From: Oryzias latipes
Lineage: Eukaryota; Chordata; Actinopteri; Beloniformes; Adrianichthyidae
DNA length: 64,000 bases
Direction: 5' to 3'
Assembly (NCBI RefSeq): GCF_002234675.1
Contig: NC_019862.2
Location: 27,076,707-27,140,706, forward strand
Shown: piece after piece, positions 1-64,000 of the stretch
Layout: each line of letters starts with the position of its first letter
Numbering within the stretch: position 1 is the first letter of the stretch
The notes under the pieces: generated by a model
Told to the model about the DNA's origin: nothing
Database searches by the model: none
The model's input: only the letters and a program-made list of their open reading frames with translations
Made by a program: the position numbers and the translations under genes

Positions 1-63
1 TTATCATCAGAATTCACATTTTCTTATCCTTGAAGGTCTGATGGTTTCTTACTGTGCCCCCAG

Positions 64-3000
64 GAGCTGCTGCTGCAGCTGTTATGTCCAGCTCCAAAAC
101 GGTCTTGCGACCAGCCACTGGAGCAGGTGCAGGGCCTGGCCAGCCTGCAGTGCAACACATCATCCACCAGGCCATTCAGGTACATAAAGAGCTGTGAACA
201 TTGTGCCGAACACAGAGAAGAGTTTTATTCTAATGTTCTTGTGTCTGCAGTCCCGACCGGCTGTAACAACTTCTACGGCTGTGCTTCCAACTGTGGTGGC
301 TCCTATTTCAGCAACGAGAACTCAGTCTCCCGTCATCAGTCCGACTGTCACGCACTCTGAGGTGGCTCATGGGTAAGTTCTAGTATGAGTGGAACAAAAT
401 TTTCTTCTGACTTGTGTTTCACATCTGATGAAGCTGGAACATTTCCAGTTTGGTTAAAGTTTTACTTGCTTTGTACCTTTTTTTGTATGATCAACCATTT
501 GTAGAAACATTACACTTGTTTAAATTTTTCCTTATTACGAGTCACTTTAAAGTCACATGTGCAGTGATTATGCTAATTCTAAATTTTTTGAAAATCTATT
601 TAGGCGGCCAGCCCTGACAATTCACACCACACCCACCGTCAGGCCTCAGACCTCCCGTGACTCCACCACGCGGATCACTCTGCCATCACACCCTGCAATT
701 GGAGCTCAGAAGCCCCAGCCTCCACACACCATGACACAGGTTACTGCTTCTGCCTGGAAGTGTCTTCAAAATTGTGACTACAATAACCCATCCTTTTGTT
801 TCAAACAGAAGCCCATATTTAGTACGGTGGCACCAGTAGCTGCAGCAACTGTGGCGCCAATTGTTGCCACCAACACTGTACCATCAACAACCACAATAGG
901 TATTGACCTTTGGTCATTGTATTCCTATGTGATGCTATGTTAGCCTGTCAAACTAACCTTCCTGCTGCTTCAACAATGACTAGGCTCTGTGCCGCACACT
1001 CAGATGACCAGTAGTACTATTGTCACCATGACGATGCCGTCCCACTCATCTCATGCCACAGCAGTGACCACCTCTGCTATTCCTGTTGGTATGTTTCCTC
1101 CTTGATTTCACTCGATGGTTCTACAGATTTTCTACTTTCTTTTGTTTTAACAAGTCCATGTTGTTTACAGCTAAAGTGGTCCCCCAGCCCATTGCCCACT
1201 CTTCCTCCCGTGTTCAGCCTGACTATCCTGGAGAGAGAACCAACCTTATCCCCATTCCTGGACACAGGTCTTCTCCTAACCCCGTCACAATGGAAGCCAG
1301 AAGTGACAATAGGTTAGCACAAAAAGGAAACATTCTAGTCTAGTTCATTTCTTCATGTTTGCAGGTTTTTGCAAACATTTACGTAAGCTACTTCTGATCT
1401 AGATACAATAACATTATGTAGTATTCAGGTAATGATCTGTTATTTCTCTTTGTTTCGAAGGCCCCCAGTACCAGTTCAGTTCCAGTATTTTTTGCCAACA
1501 TACTCGTCCTCATACCCACTGACCCAGACCTACACCCCAATCAGCAGCTCTGTCTCCACCATCCGCCAGTATCCAGGTGAGCACCATTCACCAGCTCCGC
1601 ATCAGCGCTGTTTATCTTTGTGAATTTTATCATTTTAAACCTACATCCTGTTTTTAAAAAAGGGAAACTGGCTGCACTAGGATGAAACTTTGCTTTTTTT
1701 CTTTCAAGTCACTCCACAAGCTCCAAGTTCAGCTCTGCCCACGCAGGCTGGAGTGGGTGTGGCTACCACTGTCCACCTGAACCACATGCAGCTGATGGCG
1801 GTTGACCGGATTGGTCTGCCTTCAGCCCAAATCAGCACCCAGGGGATCCAGCAAACACCTATTGCTGCACAAGGCATCCAGCCCGCGCAGATGGGAGTTC
1901 AGAGCCTGCACTCGTCTGCACCCATCACAACTCAAGGAATACAGCAGGCGCCAATAGTCACGCAGCAGCAGCAGCAGCAACCTCAGAGTGAAACAAAGCC
2001 TGGTAGTTACTGCACAGATCTTCATTTTTATTTCTTTTTATCAAGGACTGAAGTAATAATCATGTATGCCCTTTTTTCTCTTTCCAATCCAGGAGTTGTG
2101 TTGGCTGATGGCTTTGTTGCCAGTCCCATTAGCACCACCTTTGGCACCACCCAGCCTGTAGCCACCATGGTGCAGGGTCACACTCAGGGAGGAGGAGTAG
2201 GAGGAGGTCCCACTCTGGTTTCCTCCCCTCGACCCAGCATTCTCCGCAAGAAACCGGCAAACGAAACGTGAGTAACAGTGGCACCCCTCTGGTAAACTTC
2301 TGTTTTTTTTTGTTTATAGATATTTAACATTTACTAACGTTCTTAAAATTAACAATAATAATGATAATAATAATTTTAGACTGCTAAAATAACACAGGTC
2401 AGTTTCCATGTTAAGATTAAAACACACAAAGACTTATAACAACAGCTGTCCTGCTTTAAAAAAGTCTAATCTACTTCTTCTTTTAAGGAATAGTGCCAAT
2501 TAAAAAGCCTTCTACTGCTTTATTTGCCTTTTACAAGTCACTTCTCTTTTTTAAAAATACAGTTTATACAGACATAATCTCATTTTAATATTTACATAAA
2601 GTTGAAAACTAACAAAAAGAGACCAAAATAAAACGTTTTAGGATTTGTATGGCTATTGCTTACCTAGTTAAAATCATTACCTGCTGCACAAAATGCAAAA
2701 ATAAAGCAAAAGTGTTACCGGTAAAGTTTTAAAAGTTTTTTTTTTAAGTTTAGATTTGGCAAATTGCTTCCCTACCCCATGGCTTCTCACTACCACTACA
2801 TTTAGCCCTCCAAGCAGAGAGTTGTGGAAAAATAGTCTTCAAATCACCGGTCATCTATGTCAGTGCATCGCTGCCAGTGCTCGGAAAATACTTAACATTG
2901 GTTTTATAAATTAAAAAAGTCGTGCAAGACAAAAAACTCATTACTTACATTTAAATGTAAACTTCTATGCTTCAGGCCACACCCACGTGAAGAAATGTGT

Positions 3001-6000
3001 TCCTCCTCCAGATCATCCTTCTGGTGGAGGCATACCAGCTCTAAGTCGCTAAAAGCAAGTTCAGACACCACTACAGCTCCAAATGCCTCCACGATTGGAG
3101 GAGCCAGAGATGTAGGCAATGAATTCGGATTCAGCCTTTCTCTGTCGTCATTTACAAGTTTTACATTTAGTAATTCTTCCTAAAAGTATTACTACTTATG
3201 TGTTATACATTTCACCAAACTTTATCACTTCAGTTTGAAAATGTGAATTTCCTGTGCCACAAACATCAACATGAAGAGAAAATGATCACCTTCTAGCTCA
3301 ACGGTTTACAAAAGGAACAGGATGCGGAGACGTGTGCATGTATGGTTGTGCGCAGTTCTACATCAGAATCAGAAATACTTTATTGACAAACGAATTTCCC
3401 ACGTGTGGGATCAATAAAGTATTTCTGATTCTGATGTAGAACTGTACACAAACATACATGCTAATAGTAGGGCTGCACGAGACGAGAAAAACTCGCAATT
3501 TGCCAGATCAGTGATCAATATTGCGACGATGATATAACTTGTGGTACAGGAACAAATAGCAAAACAAATAAAAACATAATTTCCATTTCACTGAAACAGT
3601 TTAGTATAAATAAAAGTCAACATAACTTAAATTTCACTCCAAATGACTCCCGTCTACATAGGTGACCATCTAACATAAAAGGGCTCCATTCGATTGGTTA
3701 AATGCATAAAGAGATTTATTTGATTCGTTAAATTCTTCAAGCTCCCGTAAGATTGTTTTAGCACATTAAAGGTAACAATTTATTGCAATCTTATGCGATA
3801 TGTGTATTGCACGGCTTGATATTGTGATAATGATAAAATTGCCATTTATTGTGCATTGCACCCCGGGATGCAGGCTGTAGTTTAAGCAGCTGTCAATCTG
3901 ACCTGACTCTTGGAAATGCCTCTTTAAAAAAAGCTTTTTTGCCTAGATACTATGAAATTTTTGTCACTTTTTAAATCATCTGCTATATTTAATCAGAAAT
4001 AAGGTCAGTAACTACATGCCTATCCTGCTGTTTCAGGTGTGTTCGTAAGAACCTGATTCCCGCCCAAGCCAGTGAACCCAGTGGCGCTAGGATTGAGTCT
4101 GGGGGTGTGAGAGGAGCCGGTTCTCCCCGGCCTGCTGGGTCAGCATTTGTTGAATCTGTAACTTCCGTGCTCACATCTTGTTCTGATTTAAGTTTGACTC
4201 TTTAATTTTTACAGCGTCAAACCCAAAACTGAGGTCCACATGGCCATGCCCCCACCAGTCATGGCTGCAGTGGAGGCACTACCTGCTCAAGGAGCGGAGC
4301 AGCAGGGCGTGGTCTCGAATCCTCAGCACTTGGCCCAGGCCCTCCCCACCATGCTCGCCACGCCGGGACCAGTGCCCCCCTCCCAACCCTCAACTGTTCT
4401 CTCTGCTCTGCCGGCAGCTATGGCTGTGACGCCTTCTGTTCCTGCCTCAGTGGCCAACACAGTGGCCTCGCCCACTCAGCCTGCAGCTAATAGCACAGCA
4501 GCATGTGCTGCAAGCTCCACCTGCCCAGATGTGAAAGTCAAACAGGAGGCGGAGCCCATGGAAACTTCCCAGCCAGGTGGGAGGGGCTTTGGCGTCCTCA
4601 TTGATATTGAGCTAATCTGAGAAACTGACAAGTAAAAAAGAATCAATGTGTGCATTTTTGCAGATCCCAGTTCAGGTATGTTATCAGCACAGACCATCAC
4701 CACCCAGGCCTCCACACTCAGCGCTCCTGGAACAGGAGATCTGATTCCCGGGGCTTCCCCAAGAAAGAAGCCCCGCAAACAGCAGCACATTATTTCAACC
4801 GAGGAGAGTGAAATGGTTGAAACCAACAGCACGGATGAAGAGAAGGCTCCAGGCAGGCCCATGAGCGGCAGGGCAGAGCGGCGGGAATCTCCACCACGAG
4901 AATATGTCGGTGCGTCTGTCCTCGCTGTAGCCTCCCACATTCATGTTGTTGTTTTGAAATGAGGGGGTTCAATACTTATTTTTGTGTTGAAGATGAAGAA
5001 GGAGTGAGATATGTGCCTGTAAAGCCCCGCCCACCTATTACCCTTTTGCGACACTACCGTAACCCTTGGAAGGCTGCTTACCACCACTTCCAGAGGTACA
5101 GCGACATTCGGGTCAAAGGTCAGTGTGTACTTTATTTCTGATTTGTTCCATCAACAGATTTACACTGAATTAACATGTATGTTACTCCGACAGAGGATAA
5201 GAAGGGCACATTACAGGAGATGGCTAATCAGAGAGGAGTGGCCTGCAGAGCACAAGGCTGGAAAATTCACTTATGTGCCGCACAACTTAGACAGCTGGTG
5301 AGTCCTGATGCCCCAATGGTTCATTTAGATGATTAGGATATTATGTTCTGCTGCATTCATGATCAAACCGCTTATCAAATCCAGTAAAGCAAAAAATATT
5401 TCTGTAAGTTCTCTCCCTTAAATAGACGAGTTTGTTCGTTATAAATACACTTCAACTGTGAGAAACAAAATATAAAATAACAAAATAAAATAATCTTTTC
5501 TTTTCCCGTTCCTCAGTCGAGTTTGGAGCATGACGTCTACAGCCGCCTCTCCTCCCTCCAGGAAGGCCTGATCCCGAAGAAGAGAGCCGGTGCCGACGAC
5601 GATCTTCACCGAATCAATGAGCTCATACAGGTGATGCTACAGCCAATCGCAGCAGTTTGTGTGGTTAAGCCACATGGGCTGACATGCGGTCTTAGGAAAA
5701 AACAATGTTTAGAGCAGCAAATAGCTGCGTTTACATGGACAAAAGTAATCAGAATGAACGCCTGATCTGAAGAAAGATGTAAACGCACTGTTCAGAATAC
5801 TCTGCCCTGATCAAACTTCTTTTACATTCGCAAAGGTAATACATCTGTGTAGTTAATTAATATCATTAATGCAGAAATATCGGCCTGGACAATAAAAACC
5901 TGGGACATGGAATCTGCAATTTTCTGGATTGAAATAAAGTGTAAAGTTAAATGAAAGACTCTTGAAAAAGTTTTAAAAAGTCCCATTTTGATGCACAAAG

Positions 6001-8069
6001 AAAGCTTTGTTCTGAATGCAAAACTGAAACCTCAAGGCTGCAGATCAGAAGACTGCCGGGTTCTCCGTTCAAATTCGGATCAAATTTTCTCCGTCGCTCC
6101 ATTGTCTTATCGCTTGAAATAGATTTATATGGAAACAGGTTAAACGGAGCAATATGCATGCGATTGCAATCACTGATGATCTCTTTAGCTTGTCACATTT
6201 TGCAGCTTTTGGGCCTTGTAACCAATGCGACCCGAGTGATTAGGAATTCTTATGGAGTATAAACCGAGTATTAGAGGCTTCATTTTTTTGACCAAGTTGC
6301 CACATTTTTACAGAGTTGGTGGAGCAGATCCCGTTTGCATTCATGACCCTCCTTCCTCTCTGCATTTGTTGCTTAAACAATTGAGCAAGTGATGAAAACT
6401 CCAGAACATCAAGGTGATATGATATCCCAAGAAGCCTTTTCTGTGCCAAAACATCAACTTTACTGTTAAAAAAAACTGTTAAGGAACAATAAATCGACTT
6501 TATTTGCATTTGGTATTTGCAGTTTCCCGTCAGTGATGTGAATATTTGTGAATGTTTAGCCCTCATCTATCTGTACTCACTAGTGATGCACTGACTGCAG
6601 TTCACCTTTTTACCCATAAGTGTTGCTGCTGAGAAAGGGATGCTGTGAAACTGCAGCCCTTTAAAGTGATACAGGAAGTTCATCGCTCACAAAGTTCAAC
6701 TAATCAGACCAGTTTTCTCTCAACTTTCTCTGTGGTTGTGTGTTTTCTATTTAATATATGCAGTAATTCTGGGATGTGTGAGCTCATTTATCTGTCAAAC
6801 ATCAGTTTACTCATCTTGACACCAGCACAGCACTTTTATAGATCTGTCCCACTTTGTTATACCGACATTTTATTACTACGAAGAGCTTGTTGAAATAGAT
6901 TTTATTGCATTTTATGAGGATGTGGTGATAGCAGTACATGGTACCTAATGGGAAGTAAATTTAATGTACTCCAGGTTGTCATTTTAAGGAATGAAACAGA
7001 TTAGTTGTTGTAAATGACAACATTTAGGTTATGGGACTTTGGTTAAAAACTTCATAATTAAAACATCACTAGGAATGCATTTATAAACAAACAAGGTCAT
7101 GGGGGGGGACTTTAAGCTTTAATCAAAGCTTTGAAAAATGTTCAGACACTCTTGTCTACAGGCATGCTGCTAGCAACACGTCATAGTGAACACTTATATT
7201 CAATTTCAATTTTATTTGTATAGCCCAAATTCACAACAACAGTCGTCTCAATGGACTTCATATCGATAATTGAAAAAGTTAAACATAAAATCAAAAGGAT
7301 CATGAATACATAGAATTCAATTGGAAAATACTAAATTGAACTAACAAACTAACTAAGCTAAACTGGACATCCCTGCCCTTAGACCCCTCACACGCAAGGC
7401 TAAGTGAGGGTGAAGTAGCTAAAACACCAGCGTTTCGTTTGGATTATTTTTTTTGCATCTCCCTAAATTCTGCAGACTACACAGATTACCTATGAGTGCT
7501 GTTCATGTGATAAATGCACACTTCTTGCATGCAGCCTGACTGTTAGAATTAAGGAAATTGGACGTGCAGTGTAGTTTGTGTGGGCGTGCTAAGGGCACTC
7601 GTATCACCTTCACACCTTTTGTGCACAGTCAGTAAGTGGCCAGTATTTTCACCTTACAACTAGAGTGCGGCGTAAGGACGCCACACAACAGCATCCCCTG
7701 TAAACTTACATTATTAGCCTTATGAATACTTCACAATACACTTACCCCACGCGTGAGAATGGTACGTAAGATATGGCCGCTCCTCTCTATGACCATCCAC
7801 GGGCCTGGACAGCCCAAATAACTGTTGCACCCATACAGCCCCCCCCATGCAAGTGCATGTGACTAGTGCATTAGTTGAGCACAGCGTTCAGCCGTTTCCT
7901 TCGCCTACAGGGTAACATGCAGCGGTGTAAGCTGGTGATGGACCAAGTGACAGAGGCCAGAGACACCATGATGAAAGTGCTGGACCACAAGGACAAGGTG
8001 CTGAAGCTGCTGAACAAGAACGGCGCCGTCAAGAAGTCTTCCAAGCTGAAGCGGAAAGAACGGGCGTGA
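64..8069 (+). CDS. SAP130: SAP130, SIN3A-associated protein 130 (3' part; N-terminal exons lie upstream of the window)
   Basis: SAP130 is a nuclear subunit of the SIN3-HDAC transcriptional co-repressor; its C-terminal region contacts SIN3A. Sixteen exons are visible: 64-179, 251-372, 604-739, 809-899, 984-1088, 1171-1312, 1461-1576, 1709-2002, 2093-2267, 4037-4138, 4215-4576, 4664-4909, 4993-5118, 5194-5297, 5517-5630 and 7911-8069 (stop TGA). All join in frame with GT-AG introns, giving about 835 residues. The N-terminal two thirds is low-complexity Pro/Thr/Ser/Gln/Val sequence with a short Gln run near 1965. The conserved C-terminus contains GASPRKKPRKQQH, DEEGVRYVPVKPRPPITLL, RHYRNPWKAAYHHFQRYSD and the final LKLLNKNGAVKK block, all as in mammalian SAP130. 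The first exon shown starts inside a codon, so the gene is truncated by the window edge and not by mutation. The last intron is long (5631-7910). Confidence 0.95.
3336..3461. repeat. Long perfect-core hairpin in SAP130 intron
   Basis: The arms 3336-3386 and 3411-3461 are reverse complements over 51 nt with only a few mismatches. The inner 29 nt is perfect (CTACATCAGAATCAGAAATA... on the left arm). The 24-nt loop holds a smaller palindrome, TCCCACGTGTGGGA. The core words (AATCAGAAATACTTTATTGA) resemble the end of a common fish retroposon, so this is probably two copies joined head to head. Confidence 0.85.
3470..3865. repeat. Dispersed repeat of the 'gggctgcacga... gcgatat' type
   Basis: This AT-rich block begins GGGCTGCACGAGACGAG and contains CAATATTGCGACGATGATATAACTTG. 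It ends with TTATTGCAATCTTATGCGATATG and a GCATTGCACCCC tail. The same words recur near 20803-20876 in a MYO7B intron. No coding capacity is evident. I infer a non-autonomous DNA transposon or other old dispersed fish repeat. Confidence 0.5.
4037..4138 (+). other. SAP130: SAP130 102-nt in-frame exon (possible cassette)
   Basis: This exon is 102 nt, an exact multiple of three. It is bounded by a TTTCAG acceptor and a GG|GTCAGC donor. It carries the phase from the previous exon (ending 2267) to the next (starting 4215) unchanged, so skipping it keeps the frame. It encodes a VRKNLIPAQ...GSPRPAG segment matching a segment of human SAP130. It lies between two long gaps (introns 2268-4036 and 4139-4214). 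Confidence 0.8.
5631..7910 (+). other. Last SAP130 intron, 2.3 kb, no gene recognised
   Basis: This intron runs from a GTGATG donor to a TCGCCTACAG acceptor. I see no conserved exon in it. The only recognisable content is the interspersed repeat fragment at 7199-7410; the short open frames lack codon signatures or family resemblance. Confidence 0.7.
7199..7410. repeat. Interspersed repeat fragment ('caatttcaattttatttgtatagccc' type)
   Basis: The block opens with ATTCAATTTCAATTTTATTT followed by a TATAGCCCAAATTCACAA stretch. This is a word combination found at the end of many fish LINE-like repeats. It lies in a SAP130 intron and has no open frame of note. Confidence 0.5.
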
Positions 8070-9130
8070 GGGACTTCGACGTCCTCGACCACCACCACCA
8101 CTGGCCCCAGCCTGAAGGGGCAAAGGAGCTGCTTTTATTTTGGTGCTATGATTTGCTGCATACAATCGTGCGCCCCCTCCCTGACTGCCTGAGAGCAGGC
8201 GTAGAGAAGTGACAGGGAGGCTACAACGAGCAGACGAGTCCCGTTCACGAACAGAAGGGAGGTGGAGGTGTATTTTTTTTTGTTTTTTTTGAATAAGAGT
8301 GGCCTACTAGAGCACCCCCTCTTTTTCATTTGTCTCTGACAGAGTTGATGAAGATGACACTTTGTTTTGCTGATGTTTGGCACAAACTGGAGGCTCAGTG
8401 AATGATATGCTGAGCATGCCCTCAAAGGAAGAGTTAATGAGGGGAAGGTCAGTGCTGAGTCATCCTTAAGTCAACTTTAACTTCGTGTCTGACTTTACAT
8501 CAAACTCATTTTAATTGTGGTCTTTTCAAAAGCTTGTACTTTGATTTTCTCATTACATAAATTGATCAAGAAAACATTTAACCTAGAGGAAAATAAAAGT
8601 GATTTTATTATGCCCATACTAGTTATTTTGATCTTTATATTCTGTAAAAGGAATATCTTTACTCCACATTTATACAAATTATAAAAAAACAAAGTACATT
8701 TAAGAAAATATAAATTTAATGAATGCAACAAGAAAAGGTTCTGAAAAGGAAAACTTGTATTTTCTGAATGAAAGTTGGAAACGCTAAGTTAGCATCGTTT
8801 TATAGCATCATCAATTCACCTAAAGACAAAATAACACATTTCCTCAGTGACTTGAGGGACTGGAAGGAGGTACAGGTAACCAGAGGGAGGGCAACAATCC
8901 CTGTGACCACAGCTGTGTATTCATGTAAATCACTGTAAATGTGCTTTTGGTTTTCCATTCATTTGGTTCTGTTCAAGTTTTTGTACTGTGTGCAACAAAC
9001 CGTTTGTGTTGTGTGTGTGTGTGCGTGTGTGGACGCCGCTTCACGTTGCAATGCGTAAAGCGAGACGGAAACATCCAGTTATTGTACATTGGTTTTGTCT
9101 GTAATTATAGTAAAGACTGAGAAAAATAAC
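8070..9130 (+). other. SAP130: SAP130 3' UTR (approximate end)
   Basis: The sequence after the SAP130 stop has no convincing coding frame. AATAAA occurs near 8591. A more distal AGTAAA variant at 9109-9114 is preceded by a UGUA-type TTGTACATT motif. Either could be the cleavage signal; the end given here is the distal choice. A GT-rich run lies near 9010. Confidence 0.45.
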
Positions 9131-9251
9131 AACCTATGCTTTTCATTTTTTACATTTCTGCCACAATATATTAATTACTTGTATTTTTCTTAATGTTGAT
9201 TACATAAAACAATTTTAACTGCACGGGTATGCATGTCGGACACCAGTTATC

Positions 9252-9497
9252 TTAGCCCTTGTGCTATCTTGTGGGGTCCAGATGACCCCACCCCCAACAC
9301 ACTAACATTGGGAGTTGGGTCATCTAGACCCACTAGACAGTGTGCTAAACCTTTTTCTTCAATGATTTATGATCTTCACTGGTGTCCATGGATTACATGG
9401 AATCCTCTTCACCTTTATCCACCTTTTTCATGGTAGGGATCACATGTCAATGTAAGGGTGGGGTCATCTGGACCCCACAAGACAGCACAAGGGTTAA
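9252..9497. mobile_element. piggyBac-like MITE, about 240 bp
   Basis: The element 9256-9493 has inverted ends starting CCCTTGTGCTATCTTGTGGG on the left and the matching reverse complement on the right (...CAAGACAGCACAAGGG). The flanks are TTAG (left, 9252-9255) and TTAA (right, 9494-9497), consistent with a TTAA target duplication with one mutated base. TTAA plus CCC-starting termini is typical of piggyBac-type elements. It has no transposase frame, so it is non-autonomous. It lies between SAP130 and MYO7B. Confidence 0.75.
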
Positions 9498-10737
9498 GGA
9501 AGTGTCACTTATATCAATAAGAGACAAGTGAAGTGGTCAAGTTGTATAAAAAGGCATTCTTAATCTGATTTGTCGATAGCATTTCTTATATCATGAATAC
9601 ATTTGTCATTAATTACTCACTACAGGTTAGATAATTGGAGCTTTTTTTTGTTTACTTATGGTTCTAATCTGAAAGAGTAGATCTAGTTATTCATGTTCAC
9701 TATCTGCTGTTTACAGCTTAGCACTTTCAGAGTGCAGTACAGCAGTGAACAGAGGTCAATACATGAATTGCACAGATTTACTGGCATTTAGATGGCTGAC
9801 TTCCGTTATAATGCCCTTAGAAAACAACTTTATGGACAATTTATTTATTAAGAACAATATATTAAATTCGATATAATCTGTGTACACTCACCAGCCACTT
9901 TATGAGGTACATCTTGGTGGTATCAGGTTGGACCCCCTTTTCCATCAGAACTGCCTTAATCTTTGGTGGTATAGATTCAACAAGGTGCTGGAAACATTCC
10001 TGCCAGAGTTTGGTCCATATTGACACGGTGAAGCTTTGGCACAGCTTCAATAAGGAAGATCTACCTCATCTTCATTCAGGAATGCTGGGTTTGCTGATTC
10101 ATCTCTCACATGTCACTTAATTGATCTTCACTCTGAGCCAATAGCTAAAGTGCTCACTTTCCTTGCAGCCAATCACAATCAGTTTACTGCCTTTAAATTC
10201 ATTAAATTTTGTTTATCCACATTCCAGACATTTCGGCGGCTTACCTCCGCCCTGTTCTCTTCCTGGCTCTCAGATTTGGCGATCTGGCCTTCATCACTGT
10301 CAGCATCTAGGTGCTGGGGTCTCTTCACACTGTAAAACAAAACACAATGTTTCAACATAGAAAAAAAACACGAGATGGAGGACCGCTTTCAAATTTTAAA
10401 TCAAGATATGAAACATGATTTGTTGTGTCAACATAACTTCTTTTATTGAATTAGAATATCTTGTTTTACCAAAGTCCTGATGTTTTTAATCAGATATAGA
10501 TTTCAAAGTCATGGAAACTTCTTTTTGTTTTGTTACAACTTAAACATTTTTCTTAACTCATTTAAAAACATAAATTATGTTAAGCAAGGGGTTTTAATCA
10601 AATTATGGGGCAAATATTATTTAAAAGAACTCACATTTATTTGACTAGACCTAAAGAGGACTATAAAGAACTACAAAATGCCATAAATTAGAAAACATCT
10701 AAATTCCTCCATTTTCTTAACCTGCTGCATCCCTTTA

Positions 10738-11003
10738 GGGCTGCCTGAGCCCAACCTGGCTGTTGGATGAAGGCTGCTGGCAAAGCCACACAATCACCCA
10801 CAAACCCAGAAGCAGTTTAGAGCAACCAATCAACCTATGATGCATGTTTTTTGTTTATTTTTGAAGAGTGAGAGAAAACAGGTGGAATGAACATGCAAAC
10901 TCCACACAGAAGGGTCCCCGCTTGGATTTGAACCAGAGCCTTCTCACTGTGAGGTGAGAGCTAACTAACTCTAACCAACAACTAACCACTGCACCACAGA
11001 GTC
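10738..11003 (-). repeat. tRNA-derived SINE-like retroposon, minus strand
   Basis: On the minus strand this reads as a gtggttag... head with a B-box-like GGTTCAAATCC. It continues with a TGTGGAGTTTGCATGTTC-type body and ends near the CTGGATGGA-like tail region. The same family occurs at 32731, 39000, 49503 and 53408. It sits inside the broken Tc1-like element. Confidence 0.6.
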
Positions 11004-11235
11004 TGAACTAAATCAAAACTTCATAAGGCTTCTCTGATAGTTGCAATGTGGAAGGTCCAAAAGAAGACTGTACTTACAGTATAATGTTAGATCAACTGAA
11101 CACAACATCTCATATTCAAGCTTTCAAAATTCTGACTCTACCGTCTGCATGTTGCAGAGGGAGATTCATCAGACCATCTTCTATGGTCCAGTTTTGGTGA
11201 GTCTGTGTGAATTGTAGCCTCAGTTTGCTGTTCTT

Positions 11236-11307
11236 CTAATCTAATCTAATCTAATCTAATCTAATCTAATCTAATCTAATCTAATCTAATCTAATCTAAT
11301 CTAATCT
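11236..11307. repeat. (CTAAT)n microsatellite
   Basis: About 14 tandem CTAAT units form the left edge of the insertion in the Tc1 relic. Confidence 0.95.
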
Positions 11308-11782
11308 ATTTTTTAGTTGAAATTTAGGAATTTATTTGATATTTTAATTATTTATGTTCTCTACCAGTTTGATATATGTCTATGCATTTATTTATTTATT
11401 TTATTTTTTGTTCACATTAACCATTTTATATTTGTCTATTAAGGTTTATTTATGTACTTATTTATTTATTTTAGTTTTATTCCTTTTACATGTTAGTTGT
11501 AACTCTAATGTTTTCCTCAGAGGGATCCTCCACAGTCCACACAGCGGAGGTCACACAGCGACCCCATTCCTCTCAGTGAATGGGGTCGCTGCAATGGGAT
11601 CTCCGGGGTCTGGCTCCTATGATTAGTGCTGGGGGGTCCTGTGGTAGTGTACTCCGTGAACTTGAGTGGGGGGTCACTGATGTGGACATGTCCCCAAAAT
11701 ATCGTTTCTTCACTTCAGTACAAAGCCAGGTTTGTGCATGGCATCATTTTATCACTCTTATTAACATGGTGTATGTGTTTTT

Positions 11783-11796
<14 letters not shown>

Positions 11797-11813
<17 letters not shown>

Positions 11814-11817
11814 GGGG
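11797..11817. repeat. Run of 21 G after a GT repeat
   Basis: An uninterrupted run of 21 G follows a (TG)n stretch. It could form G-quadruplex structure, and its exact length is prone to sequencing error. Confidence 0.9.
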
Positions 11818-12468
11818 TTGTCGGTACTATGCAGGTTTTAAACCAAACATTTGTTTGTCTTGTCCTTTTGTTTTTAAATTTGATTATATTTTTATGCAAA
11901 GCACTTTGAGTGCTCTGAATTGTAAAAGTGCAATATAAATTAAGTTTGATTGGATTTGATTTGATTTGATTTGCTTCTTAGCTGACAGGAGCGGAGCCCG
12001 GTGTGGTCTTCTGCTGCTGAAGCCCATCTGCCTCAAGAGTGGACCTGTTGTGCGTTCAGAGATGCTCTTCTGCAGACCTCAGTTGTAACCAGTGTATTTG
12101 AGTTACTGTTGTCTTTCCATCAGCTGGAACCATACTGGTCATTCTCCTCTGACCTCTGACATCAACAAGGCATTTTCTTTTTTTTTTTTTTTTTGGACCA
12201 TTATATGTAAACCCTAGAAATAGTTGAGGGAGAAAGTCCCAGTAGATCAGCAATTTCTGAAACACTCAGACCAGCCCATCTGACACCAACAACCATTCCA
12301 TGTTCAAAGTCACTTAAATCCCCTTTCCTCTCCATTCTAATGCTTGGTTTGAACTGCAGCGGATCGTCTTGACCATGTCTACATGCCTAAATTTGCATTG
12401 AGTTGCTGTCATGTGTGCCTAATGGCCGGTGGTTGTAGAAGTATTCCTTAGATCATTAGGAATCCTAA

Positions 12469-12475
12469 TATAAAG
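12469..12475 (+). promoter_or_regulatory. MYO7B: Candidate TATA box upstream of MYO7B
   Basis: TATAAAG lies about 30 nt before the likely start of a non-coding first exon and only about 35 nt after the end of the Tc1 relic. Placement and match are suggestive; no transcript evidence is available from sequence alone. Confidence 0.3.
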
Positions 12476-12499
12476 GGTTATTTATTAAAAACTTTTGAG

Positions 12500-12751
12500 T
12501 CTGCAGGCTTTTGTAACAAACAGATGAGACCAACATATTCTAGTGGGAGTGTTTTCTGTGTTTGGAAACACCAAAGTGTGTCTTCTGTAACAACACCTGT
12601 AAATGTTGGGGCATTTGTGACACTACTGGGTGGTTCTGCTATCCAAGAGCAAAGTCAAAAGACCATAAAACCGAGGCTGCTGGGAAACCGGGCTGCTTCC
12701 CTGTCATACAAGGAGAAGAGCCCTCAGCAGCTGCCGCGCACCTTTTCTCAG
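12500..12751 (+). other. MYO7B: Candidate non-coding first exon of MYO7B
   Basis: A strong donor, CTCAG|GTAAGA, ends a possible exon at 12751. A TTATTTTCAG acceptor at 12980 opens the exon holding the start codon at 13001. The 5' limit is a guess from the TATA-like site. The open frames here resemble no protein that I know. Confidence 0.4.
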
Positions 12752-13000
12752 GTAAGAGTGGCTTCTCCACCCTTTGACACAGTTTTTAGGTTAGAATCAT
12801 TTCTAGTGATTTATTTTAATTTGTTCAGTTTTTTGGAAGCAGAGCCATTTGTAACCAACCTGCCTTGATTATGAACACCTGACCTTTAAAATATCTTTCT
12901 TAAGATGCAGAGATTCTGGGATGTGCTTAACTCATCATCTATATTGATTCTATCAGTAATTGTGATTGATTTATTTTCAGATTTAATCTATCTGTGAGTC

Positions 13001-16000
13001 ATGGTGCATTTGAGTAAGGTAAGAGTAATTTGTACTGTATTTTCATGATCCAAAATGCTAAAATCTTTGCACAAACTGTTGGATTTTTATTCCAAATCCT
13101 TCCACCCTAAACAGGGGGACTTTGTATGGGTAGACCCAGGTGTTGGAGTCCCCATTGGGGCAGAAGTTCAGCTCACAGACACGGGCCAGCTTCAACTTTT
13201 AGATGATGAAGGAAAGGTAACACACCCATCATGATTGTCCTCCCCTCACACACCAGGAAACTGACTTTTCATAATCCCTGTTCTCCTCTAACACGGAAAG
13301 GTGCACAAGGTGGACAAGAAGAATGAGGGGAAGATCCGGCAAATGCACCCATCCTCGGTGACGGGTGTGGACGACATGATCATGCTGGGTGATCTGAACG
13401 AAGAGGGGCTGCTCAGAAACCTGCTGGTGCGACACAAAGAGGGCAAAATCTATGTAAGTTTCTGTTCTCCTTCAGCGCAGAACCACCTACTTTTATGGCG
13501 TCCATAATCTGGCTGGAAATGCTTACACGTCATCTCTTGATACCTTTAGCTGTAGACTTTGGCCTGCTGTTTTTACCAGGGGTGTTTGTGTCCATGGTGA
13601 CGAATCAACCTCAGTGGAAAGAGAATGTTCCAGTATTTTTTCCATCGAAGCTCAGTGGTGTGTTCTCAGCCATGAGTCAACCCTTAGCACAAAAAAAAGT
13701 ACAATTTAATTTATTATGATGTATGAAAACCTTGTCTGTCTGTCTGTTTGCCAGACAGACAGACATGGCCTGGAGTTATGCAAAGTCACTTTATTCAACT
13801 TCAAAATTGAAAACTTCTATTACATCTTCAGCCAAAATTACTATTTTTATTCATTAATGACTCAAAAACTACACAGTAAGAGTACAAAATTTTTTGTGAG
13901 GATTGCTTTGTCGTGTGTATGAATGTTATTTTTGTAGTAATACTTAATTAGAACAGATAACCTGTTTTATTATGGAAAACAGAAAGCAGCAACAATCGCA
14001 TTTCATGCTCTGCTCTAAACCAAGGGGGGGGGCTGGCTTAACCACGGCTAAATGAACGTGGGCGCCGCGGTGAAGTTAGTTTTAGGTTGCATATTTGACT
14101 GACGTTCAGCGTTGATGCCCAGTGGTGTCTCTGAGGGACCGTCAACAAATGAACAAGAGCATGATATGGTGACGATTTGAGATCAAACCCAAGACTAAAT
14201 GCTTTGCAAAAAGAAATGGATTACAATAAACCTTTTCCTGAAGTTGTGTCCAAACTATCTTACTTATTTTTCACTTGAAAAATTGTTTTGAGTTAATATG
14301 CAGATATTTTTTTCAATAGCTTCCAAACCATGTGACCCAACAAGTCCAAATGTATCTCGAATTGTGGCACTGACATCCCAACATCAGACACAGCACTTTG
14401 TTTTGCAATCATTCATGATGGACAGCTTGCAGATAGCTTAGCTAATTTTCCTCACCTGTCAGTGATGTATCCAAGTTTGTCACAATATTGACAAAAATGT
14501 GGCGCTCCAAAAAAGGTCATTAACATAGGAGCAGCAATCTCTGGAAAATAGCAGCAGGAAGGAAGCACATAGTAGTCATTCAGATTTTAAGGTTTCTTAG
14601 GTCAATATCACGCTTGATCAATGGGATGCATTTGGACTCATTTGGGTCACATAGTTCAGGAGCTATTGAAAAAAATGGCCAGAATTCATGTGGGAACCTC
14701 TGACAATTTAATATAAAAATTCATATGGAATATTCAGCATCTATGATTGCAAAATAAAGTGGTGTGTCTGATGTTGGGATGCAAGTGTCACAATTCGGGA
14801 CACACTTGGACTCATTGGGTCACATAGTTTGGTAGCTATTGAAGAAAATGCCAGCAAAAGGGCTTCCATTAGCAAAATTTTGGTATTAAAATACCAAAAA
14901 AACCTGCGTAGACCATCGTGAAATAGAAATTGTTGCTTTTGTGGAACAATTTAATTTTGATTAACTCTTTTTCTAAATGCCAGCATCTTGCATTTTGAAA
15001 AAATGGCCTTTTCCCAAGGTTTTCCCAGGGTCAAAGGACACTTATGTGGTGTTTGTAGACAGGAGCTGGCAGCAAGTGTGTGCAATTTCATGAAAATCGC
15101 TCAAACAAAAGTATCGTTTTCCCATATTGTGGAAAAACACAAAAATCGCCAATTCTCATAGTTCGCCACAAAGTGGCCGCCAAGCCGCAGGCCGTGTGGC
15201 CGTCCCATAATGATTTCAAAACTTTATTGGGGATATCCCCAACGGGTGTATTTTGGTTTTGTAACTGTGTTTTGAAATAATTTTTTCTCTGACCCATAAG
15301 CGTTTTTCGCCCTATTCAATTTCTTTTTACGGGATGGCTCGCCGTGATGTCATCGTCTTTGGGGGGGTGACGTTGACTTTGTGGAAAATTCATTTTCAAT
15401 TTATCCCAGGTGTGTGCACATTTTGGTGACTTTTCGAGCATGCGGCGGGGGTCAAATTTTCGCTGAAATGCGCTGGAATCTTTCCAACTGCGAAAACAAT
15501 ACAGTTTTTGCAGTCAGTGCTGCTGTGGGCCACAATAAAGGTGTGAGAAAATGAAGCAGCAACAGGTAAAATACATAAGGAAACACATGATGCAGTCATC
15601 AAAAGGAATTCAGAAACACAAAAGAAGCAAAGCTAGTCATCAATTAGTCTCAAAGGGTTACAAGAACATTTCTATTTTTGTTTAGCTCTAAGGAACAACT
15701 ATTACCACAAATGGGAAAAACTTGGAGGAATGGAAAAGAGTGACTGAACAAAATGACTCATCCAAAAGGTCATAAAAGAAGAAGCGCAACACGGAAATAA
15801 GTGCAGGCCTTACTTAATTGACCCAGTTAAGATTAGAGTTTATGATTCAACAATAAGAAAGAGATTCAACAAATATAGATAAAGTTCAAAGATAAAGTCA
15901 GTGCTGAACACCAACATGAAATACGAAATAAATCGTTATAGAGGGTTGAATAAATTGCATTTTTTTCAAATAAAAATGGAAAAGAATATATTGGAAAAAG

Positions 16001-19000
16001 TTCCTCCAAAGACACTAAAAAAACTCAGAGATTAAATTATTTGGTTTAGGGGCAAATAATTTAACTAATGTAGTCAGATTGGTTCAGAAATTGTTTACCA
16101 CCCTAAGGAAAATCAACATTTCAAAAGTGAAACTTATATGTTTGTTTTTATGTTTATACAAGGGAATTTTTGGTTATAGATATAATTTAAAGAAATTAGG
16201 GGAATAATGTAATCTCTACATTATTCAGGTTTGTGCACAATGAGGTAAAACTAGACCTATAATATTATTTTACTTAAACGGTTTTAAGTTCAGATCTGTC
16301 TGTTCAGTTTTGAAGGAATGATTTTGTGTAAGCATATAGCATTTATTGCTTTATTCAATGTAACCTTAAAATAGGATCTTTTGAATGTCTAACATAAAAA
16401 AAGTGTTTTGTGGTTAGGTGGTTTCCAAAACTGGTGGCTGGCACCCCTTTTCCCTGTTCCTTCCATTTGTTGATCATTCAGTATTTAAAGCAGCAGATTG
16501 TGACTATTCACTGTAGTATTTAGAATGTTTAAAACGGGCTTTTTAGCCCCACAGCTGTGAATAAATGTTGCTCTCCCCCTGAAGGGGCTTGTTTGTGCTC
16601 GTCAAGCGTTCTGCTGTGTGACATTAAAAATCTCTCTGTTTCCAGACATACACAGGCTCCATTCTGGTCGCAGTCAACCCCTACCAGCTGCTGCCCATCT
16701 ACACCACAGACCACGTGCACATGTACACAGATCAACGGCTGGGCGAACTGCCACCGCATGTCTTCGCCATTGCAGACTCGTGCTTTTTCAACATGCGCCG
16801 CAATCGCAAGAACCAGTGCTGTGTCATCAGGTCAGACCCAAGACTGGAGCTCAGTTCCCCCTGTTTCCCTTTGACTGTCAGTGAGTCTAAGCCTTTAGAT
16901 GAGTGCCCTGCTAACTTGAGAGGTGGTTAAACTGGATGGATATGTCTGCGGGAAGTAAAACTAACTGCTGGAGAGGAGTTTTGAAATCTTGGAAAGAATT
17001 GCAACTTTTGAATGAAGCAATTACTCAACCCAATTTAACAACTTAAACCAGATCGTAGACTGTCCTAAATCTAGAAACGTATCGGGATGTGTTTAGGTCT
17101 GTTTGGATGCAGCTTAAAGTAGTTTACATTGCTAGAATAAGGCTGATGCCTTTTGAAAACATTTCTGTCTTAGACAGTTTCAGCGAAAATAAGGTAAGAA
17201 AAAAAGGTAGGAATAAAATAAGCACGTTATTTAAAATATGATTATAATGCTAGAGTTACTTACAGTTGTTATGTTAAAGCTAATTATCATAGGATAAATA
17301 TGTTGACTACGGTACTTTCATTTTTGTAAATGAGTAAAAACTATCTCCCCCAACAGAAAGCCAGGTAGTTTTAAATAGAAAAAAGTAAACCCTTTTTTGA
17401 GTCTATTGCCTTTTTTTTTTTTAATTTTTATGAAAACAAAGAGTCATAACTGCTAAATTGTATACGTACTGCTGATAATAAACAGAGACCTAGAGGAGTC
17501 ATTCGTTACTGGCTAATGGAAACTATAGGTAGTTGGTCCTAAAACAGGTTCATGTGGAACACCTTTTTTAAACTAAGGGGGATTCATTTCAAATGTAGCT
17601 ACTGAAGGCTGATCTGCTGTGCAACTGCAGAAATTGTCTAAGACCAGGAGTTTATTTCAAATTAAACATTCTGGAAAGTTCAAAAATCAAAGATTGTACA
17701 GTCAATTTTATTTAACCCAAAAAGAAGTGATAGAATAGGAGTCAATCAGGAGAAACAAATCACAGTAAAATCCAAAGTAGTTACAGACAAAATCCAAGCG
17801 CTCAAATCTCTGTTGTTTGCACAGCGGAGAGTCCGGAGCTGGGAAAACTGAGAGCACCAAGCTGATGCTGCAGTACCTGGCTGCAGTCAGCGGTCAGCAC
17901 TCCTGGATTGAGCAGCAGATCCTCGAGGCAAACCCCATCCTGGAAGGTTGAAGCAAACTCCTCATATGAGTTTTCCTCAGCAAACTCGCCCCAAATATTT
18001 AATGACCTATGTTTCCATTCCCCTGCAGCCTTTGGTAATGCCAAAACCATACGTAACGACAACTCCAGTCGGTTCGGAAAGTATATTGATGTCAACTTCA
18101 ACAAGAGCGGGGCCATTGAAGGGGCCCGCATTGAGCAGTATCTGCTGGAGAAGTCCAGAGTCATACGCCAGGTGGGCAAATTAGTCAGTGGTAGTAAAAA
18201 GACTAAAGGTCTTGTTGATGAACTTTGTGGACTTCCTTAATAGGCGCCTGAGGAAAGAAACTACCACATCTTTTACTACATGCTGATGGGCATGTCAGCA
18301 GACCAGAAGAAGATTCTTTCTCTTGGCACAGCAGCTGATTACAAGTATCTGACCATGGTACAGTCACATTTCAATAAACGACTTGTTTAATTGTGTGACT
18401 TCGTTGAGTGTGAATCAAACTATATTTAGCTTTAAGTGCTGTAACCCTTCCATTAGGGAAACTGCACAAGCTGTGAAGGGCGAGACGACGTAAAGGAGTT
18501 TGCTCACTTCCGCTCAGCTCTGAAGATCCTCACCTTCTCAGAGGCAGATTCCTGGGAGATTTTTAAACTGCTCGCCGCCATCCTTCACCTGGGCAACGTG
18601 GAGTTTGAGAGTAAAGGCAGCCATTAGACCTTTTTTCTCATACAGCGTCTACAAATGATCTTATCTGTCACATATCTGCTTGATTTCAGGCACCATCGTC
18701 AGTAACATGGAAGGCTGTGAACTCTGCAAATGTTCCCATTTCAACATGGCCAGCCAATTGTTGGAGGCAGGTGTTTTTTGTCTCAGCAAAAGGACGAGCT
18801 TTTTCTGAGGGTCTTCTCTGACTCCATTTATCTGTTATCTTAGGTGGATCCCAAAGCCCTGGAGACCAGTCTGACCCAGCGCTCCGTCTCCACCATTAAA
18901 GAGACTGTCTCCAAGTTTTTAACGAGAGCTCAGGCAGTGGATGGCAGGGATGCTTTCGTCAAAGTAAGTTGCTTCACTCTGGAAAGGCAAACATTACCAA

Positions 19001-20689
19001 CAAAGTACAGTCAACAAAAAGCAAGAACAGAAAGATGAGCATGTAGTATGCAGGTTGTACTGCACTCGCCATATTTTTAGTGGTCTATGGAACCAGTCAG
19101 AATTGAGTAGTCACCTAAACCATGGGGTAACACAAGGGTAATACTGTTCTTTCTTGCTCAGGCTCTTTATGGAAAACTCTTCATTTGGGTGGTCAACAAA
19201 ATCAACTCTGCTGTGTACAAGACCGCCGAGGAGGACAAAGATCTCCAACAGTCAATTGGTCTTCTTGACATCTTTGGGTTTGAGAACTTCACTAAGAACA
19301 GGTTGGGGTTTGCAACAGTTGGGTTGTTTTTAGAGCTGAGTTTGAGACTAAAATTCCTTTATCTGTTTCAACAGCTTTGAGCAGCTGTGCATCAACTTTG
19401 CCAATGAGCAGCTTCAGCAGTTCTTTGTCAAGCATGTTTTCAAGCTTGAGCAGGATGAGTACAGTCGAGAGAACATTGTTTGGAAGCACATTGAATACCA
19501 AGACAACCAGAAAACCCTTGACGTTTTGGCAAGCAAAACCATGAACATGCTGGCTCTTATTGATGAGGAGAGCAACTTCCCTAAGGTTTCTGATTTCCTT
19601 GCTCCCAAAAAGTTGCGTTATAGGAAAGCAGATGATAATTTGGTAGTTTGACTCATTTTCAGGGCACAGACACCACCTTGCTCCAAAAGATGAATCAGTT
19701 TCATGAGAAAGGAAATGTCTACATTCGCCCAAAGAACGTCCATGAAACAGTTTTTGGAATCCGGCATTTTGCAGGAGAGGTTTACTACGACTCACAAGGT
19801 TCTGTTTTTTGGCTTTGTAGCATCAAAAACTTTCACCAAATTCCCGCTTTGTTCTCACAAGTTCTGTTTTGTTTCAGGCTTCCTTGAGAAAAACCGTGAT
19901 GCCTTCAGTTCCGATATGATCCAGGTCGTGGAGGCTTCCACCAACAAACTCCTCAGGCAGACCTTTCAGAATGAGCTGTCCTCCAGCTCCAAAACTATCA
20001 AGAGCAGCAGCAATCCCAGGATGGTAATCACCATGAGTAAGAGCTCCACCAATGTGAGTAATGTGAGTCTAAATTCCCAGATCACCTGGACAGTAGACGC
20101 AGTTTCTCAGAGAATTGTTTTGTCTAATAGAAAACTCCTGAGAAGAAGCGGGTGCCAACTTTGATTGGTCAATTCCGTCAGTCTCTGGACTCCTTGATGA
20201 AAACGCTGTCAGCCTGTCAGCCATATTTCATTCGCTGCATCAAACCCAATGACTTTAAGAGGCCCATGGTGAGCAGAGAAGCCTTAAACAGCAGGAATTA
20301 AGTTTTGTGTTCATCCAGCCTAATGAGGTAAAAATGATGCATTTGTGTGCAAGCTGTTTGACAGAGACCTGTGCATGCGTCAGCTGCGTTACTCTGGTAT
20401 GATGGAGACCATCAAGATCCGAAAAGCTGGATATCCTGTTCGTTACACCTTCAAAGAGTTTCTAGACCGCTACCGGGTTCTCCTCAAGACCTCAATCTGC
20501 AACCCTGCAACTGTGAGCTGGGCACCATCTAAAAGTCCATCTCCCCCTTTTGGCCATTGATTTTCTCATTGACTTTTATTTGCTTTGTCCAAACAGGAAA
20601 GCGAAGAAAAGTGCTGTGAGACCATTTGTAAGAGTGTGCTCAAAGAGGACAAAGACTGGAAGACAGGCAAGACAAAGATATTTCTGAAG
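13001..20689 (+). CDS. MYO7B: MYO7B segment: N-terminus and motor domain (exons 1-17)
   Basis: Exons: 13001-13018, 13115-13216, 13301-13453, 16646-16830, 17825-17946, 18029-18171, 18244-18357, 18457-18610, 18690-18766, 18844-18963, 19162-19301, 19375-19585, 19663-19798, 19878-20053, 20131-20268, 20354-20512 and 20597-20689. Together they code residues 1-747. ATPase motifs are intact: P-loop GESGAGKT (about residues 154-161), switch [11 protein letters not shown] and switch [10 protein letters not shown]. Actin-binding and converter signatures include [24 protein letters not shown] and GKTKIFLK. Exon 9 ends at a GC donor, and exon 14 has two possible donors 9 nt apart. Confidence 0.93.
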
Positions 20690-23600
20690 GTGATCCCATC
20701 AGTAAAATATTAAAAACAACCCTAAACACGAAGACTCTGAACTCATCTAGCCCAACATGCAAGTTTATTCTCACAATACAGATAGTTAGATAAATTTGTA
20801 ATGAGGAAAAGTTGTGATCTGCGATATTAGCGATCAATATTGCAATGACGATATGACTTGCGATACATGAACAACCGGGCATGTAACATGTGTCCAAGAG
20901 CATGTGTTTAGTTTGTTTATATATAATGCCAAGTACATTTCACACTGGATGTATTTGATGTTGGTGTGAAATGTCAGAGTGGTGCAAATCTTGCAAACCT
21001 TCCTTCAGCCTTTTTTTACAGCTCTGTTCCGATATATGAAAGAGTTGGAGTCACATAAACCGCACTTATTCATTTCTCCTTCATAATAAGATTTGGCACT
21101 TCCTTGAGTTGTAAGGGATACCACCCATATGTCACTACAAAATCCGAGTCTCTGATTGGTCAAGGTTCAACTGGTTTACCTTTCAGTGGACATGCATTTT
21201 GTACGTAGAACCCAAAAATGGTTTAGAAACCTGCGTAGCGACGCGTGAATGCAAGAGTTTTGAACGCGGATTCCAAAAAACTGAATACCATATACAGTAC
21301 ATGCGTTTACATAGACTTTTCATTGAAAGTGCTCGCTTGAATGTGACTTGCCGAGCCCAGTGCAATCATAGTTTTATACATCTATTCCATTTCACTGCAA
21401 CAGTTTTATTTGAATAAAATATGGAAGAATGGCACAAGTAAGAACTTTTATGTTACGGAAACAAACCAAAGAACAATGATCTGCCTTTCTGGTAGAACTG
21501 GCTAAAACCAATATGGACAACAATCACAAACAATGTAGCGTGCGCTTGGGCTTTTTAAAAAAAAAATTGGTTTCTTAGTGTATGGGTGTGTAAACATTAA
21601 AGCTAACCATTAATTGCAGTTTACACTGTGTTTTGCATAAGTTCATACCTTAACCTTGATCAATTTATGATTTATTGTACAGGCCTAATTTGTGTCAGCT
21701 AAAAGCATTTTGGTGTCATTTTCCAACAGGACATCCATGATACAAAGCTGGAAGTGGAGCGAATGATAGAGCTGAACACCAAAGCCCTTTTGATCCAGAG
21801 GGTCCTGAGGGGCTACAAATACAGGTAAGCAAACACCAGGCTGCAAATTAGTGTTCTGCTTTTTTTGTGGATATTTATCTTATATCTGCTGATGTCATGT
21901 CATCTGAAGGAGAGAGTTTTTGAAGAAAAGGTCAGCTGCAATTGTCCTTCAGAAAAACTGGAGAGGGCACAAAGGCAGGAAGCTGTTTAAAATGGTACAC
22001 CTGGTTTCTTAAATCTAAATGTTTTTTTTTTAATGGGAATTGAAGAAAACCTTGTATCCAAGCTGGAATTGTGTTGTAACTCTAGGTGCAGCTTGGCTTT
22101 GCGAGGCTACAGGCTCAGGTCCGCTCTCGTCACCTACACCTCCAGTATAAGAGAAAGCGTCAGGCTGCTCTGGTGCTGCAGACCCACATCAGAGGATATC
22201 AGGCCAGGAAGGAATGGCAGCGCAAGAGGAATGCAGTGATCGTGCTGCAGACGCACACCAGGGGCGTGCTGGCACGAAGAGCCCTCCAAAAAATGAAGAG
22301 AGACGTGAGTCTTATGGAAGAACCCCTTGTGCCTCACTCGACAGCTTGATGGGTTGTGTCTGGTCCCTCATTCTGAGCGCTGCTCTTTTAGATGTACCTC
22401 TCTGCTAAAGAGAAAGAAGCAGAGCAGCGGGCTCTGCTGGAGAAACAGAAACACTTAGAAGAAATCTTGTGGAGGAGGCAGCAGATGGAGGCCCAGAAGC
22501 AGTCTGAATCCATGTCGGCTATGGAGTTGGTGGACGACATGTTCGGCTTCCTGCCCGACTCTGTTGGAGGGCAGGAAGGTCAGGCACCTGTGGGATTCGA
22601 GGTCTGGAAGAACTGTTTTTTTTTCAACACCAGGATAGTAAGAGAAACTTGGAGTTTATTAAGTTATATTTATTATCTGATGTGTTTGCAGAATATTGAA
22701 GGGAAACGGACCATCATTGAAGAGATTGATATCGATGAACTGCCCATTGAGGAAAATCTTCCCCAAGAGGACTATGATGACCTCGATGAGTTTACCTTTT
22801 CCAAGTTTGCCTCCATGTACTTCCAGGGTGGAGTCACCTCCACCTACATTCGCCAGCGGCTTCGAAAGCCCCTGCTCTTTCACGAGGACGAGGAAGATGT
22901 TCAGGTACCGTCTTTGAATTCCATTCAAGGTTTTTTCCTGTCTTCCTACTTCGGTAGGTCACTCCGGTGTTTGTTTTGTGTCTTCAGGCTTCGTTGACAG
23001 TGTGGTGGATCATTCTGAGGTTCATGGGTGATCTCCCAGAGCCAAAGAAACAGACCAGAGTTCAACTGAACTCCCCACAGGAGCGATTCATGCCACAGGA
23101 CTTGGTCGCCAGGAAAGACAGACGTCTGAGCCACATGGTGGGCCTGGATCAGGTGGGTCATAGATCTGAAGTTTCCCTCATTTTTGTGGTTGGCACGACT
23201 GCATCTGACATTTTTAAGTGCCCTGTTTCTTTTAGAGGATGCTAAGGAATAAAAAAGAGAACACACCCTCGATAACTGCGGAGGACCCAGCACAGAAGAG
23301 AAAGGCCTCGGTTTTTACAGACCTCCTGACAAAAAACAGGAAGGTGCCCAATGAGAATCTTCAGAACTCTAAGGTGTACACTGTTCCTGAAGGAAACCCT
23401 CGAGCAAGGAAAGGGTCTACCTTCACTGACCTCCTATCCAGAAACAAAAAAACACCAGTTATTCCGGATAACGCAAGTTCAAAGTCCAATTCGAGTTTCA
23501 GGAAGCAGTCCGTCATCATGGAAGAGGTGAGGTGGAGGCTTGAACAAAGCCCCAGTAGACGGCTTCTTTCCGTGCACTCATGAACATGTTGTTCTTTCAG

Positions 23601-26600
23601 TCCGAGGATCAGACAGATGTGGTAAAACCCACCCCTCTAAATACTCTGAAAGAGGACATTGATCCGGACGAACCTACCCTGGACCGACCACTGACATCTT
23701 TGGAGAAGCTGCACATCATCGTTGGTTATGGCATCGTCAGACAGGATCTCAGGTTGGGTTTTTTTCTCCATCTGTTTAGAAACTGTCCCTTCATGAACCT
23801 CGTCTCATTCATTTTTGCCTGAACAGGGATGAGATTTTCTGTCAGATCTGCAAGCAGCTTCAGGATAACAGCAACACCAACAGCTGCTTGCGTGGCTGGA
23901 TTCTGCTGTCCCTCTGCCTGGGAGTGTTTCCTCCCAGTGATCGCTTCACGCGGGTGAGTGAAAACCTTCTCAGCCCCATCCATAGGGCTGGGATCTTCTA
24001 TTTGACCCTTCATCTCCTGTCTCGGCAGTATCTTCAAAGCTTCATCCGTGGCGCCCCACGAGACTTTGCCTCATATTGTGCTGAGAGGCTGCGGCGCACC
24101 AGGATGAACGGAGCAAGGGGGGAGCCTCCGGCCTGGCTGGAGCTGCAGGTACTCTCATGAGAGCAGTTCTGTCTCATCTGTCAGCTCAGTACCACAGTAT
24201 GATGAGAGGCGGAACACAAGTGAAAGATTTTGGTCACAAACAGGAGAGGATAACCTGAAACAACAGACGTTTCTGCTTTCATTTAACTCTTTGTTTAATG
24301 TGTCACATTTTCCTCTGGTAGACTGGTGTTGTAACTGCACTGAAACGTGTTTTTCTTTTATTGAAAATGGTCAAATTTACAAAAACAATGTTTTGTTTTT
24401 GTCTCAAATGTTATTGTTAAAATTTAAAGCCTCGCTACCTGCCACTGGCCCATTCCTGACAAGCCTTGACTTTGTCAGGACTTTTATTAATTTGTGGCAG
24501 ATTCAATTCAGATATTTTTTCTCAAAATAGTGGCTTTTCTGTTGGTTTTATTACCATAGCAACCATTTAATTTTTTGGTTGCCTGGGGGTGAAAAACAGG
24601 TCTCAGTAATTTTTAGAAGAATATATAATAGAAAACTTTTGAATATCCTTGGTAACTGAGGATTTTGTAACCTCGCCCTCGTTCCTAATATGTCCATATT
24701 GCATGTTACATTGTTTTGAGCCAATGATATGTGTATTCAATTTTCACAATATTCAGTTTAAAAATATGTGAGTAATAGAGAAATGCCAGTTTTCCAAATG
24801 CACAACTTCTTGATAAATAGCTTCCCAATGATGCTCAAGGAATTAGGAGGGGATAGATCGAGATCCATAGGAAAAGTTTAAACTTGTAGCTGGTAGTAAA
24901 GGGGGTTTTTCTATTTGAAAATTCATGGTGGCTGCCTCTTCCCAAGGTTAAAAGTCAATGAATCTTCAGTTATGGTTGTAAACTTAAGCTGGCGGCCTGT
25001 GTGTAAAACTTTGTGAAGATTGTTTGAAAAAAAAGCTTTTTTCCCAAACTGTGCAAAAATGTCCAGAAATTTACTCTTGGGCCATCCCATAATATTTTCA
25101 GAACTTCCTTTGGATATCCTAGACACGTGTTTTGCTTTCATTAGGAGATTTTGAAAATTTTTATTTTTTTGAGGCCCATGAGAGATTTTGCGCGGATTCA
25201 TTTTTTGACAGTTTCTCACACTTTTTGGGGTGAGGGGGGGCGGGGGTCATTCACCATGACAAAAATGTATTTTCATCGAGTCCTACGTGTGTGCAAATTT
25301 TGATGGCTTTTGAGAAATTTTTGCTCTAAGGTGCATGAGAAAACAATCTGGTCCTTGCAGTCCAGGGCTGCTGCGGAACATAAAAATAGGGGTGGGGGCA
25401 GATCGTTTTGTAGCGTAAGGAGTGAGCCATGACCATCTTAAATCATTGATTGGATTAGCAACAATTCTGTGACATTGAGTACTTAAATGCTGTTTGCAAA
25501 ATATCATAAAGGTTGCACCTACAACTTGTTGTGTTGTTTGTCTGCCCGGTAACAGGCCACCAAAACGAGGAAGCCCATGATTGTTTCTGTGAGGCTGATG
25601 AACGGCGTCTCCATCAACGTCCCTGTGGATTCAGCCACCACATCCAAAGAGATCTGCCAGATGGTCTGCAACAAGATCAAACTCACAGACTCCTTTGGCT
25701 TTTCCCTCTATGTTGCCATGTATGAAAAGGTACGCAGGCAGACATGATATATCATCATTTTGAAGGCTTGGTAAGTTGAACCCTCTGACAGTCCATCTCC
25801 TCTGAAGGTGTGGGCTCTGGGTAGTGCCCGGGATCACGTGATGGATGCCATCTCCCAGTGTGAGCAGGAGGTGAAGAGAAAGGGGGGTCAGGAGAGGCAC
25901 GCGCCGTGGCGCCTTGTCATCCGCAAAGAGATCTTCACCCCGTGGCACGATTGCAAAAAGGACAAGGTCAGCACAGATCTGATCTACAAACAGATCATCC
26001 AAGGCCTGAAGTTTGGAGAGTACCAGAGTAAAAAGGTGTGTGGCGTCATCAGGAACAATTGTTTTAACTAAACGAAAGCCTGTCAGCTGCTTTACACATG
26101 TTTCACCTCAACAGGAGGATGATATCGTGGAGCTCACAGCAAAGCATTTGTACATCCAGCACGGTCGTGACAGCCGTCCCGACTATGTGAAGGAAGCTGT
26201 GCAGGAGTGCGTCAGCAACTCCCTGCTGGAGGCCAAATCTGAGGCCAAATGGGTTCAGATGGTCAGCACCGCTCACTCTCAGGTTAGTCACAGCCTGCAC
26301 TCGAGGGAAGCACCAAAAAAAAATCAAATGTGCTGAAATCGTGTCTGCTGTTCCCCACTCAAGGGTCAGTTTGTGAGTTCAAGAAAAACAGAGGACGCTG
26401 TGAAGGCGGAGATCGTCGACTTTGCCAGGGAGGAGTGGCCCATCTTTTTCTCCAGGTTCTTTGAGGTCACCAAGGTGTCAGGTATAAGTCTGTTTTGAAG
26501 AAAATAGGTTATGGATCTCTTGATTAGCTTTAAAGTGGCAAATAACCATCAACAGCATTTTGAATGTCTGAATGATGCGCTTAAATTTGAGGTTAACCTC

Positions 26601-29600
26601 AACTGTTTTTGCAGGAAAGTAGATGAAGGTAGATATGAGGACTTAAAGGACTTAAGTCTCACAGAATTCACTCAAAACTTAAGGTTTAGAACTTAAAAAA
26701 AAATCTTTTTATGTTTTAGCTCCAGAACATTGTTGTCAGCTCTAAAAATAAAGGCTCTCTCTCTTTTTTTAATCTTCTTTTTAATCTTTAAAAGTGTCCT
26801 CTCAACCTGTTGACAGTGGTCTAATGTTAATTTGAGAAAACAAAATAGTCATTGTAACTATAAGTTTTTAGACTTTAGACCTGTACTTAAATGTAAAGAC
26901 TGCAGACTAGACTTGCACTCGTAAAATGGGACTTTTGAGCTTCTCTGGATGGAGAATATGAAAGACTGAGGAGTAATGATCAACCAAAAAGTGTCAGCAG
27001 AGGTAAATCCTCACTCATGTGACCAAACAGGCGGAACAGCAGATTAACAGAAACAACAGTTTTTCTGCCGCTTTCACTTCTAAATGTTGTCAGGGTTTCT
27101 GGGGGCCTGTGATGAACTCAACTTCTGAGCTCATTTTGTCCTGCTATCCTTCCAGGTCCTCCTTTGCAAAAAAGCAAGTTCATAGTGGCCATAAACTGGA
27201 CTGGAATCACATTCCTGGATGAGAGGGAGAAGAGGCTGCTGGAGCTGTCCTTTCCAGAAGTCACTGGAGTCAACAGCAGCAGGTTGAGTTGTTCTCACCG
27301 ATGCTGTGGAATCAGAGGTTTCTGGAAGTTTTCTTGATGTGGGCACTGTTTTGTCTCTAAAGGGCTGATCAAGCAGCTGGGCAGGCTGTGTGTCTGCTGA
27401 CATTGAAAGGGGACTTTACGCTGAGCGGGTCCAAAGCTGAGGACATGGGCGAGCTGATTACCATGTTCCTCGGTGGTCTGACTGAGCGATCCCAGTATGC
27501 TGTGGCACTGAAGGATGCAAGTGGCCAAGGTCAGAGCCGTCCCTTTTCTCTCACACATCCCCCCGGGTTCTGTTCGTCTCCTCTGAGTGCTGACTGATTC
27601 TTTGGCTGTCTCTTCTCTCAGATGACCCTACCCTCCTCAACTTCAAGAAAGGGGACCTCATTATCATTATTAAGGACAATGAGCTCCTTGAGGGGCGCGG
27701 CTGGGTAAAGGGTGAAAATGACAGCACCAGAAAGAGAGGAGCTGTCCCTGTTGAGGCTATCCTAATACTGCCAACGCTGACCAAACCCACCAATGAGGTC
27801 ATGGTACGTTTGCGTCAATCAAACAGAAAAGAAATCTAGTTATTTTTTGTCTTCTTGCACATACATAGGATTTTTCTTTCTTTATGTCAAACAAACGGAA
27901 GGATAAATATGTCTTTTCTAGTGTTGGTCAGTAGTCTTTCTCACAAAGTTTTGTGCCTGACATCTTTCCACCTTGATGTCTTGATAACTGACAGCTAGTT
28001 TTGGACAGGAATTCCTGTCATCTGGAAAGGCTGGACAAGATTAAAGCACAAAGCAAAGAAAACCATTTAAGATTTGAACATAAAATAAAAGCAAAAACAT
28101 CCCCACAGAAAAACTGAAATATTTAAAAAGAGAGCAAAACAATCCCTCTCATAAATTAGAGGATAAAGACAACAGAAATAATGGAGTTTCATGAGGAATA
28201 TCAGGTATGGTTCTGTGTTCCAGTTCTGCTGAGCTTTAAAAGAATATCCTCTTTAGAGTCTCATCAATCTCCCGCCAAACCAGAGGAAGAACTTGATCCA
28301 GACCAACCAGAAGGAAACAGGGTCAGTGGGTCGGGCGCCTCTGGCCACACTGAAGGAATTCTCTGTGCAATATTTCAGGTTTGTAGTCTGCATGCTTCAT
28401 CTCACCAATCAGCAGAGTAGTGTTTGTGACAGCAGCAACTCCGTTCCTGTTCATTTCATCCTACAGACAGCCCATCAAGGATGTGAACCGCCAGGTGATT
28501 TCGAGGAATGCTGCTCCTGAAAGGCTCTGGGCTCACTCCAGAGAACCCATCCGACAGCCTTTCCTCCAGAAGTTGGTGGGCAACCCGGAGCTCAGCCAGA
28601 AAGCCTGCTTGGCCTTTACAGATATCCTCTGCATGCCAGAGAAAAACAGGATTTTGTCGTTTTTGTCCCTCTGTAGTTTATCCTCTCAGCTGGAATTCCT
28701 ATCATTTTGTTTTAGCTATTGGTTAAAAATCTAATATCCCAATCCAAAGCTTGGGGCACATTGGACTTTTCTGCTTTCTGTGTTTATTCAGTAAAGTTAA
28801 AAACCAATCGAATGTAGAACCTTTTCCGTTGGTATTTTTGCCAACAAGAGAAAATGAGATCTTCTGTAGACATGAATTTTCTTTGCAGCATTCTCAGGCA
28901 AAAAACTGTAGACAACAAAAACTGTATAAACCTAAAGGTTTTAGTGATACATACACAAGCTTTGCACGGCATAACCAAGCACCAAATGAACAAGAGAATG
29001 AACAAGAGAAGTGTGTTTGGTAAAAGCAGCTCAGATTTCCTGCTGTTACGGCTCTTTGACTGCTGTGTACCCATCCTGAAGTACATGGGAGATTATCCCA
29101 CCAGGCAGGTGCAGAATCCTCTGGAGCTCACCGATCAGATCTTTAGTCCTGCTACAGAAAACGAGGCTCTCCGGGACGAAATCTACTGTCAGATAATGAA
29201 GCAGATGACCAGCAACAACAACCGGTGCGTGATTAACTGTTACAAGTTTGGTCATTTGAGTGCTTTCTCATTCAAGAGAGTCTCTAGTGCATCAGCTGCT
29301 CTTGAACACGCCTCTTCTGTCTTCAGGTCCAGCATCGATCAAGGCTGGCAGCTGCTGTGGCTTTGCTGTGGTCTGTTCCCCCCCAGCCAGGCTCTTCTCA
29401 AGCACACTCAGCGATTTCTGGAAACCAGACGCAGAGATGCGCTCGCCTCTGACTGCCTGCAGCGGCTGCAGAGCTCTCTGAGGTTTGACTGAAATTCAAC
29501 ATTGAAAAGGGGGAGAGTTCAAACAATAAAAAAAGAGACTGTGTGATCAGGGTTTTCGGCTTTGAAAGTTGAGGGCAGCCAATGAGGTTTGTAGAAAAGC

Positions 29601-32600
29601 AGTTGCTTCACACCTCCCAGGGTTAGCAGCCTTCATTGCAACAGACCATATCGTGTAACACTGTGGTGAGAAAAGGAAATGCTGTCTTGCGTTTAGACTC
29701 TGCATGCTAAATTTAGGAGAAGGGCTTCCTCACATTTGCATGAAGAAGCAACAGTCTGTTCACTTTACATCAATCAAAAAGACAAACACTGCAAATCGTG
29801 AAGTCAGTACATTTAACTGTTTCATAATTGTGAATTGATAAGAATAACACATCTGTCCTCGGCCCATTTTGACTTGTAGAAATAGTAACTAGTATAGTAG
29901 CTATTGTAAACACAGCATATCATTCTCTACCATTTCTTAATACTAAAAAATAGCCTGAGTTTAAAAATCCACAGAGAATCAAGACCCACCGTGACAATGA
30001 TGGTGTTTTTGTTGTTTCTAACACCTTTTTGTGGCGTTTTTTCTCATGATTAAGGACATAGATAAAGAAAATTCAGCTTAGAATTCCATTTCTAAGTATT
30101 TTTTTTGCCTTTTTAAAAAAATATAGCCTTAAAAAGACCGTGATTGTTACATAGAACTTACAACGGCAAACTACAAGCTCCCTGCACTGCTCCATTCTGA
30201 TGCATCCACTTGTAGACAAATAGATCCCTGAACATCTTTTTTTCCTCCTGTGAGCTGGAATCTGAATCAAAAGATAAAGTTAAAGTCCCACTATCTGTCA
30301 CACACCTAGCACCCTTGGTGTGTGAAGTTTGTTCTCCGCATTTGACCCCTCCCCTGGGGGAGCGGTGAGCTGCAGGCACAGCCGCGCTCAGGAACCATTT
30401 GGTGGTTTAAGCCCCCAATCCAACCCCTTAATGCTGCGTGTCAAGCAGGGAGGCATTGGGTCCCATTTTTAGAGTCTTTGGTATGACTCTGCCTGGATTT
30501 GCACTCACAGGGCGGACACTCTACCACAAGGCCACTGAGCTTGATACAGCTGGATAGATCTGATAGTGCTCGTTTTGTTGTACCAGTAATGTTTGGCTGG
30601 GAGTGTCAGGGGCTGTAAGCTAGTGGGAGTGAGCGTAAACAGAGGGATAATAGCAGCAGGGGAAGCCCTACTTCATGCCAAAAGTCCCGCCCACAAGTCA
30701 GAGGCAAATTTCTAATAAACTACTGCCTCTCCTTTGGTTTCTTGGTTCCTGCTGGTGATTCCTGTTTGGAACGCCAAATAGGGGGTCACACAGTCCAGTT
30801 CTCATATACAATCAATGGAGTGGACACTCTTGAAAATGAAACTAACCGTAGGTACGTTTCCTAAAGTGACTAATTAACTTGTTGCTAAAGGCTCCATTCA
30901 CCTTAAATTGAATATGATCAACTCTAAAGCAGTAAACACACTTATACATTTTTTAGAAACTTTTGTGGCCCCTTTGGTTAGAAATGATGCCCACCCCACC
31001 TATCTGAAGAATCTTATTCATTTATTGTATATTTTACCTCCATATTTGAACAGATATACTCTGGAATACACTGACATACTATGTTGGGTTCACTTATTGG
31101 TCAACCCACTTACCTATGAAAAAGCAAACTACTAAATATGTCATATTTTGAGCACCACTAAACGCAAAGTGACTCACTGTAAATCTCCTGACCACCCTGC
31201 TTTCATGAACAATAAATACTTTAAGCATATAAAGATCAAAGAAGCTTCAGAAACTAAAATGTTCCTAGGTTTTTCTTCTTTTGGTGTAAAGTTGTTCCTT
31301 GGGAGTCAATGGAGGGTGGCTGTAGTCTCTGGGTGGGAGTGCTGCAGGAGCAGAACAGCTTCAGCGAAGGGTCAAGGTTACAAACAGACAGATGAAGCTT
31401 CCTTGTTGGGTCCAATGTCTAAGAAATGCAAACCTTTAGATGTTTTAAGTTTTTGTTTGTGTCATTCTTTTTCTTTTTTGTGTGTGTGTGTTTGACTTAA
31501 TATCCCTCTGCTTTAGGATGGAGCCCAGAAAACTCCCACCACACCACGTGGAAGTGGACGCCATCCAGCAGAACAGCACCAAGATCTTTCACAAAATTCA
31601 CTTTCCTAATGACACAATGGAGGTACGAGCAGGCAGAAAGACATGGTAATGTTAGCTAACCTGTGGTATTTCAAGTGACCACGCTTCTCTTTCTGCAGAC
31701 ACTTGAGGTGGCAACCGGCACCAAGGTCAGAGATCTCATCAAAAGCATTTCTAAAAAGCTCAACCTGATTTCAGCAGATGGCTACAGCCTTTTTGTCAAA
31801 GCACAGGACAAGGTTTGTTTCTCATTTTCCAACCTTTTGACATCATTTTTAGCTTTTTAAGAAATATAAAATCTGTCTCATTTAATTTCAGGTCATCAGC
31901 TTGAACGATACAGACTATTTCTTTGACAGCCTCAGACAGATCACTGACTGGTCCAAGAAATCCAAGCAGATGAAAGACGGTAGCACCACCTGATAGGTTA
32001 CACTCACAATGGGAATGCTGGAGGACTTTCTGCATCTGAAAACACTCTGTATGCTTGTTCTGCAGGCGGGCCGGTCAACATACCCTACCTTGTGTTCTTC
32101 ATGAGGAAGCTGTGGTTTAATGTGATCCCTGGCAAAGATACTCAGGCTGACCTGATCTTTCATTTCCCTCAGGTTCATTTGAATGAACAGCTCATTGTTT
32201 TTCCCGTTCCACCTGAAGCAAATATAAATGCCTCCATAAACATAAGCCACCTGGCAAACTGATAAGATAAAACAAATGAGTCACCGTATTTAACATGGAA
32301 ATGTTTCAAGATTAAAATGTGTTCCTGCATCCCTCTGACTTCAAGGAAGTACCAAAATACCTGAGGGGCTACCACACTTGTTCCAAAGACGAAATGGTCA
32401 ACATCGCAGCTCTGCTCTTCAGAGCAAAGTTCGGCAAAGACAACAGCCAGATGGCCATGCTTACAAAGATGCTAAAGGAGCTGGTGCCCGCCGACCAGCT
32501 GAAGGCCATCTCTGAGAATGAGTGGAAGAAGGTACTTTGCTCTTGATAAATTTGTCAACCCACCGTCCCCAAAACCGCCACTCAGTGAGGCTGTAGCGCA

Positions 32601-34163
32601 GCCATTCTATAAACATCCATGAACTACACCATAAAATCATTTTCAAGCTCCAAACTAACAATAATAAAGCGACGCATTGATTGAGGGTTAATAGCAGGAT
32701 TCACTGCTTAAGTTATTTTAAAAAAAATGTATGTGGCGCAGTGGTTAGCACCTTCAGCTCACCTCTAGAAGGCCCTGGTTTTAACTCCTGTCTCATGTTA
32801 TTGCGTGACTCTGCAAGAGGCTCGCGACCTATCCAGGGTGTTCCCCACCTTCACCCAACAGTAACCAGGTTGAGCTCTAGCAGCCCTGTGCCCCCAAGAA
32901 GAATACAGTGCGTTAAGAAAATGGACGGATGGATGAATTTATGAAGTAAATTAGGCAAAGAAGGTTTAAAGTTTGGCAGGATTTTACTCTCACACATTTT
33001 TGATCAACTTTAAAAGTTGCCGTTGGCCCTTTTGCGGTCAGGAAGATGGGTTGGTAGTATCTCTTTGGGGCTGTTCAACAGTGAAACCGATGCAATATTA
33101 CATGAAAGGAGCTGTTTGAATCTGCAAAAATATGCTGCATGGCATTCATTCACGGCAGCTATTTTCAGCTGCATTTCTTTACAATGGAGGAAATATAGAA
33201 CTATGAAGCATATCTTTGGATGTGCTCCAACTATCTGAACAATGTCAGTACTGTTGGCTTTCCCGAGGTCCCACTGTCAGAGCGGTGAGAGCACAGCCTG
33301 AGGGCTGCAGGGGGTGACAGAAAACTACTAACCTCATTAAGTGTTGCAGAGAATTTCACCGAACAAGGAAGCTCTATCTTGATGCATATTTAAAATGTAT
33401 GTTTTTTCCAGAACATTGCCACCTCCTATAACAAACAAGGCAACATGACTGCTGATGAGGCTAAAGTGGGCTTCCTGAAGGCAGTTTCGCGCTGGCCGAC
33501 GTTTGGCTGTGCTTTCTTCGAAGTGAAGGTAAGCGCTGTCAGCAAACGCCCTGCAGAAATCGCTTTATCTTTTCATCTGTGATCAATTTGGAGTGGGTGG
33601 CAGACTTGTGCTCATGTCATGTCTTTTGAAACCTCAGTCACCATGCCAAACTTGCTGCAGAAACCACTGTTAGAGAAGACTTCTGTTCTGTTTTGTTTTC
33701 AGCAAACGTCTGAACCCAGCTTCCCAGATATTGTGCGAATAGCCATCAGCAAGCTGGGACTCACAATCATCCACCCTAAAACTAAGGTTAAACGCATTAC
33801 ATTTAATGTAAATGACAGCATGGATGGCATTCAGCTGACCTCTTTGTTGACTCTGTTTTTAAAGGAGGTTCTTGCGACTCATCCATTCAATCGCATTGCA
33901 AGTTGGTGCAGCGGCAGCACCTATTTTCACATGACTATTGGCAGTTTAGTCAAGGGCAACAAATTCCTGTGTGAAACTTCACTGGTAACGCACCTCTTTA
34001 AAACGCACTAAACTTGCTGAGAACCACTTGACATGCTTTTTCCTAAATACTTTGTTCTTTTTTTAAGGGTTACAAGATGGATGATCTTATAACCTCCTAT
34101 GTCAATGTGTATTTGAGGGACAGAAGGCCTGCACAGCCCAGGAACCAGCGCTTCAACATGTGA
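13001..34163 (+). CDS. MYO7B: MYO7B, unconventional myosin VIIb (47 coding exons, 2228 residues)
   Basis: Actin-based motor of class VII. In mammals MYO7B works at the tips of brush-border microvilli in gut and kidney, linked to protocadherin adhesion through its MyTH4-FERM tails. The exons sum to 6687 nt, an exact multiple of three, with every splice phase consistent. Order is SH3-like N-terminus, motor, IQ motifs, short charged helix, MyTH4-FERM, SH3, MyTH4-FERM, as in the class VII family. The start ATG (13001, followed by G) lies in a short exon coding MVHLSK; the stop is at 34161-34163. Paralogue choice (7B over 7A) rests on SAP130 and GPR17 being neighbours and on residues such as [12 protein letters not shown]. 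At 2228 residues it is longer than I remember for human MYO7B (about 2116). Exon 24 supplies much of the excess. Exon lists are in the segment entries. Confidence 0.93.
14305..14849. repeat. Foldback repeat in MYO7B intron 3
   Basis: Arm 14305-14407 is the reverse complement of 14748-14849, with roughly one change per ten bases (shared words include GTGTCTGATGTTGGGATG and GGGTCACAT). A partial direct third copy lies at about 14620-14672. No coding function is evident. Confidence 0.75.
14880..15600. repeat. Old dispersed repeat, copy 1 (MYO7B intron 3)
   Basis: It shares ordered words with 24930-25400: TTTTCCCAAGGTT, CCCATAATGATTTCAAAACT followed by GGATATCC, then GTGTGTGCACATTTTGGTGAC and CAATACAGTTTTTGCAGTC. 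Divergence is high, implying age. Class unknown. Confidence 0.5.
15601..16645 (+). other. Rest of MYO7B intron 3, nothing recognised
   Basis: AT-rich intron sequence with only short, unsupported open frames up to the CTGTTTCCAG acceptor of exon 4. Confidence 0.6.
18767..18843 (+). other. MYO7B: Probable GC-AG intron in MYO7B
   Basis: Exon 9 must end after codon GAG at 18766 to join GTG GAT at 18844 in frame and give LLEVDP (LLEVNP in MYO7A). The intron then begins GCAGGT. Using the GT at 18771 adds four bases and shifts the frame. Confidence 0.65.
20800..21105. repeat. Dispersed repeat, second copy of the 'gcgatat' family
   Basis: Words ATGAGGAAAAGTTGTGATCT, GCGATATTAGCGATCAATATTGC and ATATGACTTGCGATAC recall 3470-3865. 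It lies in MYO7B intron 17. The right boundary is uncertain. Confidence 0.4.
21110..21365 (-). repeat. Dispersed repeat, minus copy related to 57658-57935
   Basis: Its reverse complement aligns by eye with 57658-57935. Shared words are GTTCAAAACTCTYGCATTCACG, TCTATGTAAACGC-like TTATGTAAACGC, and CCAGTTGAA followed by TTGACCAATCAG. The class is unknown. Confidence 0.55.
21730..22601 (+). CDS. MYO7B: MYO7B segment: IQ motifs and charged helix (exons 18-21)
   Basis: Exons 21730-21824, 21910-21994, 22086-22304 and 22392-22601. They code about residues 748-950. IQ-like calmodulin/light-chain sites appear as [40 protein letters not shown] and [14 protein letters not shown], with a further weaker repeat between them. 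A Glu/Lys/Arg-rich helix ([19 protein letters not shown]) follows and could be a short coiled coil or single alpha-helix. The segment ends with an [15 protein letters not shown] motif conserved in class VII myosins. Confidence 0.9.
22692..24148 (+). CDS. MYO7B: MYO7B segment: first MyTH4 domain, with a 97-residue insertion exon (exons 22-27)
   Basis: Exons 22692-22904, 22988-23152, 23236-23526, 23601-23752, 23827-23953 and 24029-24148. MyTH4 landmarks are YTFSKFA-like [66 protein letters not shown] and FCAERLRR-like [10 protein letters not shown]. Exon 24 (291 nt, 97 codons) is low-complexity, basic and Ser/Asn-rich. It carries two copies of RKxSxFTDLLxxNxK and falls between the halves of the domain, where I know of no such motif in mammalian MYO7A or MYO7B. 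Confidence 0.9.
24930..25400. repeat. Old dispersed repeat, copy 2 (MYO7B intron 27)
   Basis: It parallels 14880-15600: CTTCCCAAGGTTAAAAGTCA, CATCCCATAATATTTTCAGA, TGGATATCC, GTGTGTGCAAATTTTGATGG and CCTTGCAGTCCAGGGCTGCTG appear in the same order. No open frame. Confidence 0.5.
25556..27282 (+). CDS. MYO7B: MYO7B segment: first FERM domain (exons 28-32)
   Basis: Exons 25556-25729, 25808-26035, 26115-26282, 26364-26481 and 27156-27282. The ubiquitin-like F1 lobe starts with KKP-like [14 protein letters not shown]. The segment continues with [26 protein letters not shown] and [17 protein letters not shown], then a PH-like lobe with [17 protein letters not shown]. These match class VII FERM domains, which bind membrane-adhesion scaffolds. 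Confidence 0.9.
27363..27803 (+). CDS. MYO7B: MYO7B segment: end of FERM 1 and SH3 domain (exons 33-34)
   Basis: Exons 27363-27529 and 27622-27803. Exon 33 completes the FERM lobe ([18 protein letters not shown]). Exon 34 codes an SH3 fold with [20 protein letters not shown] and GAVPVEAI. The usual ALYDY motif is weak, as is common in myosin VII SH3 domains. Confidence 0.88.
28257..31622 (+). CDS. MYO7B: MYO7B segment: second MyTH4 domain (exons 35-39), interrupted by an AT-AC intron
   Basis: Exons 28257-28378, 28467-28621, 29071-29224, 29327-29482 and 31517-31622. Landmarks are [62 protein letters not shown] and [15 protein letters not shown]. Exon 36 to exon 37 is joined only by an intron starting ATATCCTC and ending AC; this gives the conserved [10 protein letters not shown]. 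Exon 39 begins FERM 2 with [12 protein letters not shown]. Confidence 0.9.
28622..29070 (+). other. MYO7B: U12-type AT-AC intron in MYO7B
   Basis: The intron starts ATATCCTCT, close to the minor-spliceosome 5' consensus ATATCCTTT, and ends in AC. A branch-site-like CTCTTTGAC lies at 29052-29060, with the likely branch A 11 nt from the 3' end, within the usual U12 range. Joining the flanks gives A-ILKYMGDY, as in other class VII myosins, and keeps the frame. No GT-AG alternative nearby does so. Confidence 0.85.
30040..30720. repeat. Dispersed repeat family X, copy 1, split by a SINE
   Basis: It contains GCTCCATTCTGATGCATCCA, GACAAATAGATCC, a GAGCTGGAATCTGAATCA block and AAATTTCTAATAAACTAC. 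Copies lie at 50505-51100 and 62250-62612 in the same orientation. The copy here is split at about 30266-30540 by another retroposon. Located in MYO7B intron 38. Confidence 0.7.
30266..30540 (-). repeat. tRNA-related retroposon nested in family X
   Basis: It runs from AAGTCCCACTATCTGTCACA through TTTGACCCCTCCCCTGGGGG to GGCGGACACTCTACCACAAG and GCCACTGAGC. The end resembles a tRNA-like head read on the minus strand (GGATTTGCACTC as a B-box-like word). Flanking family X sequence resumes on both sides. Confidence 0.55.
30721..31516 (+). other. Rest of MYO7B intron 38, nothing recognised
   Basis: No conserved exon seen. A 75-residue open frame at 30908-31135 resembles no protein that I know. 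Confidence 0.6.
31699..34163 (+). CDS. MYO7B: MYO7B segment: second FERM domain and C-terminus (exons 40-47)
   Basis: Exons 31699-31812, 31892-31979, 32066-32172, 32346-32531, 33412-33528, 33703-33786, 33865-33984 and 34068-34163. Class VII landmarks include [39 protein letters not shown] and [17 protein letters not shown]. The last residues, ...[12 protein letters not shown], differ from mammalian MYO7 tails. Intron 33787-33864 is only 78 nt and has no in-frame stop. Confidence 0.9.
32731..32945 (+). repeat. tRNA-derived SINE, plus strand
   Basis: It begins GTGGCGCAGTGGTTAGCACC, has a degraded B box, and ends with CCAAGAAGAATACAGTGCG and the GGACGGATGGATGAA tail. It lies in MYO7B intron 43. 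Confidence 0.7.
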
Positions 34164-37100
34164 AGACAGGATCTGCAGCAGCGTTAGGTCTCTGCTTCTG
34201 TCAGCTTTATTAGTGATGTGTGGAGAGAAACAAGTGATTTTTTTTTTTTGCATATTACAAGCTGATTATTGAGTTTTTATTTAAAACATATCAACATGAG
34301 ATTTTATAATAATTAAAATAATTAAAATAATTTTATAATAATGGATAAGTAACAGCAAAAACACTTTGATTTGCATAATTTTTTTGTTTGAGCTCTTAAA
34401 GTCAAAGAAATCTTTGTTGTGCCTTTTCAAAAATGTGTCAATCTATTCAGAACCTGAACCTACTAAAGTTCACAGAGTCTAAGGCCGACCTCAGGGCTGA
34501 GAAGATCCAACATTAGCTCACAGCATCACTTTTCTGTATTGTTATTTCTGAGGAGACTCCAGTTTCTTACATTTTTTGTTTCACAAAAATCACGGTTCCA
34601 GACTTTTGTGCTTTGTGGTTTTTATGCACAGACAAGCGGATCAGTTACTCCAGCACACAAAAAGGTCACTGTGCACGCAGGACAAGCTTCCCAGCAAAAT
34701 CGATTTGCAGTGTCCCTATTTATGAATTCAGCCCTTTCTTCTGAAAAAGTACGCTGCTGCACGGGCGACATGCTCTTTAAAAGCACAAATGGATTATAGT
34801 GTTATAACAAATACCGAGCATTGACTGGTTTTCTTGAAGTATGGCATTAGAGAGACAGTTTTTCTTTAAACTTCTGCTTGTGAACCTAGCGGTATTTGAA
34901 AATGTGTGGTTAAGCGTCCTTTCATTTGGGCTCTGTTGCCTGATGACTGGAATGACGTGAAGCCACCTGATGGGATGCCTCAGCCCGCGCTCCATCCTGT
35001 CGCAGGTTTACAAAGACACCGCGGGGTGTCTCAAAACGAGTCCTAGAAACGCTGTGGTCCCATGGGAAGAAATTCAGTCAACCAGGTTTCTTTTTGTTCA
35101 AAACTGTCAAATAAAATGTTTTTTCCCACCTAAACAAGTGACAATTCGTTTTTTTGAAAACTATGCAATCTAAATGCCATAAAAGAGCACTTTTATCAGA
35201 TGCTGCTTTGTTTACATGTGTGAAAGTTTGCAGAGACAAACCTTAACTGATCATTTCTCATTGTTTTTACTCAAACTGTCAGGCCATCTGGGGGATTTAG
35301 TAACTGAACCACTCTGGCAGCGCAATGAGTGCCGCATTGATAAGAGAAAGCACAACTAAATGCTTTTGCTGCTGGGTTTCCAGACGCACAACCGACAGCG
35401 AAGGCAGGCCAAACAAAGGGTGGAGGGAGGGGGGCGTCCCAATTAGTAGTTGGCAGTGGATAACCAGGGTAGGGATGTCAAAGCCTCTCCACAGTCCTCC
35501 GCAGATAGCGGCTTCATTTTGGTCTGCGACGTCTCATCTGCATATTGGGTGACAGAGAAAAAAAGGGCAAAGTGTCTGAAACACAGCTGGGAAGTACAAG
35601 TTTGAAAGAAATACTATTCCCTTTGGCAGAGGGGCCTTCTCCACATCTGTCCCCTGGCTATGTGACTTATTTTGGGCATTCTAATTCTACATGCCCCCTG
35701 GAGGCAAGAGACCGAAAGGAGCCTCTGTTTTCTCCAAGTACCCTCCCTCCTACTTCGTGCATATTTTTTTGGGGTGTTTTTTTTTCCATGCTCATGGTCC
35801 TATAGGGCATGGGGCCCTTTTTACAATTTAGTGCCCATCCACAATAGATCATCACTAAGCTTTCAGTCATACGCAGCACAGTCCATCTTTATAAGAGGGG
35901 TGGAGGGTGGAGGGGGGTGATGGTGCAGCCTCCTGGTGCACTACCAGGCCTGGTTTCCATGGAGTTATACCCAACAGCGTTTTTTGGCAGAGGCATGCCA
36001 TTCTTCTCTTTGCTTCTAAAATGCGCCACTTATTCTGACTCAAGCCATTGTGGGACGCACAAGTGGCTCTCTGAGGAGTAGGGGATGGTGAAAGAAAGGG
36101 TGGGGTCAGGGTTCAAACCAAAGGCTCCCATCGGGACTCCCTCTGTGTTATCAAATTTGTTGAGGCACAAATAGAGCTACAGTGTCATGCCTGTTGACAT
36201 CTTAAGGGAATAGCGCGGGGTTATAGGACAGCATTCTTCCTGTCAGAGCACCAGTGGGGTGGGAGTGGGAGATAAACTCCCCGTCCTCTCCTTTACTCTG
36301 CAAACAGCCTCCAGCTCCTGCACCTAATTGTTGTCCGCTTCCTCCACAAGCAGCCACGGTTTTGCCTTTAGGAGCTCTGGTAAGTCTTCTTTTAAATAAA
36401 AACATTCGTTTAATCAGGACAAAAGTTAGTTATTATTTTAAAATTTTTAGAATACTTATTTTTTTATTACAAAAGTTACAGTTAAATAAATCAATTTTGT
36501 GGGTGGAAAGTTTTCAAACTCTGAACATGTTATATTTAAAGATGTGTCAGTTTTAAATGGTAAAATCCTATTTAATATTCATTCATAATTTTTGCACAGC
36601 TGTTTGTCAACAGGACCAATACCAGGATGCTGCATCGCATCCTCTTTAGAAGAACACATTAAACCAGATCATGTTCTGAAGGTGCATTTCTCCATTGAGT
36701 CTCTCCAGGATTATGCCTCAGATGTTGCCTTTATACAAGCCTTTCATTCACGCTAAGTTTGTTATCCCTGCCGGGGGGGAAGCCCTTTTTTCTTAAAAGC
36801 TTATAGCCGTAATCCGGCCTGAGAACTTCCCCCGGCTGTGGGTCTCATTCAAAAGAGCCGGACTGAGCCTCGCCGTCACATCTGACCGACTCCCGCTTGA
36901 CCAAAAACCTAGCTGGTGGCACAAACAAAACAAAGCTTCAACAAAATAAAAATACAAATTGGCCATTTTTATTTGACGATAATTACCTGCTCCTTGAGCT
37001 TTCAGTAGGTTGGAGAAACGTTTGCAGGTAAATATTTGCTTTGGATCAATAACTGTGAAAGACATTGAACGCCTTCCTTGAAAGTCAGCTTTTGTTTGCC

Positions 37101-37849
37101 GCACCCCATTGAATGTTTAAGAGAATTGTGAAAAAGAGCTGATAAATAGTGAAGAAGAGGAGGCGACAGCTGCACATTCCTTGGTGTGTCTGAATAATAC
37201 AATAAAGAACCCAGCAGAACATATTGGGAGAGGAAGGGGTCACCTCCCACTACTGAACCTGTCAAACAACAACAAATAACTAATTCTTAGGTTTTGGGTT
37301 TTGACCCCCCTCAAACCTGTAGCTAGAAATCAAACCTTCATCTCAAAAAGAACCCAATCTGCTTGTAAGAACGAACAAAACACAATATAAAGCAGTGTTG
37401 GCTCATTCAGAGTTATTTAAAATGTTACATTTATCATTTTCCAGACGTTTGTTTTACATTTGGGGATTCTCTGTGAACATAAATTTATTGCTGGCAAGCC
37501 CCCCACCCCCCCCCCCATGAATCTGTTGTTGTGGAGCAGTCAGTGAATCTGCGAGGAGCTAATGACTGAGTCTGACTTCCTGGACTGGTCAGAATGAAAC
37601 AATTATGTGCTCTGAATGATGTTAACACAGACACTGACATCCATTGTTACCTTGGCATGGCTACAAAACCTCTTCCTGTTTCACTTGTGTGAACAGGATT
37701 GACCCACTAGGGTTTCGTGCTATTGGAGTAGTTTATTTTCAGAACAGTGATGCCTATTTTACATATGAAAAAGTTCTTTATGCAAAATGTGTCCAAAAGT
37801 GTGGCTTTGCTCCAAAGATGATGCCATTTTCCTGTTGTTGTCTCCACAG
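34164..37849 (+). other. MYO7B-GPR17 intergenic region
   Basis: No coding exon recognised over 3.7 kb. It starts with the MYO7B 3' UTR. A possible 5' UTR exon of GPR17 ends at 36379 with a GCTCTG|GTAAGT donor, which could splice to the TCTCCACAG acceptor at 37849. A TATAAGAG word lies near 35891. LIMS2 exons, which surround GPR17 in human, were not seen. Confidence 0.5.
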
Positions 37850-37857
37850 ACGCGATC

Positions 37858-38862
37858 ATGGAACCGTCCCCATTGCCTCAGAATCAGTCATCAGAGAACT
37901 GTGTGACGGCAGAGACCACCACAGAGAACCAGTTGTTTGGATGGTTCTATATTGTGGTTTTTGTTCTGGCTCTTAGTGGCAACAGCTTGGCTCTTTGGAT
38001 TTTTTCCCGCCAGCGTGGCGTTTCCTCTCCGGCCAATGTATTCTTGATTCACCTGGCAGTGGCGGACCTCTCGTATGTCATCATCCTCCCTCTCAGAGCG
38101 ACCTATCACTTCACTGGGGGCCACTGGCCCTTGGGGGAGGTTCCCTGCAGGGTGGTGGGTTTTTTGTTTTATGTCAACATGTACGCCAGCCTGTACTTCT
38201 TAGCCTGCGTAGCAGCAGATCGCTACCTGGCTGTGGTTCATGCCGTGAGGTCAATGAAGATCCGACACGCTCGCTATGCTCACATAATCAGCTTTTCTCT
38301 GTGGGTTTTGGTCACCATATCCATGTCACCCCTGCTGGTCACCCATCAGACCGCACAGAGGGACAACACAACAGTGTGTCTGCAGCTTTATAGAGAAAAG
38401 GCCTCCCGCAAAGCCCTGATCTCCCTAGCTGTGGCCTTCACACCACCTTTCCTTGCTACTCTGTCCTGTTACCTTCTCATCATCCACAGCCTCCACCGTG
38501 GCTCAAGGTTGGAGCCTGCTCTCAAGCTGAGGGCTCTGCGCACCATCGGCGCCGTCATGCTCATCTATTTGGTTTGTTTCCTACCTTATCACATGAGCAG
38601 AGCCACCTTCATCCTGGGCTACAGCCACCCTGACGTCTCCTGCCAGACACGCCGAGCACTGAGCACAGCCAACCGCCTCACCTCCTTCCTCACCTGCCTT
38701 AACGGAGCCATGGACCCTCTGGTCTACCTATTTGGCGCTGAGAAATTCCGCAGTGCGCTGAAGCGAGTCTTTTGCAAAGACATCGGAGGGATGTCTGCAG
38801 CCACAAGCGGCGAGTTAAAGGGAACACATGAGAGCTCTGTGAGCGCCAAGTCTGAGTTCTGA
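37858..38862 (+). CDS. GPR17: GPR17, class A G-protein-coupled receptor (334 residues)
   Basis: GPR17 is an orphan receptor related to P2Y and cysteinyl-leukotriene receptors. In mammals it is expressed in oligodendrocyte precursors, where it restrains maturation. The uninterrupted frame has seven membrane segments: TM1 around residues 28-50, TM2 with NVFLIHLAVADL, TM3 ending ADRYLAV (DRY), and TM7 with DPLVYLF (DPxxY form). Family-specific matches include GFLFYVNMYAS, the extracellular loop CLQLYREKAS and the C-terminal SSVSAKSEF (SLSAKSEL in human). An N-glycosylation sequon, NQS, starts at residue 9. Conserved Cys in TM3 and loop 2 are present. The ATG follows an acceptor at 37849, consistent with a separate 5' UTR exon. 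Position beside MYO7B supports orthology. Confidence 0.95.
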   Translation: MEPSPLPQNQSSENCVTAETTTENQLFGWFYIVVFVLALSGNSLALWIFSRQRGVSSPANVFLIHLAVADLSYVIILPLRATYHFTGGHWPLGEVPCRVVGFLFYVNMYASLYFLACVAADRYLAVVHAVRSMKIRHARYAHIISFSLWVLVTISMSPLLVTHQTAQRDNTTVCLQLYREKASRKALISLAVAFTPPFLATLSCYLLIIHSLHRGSRLEPALKLRALRTIGAVMLIYLVCFLPYHMSRATFILGYSHPDVSCQTRRALSTANRLTSFLTCLNGAMDPLVYLFGAEKFRSALKRVFCKDIGGMSAATSGELKGTHESSVSAKSEF

Positions 38863-40980
38863 AGAGACCGGTCAAAAGGAGGCTGAGCATCAGTGTGCAG
38901 CCTGGGATTCACAGAAGGAGCCAGAATAGATTCCTGGTGTATAAACTGCACATTCAGAGCTTACAAGCAAAATCCACATGTTGAGCATTAACTTTGGGGA
39001 GTGGTCAGCCCCGTGTTTCACAACAAGGAAGCCCCAGTTAAAATCCCAGCTGGGGCATTTCTAGGTGGGGCATTTCTCTGGGAACTCCGGCTTCCTCCCA
39101 CAGCCCAAAAACATGCTTCATAGGTTGATTTATCACTCTAAGTTGTCCCTAGGTGTGATTGTGAGTGTGTGTGGGTGTGTCAGTGTGTGGCCCGGCTGGC
39201 GACCTGTCCAGGGTGTACCCCACCCTTGCCAAACAGGTCAGGCTCTGGCAGCTCTGTGACCCCAAAAAGGATACAGTGGGTAAAGAAAAGCAGTGAATGG
39301 ATACGTACTAGACATTTGTTTTTTCAAAAACAATGTTTGAGAGGATTTCGATCAAGAGTTTTAAGGAACCCAAGGCCAAATTTGTCAAACTTCCAAAATT
39401 AGTTTTTGTGGCTTTGGAGCACGTTTTACTCTCTTTCATGTACTTTTTCTACAAAAACCTTTAATGTTGAATCAGAACACTTTTTTAACCTTACACTTTC
39501 CATGAGTACATCAAGAAACAACAGCCAGCTAATGGAAGTCAGCAAGAGCTTAAAAAAATATGAGAACTTTTCATTCGGAGGCACAGACTTTCAGGGATCA
39601 GCTCTAACGTATGTGCAGCAGGATTCCAGTGGAAGGACCAAAAGCTACAAATGTGCCATGAAAAAGATTCACAGTAGGCTGGTTCTGATGTCCTCAACTC
39701 CTGGGATGTTCTACAGGTTCTGCAATCAACTGACTATACATCTGAAGCATTTGGACCACAGGAAAATCGTTATCATTTATATGTGTATTTTCTGTGTAAT
39801 ATGGTTAATTTGGTGGTAACTTACTACTACCGCTATTTGTTTCCTCCTTTTCCAGAAGAAAGTTTCAATGAAATTGTGGATAAACTGGACTCTTACTGCA
39901 CAAGTTGGAATTTTGGACGTTTTGAGACTTCTGATGAACTAAGAAATCCAAAATTTTATTAAATATTTTTGCTGCGTGACCAATGATTTGAAGATCCAAA
40001 CAAGGCTAAGGACTCCTGAGGGTGATTTATATAATTACTATACAACTGGAATAAGTTCTCTCAAAAGAAAAGCAAACAACGTAAAGAGGCAAAACCTTTA
40101 CATTCACAAATGTACCATGTAAATACATTTATCAGCATCAAACTTTTTAGTTGCTTTGTTTTCCTTTAAAACAATGCCGTTTTCACATCAAAGCTTTGCT
40201 CAAGAATAGTACTCAGATCTGTAAAATGTGAATGTTTTGATGTCAGTTTTTTGGAGTAAAACAGGTAATGCTCTTTGATTTTGACTCATTTTGTTTTCTT
40301 TTTTTAAACTGGCTGCTACTGGAGTGTTACCATTAAAACCCCCAATGAAAGAATTCCCTTTTTGCACTGAGAACAAACATCAATTGAATATTTTTCACGG
40401 CAGCTTTGCTCAAAAAAGAAGTGACAAAACCATGTGAAGAGAATGGCGTCTGCAGCTCTGGAGGTGCAGTGACTTGAAACTGTAATTCTGTTTCCATGTC
40501 ATGTGACCTTCACTGTGGTTTGTGAGCAGACTTTTTTTTTGTCTTACTTCTGTAAAACTTCCTGTCCATCACATGAACACGACAACCCACCCTATTTCCT
40601 GAACCCGTAGGCTTTAGAGAACTTGCAAAGCCTTCTAATTCAAATGATTGAAAGCACACAGATGCAGACCTCTGGGTTAACGTGCCTTATTTTCATACTA
40701 ATAAGTGCCAAATATCAACTTAAAAATGTGAAAACTTACAAATTCAAAGCCTATTTTACTTCCTGTTTCTGCATACGACATCTCCTTTTCATTAAGTGCG
40801 ATTTAGAGAGTTAGTTTGATTATTTTCAGAGTTGGGTGTGTTGGTTAATAATTAGAATATTTTAAGGAGGACTGGTCCAGTGCATGCCAAGGCCTGCATT
40901 TGCATTTTACAGCTCAGGGGACCTGTCATACAACAGACAAACTGAAGGCACCACTGCCCTCCTCTCTGCAACCAGACCAA
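38863..40980 (+). other. GPR17-INPP5D spacer (GPR17 3' UTR and intergenic)
   Basis: Apart from the SINE at 39000-39305 I recognise no feature. A 137-residue open frame at 39406-39819 has no family resemblance. Confidence 0.55.
39000..39305 (+). repeat. tRNA-derived SINE, plus strand
   Basis: It holds CCAGTTAAAATCCCAGCTGG (B-box region), GGAACTCCGGCTTCCTCCCA, GCGACCTGTCCAGGGTGTAC and an AAAGGATACAGTGGGTAAAG tail. Confidence 0.75.
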
Positions 40981-40981
40981 T

Positions 40982-41020
40982 GAGGAAGTTCAGAGCAGAG
41001 CTCGCAGCAGCTTCCTCTTA
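40982..41020 (+). promoter_or_regulatory. INPP5D: Candidate ETS/PU.1 sites upstream of INPP5D
   Basis: GAGGAAGT at 40982-40989 matches a PU.1-like core, and an inverted ETS core (CTTCCTCT) lies around 41011. Both are within 190 nt of the INPP5D start codon. SHIP1 is a blood-cell gene, so PU.1 control is plausible but unproven. Confidence 0.35.
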
Positions 41021-41169
41021 CAGCTTGACGAAGCAGAGGGGGATCAGATGAGAGAAATCGAAGAAGAATAAAATGGCCAGAGAGAAAAGCTAGTGTTTAT
41101 TTTATTTTATTTTATTTTCAAAGAGCTGATGCAAAACACCGGAGCTCAAGCTCTTTGATGGCAAGCAAG

Positions 41170-44100
41170 ATGCCAGGTTATCAACCTTGGTACCATGGCA
41201 ATATAACCCGATCCAAAGCCGAAAATCTTCTCTCCAATACAGCAAGAGATGGGAGCTTCCTTATCCGGGACAGCGAGTCCGTACAGGGAGCTTATGCCCT
41301 CTGTGTTTTGTAAGTTATCAATATTTAACCATCATGAATGTATACTGTTTGGTTAAAAGTGCTTTACCAGTGACGTTTTACAGTGTGTCTTAAACTGTTT
41401 ATCCTTTGTGGAAAGAATTTGTGTATTTTTTGCAGAATTTTTAGGTATTTCTGCATTTAACTCAGACGATTTAAAGTACAAGGCCTCTGATGTCTTTCAC
41501 AGTTTCACATCCCATGCTTAGGCTATTTTTTACACTTTGCAATCCAAAACTAGTTCCCTTTTTACTTTTCATTGTGTGCCATATTTAAGAAGCACCAGCC
41601 TGTGCCTTCTGCAACACTTTGTCTTAGCGCGTTTATTTGGCCGACCTTAATTTAAACGCCCCAGAGATCATTTTTCACTTATACTGAATTCATGTTGCAT
41701 TTGTCATATACCAATGACAAACATTTGCACTTCTCCCCCTGACCAGATTCCAGACATGTGTTTACACATACAGAATCCTTCCAAACGAGGACAAAAAGCT
41801 CTCTGTTCAGGTGGGTGGACGCTTTGACACAAGCGACAGATTCTTCCCTTTGATAAACCTTAGATTAGGTGTATCAGATTATGTGATATGTCTCTCCTAG
41901 CATCTGCTGGCACACAGCATTTTCTATTCTTGTAAGGTCTAAATGAGTGATACTGTAGTTAGGGTAAGAGTTCCTTTAAACAATCAAGGAAGTTTACACT
42001 TTCTGAATTTCAAGTGAGATGGACAGTAGATCCTGTTTGACAGAACAGAAGAAGTCCTGAACCTGAGAGAAAGCAGAGTTTTACACTGAAATCAGGTTAG
42101 CTTTGTGCAACGTTGGAGATGAAGGTTAGGATGAAGGAAAGTACAGCAGCTCTTTGAAACAAGAACCAGATTTTGGCCATCTGAGCAGTGCTAGGTTTTC
42201 TTTCACAGTAGATCTGTGACACGTCTTTGTGTGATGTAAAACATGAAAAAAAAAAAACAGTTCAACAGGAGGGTGAGTTTCCTATTTTAGGCTTGTCTAT
42301 GGCTTTCCTGCTTTGAATTAAAGCTACCATTGTGTTGGTTTTTACATTGGAAACCTATAATGGAGATGTTGTAAGTCATTGAGCATTCTATCTTTTTGAA
42401 AACTAGGACTTTGAAAACTAGCTGTAAAAAGCTTCGAGTTGGACATTTGCCTCAAAGGAGGAGGGCCTTGGGTGTGAAGCATATATGCAGAGAGTGGGGG
42501 CTCCTCCACACGTGTCTTTAAAGATAAAAAGCACCTCAAAGGTGTCAATTTCTTTGATTGACATTTTAAAACAAAACTGAGAATTACAACGCCATGTTTG
42601 GTAGAGCTGTAGAGAGAACGACCTTCAGACAGATTAGACTAAACTGAAGCTTTATGGAGAAGTACATTTTATTTACAAACAAAAATAAAGCAGAATAAGA
42701 AAATAGACTGTCCCTATTGTGAAACATGGAGAAGGGTTGGTAATGGTCTGGGCTGTGTTGGTGCATCTGTCCCAGAGTTTTTAAAATAAATCTTAGGCCT
42801 ATCAAGGCATCTTGGAGGCAAATATCCCTGAAGGCTTGGCTTTAGCTAGTGGTTCTTCCAACAGGTGATTGACCAGAAGTCCCAACTAAAAACACTGGAC
42901 TATTCTGAAATGACATTCTGTTTGTATTTATCTAAATCCCCTTGATCTGTTGTTGAAGAGGAGAAATGCCTTCAAACCTCAAACAACTGGAGCAATTTGT
43001 CACTGTTATCACAATTCCTTTGCTTGCATTGAATAAAAAGTTGAGGGTACTGTGATGCGTTTGCATGATTTGCAGTGACAGCGATACTCTGGCTTATCTG
43101 TGTCCAAGGCTGTTCCGAGTAACACTCTGTCAAAAAAGAAACTTTTTCATCCCAGCCTGGAAAATTATAACCATTGTGGTTTTTAACAACAATGTTGCAT
43201 AATATTTGTACTGTTTAAACATCTCCCAGAACAATTTGGACGATATGGTTGGTCATAAAAACATCAGAAAATACAATGAGTACTTGGATGGTTGTATTTC
43301 TGGAAATAAGATGTTTACACGCTGAAGTATTTGGAACAAAATTGGTATATGCCGTTTGTCTGACCCTGAATGCGGCTTATTAGAAAAATGTAACTGGGTC
43401 TTGTCTTCTAAAAAGAGCTTACTAACGGTGAGAGTTTTGTTGTGCAATACCATTTTGATTTCTGGATTGAGACACATTCGGGACAGTTGTTGGGGTTCTC
43501 ATAAAAGATTAACAGGGTTTTAATGCACCTTTGAGACCTTTTAAATGTATTTATTTTAACTGTTTTTATTCAAATGTCTTGGCTACATGTGTTACATATC
43601 CTCCATCATTTCTGCATAATATCCCAAGTCTTCAGAATTGTATGAAAATGTAAGACATGTTGATATTTTTTAAAGGTTACTGGCTAAAACTATGGGGGAA
43701 AAAAAGATTATATATTTACTTTTTTTGCAGGCATCAGATGGGGTTCCTATTAGGTTCTTTGCTTTGCTGAATGACCTGGTGGACGCCTACTACAGCCCCA
43801 ACATGGGTCTGATCACACACCTTCAGTACCCGGTCCCAAGAGAGGAGGATATAGAAGATGAGCAAGGTCACAAACCACTATTACATGAATTTCTCAAAAA
43901 TACCAGAGAACACAATGTTCCTAAACTCATTTTGTGCTGCAGAGTCCTCCAACCTTCCACCGCAGCTGCCACCTAGAAAGATCTCACCTGACCTAAAAGA
44001 AAATGACTCCAAGACTTTAGAGCAACCCAGCAAGTCTCTGTCAGACACCTACCAGATGAGACTACAGCATGTGGACATGTCCCAGTAAGTCCCCAACCAC

Positions 44101-47100
44101 AAACGATTGGATAAACACTCCATAAAAAAGGCTCCAAAAGTGGTATGTCAGGTTTGGTTAAATTTACAACGCTGATCATCTGTTGTTTCCAGTTTGTCAG
44201 AGGAGCATCAGATGGCCCTGCAGGAGTATTTCAGGACCTCGATCTGCCTGGATGTGGAACAAGCACAGAACGGAAACTCAAACCTGCCTGGCCTGAAGAA
44301 GCTGCTCACAGCGGTCTGCAAAAACCTAAACAGGTGCAGTTCAGGCTGAGAAGACAAATGGATTTTTTTTACAGGTTTTAATTAACTAGACTTTCACTCT
44401 GTGCCCTCATGCAGTGAAATTTCCAGAGTCCTGCCGGCTCTGGAGATCTTTCACCGAGCGCTGGACCAGCAGCTCTCTCCGGGGCCTGGATCATTTTCAA
44501 AACAAGTTGGTTTCGGTTTTAATCCTTAGTTTCACACAAATCAATTTTCTAGCATCTTGCATTCACTCTTTCTTTCCAGGTTTCTTTCAATTCAAGTCAG
44601 TCTATATCAGACAGACTGGAGCAGCTTACAAAGTTGCTCTACTCCATTGAAGATAAGGTAAGGGTCAAAGCCTGTTTTTTTGTTTTTCCTGACACAGCAA
44701 AAGATCTAAAAGCTGCTCTACATTCCTGTTTTCAGGCTAAAAACACAGTTTTTGAGTCTATTGGATTGGACGTAGGCCACAGGAAGTCTCTTATCCCGGT
44801 TGTTACATTTGAGGTGATTCATTCATTCATTTTAAACCACCAAACAGGACAAACTAAAAGAAAAAAGGCATCTGGAAGTTGCAGTTTATTTGATGATAAT
44901 CCTTTGCAGGTCAAGCAGGAATCCATTGGTATGTCCACAAAGATGTTCCTGAAGGTGGACGTGGAAAGTGGAAAGCTTTATTTCAAGAAATCAAAGGATG
45001 GACCTGAAGACAAATACTTTGTTCACAATAAAAGTAAGAACCTAGCAACTGGCAGTGCAGTGAGAACAAGTTCTGTTTGACCAGAACCTTCTGATCCATG
45101 TATATCCTACAAGTCCATCTAAGTCCTAGTAACCTACGTCTTGACAAAAACATGGCTACAGGGGCTGAATGGCAGACAAAGTGTGACATCACTACAAGGG
45201 GTCAATTGGTCATTTTGTCATTGCCACCCCACTTCTTTCAATCTCTGACCACCACTCAACATTTGTCTGAATAGAGCTGCAAGACAGAGTCCAGTTTCAG
45301 GACTGAGTGTGAAATGAGTTGTAAATGGAAACTTGACTAAATCTGTCATGGTCTCACAAGAGATGTTGCACTTCTTTCAGAGCAACAATCACCATAGAAA
45401 CAGCCTTTTACAGTTGTCTAGTCCTTCACACTTTGTCATCTGTAAACGTGTGATCTGGACCGAAATTTTAGGTTGTATTTAAGAATCAGATGATTAAGCC
45501 AGATTGACAGTTACTTTTCCTCATAAGATGAAGCTCTCGGTTTGCCTGTAAACTGTTGCCTGATCACTTGCCCCAACAAAGACAAATGTTGTTGCTGCTG
45601 AAGTCAAGCATGCAGAGATCATTCCACTCAGCACATCTTTATCCAGGAGACTGACATTCTTAAATATTTTTTTTTTTAAAAACCTGTCTTTTTGCTCTTG
45701 AGTCCTGAAGTTGGTGAAATCCCAGAAAATGCACGCCAAGCTTATAATCATGGTGGAGACGGAGAAGGAGAAGACTTTGAAAAAGGAGTTTGTTTTTGAT
45801 GACACAAAGGTAAAAATCTGCACGTTATTGTGTAACATCTTGATTAGTTATTGACTGAACCGCATTCATTAGAATTGCCCTCTTTTTGTTTCTTGTGGTT
45901 TCAGAAAAGGGAGGGCTTCTGTCAGCTGCTCCAACAACTGAAGAACAAACACTCAGAAAAGCCTGAACCCGACATGATAACAGTATTTGTTGGCACCTGG
46001 AACATGGGTAGCAAATTTTCACTGTTATGACCATAGTACACCAGAACTGGCAGCGGATGATGTTGTAATTGCACCTTATCTGTGCAGGAGCTGCGGGTCC
46101 TCCCAACAACATCGACTCCTGGTTTCAGTGTAAGGGTCAAGGGAAGACGAGCGATGAAAGTGCAGACCACATCCCGCATGATATTTATGTCATCGGGACT
46201 CAAGAGGATCCTTTAAGTGAGAGGGAGTGGGCCGAGACTGTGAAAAGTGTCCTGAGGAAAATCACAAACATCAGCTTTAAGCTGGTGCGTGAAAGTGTGT
46301 GACACAACCAATGTCATGTGACGTGGCAGCACATAATCCGGCATGTCTCACAATAACCAGGTGGCTTCTCACACTTTGTGGAACATCCGGATAATGATTC
46401 TGGCCAAGCCCGAGCATGAGAACCGGATCTCCCACATCTTTTCGGACAGCGTGAAGACCGGGATCGCCAATACTTTAGGTGAGCTGTCCTCATTGACACG
46501 ACCATTGCAACCCTCCTTCAAGCGAGTTTGACCCCCATTTGGTTTACAGGGAACAAGGGAGCAGTGGGCGTGTCTTTCATGTTCAACGGAACATCTTTTG
46601 GTTTTGTCAACAGTCACTTGACCTCTGGAAGTGAGAAGAAGCTCAGGTGAGGAGCAGGTTTCATCTTCAGTACATTTATAGTGCTTTTACCTCAAGATAG
46701 TCATGCAGACTTAGCTTTTTACATGTGTCTTTTGCCCTTCTCTGGATTAATACAATCTAGTTTAAAACACAATTAAACAGGAACAAAAAACATCAAGTAG
46801 CATTTCAAAAAGCAGACAAAAAAGAAAATGAGTATTATATTTAACAGAATAAGATTTACTATACTACGTAGTTCTTTTCATTTTTTAAATTATTATAATA
46901 CTTCTATTTTATAACTATATGTAGATAATATTTATTTGTAGAAATATAAACGTAATCATTGTGTGAGTCACACAAAGTTATGGGAAGTAGTGGAAGTTCA
47001 GCTGAGATTGTGATGAAGAAGTCTGAACTGACAGAGAAGAACAATGGAGTTGTTCAGAGAGTTATAAGACAGTGGAGAGATGTGGTGAAAAGGCGTGTGC

Positions 47101-50100
47101 AATTAGGTTGAAACGAGTGAAAGGAGGTTTCAGGTGGGATGTGTGACAAAAGAGTCTCATCAAGAAGGAAAGAAAAGGTGTAGAAAACTGAGGAGAGAGC
47201 AGACATGTTGTTGGTTTAGAGACATGCAGAGACAGAAGGCAGAGCTGGAGGTAGCAGAGATGAAGATGTAGAAGTTCTCTTTGGGAGAATCAGGAATGAA
47301 TCCATCAGAGGACCACATCATGGTAAATGTTTTGAAGATAAATGCAGGGAAGCAGATTGAGATGGTTTGGAGAAGAACAGTCATGATGCTGGTCAAAGAA
47401 TTATGAGGTTGGAGATACCAGGACAGAAAGGAAAATCAAAGCAAGACATGACGGTTGTTGGTGTGAGCTAGAAGAACAGGGAAGGTAAGATTAGATGGAG
47501 GCTAGGGATTTGGTGTGGCGACCCCTAAAGAGAGGAGCCAAAAGGGCAAAGAAGATATATTTTATTTTATAAAATGTCATGCAAAAGCTTCAAGTGCAAC
47601 AACAACAACTTGTTTTCCAGTCTCCATTTCATTTTTGGCTCTCAAAAGGTTTCAGAATCCGAATAAATCAAATTAAAAATACTTTATTGATCCCACGCAT
47701 GGGAAATGTGTGTTAATGTAGCAGCATTGTAATCATAAAAAGAAAATAGAATAATAAAACAAAGTAAATGTAAACAAATAAGGTGGTATAATAAATATTA
47801 GTTATTATTTATAATAATGACAAATAATAAATAATAGTAATTCATGGTGGGGATTACATTTGTAACCCGTGTGTGACTGTCTATGGGTTCCTTGGTGGCT
47901 TCACCACCTCTAAGTGAGATCAGTCTGTAGTTAGATGGGATCTACATGTGCTAAGTGTATGAGTCAATCCCCTGCCGTACCCCTTATAGGTTTTTTACCA
48001 CATTATTTCCTCATGTTGTAGTATTCGTGTGGGACCCACACTTGCTTTTTATTCTTTATTTTGCCGTCACTATATTTTATTTGAAGCAGTTTTAATTCCT
48101 TGTTATAACACGTTTGCAAATAAGATATCCCAACCTTTTGATGATTTGATGGGAAAGCTGCCTTGAGTTTTCTTGTAACGAAATTCTGTATGAAATGCAA
48201 TTTGGAATAAAAGCGGAAATGTATTTTTTTGCCTTTTGAAATCCAGAACTGTGAGTTTGTGGAGAATTGAGGACAACCAAAGAGGACTTCTCTCTTTGGG
48301 AGCAATTTTAGATGGATAAAGATTCACGATGCTTCCCTCATCCTGAGTGGATCTTCTAAGCAACACTCAGAACTGCTGTCATTTTAACATCTGCATCTTC
48401 TGAGAAATCTTTGACTTTGCAGCTCTGCTCAACACCAATGCAGTTATTTATCCACAAATGTTTTTGAGAAATGTGAGCTGCTAAAGAAGCAGACACGCTG
48501 GTGATCAACCAGTGGAGTTTTAATGTGTTTGTCAATAGAAATGCAATCTTTACCTTTTCTGCTCTGAACACGTTTTTTCGTATTTGCAGGCGAAATCAGA
48601 ATTACACAAATATTCTGCGATTCCTGAATCTGGGTGATAAAAAGCTCAACCCTTTTGATATCACACATCGGTTCACACACCTCTTCTGGCTCGGGGATTT
48701 GAACTATCGAGTTGAACTTCCATCCACAGTAAGTTGCTCAGAGTGTGTCTGAGAAATGGGATAAATGCTTTGCTATAAGCAGTACAGAAAGGATTTCTCC
48801 TCACTTTTCCCTCACATTGGAGCTTTTGTGGCTGTTGCATGAATGAGCTGGCTGGTTGTCAGGTCTCAGCTGCTGTTTCCCTTTGCAGGAAGCTGAGTAT
48901 ATTGTGGCAAGGATCAAACAGCAGCAGTACCAGGAACTTCTTAGCAAAGACCAGCTCAACATGGAGAGGAACGACGAAAAGGTTTTCTTGCATTTTGGTG
49001 AGATTTGGAGTCACAAAGGCAGGATTATTGTGTCTGTTTCAGAGGAACTAGAAATGCAAAGATATGCCAAACAATAAATACATGTGGAAGTACGACAACA
49101 GATTAAAGAAACAAACAATGAATACAAAAACATTCACCTCATTTGATTAGCAGGGGTTTTTCTTTGCAGATTTTAGGTTAGATCGTTTTGTCCTGTTCCT
49201 ATACTAGTTTTGGGTGACGTATGACTGACAGACAGTCTCATTGGTCTAAGCTTGATACTTAGAGGAAATGAGGTTCAGCTGAACATCTGGAAAGGGGTTT
49301 GTGACTGCAGAACCAACTGTAATCATGACTCTCCCACTGCCATGCCTGCATCGTGGAGTTGTGTCTGTTGTATTTTGTATTGCAGATGATTTTAAAATGA
49401 CAGAACAACCTCTGTCAGATTGATGTGCAGCTTCTCATTGACCAATGCTGAGTATGTTAGACCAGCAGAACTCACTGATGATCAGTTACAGTTGTTCACG
49501 TTTTCCCACGTTTGCTGGTCTAGTGGTTAGCACTCTTGCCTCACAGGGAGAAGGCCCTTAAATCCCAGCTGGGATTTTTGTATGTGGAGTTTGTGTGCCC
49601 TTCTTGTGCATGCCTGGATTTTCTCGGGGCACTTCAGCTTCCTCCCACAGTCCACAAACGTGCTTCATAGGTTAATTGGTTACTCTAAAGTGTCTCCAGG
49701 TGTACGTGTGTTGGAGTGATTGTGTGGCATGCGACAGACTGGCGACCTGTCCAGGGTGTACCCTGCCTTCGCCCAACAGTGCCCAGGACAGGTTCCATTG
49801 ATCCTGTGACCCTAAAAGAGATAAAGCGGTTTGAGAAGATGGATGCATGGCAGTGAATTTGTGAATTGTCCTTATGTATGTTTGCGTGATTGTTAGTAAG
49901 TGTGATTGTATGGCCCTGCAACAAACTAGCGAACTGTAGGGTGTCCCCGTCTTCACCCAATAGTAGCTGGGTTGGTTCCAGCAACCCTGTAACCCCAAAA
50001 AGCATTCTAGAGGTTCCAAAGATGGATGGATCATTTCCAGTCTTAATCCCAGGTGTCAAAATCCAGGCCTCAAGAGCCGCAGTCCTTCATGTTTTCCAAC

Positions 50101-53100
50101 CAACCTGCCATTGTATCTTTTCATTGGCAAAACACACCTGATCCAGCTAAATGGAAAGCAAGTAGGGAACGGTTTCTGAAAAACCAACAGGATGTTGGCC
50201 CTTGAGGCCTGGAGTCCAACTCCTCAGATATAAGTGATGGACTTAGCTAAGTGATTTGTTCTTTTTTCAGATGAAGAAGAAATTACCTTTCCACCCACCT
50301 ATCGCTTTGAGAGAGACACAAGGGAGAAGTACGCCTACACGAAGGCCAAAGCCACAGGGGTAAGCTTGTCCTCCTGACTGTTTTCTTTATCTGTTATCCT
50401 CTAGCACCACTTTTCAGTCAAAAATAAGTAAAGAAAACACTAAATGACTCTGATCTAATCCAAGTTCCTGATCTTTACTTCTTTAAATCGAAAAGTATAA
50501 TATTAACCATTGCAACACTGTTAACGACCCACTCTGATGAAATTAGTGTTTTTAACATGTTTTCGTGACATTTTTCTGAACATGGAAGACATATATAAAG
50601 ATAATTAATCTTAAAATTGCATTCCGGAGTATTTGTTCGTTGTGAATTAGAAGCAGACAAATTAACATTATTTGAAAAATCTTGTAGTTGTGACGTAGAA
50701 GCTACAACGACAAGTCACAGACGCCCTGCTCCGCTCCATTCTGATGCGTCCACTTGCAGACAAATAGATCCATGAACGTCTTTGTTTTCCTCGTTTGAGC
50801 TGGAATCTGGATCAGTAATGTACGGCTGGGTAGCTCCAATACTGCTTGCTATTTTTGTTGCACCAATTATGTTAAGTTTGATGTATGAGGCGGTGTAAGC
50901 TAGAGGGAGAGCGTGTAAACAGATGGCTGACGGGAAGTAGAGGCATTCTTACAGTCCAACCCACAACTCAGGGCCAAATTTCTAATGAACTACCACCGCT
51001 TTGCAGAAACTATGTCCTAGAAAATGACAGGTTATTGGATTTTAGCTAATAACTGCATAATCATAATTAAAAGACCACTTGGAACCCTTTTCCAATAGAT
51101 CAACAGATGATCGGGAGGAAAATGTACGTTTTTTAGTAGAAAACACTTGAGCATACCTGTAATCCAGTCATGTTTACAGCTCTGTACAAATAAATGTACA
51201 TTCTAGATTCATGTACTTCTTACAAATTCTGTCTGCAGACCAAATACAACTTACCTTCATGGTGTGATCGAGTCCTGAGAAAGTCCTATCCGCTGGTTCA
51301 TGTTGTTTGCCACTCATATGGTAAGTAGATCACTTTAAGACTTTGATATTGGGGCTGATTTCTTTTTCTTTTTTTTTTTAACTTGTTCTGTCCAACAGCT
51401 TAGCAAACAGATTAGAGCTGAAGGCTTTTTATGTTGGACAGGTTTTACTATCACAAAAAGAGATTATATAGCTTCGAGAAACTAGAGTGTAGATTTGTAT
51501 AAACCCCTTTTTGTCGTATTTTTTTCTTTTATTTATTTGTTACATTTAGTGTGTGTGGGGAGGGAGAGGGGAAGAATGTGAAGGGGGGGGGGGTGGAAGA
51601 GAGTAAAAGGAGAAGAGGTGAGAAGGTGGGGGATACAAGCACTGGTTTGAATAAATTATTATTTTAAGCTGTAACAATTATACCAGATCTGCTGGAAAGA
51701 CAAATATTACATCAAAGGTGAAAATCTGACACTAAGATGAGTGGAAAATATCTGTCCATCAATACACTGTGGGTTAGGAGGAGGGATGAAGCAGATAGGG
51801 AGCAGTGTGGTTGTGTGCACGTTGGGGTGGAGATACATGCATGCTGCCGAAGTGAACCGTGTGTTCATAAGGGGAACCAGATCCTACCCAGCCAGACCAG
51901 GAGAGGGGAGGAGAGACCCCCAGGCCAGGAACCCCCCCGGCATCGGACCTAGGCAGCCCGGGACGGGGGGAAGAGGGGATCGCCCACCCACCCAGCCAGG
52001 CGCAGAGAATGCCCCCCTACAGGGGGCCCCCCGACGCCCAAAGGCATAAGTGAACACGGCGTCTGGCCCCCAGGCTACAGGATAGGAGCGCTTGGCCGTA
52101 CCAGGCGGCAGCCATGGGGGCCACCGGGCGCCAGACACCGAGACAAGGGCCAGGGACGACGCCAGGGCCCGAGAACCCATGGGCCACCGACCACCCAACC
52201 GGCGCCCCGTCTCCGCGAGCCAGCCTCGGCACCCGGCCCGAGCATCCCAGAGATCGCCGCGCACCCACAGCCACCCCCTATAACCCTACCCTCTACAACC
52301 CTCCTCCCCCGCCATATTATCTAAGCCCCCCTCCCAAACCCTCTTAGTGCCCTCCCCCCTCTGTGATGGGGAGGGAGAGCCCCAGAGGATCCCAGCGAGC
52401 CAGCCCCCAGGTCCGTCCCACCCATGGACTCTGGCACACATACTCACAATCTTCTGGTTACCCCCCACCCCCCGCCGCCACGCAGTAACCCCCTCCTGCC
52501 GACCGACCCCCCAGCGCAGCATGCCCGACCAATTACAGCAGCCGACAGGATACCCAGAAGCCCGGCCGCCCTGAGAGGACCAGGCGGGTGAAGACCGGCC
52601 GCCCCCCCCCCCCCCCCCCGACCCCACCTATGTATGGAGGTGTGGGTGTGCTGTGTGTGTGCTGCAGGTAAAATAGGAGGTGTCCAGTGTGACCCCAGGC
52701 CCCAGAGCCCCAAACACCCCCCCCAGCCCCCGCCACGGCGACCAGCCACCCAGCACTGCACCCGGCCACCGTTCCCGGTCAGCCGCACTGCCCACCCCGC
52801 GCCCAGAAGGCATCATCCCAGGAACCCCCGCCAATTTGCAGGCAGAGTGCGTGCCACCACCACCCCCCCACCCGAGCAACCAGAGCCCAAGCCGGGAGAG
52901 CGGTAGGCCCAGCAGAGCCCACCACCCCAAACCCACCCAGGCCCACCCAACCAGCCAGGACCCGGCTCAACCCATCACCATCCCACCCATACTAGGTGAT
53001 GTGACTAATCAGCTGGAGCCAGGGAGAGTCTGAAGCCGACAGGTTTTTTGTGGAGGACATTATCTCTAAACTAATATGCTCTGACATTAGGTTTCTGTAG

Positions 53101-56100
53101 TGGTTGCTGCTAAGATTATTTTTAGATTTCCAGTTTAGGAGGATAGTTTTCTTTGCGATACATACAGTGGTGAGAACCATATAAGCCTTGTTAGATTCTA
53201 TATTGATGTTATTCAGGTCACCTAGTAAGCGGAGTTTGGGGCATGCAGGAATCTTATGATCAAACCAGATTGAACCTGATTCTTTTTTATTTCTTTATTA
53301 GCATTTGTTTCATGCATGTTAATAATAAAACAAAGTCAACATTGCATAAGTCATTTGAAAGAAGAGGAATATATTTAAAATTTGCAAGTGGAGGTTTTTT
53401 TGGGAGCTGTACGGTGGTGTAGTGGTTAGCGCTTGTGCCTCACAGCTAGAAGGCCCTGGTTTGAATCCCAGCTGGGTCCTTTCTGGTGTGCAGAGTTAAC
53501 ATGTTAACACTGCATTCAATCATCAAGACAAAGTACAGGATGAAAATGAAGCCATAGCTCCTGTACTAACAATAGAGGTGAGCAACATCCATATTCTGGC
53601 AAAGGAAAAATGCAAATTGTATTTCTGTGTACCAACCTAAAAACTGACACTCATTTGCCTGAAACGTTCAGCATCAAAGTACGTTTGACTCTGCGAGTCC
53701 TCTGCAACTCTGGACTCTGTGTAACCTGGTGCTACCATGAGCCTGCAAACACAGAGTACTTCATCATTTACAGTTCTGTAAATGAATGCAAATGCATTTA
53801 AATTCTGCTGATCTATGGTCTGATATGATTCAAAGAGAAAGACAGTGTTAGACCTTCAGAAGAATCTAACTAAACCCGTTCATCCATTCTGAACCTGCTA
53901 AATCTCTTCAGAGGTCATGGGGCTGCTGGATGTGCATGTGCAGAGTTAACATATTAATAACTCTGCACATGCACCCGTTCTATCAATGTACTCTGGGTTG
54001 CCCCCATGGTCCACAAACGTGCTTCATGGGTCAATTGGTGTCTCAAAATTGTGCCCTGCCTTTGCTCCCCTGCAGCTGGGATGGATCCAGCAGCCCCATG
54101 ACCTCTGAAGAGATTTAGCAGGTTCAGAATGGATGAACAGGTTTAGTTAGGTTCTTCTGAAAGTCTAACACTGTCTTTCTCTTTGAATCATATCAGACCA
54201 TAGATCAGCAGAATTTAAATGCATTTGCATTCATTTACAGACCTGTAGATTATGAAGTACTCTGTGTTTGCAGGCTCATGGTAGCACCAGGTTACACAGA
54301 GTCCAGAGTTGCAGAGGACTCGCAGAGTCAAACGTAGCATGCTGAGAATTTATTCAGAATAGATGTGATGTATCTGCTGGCACTGTCATGAATCTGTTTA
54401 AATTTGACCCGTTCTAATTAATCATCATTTAATCTTCAGTGTGAGGTGATGTTGGTCTGCCTGCCCCCTTAAAAAGGCAGGTGTTAGAATTTGGTGAGAC
54501 AAAAAGATTAAAACAATAAATCCGTGAGCAAAGCTACTTGGTTTGTGCCTTTGATGCTGAACGTTTCAGGCAAATGAGTGTCAGTTTTTAGGTTGGTACA
54601 CAGAAATACAATTTGCATTTTTCCTTTGCCAGAATGTGGATGTTGCTCACCTCTATTGTTAGTACAGGAGCTAAGGCTTCATTTTCATCCTGTACTCTGT
54701 CTTGATGATTGACTGCTTTTTTTTTTCATTGAAAGTTGAACATTTTGGTGGGGTTGTCACAGGACATTCGCGTGGACAAGTCTCTGATAACAATCAAGCT
54801 TCTGTGTAAAGATGAATCAAGCTGCAGGAAAGGGTTTGGACTGAGATGTGCAGAAGATTTTACCTGCCAAAAACCTTCACAAGGGTTAGAAAAATGCTAC
54901 TCAGCATTCATAAAAAAATAAACTCATACATGACTGAAAACTTTTCAAGAGACAAAAGTCAGAACTTGACCAAACGCAACCACAACCAGGTGAAAACAAA
55001 GTAATGGGGGGAAATAAAAAACTAGACTAGTACTATAACCATGTCACTGACCACACGTCGGTACAGCGGTAGGGCGGTCGACCTCTGACGATTGCACTGA
55101 CAAAGATTGCAGGTACGATTCACACCATGCCCGCATTTGTCATAAGTGTCCTCGGGGAAGACACTCAATTCCACCTTGCCTCTGTTGGAAGGTTGGCGCC
55201 AGTGTTCGGCATCGTGTGTGAATGGGTGAATGTTACTGTGACTGCAAAGCGCTTTTGACCTTCGAGAAAGGTCAAAAGGGGCTATACAAGTGTAAGCCAT
55301 TTACCATTTTAACACTTCCACTTTCCCAGCCAAAGAATTTTCCACAGACCTTTCACTTCTGTACTTTCCTTTTAGTCTCATTTTAGCAATAGGGAAATAG
55401 GGACCAGAGTTGGAGTTATTTGTATAGAACCTTTTATACAGAGGCAAATGATGGGGCTTTATGAAACGCATTAACCTTTTGTATCATACAGTGAAAGTCA
55501 TTTTAATAAAACAAAGAACAAACACACCAGGAGACACCAAAGTATTTAGTATGAACCCAACAAGAGGCTGCATTCATCTGTGTGCAGCATAGAAGTCAAA
55601 GCAGCTTAAACCGGTTTTGATTTTGAGGTACTAAATGCACAAGAGCTCAACTATCTCTGTAAATTTTAGCAGACTTAGACCATACATATTTAATTCTATG
55701 TTCCAGAGGAAAAGCTCAATGTGTGGCCAAGGCTTCCCCTGTTCTCCAAAGCAGAGCTTCTCTTTTAAAGAGGCTTGTTTTTTGTCCATATTTGGTGAAA
55801 TGCTCCGCTAAACATCTATCTCACCTGCAGGTTGCACTAATGACATCATGACAAGTGACCACTCACCTGTTTTTGCCTCGTTTGAAGTCGGAGTCGCTTC
55901 ACAGTTTGTCTCCAAACAAGGCAAGTTCAGGATTCAACTACAAAAAAAAAAAAAAAAAAAAAACTTCAGACACTTCAAAGCCTCGATCTGATTTTTTTCT
56001 GTTTTCTGTTCCTCAGATCCGAACACTGAAAGTCAAGGAGGAATACAAATCATGAACTGCGTTGCTGTTTTGTTGACTAAAGCAAAGACCAAGTTCTTCA

Positions 56101-57651
56101 TTGAGTTTCATTCCAGCTGCTTGGAGAGTGAGATTACGACCTTTGACCTATTCTCTGGAGTATTCTCTTTTGCTCGACTGAAGATGACCTTGATGGTCTC
56201 CTTTGATTTCTCTGGCAGAGAGTACGAAGACTAAAGAAGGGGAGAACACGGAACAGTCTGACGGCTCCATAAAAGTCACATTTGGCAACCAAGTTGAGGT
56301 AAATCTGAGTTTTTCAGAGCAGAGAAGCATTTCTGTTTCAGCATCAGCTGTGATTTTGTTTGCCCTTTCCATCCAAGCTCACTCCCATCATCTCTGACCC
56401 CGAGTACCTCTTGGACCAGCACATCCTCATCTGCGTAAAATCAGTAGACTCCGATGAGTCGTACGGTAAGAAGTGGTTGGAAACTTTGGTTTGTGCTGAG
56501 TGAAACGTCGTTCACAATCCTGTGGATGTTTTCATTCATGAAGGAGAGGGTTGTGTGGCGCTGCGGGCTGCACAGTTCTGCTACCGAGAGTTTCAGATCA
56601 CACTGACTCACCACGGAGAAAAGACGGGAACTCTGACAGGTGGCATCCAGTTACACACCTCAGAGGGAAAACCCACCGAGAAGTTATACGGTGAGGCTGG
56701 AGATCGCCTCCTGGATGAATCAATGACGGTCTTTTTCAAGGAGTCTGACAACAATCCCATTGATTTCCTTCTGCTTTCAGATTTTATCAAAGTTGAGCGG
56801 GATGATGCTGTCCCTTTCAAAGGCAAAGGAGGAGACAAGTGAGATATTTTTCCTTTGTCGTCATATAAAATGGGACATTTCATTTCTAGCAGGGACGTGT
56901 GTTTCCTTCTTTTGAGAACAGGTCTGCCATGGCACAGACACATGATATTTCAAACCCCAGCTACATGGGACTGTCTTTCAAAGTTGGGAACGTAAAAGAA
57001 AAGGGTTGGAGTTACAACATGCTCAACCGAGGGCCAGACGCTGCTGGACAAATGGGCAAAGAGTCCAAGAAGGCTGGTTTTGATTTGAGCCCCACAGCTA
57101 AGGTGTCCTCAGTGTGAGTATCTGATGAAAAGCTCTGAAAACCGAAACTCAAACGGGCACTAAACCAAATCCTACTGGCTGCTGTCTTCTCTAGGGGGGC
57201 GGATGAACCAGTGTCAGAGATGTTTGACAACCCACTCTACGGTTCAATGGTAAAAACGCACGGCCGGGGAAAGGAGCAGGGCCATTCGCAGACCGACCAC
57301 CTCACCCCTGGAGATCCCCCCCAGTCGTCCTCCAAAGCAGCAGATCTTGAGCTTGAGCGCCCGCCTCTGCCCACCCCTCGAAACCGCTCCTACACCTGCT
57401 CTGAGAACAAACCCCAGCACCCGACCCCCATCAACCTGCTCCCGACACTGCAGAAGAAACCAGTGGTGCCCTCGCGTTCGGAGGGCGGGACAGCACCCAG
57501 CCGCCCTCCCCTGCCGGCAAAGTCTCGGCCAGAGCCCCAGGCCCCAAAATCCAGAGACTACAGGGACTTCTCGGACATCCACAACAAAAACAGAGCACCG
57601 GCGAGACCCGCCCAGCCTCACAAAGACAGTAAGGAAATGGCTTCTATTTGA
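41170..57651 (+). CDS. INPP5D: INPP5D (SHIP1), SH2-containing inositol 5-phosphatase (26 exons, 1085 residues)
   Basis: SHIP1 removes the 5-phosphate from PI(3,4,5)P3 at the plasma membrane and dampens immune-receptor and PI3K signalling. Exons: 41170-41309, 41747-41810, 43731-43866, 43943-44084, 44193-44333, 44415-44505, 44580-44657, 44736-44813, 44910-45033, 45703-45809, 45905-46007, 46088-46284, 46361-46478, 46550-46646, 48590-48728, 48889-48997, 50271-50359, 51239-51320, 55831-55920, 56017-56127, 56219-56298, 56378-56465, 56544-56690, 56781-56838, 56922-57113 and 57195-57651. They sum to 3258 nt in frame. The SH2 domain (residues about 5-100) has [10 protein letters not shown]. Catalytic motifs are [39 protein letters not shown] and SDHSPVF. 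Tail motifs NPSYMG and NPLYGS are the two NPxY sites; the end is proline-rich. No SAM domain, which argues against SHIP2. Exon 19 ends at a GC donor. The last exon has an unused-looking donor at 57629, so the final residues may differ. Confidence 0.94.
46975..47570 (+). mobile_element. RTE-like LINE fragment, plus strand
   Basis: The block has purine-rich words typical of the 3' end of fish RTE-type LINEs: AGATTGAGATGGTTTGGA near 47357 and the terminal GTGTGGCGACCCCTAAAGAG. Frames are broken, so it is a truncated, decayed copy in INPP5D intron 14. Confidence 0.65.
47645..47725. repeat. Short retroposon-tail fragment
   Basis: AAAATACTTTATTGATCCCA and CGCATGGGAAAT resemble the core of the hairpin at 3336-3461 and common fish repeat ends. 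Confidence 0.5.
47726..48589 (+). other. Rest of INPP5D intron 14, nothing recognised
   Basis: AT-rich DNA with minus-strand open frames up to 100 residues that overlap each other and show no family resemblance. Confidence 0.55.
49503..50035 (+). repeat. tRNA-derived SINE, one fuller and one partial copy in tandem
   Basis: The first copy runs from TTTGCTGGTCTAGTGGTTAG to the GAGATAAAGCGGTTTGAGAA tail (about 49855). A second 3' portion follows at 49860-50035 (GATTGTATGGCCCTGCAACA, CCCCAAAAAGCATTCTAG). They lie in INPP5D intron 16. Confidence 0.7.
50050..50222. repeat. Small foldback MITE-like repeat
   Basis: The ends are inverted: CCAGGCCTCAAGAGCC on the left and GGCCCTTGAGGCCTGG on the right. 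It resembles widespread vertebrate 'cctgattcagct' MITEs (ACACACCTGATCCAGCT inside). Confidence 0.55.
50505..51100. repeat. Dispersed repeat family X, copy 2
   Basis: The longest copy, with CTGCTCCGCTCCATTCTGAT, ATAGATCCATGAACGTCTTT, AAATTTCTAATGAACTACCA and AAAGACCACTTGGAACCC at the end. In INPP5D intron 17. Confidence 0.7.
51515..53285 (-). mobile_element. 5'-truncated L1-like LINE, minus strand, with GC-rich 3' UTR
   Basis: The minus-strand frame at 52992-53180 (...[14 protein letters not shown]...) looks like the C-terminal end of an L1-type reverse transcriptase protein. Downstream on that strand is about 1.1 kb of very GC-rich sequence with strong C/G strand bias. It ends in an AAATAAATAAAAG-type A-rich tail near 51520-51540. 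Long overlapping open frames on both strands of the GC-rich part reflect the scarcity of stops in such sequence. It lies in INPP5D intron 18. The 5' limit is approximate. Confidence 0.65.
52602..52619. repeat. Run of 18 C
   Basis: Homopolymer inside the GC-rich LINE segment. Confidence 0.9.
53408..53500 (+). repeat. SINE head fragment
   Basis: It reads TACGGTGGTGTAGTGGTTAG, then the B box GGTTTGAATCCC. The copy breaks off where the large inverted repeat begins. A SINE 3' portion reappears at about 53985-54135. Confidence 0.65.
53512..54716. repeat. Large inverted repeat with near-identical arms
   Basis: The left arm is 53512-53931 (420 nt). The right arm is 54085-54716 (632 nt) and is its reverse complement apart from a 212-nt extra block at 54337-54548. 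By eye only about ten mismatches fall in 420 nt. The spacer 53932-54084 carries a smaller palindrome (GTGCAGAGTTAACATATTAA, then TAACTCTGCAC) and SINE-like sequence. It lies in INPP5D intron 18. Confidence 0.9.
55050..55315 (+). repeat. tRNA-derived SINE of a second family
   Basis: CGGTACAGCGGTAGGGCGGT and GCAGGTACGATTCAC resemble tRNA A and B boxes. The body has CCTCGGGGAAGACACTCAAT. The tail is GGGGCTATACAAGTGTAAGC followed by CATTTACC, as in a common fish SINE. Confidence 0.65.
55921..56016 (+). other. INPP5D: GC-AG intron in INPP5D
   Basis: The 5' splice site reads CAAG|GCAAGT, the ideal GC-AG form. It joins VSKQ to the next exon in phase 1. The 96-nt intron also holds a run of 22 A (55942-55963). 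Confidence 0.85.
55942..55963. repeat. Run of 22 A
   Basis: Homopolymer in the short GC-AG intron of INPP5D. Confidence 0.9.
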
Positions 57652-57657
57652 ACCTTA

Positions 57658-57935
57658 AGGCTAGGCTCACACCGGGCTCGAAAATCTCCTCTCAAGCGGC
57701 AACTTCCAAGCAAACGTTTATGTAAACGCGAATACACGTTTTTGGGCTTCCGTGTTCAAAACTCTCGCATTCACGTGTCACTATGCAAGTTTTTATGGGA
57801 CTTTGTGGCCTCTATTTAAAAAAACATGCTTCAAGATAACTTGCACAGAAAGCTAAACCAGTTGAACTTTGACCAATCAGGGTCTCAGATTTGGTAGTGT
57901 TGTATAGGTAGTGTCCTTCTCAGAACATGGAAGTG
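57658..57935 (+). repeat. Dispersed repeat, plus copy related to 21110-21365
   Basis: It begins GGCTAGGCTCACACCGGGCT and includes TTTATGTAAACGCGAATACA, GTTCAAAACTCTCGCATTCA and TTTGACCAATCAGGGTCTCA. It starts just after the INPP5D stop and so may be part of its 3' UTR. Confidence 0.55.
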
Positions 57936-58587
57936 ACAACCATTTGGAAATTGACCATGGAGGGGAAATTAATAATTGCAGTTTGTGCCCACATTTCATG
58001 TATCGGAATAGAGCTGTAACAGAAAAAGCCTGGAGCGAGATTCACAAGATTTGCACCGCTATGATGTTTCACACCAACCTTTACCAACTGAGTACAGGCA
58101 CTAGTATTGAGTAGCAACAGTCTAATGCGAACACCGTTTGGTAAAAGCGTGTTCAAAAACCTGCAGTCAGTTGCCTGCCGTGTACGTAGCTTGACACAAC
58201 ACGGTCATTAATGAAATATTCTTTATCCCATATTGCATCCAGATGCCCCTAAAATGGGTCGTCCCGGGAACTGAGAGGAGGCTGCAGTGACGGTCGTTGT
58301 GCCCCAACCAGCTTCCCGCTCTGCATTTCTGCAAACTCACAAAGGCAGAGCTTCGGCCACTTCTCACCTTGAACCATTAAAGAGATGCTCCTCCCTCGGC
58401 TGAGTCAAAGCACCATCCTCCACACACCAAAGACCTTCAGATAAACCCCGCCTCCAACTCCACAGTCAAATGAGCCGATGGAGTTCTCTGAGATCAGAGA
58501 CAAAAGAAGAAAAGAAGAGAAAAAACATCAGTGATGGGAAAGGTCAAACAATCAATATAAGAAATGTTTTTGCTTCACAGGTGTGTG

Positions 58588-58593
58588 AATAAA
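58588..58593 (+). terminator. INPP5D: Candidate INPP5D polyadenylation signal
   Basis: AATAAA, about 940 nt after the stop codon. It is the first canonical hexamer I noticed downstream; actual use is unknown. Confidence 0.35.
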
Positions 58594-61290
58594 AAATATC
58601 TTCAGGGTTACAAGCTGGATTTTTCCATTTCCAGGCAGGTCAGAAACCCAGGAAAACCAACTCAATGCTTGATTACTTTCTCAGACTGATTTGGAAGCAA
58701 AAATGGTGTTAAATTCTTGCAGGGTTGGGTAGGAGGATTCAGCTGGCCTAATTTTACAAATTTGTTGCTTTGAGTCACGAGATCTCATGACTGTTTCCAT
58801 GATTATCTAAGCTAACTCCACAGCAATCGTGATCTGTGCTTTAAAATAAAAATATTCTAGAGTTTTACACTAGACTGTGGCTAATGAATGTCTACCACAC
58901 AGTATTTTCTAACACAAACATTACTTTATTGACTTTAAGATGTACAATAAAATTCCAAATATGTTCAAGTGTATATGCTTGCTTAGCTTTTGTGGTCGTA
59001 ACATTACAGTAAAATTACTTTTCATATTTTCAGAGATGCCGGGGAAATCTGTTTTCACTCTGCAACAAATTTGCATCGATTTCCTGAATGAATCCAGCCC
59101 TTCAGGAAACCAATTAAAACCCAAACAACACAAAAAGGCTGTGGGCAACGTTAAATATTCACTGCATTGACTGTATATAAGAACTGAACTGAGTGAGTGT
59201 TATAGAACATGACCCATTTCTGGCTGCAACAAAGCAAAGTCAATCCAGTCGCCATTTTTTCACTGTAAGGACCTGTTCATGTTGGTGCCAGACAATGTCA
59301 GTACGTAGTGATCAGTTCGAAATAGTCTGAGTCTTCGTTTCTATGGCAACCACTCTCACCAATCTTGAGCGAGCTTGTTAGAAGGCCACACCCCCATGTG
59401 ATAGCAGACTCATTCCAACGTTTGGAACAAAGATGTGGGGGGCCAGTAGGCACCACATCTGATTGGTCAGTTTGCAATTTGAATAACTCGCACTACAGAC
59501 AAAGCAAAAAAATGAGGATTAGCAAGAATCTTAAAAAAGGTATCAGAGCCAGAATGGTTATTCTGACCAAGAATGAGCAGTAGCTGTTTATTTCTCAACA
59601 GAAGTCAATGGGATTTTGGCTTCTTGGAGCCAATGGGTACTTCCTGTTTGGAACGCCGGTACCTAAAGCCTAAAAAATTTTATGTCACTGGGACGGGAAA
59701 ACGTTTTAGTGTTGCTCTGGGGGCGTGGCCCAAAGTGAAACTTTTTAAAAATGAAAGGAGCTCACCTGTCCTGGTGTTTTTGTGCCTTTTTGGTCATTTT
59801 TCCTGCATGTTCAGCCGCCAAATTTGAGGTGGTTTACAGAAGAGAAAGTAAGAATAATAATAACTATATTTTTTTGTGATTCCGATGTGTTTCCTGTGTG
59901 TGCTCGGATGATATTAACAGTTTCGTTGTGACTTCAAGGGTCAAGTGACAACATTTATTCATTCTGTAAAGTCTTTTTAGAATAGGGTTAGTTTTACATG
60001 ATAGTCTATAGAGAAACTCTGTTTTTGCTTTTAATGATCCACTTATCTACCTATCCATCCTCAGAACCCACTGAATCCTTTAACTGAGCAACTGTTGAGT
60101 AAAGTTAGTGGACCACTACGTCACTGTGCAGCCCTATATTTGATGAAAATGAATTAAGTTAACAGTTGCAGAAAGACTCACTCTATCAAGTATGTATCTT
60201 GTAATAAAAGAATTTCCAAAACATAGGAAAATTCATAAAAGGAGTAAATGGTCCAGAGTTATCTCACCTGTTTGTTTTTTATCCTGAACTAGAGTCCACT
60301 GAGACACCGTCCACTCCACAGTTTAAGCACATTTAGTGGAATTTACCCGTGTCAACAACAGAAGACCCAGGAGCAACGTCTTAACTTTCTCAAAAACAAA
60401 ACAAAAGAACTTTTGAATTAATAATTATTTTAAAGATAAAACTGTGTACATTCAGTTGTGATTCGTTGCTATAGAGTTTTCTGTTTCAGATCAAGTTCGT
60501 AAACCATGATGAGTAAAGAAGCTGAAAAGATTTGTTAAAACATCTGAGTGCTCGACACTGCCCCCGTGTGGTCTTTCATCAGAATACAGAAAGAACTCTT
60601 GAAACAAAACGGTCACAATTGTGTTCATTTTCTGATTTTTATTGCATCAAACTGTAGATAAAATCAGAAAGACATTGGAGAAGAAACAGAATAAAACTCC
60701 AAATGGCACTGGAGACCAAAGGTTCTTTAAATTAGAAGACGTAAACAATAAATATATCCAGTTTTCATACAGAAAACTTTCAGCATTAAAGCATGAAAAG
60801 CATGCTTTCCTTTGACCAGTATAGAAAAACACAATTTCTTTACAAAGATTAATATCGTTATTAATATAGTTTAGGTTCTATGTTTTTATTACGACCCTAC
60901 GTTTTTTTTTTGTTTTTTTTTGGTGGCCCTAAAACTCCGTCGTAATTTATAAAAGAACATTGAGGAACAAACTTAATCCTGATTAAAAACTCTTGCAGCA
61001 AATTATAGACATTTCAGGTTTGTGTTTGTGTGTGTTTTTAAATCACAGTAAAGGTCTGCATACTACAAAAAAATAAAGTTTTGAGGTACAAAAAGTATCA
61101 CAAACATGTCTGGTAGCTAGACTAGAAGCTAGACTAAATCTGAATTAGACTTTTGATATTTTATTCAATTTTTTAAGAGATGGCTCATAATGTTTTTTAT
61201 GTCTTTTTTTTTTAAAGAAATATGAGTGAAAGCCTAAATTTAAATCTCGGTCAATGAAAAACACCTGATAGTTCCTTAATAAACATTGAA
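58594..61290 (+). other. INPP5D-LSM2 intergenic region
   Basis: No gene recognised. Sequence from about 59180 to 59830 reads like an old dispersed repeat (TTCCTGTTTGGAACGCC also occurs near 30760). The remainder is AT-rich with short unsupported frames. Confidence 0.5.
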
Positions 61291-61349
61291 CGACAGTGTG
61301 TCTCCCTCTAGTGGCGCAAAGTGGTACTCACTCACCGCTGAAACACGGC

Positions 61350-61405
61350 GCAGGCTGATACGTCATCAACAGCAGCCAAACCTTCTGTAGAACACCACAG
61401 CCAAA
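61350..61405 (+). promoter_or_regulatory. LSM2: Likely LSM2 promoter-proximal region
   Basis: A TACGTCAT word at about 61362-61369 resembles an ATF/CREB half site 40 nt before the start codon. There is no TATA box, as expected for a housekeeping gene. Confidence 0.3.
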
Positions 61406-63985
61406 ATGGTAAGGCGTAAATCGTCATTTTAAAATGTACTTTTTTAGTTTAAGTCAAACATTTTAGGTTTCTGAGTGTCAGAATTCTTCTGAATTTCTTT
61501 TGTTTTGTCGCTGAGTTTGCTCGCAGTGTGCTGAGCCGCTTTGTCGGCCCATCATCGTGCTAACATCGTCTTTTTTTTAAAAAAAATCTACAGCTTTTCT
61601 ACTCGTTTTTCAAGTCTTTGGTTGGGAAGGACGTGGTGGTGGAGCTGAAAAACGACCTCAGGTTGGTTTTGATAACTCAACATACCAATTTGTTTGGTAA
61701 TGTTTCTTTTCAAAGCGCCGTTTGTGGTTAAAAATGGCGCGTGGTTCTGCTAGCGCTGTTTGAATGGGTGCAGTGAAGAGCTACTTAGCATTGACAGAGA
61801 CATTGACTCTGTCAGAGTTGCTGTCTTTCCTTCTAGCTGGTGTTTTGCATCTCATGCTGGTCACAGTGGCGTGGGGTTGCCATCCCTTCCTTCCAGCATT
61901 TGTTGCAAATCTGGCTCAATAGGTTGGTGCCAGCAGCGTGAAAAATGTACTTTTTTTCCTGTTAGTTTTCTGAGCTAACTCTTGGTCTGCAAACGTGCTG
62001 CAAATTCATTTTAGACCTTTTTCCCGAAGAAGTAGGGTCAATTGCGGGGGTGGGGGTGGGGGGTCAATCAAACTAGCTGCATCTCATGATGAAAGCTCAA
62101 AAGTAAATATTAAAATTAGCTTACAGTTAGTTGTTGGGCATTCTTTAAAGACGTAACTCATAATTCTTAGCTCCTCTCACAGATGGACGATACTTAGACA
62201 TGTGGTACTTTTTTTAAAAACCCATCCAAATGAAAAAAGTGGTTTTGATGCCATAAGCTCCCTGCTCTGCTCCATTCTGATGCATCCACTTGCAGGCAAA
62301 TAGATTTGTCCGTCTTTGTTTTCCTGGTCTGAGCTGGCACAAATAACTGTACGGCTGGATTGCTCCAATATTACTTTTTTTTTCTTTTTTGTTGCACACC
62401 TAATGTTGGGTTAAGGGGGGGGGGTTGTAAGTTAGCAAAGGATGATGGGAAGATGGGGCAGGCTTGCTCTGCACCAACGATCTCAGACAAATTTCTAGTG
62501 AACAACTGCTGCTCTGCAGAAACTGTCCTAGAAAACGACGCAGGTTTTTTTTTTATTTTTGGCTAAAAACAGCACATTTAAAGACCACTAGGAGCGCTTT
62601 AAAAAGATAAGAGTGGGATATAAGAAAAAACAGACTTTCCTGCAGCATTGACAATAGAAATAAATTTACTGAACAAAAACTTTGACTTGTTCAATACAAA
62701 TTTGCATATTCCCAGAAAGTCATTTAACATCAAAAGTTCACTGTTGCATTGAAAGCTTCATTTTCTCTTTTTCCCCCCAGTATCTGTGGGACGCTTCATT
62801 CTGTTGATCAGGTTAGAAAATAATTAATTCTTTACTTTTTTTAATTAATCAATGTATTGGTTTGCAATTTAAAAATGTTGTTCTTGTCATCATCTAGTAC
62901 CTGAACATCAAGTTGACCGACATCAGTGTGACAGACCCAGAGAAGTATCCACACATGGCAAGTCCTCATCTATGGTTTACTTTTTAGTCTAAAGTTTGCA
63001 TAGAGGCCTCTAAAACATACAGTTGTTTTTATTCTTTTATTTCCTTCTGTCAGTATAACAAACATTTTTAAAGTTGTCTGCTGGGTGAGAAATGTAGAAG
63101 CACACCTTTGGAAGTTCAGTTTCAGTGTAGGGCAGAGCAGACAGCAGTTCTTCAGGTAAACAGCAAAGATTTAGAAACATTTTTCAGAGTTTCTAAACTA
63201 CAATTTTTCAGAAAAACATTTAAAAATATGCAGAAGTTCTACACTCACTGCCCACTTTATTAGGCGCACCTTGCTAGTACTGGGTTGGACCCCATTTTGC
63301 CTTCAGAACTGCCTTAATCCTTGGTGGCAGAGATTCAACAAAGTTCTGGAAACATTTCTCAGAGAGTTTGGTCCATATTGACATGACAGCATCACACGGT
63401 TGCTGCAGATTTGTCGGCTGCACATCCATGATGCCAATCTCCCGTTCCACCACATCCCAAAGGTGATCTATTGGGTTGAGATCTGGTGACTGTGGAGACC
63501 ATCGAGTCCAGAGAACTCATTATTAATAGATGATTTCAGCTTTGCTGCGTTCAAAATCACTTAAATCACCTTTTTTCCTCATTCTGATGCTCGGGTTGAA
63601 CAGCAGCAGATCATCTTGACCATGTCTAAATGCATTGATTTGCTGTCATGTGATTGGCTGGTTGGAAATTTGTGATAACGAGCAGATGGACAGGTGTGCC
63701 TAATAAAGTGGCAGGTGAGTGTAAATGTGGTTATTTGACCCGTGAGAGTGGTGGGAAAAAGAGAAGTGTTAGCTTCTGAATCCCCTTGGATGTGTTCATT
63801 CTCTTCCTCTGGAAGGCGCCCTGCCTGACTCCGTGTCTCACGTGTTTCACGCTCTCCAGCTGTCTGTGAAAAACTGTTTCATCCGCGGCTCGGTGGTCCG
63901 GTACGTTCAGCTGCCGGCAGACGAGGTGGACACTCAGCTGCTTCAGGACGCCGCTCGGAAGGAAGCCATGCAGCAGAAGCAGTGA
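61406..63985 (+). CDS. LSM2: LSM2, U6 snRNA-associated Sm-like protein (5 exons, 95 residues)
   Basis: LSM2 is a ring subunit shared by the nuclear LSm2-8 complex, which binds the U6 snRNA tail, and the cytoplasmic LSm1-7 decapping complex. Exons are 61406-61408, 61594-61661, 62781-62811, 62898-62957 and 63860-63985. Their 288 nt give exactly 95 residues, the same length as human. The first exon codes only the initiator Met. The protein reads as near-identical to human LSM2, with VGKDVVVELKNDLSICGTL and YLNIKLTDISVTDPEKYPHM (Sm1 region) and NCFIRGSVVRYVQLP (Sm2). Exon 4 ends ATG|GCAAGT, a GC donor, and the following intron contains a Tc1-derived MITE. Human LSM2 is in the MHC class III region, so the neighbours here are different. 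Confidence 0.96.
62250..62612. repeat. Dispersed repeat family X, copy 3
   Basis: AGCTCCCTGCTCTGCTCCAT, GATGCATCCACTTGCAGGCA, AAATTTCTAGTGAACAACTG and AAAGACCACTAGGAGCGC match copies 1 and 2. In LSM2 intron 2. Confidence 0.7.
62958..63859 (+). other. LSM2: GC-AG intron in LSM2
   Basis: The donor CACATG|GCAAGT is a consensus GC 5' splice site. The junction YPHM|LSVKN matches human LSM2 exactly, so the exon end is fixed by the protein. The acceptor is CTCTCCAG. Confidence 0.88.
63240..63723. mobile_element. Tc1-derived MITE, 480 bp, with TA target duplication
   Basis: The element 63242-63721 is flanked by TA on both sides. Its ends are inverted repeats, CACTCACTGCCCACTTTATT on the left and the near-perfect reverse complement on the right. 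The interior holds only the outer parts of the Tc1-like element seen at 9885-12435; the middle of the transposase gene is missing. It is an internally deleted, non-autonomous copy in LSM2 intron 4. Confidence 0.85.
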
Positions 63986-64000
63986 CCGGGGCTGCGGGTT

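What the first reader, a model, noticed from the sequence alone, without database searches (positions are those of the whole stretch)
28622..29070. AT-AC (U12-type) intron inside the second MyTH4 domain of MYO7B
The 5' end ATATCCTCT, the 3' AC and a branch-like CTCTTTGAC 11 nt upstream all fit the minor spliceosome. The splice restores the conserved [10 protein letters not shown]. If real, full-length MYO7B in this fish depends on minor splicing. I do not recall whether myosin VII genes are listed with U12 introns.
Basis: partly seen in the sequence, partly recalled or inferred. Interest (0 to 1): 0.7.

Follow-up and report, generated by a model that had tools for sequence, protein, structure and literature searches.

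The report
Minor-spliceosome intron in fish myosin-7B gene
One intron in this myosin-7 gene carries the rare start and end signals, and a fair branch signal, read by the cell's second, minor splicing machine, so making the whole protein should depend on that machine; the intron is of a well-known kind.

Summary
Between exons 28467-28621 and 29071-29224 of a myosin-VII tail lies a 449-nt phase-1 intron. It begins ATATCCTCT, ends AC, and has a branch-like CTCTTTGAC with its A 11 nt before the intron end. Of 18,145 in-frame stop-free joins, this one matches MYO7A plus MYO7B best (532); the best GT-AG join scores 460. No GT starts at 28577-28655 and no AG ends at 29035-29080. Homology alone leaves 13 other registers within 12 points; none of these has recognised splice ends. 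A U12 AT donor with AC in register arose 7 times in 300,000 Markov trials (19 counting the U12 GT-AG form). The other 11 introns of my tail model are GT-AG. The 534-residue tail aligns over residues 26-519 with MYO7B (663 bits) and slightly less well with MYO7A (645). I support a U12-type AT-AC intron: a new member of a known kind. No RNA reads and no second species could be examined, so use in vivo and conservation are inferred. The branch site is imperfect (two mismatches to TTCCTTRAY).

The parts
28467..28621 (+). exon upstream of the AT-AC intron (QPIKDVN...KACLAFT + first base of Ala codon)
28622..29070 (+). 449-nt phase-1 AT-AC intron, inferred U12-type
28622..28630 (+). 5' splice site ATATCCTCT: matches ATATCCTY exactly, one mismatch to ATATCCTTT
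29052..29060 (+). branch-like CTCTTTGAC, branch A at 29059, 11 nt before the intron end; 2 mismatches to TTCCTTRAY
29069..29070 (+). 3' splice site AC
29071..29224 (+). exon downstream (rest of Ala codon, [10 protein letters not shown]...)
28257..34163 (+). modelled myosin-VII tail (second MyTH4-FERM), 13 exons, 11 GT-AG introns and this one AT-AC intron; left edge of the first exon approximate
   Evidence: four of the GT-AG introns placed by eye
17826..17849 (+). myosin motor P-loop GESGAGKT upstream on the same strand, inferred to belong to the same gene

Best explanation
It is a minor-spliceosome (U12-type) intron of the AT-AC subtype in the tail of a myosin VII gene, probably MYO7B. Inferred working: U11 and then U6atac pair with ATATCCT at the 5' end; U12 pairs with UCUUUG-A-C and pushes out the branch adenosine at 29059; the 3' splice is made at the AC 11 nt on. 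The result is the phase-1 codon G|CC (Ala) and an unbroken MyTH4. Shown here: the sequence elements, their spacing, the reading frame, the homology, and the lack of an equally good major-class join. Inferred: recognition by the minor spliceosome and use in the animal. If the intron is kept, the frame stops at 28732, before the second FERM domain.
For: Best of 18,145 joins; the 13 other registers within 12 points have no recognised splice ends. The same procedure on 7 of the 11 other tail introns found a GT-AG pair within 0-7 points of the top in each, so it would have found one here; the remaining 4 GT-AG introns were placed by eye and checked only for ends, frame and translation. Donor matches ATATCCTY. 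A-to-3'ss distance 11, inside the published optimum of 11-13 nt (PMC3584512, passages). Null: 7 hits in 300,000 trials for AT donor plus AC. A U12 duplex (recalled snRNA segment) as stable at only 74 of 3,570 plus-strand AC ends. Tail of 534 residues open, 663 bits to MYO7B over residues 26-519. Phase 1 fits the reported bias of U12 introns against phase 0 (PMC7367187, passages).
Against: No RNA evidence and no orthologous intron. The branch site has 2 mismatches to TTCCTTRAY; when at most 1 mismatch was asked for, this donor paired only with a site far off at 31919, in a later exon. One of the 11 GT-AG acceptors checked in the same call (32345) has a more stable U12 duplex (-6.6 against -6.1 kcal/mol; consensus -9.5), so the branch alone proves nothing. 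Homology separates the AT-AC register from the next three by only 2 points with both guides and ties it with a CA-TG register with MYO7A alone. Pyrimidine content before the acceptor (0.65) is low but equals that of one GT-AG acceptor, 33411. The motif was chosen after it was seen, so the null is a guide only.
Confidence: 0.93

Rival explanations
1. The intron is AT-AC by its ends but spliced by the major (U2) spliceosome, as some AT-AC introns are.
For: Such introns exist (PMC6717393, passages).
Against: The donor has TATCCT at +2 to +7, the U12 form; the U2-type AT-AC donors that I recall read ATAAG. Branch distance 11 nt fits U12. In zebrafish AT-AC ends make up 22% of U12-type introns but 0.02% of U2-type introns (PMC7367187 Table 2).
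Confidence: 0.03
2. A GT-AG or GC-AG intron with other exon ends, or a missed micro-exon, is used, and the AT-AC join is a coincidence.
For: GC at 28631 and AG ending at 29034 permit an in-frame join scoring 480.
Against: That join inserts residues absent from the MYO7A and MYO7B chains; the best GT-AG join scores 460 against 532. No GT starts from 28577 to 28655 and no AG ends from 29035 to 29080. Upstream homology runs to the proposed edge, which leaves little room for a micro-exon; micro-exons were not enumerated.
Confidence: 0.03
3. The exon edges are altered by an assembly error or the copy is a pseudogene.
For: Only one assembly was seen; no second copy could be compared.
Against: The modelled tail is open to its stop and homologous to MYO7B over residues 26-519 of 534; a motor P-loop lies upstream. 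An error would not be expected to make a U12 donor and AC in register.
Confidence: 0.01

Closest known systems
U12-type (minor) AT-AC introns of vertebrates
   Same: ATATCCTY donor, branch A 11 nt from an AC acceptor, phase 1
   Different: Branch site has two mismatches to TTCCTTRAY; +8 is C where the consensus given in PMC2831892 has T
Minor intron of Myo10 (retained in SMA mice, as stated in PMC6558932, passage)
   Same: Also a MyTH4-FERM myosin gene with a minor intron
   Different: The passage does not say which Myo10 intron; whether the position is homologous is unknown
Intron beside the first MyTH4 segment of the same gene (22905-22987)
   Same: Lies in the repeated MyTH4 region of the same protein
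   Different: GT-AG, phase 0, and by my hand alignment 22 nt upstream of the matching place, so probably not a duplicated copy

Membership tests
U12-type AT-AC intron | 5' splice site ATATCCTY | tested here: met
   ATATCCTCT at 28622
U12-type AT-AC intron | branch site like TTCCTTRAY (TCCTTAAC) | tested here: inconclusive
   CTCTTTGAC, 2 mismatches; as good before 323 of 7,242 AC ends; not found when at most 1 mismatch was asked for
U12-type AT-AC intron | branch to 3' splice site short, optimum 11-13 nt | tested here: met
   11 nt; optimum from PMC3584512, passages
U12-type AT-AC intron | AC acceptor restoring the reading frame and conserved protein | tested here: met
   best of 18,145 joins, by 2 points
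U12-type AT-AC intron | no distinct polypyrimidine tract | tested here: inconclusive
   0.65 pyrimidine in 20 nt, joint lowest of 12 acceptors, with 33411
U12-type AT-AC intron | excision by the minor spliceosome | not testable with these tools
   needs RNA
myosin VII (MYO7B) | second MyTH4-FERM closer to MYO7B than MYO7A | tested here: met
   662.7 (5mv7) against 644.9 bits (5mv9); a small margin, and the shorter 155-residue piece scored higher with MYO7A (186.5) than MYO7B (177.1)
U2-type GT-AG intron | GT and AG at the exon edges that homology allows | tested here: not met

The most novel reading that the evidence does not exclude
The U12 intron is old and shared across myosin VII, including the Usher gene MYO7A, so hair-cell and brush-border myosin VII output is gated by minor splicing and rare MYO7A variants near this acceptor would strike a U12 branch site. 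By my recollection human MYO7A has a phase-1 junction at c.5326/5327, codon 1776. That is this very codon if chain 5mv9 (527 residues, Ala at 88) ends at residue 2215 (recalled). The class of the human intron I do not know.
Probability: 0.15. Interest if true: 0.6.

Novelty: new member of a known kind. Interest (0 to 1): 0.32.

Why it matters
If used, full-length transcripts of this myosin depend on the minor spliceosome at this intron, and retention would stop the protein before its last FERM domain. It gives a cheap test case in fish mutants of minor-spliceosome parts, where the gut brush border (the place of MYO7B in mammals, recalled) could be examined. In itself one more U12 intron is not surprising: about 700 human genes are said to need minor splicing (start of the abstract of PMC12332006, as listed).

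Tried and rejected
Orthologues: one scan each of viral contigs and genome contigs gave no relative; by their descriptions they hold viruses and prokaryotes, so this says nothing about conservation.

Papers: ten full-text searches were made, all that the cap allows. MYO7A + minor intron: 0 papers; MYO7B + U12: 0; MYO7A + c.5327-11A: 0; three of four of U12-type introns, myosin, AT-AC, zebrafish: 27 papers, 20 listed; MYO7A + c.5327: 0; MYO7A + 5326+: 0; Myo10 + U12-dependent intron: 1; Myo10 + minor introns: the same 1; Myo7 + minor spliceosome: 2; MYO7A + U12: 11. Of the 12 different papers I looked for the terms inside three: in PMC8703989 the 'U12' found is the patient number U1241, in PMC9715561 an instrument code, and in PMC9604452 the passages do not tie Myo7 to U12 introns. 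The other nine I did not open. I saw passages of PMC6558932, PMC2831892 (one section), PMC7367187 (one section), PMC6717393 (its two 'myo' hits stand in a reference on myotonia), PMC3584512 and PMC10639083. Supplementary gene lists could not be read, so 'unlisted' is not shown.

Other U12-like donors in the window: the one at 28244 seems part of the pyrimidine tract before the exon at 28257 (my reading); the rest were not placed in an exon model.

Full report
What is there. The window holds a myosin gene on the + strand: the motor P-loop GESGAGKT is at 17826 and the tail ends with a stop at 34161-34163. The tail from 28257 was modelled as 13 exons and 12 introns. Its 534-residue translation is open and matches PDB chains of MYO7B best (5mv7, 662.7 bits, query 26-519) and of MYO7A a little less (5mv9, 644.9 bits). 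The shorter 155-residue piece round the junction leans the other way (MYO7A 186.5, MYO7B 177.1), so 'MYO7B' is probable rather than settled. Eleven of the 12 introns are GT-AG; the twelfth, 28622-29070, is AT-AC. Seven of the eleven were tested by enumeration; the other four were placed by eye at GT-AG ends.

The junction. The upstream exon ends ...KACLAFT plus G, the downstream exon starts CC ATC CTG AAG; together they give ...[13 protein letters not shown], aligned without a gap with MYO7A ([13 protein letters not shown]) and MYO7B (IFVAILRYMGDYP). Joins with the intron's first base at 28500-28759 and last base at 28900-29139 were enumerated: 18,145 are in frame and free of stops. Scored against MYO7A (5mv9) plus MYO7B (5xbf), the AT-AC join is top (532). 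The next are 530 with CA-TG, AC-GT and TA-TG ends, then 522 (two) and 520 (eight), none with recognised splice ends; the best GC-AG is 480 and the best GT-AG 460. No GT starts from 28577 to 28655 and no AG ends from 29035 to 29080. With MYO7A alone as guide the AT-AC join ties with a CA-TG one. In the seven control introns a GT-AG pair was within 0-7 points of the top each time, though top itself in only one and tied in one more.

The signals. Donor ATATCCTCT: exact to ATATCCTY, one mismatch to ATATCCTTT. The motif itself is no rarity in this window (ATATCCTYT 3 found, 1.0 expected; RTATCCTY 7 found, 5.2 expected). What is unlikely is that it falls on the exon edge with AC at the other edge: 7 hits in 300,000 Markov-1 trials over 20 registers, 19 if the U12 GT-AG form is counted too; the product of window frequencies gives 5.3e-5. 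The branch-like CTCTTTGAC, A at 11 nt, has 2 mismatches to TTCCTTRAY; 323 of 7,242 AC ends do as well. Pairing with a recalled U12 segment gives -6.1 kcal/mol, reached by 74 of 3,570 plus-strand AC ends, while the consensus gives -9.5; one of 11 GT-AG acceptors does better, -6.6. With at most one branch mismatch allowed, the donor found only a far site at 31919. The spacing is inside the optimum of 11-13 nt stated in PMC3584512 (passages). The consensus ATATCCTT / TCCTTAAC / AC is as given in PMC2831892 (passages).

What follows. In zebrafish, 22% of U12-type introns but 0.02% of U2-type introns are AT-AC (PMC7367187 Table 2, section 17 read), so ends and donor together point to the minor class. 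A kept intron would add 37 codons and stop at 28732, before the second FERM domain. The intron near the first MyTH4 of the same gene (22905-22987) is GT-AG, phase 0, and lies 22 nt upstream of the matching place by my hand alignment, so the U12 intron was probably not copied with the domain.

What is known. Myo10, another MyTH4-FERM myosin, is said to hold a minor intron (PMC6558932, passage), position not given there. In ten full-text searches I saw no text that ties MYO7A or MYO7B to U12 introns; supplementary lists were out of reach, and nine of the twelve papers were not opened. U12 introns are conserved between human and other vertebrates in at least 90% of cases (PMC2831892, passage; PMC10639083, passage, gives 91% for zebrafish), so the human orthologue may well carry it and it may already stand in a database.

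Verdict. It is a new member of a known kind, of modest interest unless the intron proves shared with MYO7A.

Noticed in passing
28244-28252: A second ATATCCTCT on the same strand, in the pyrimidine tract just before the exon at 28257; looks like a chance U12-donor match within an ordinary acceptor.
   Followed up: partly
28622-28632 and 29071-29081: The start of the intron (ATATCCTCTG) and the start of the next exon (CCATCCTGAA) share ATCCT, so read-through upstream also spells ...DIL; this is why eight registers give the same protein (TDIL).
   Followed up: partly
30280-30545: A SINE-like stretch (tRNA-like box sequences on the minus strand, a recalled pattern) in the 2,034-nt intron; no second copy in the window by blastn, ARAGORN and Rfam found nothing in the window.
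   Followed up: partly
11235-11308: Perfect tandem array of TCTAA, 14.8 copies.
   Followed up: no
34101-34163: The protein's C-terminal end (after ...SYVNVYL) lies outside the alignment with MYO7B, which stops at residue 519 of 534.
   Followed up: no
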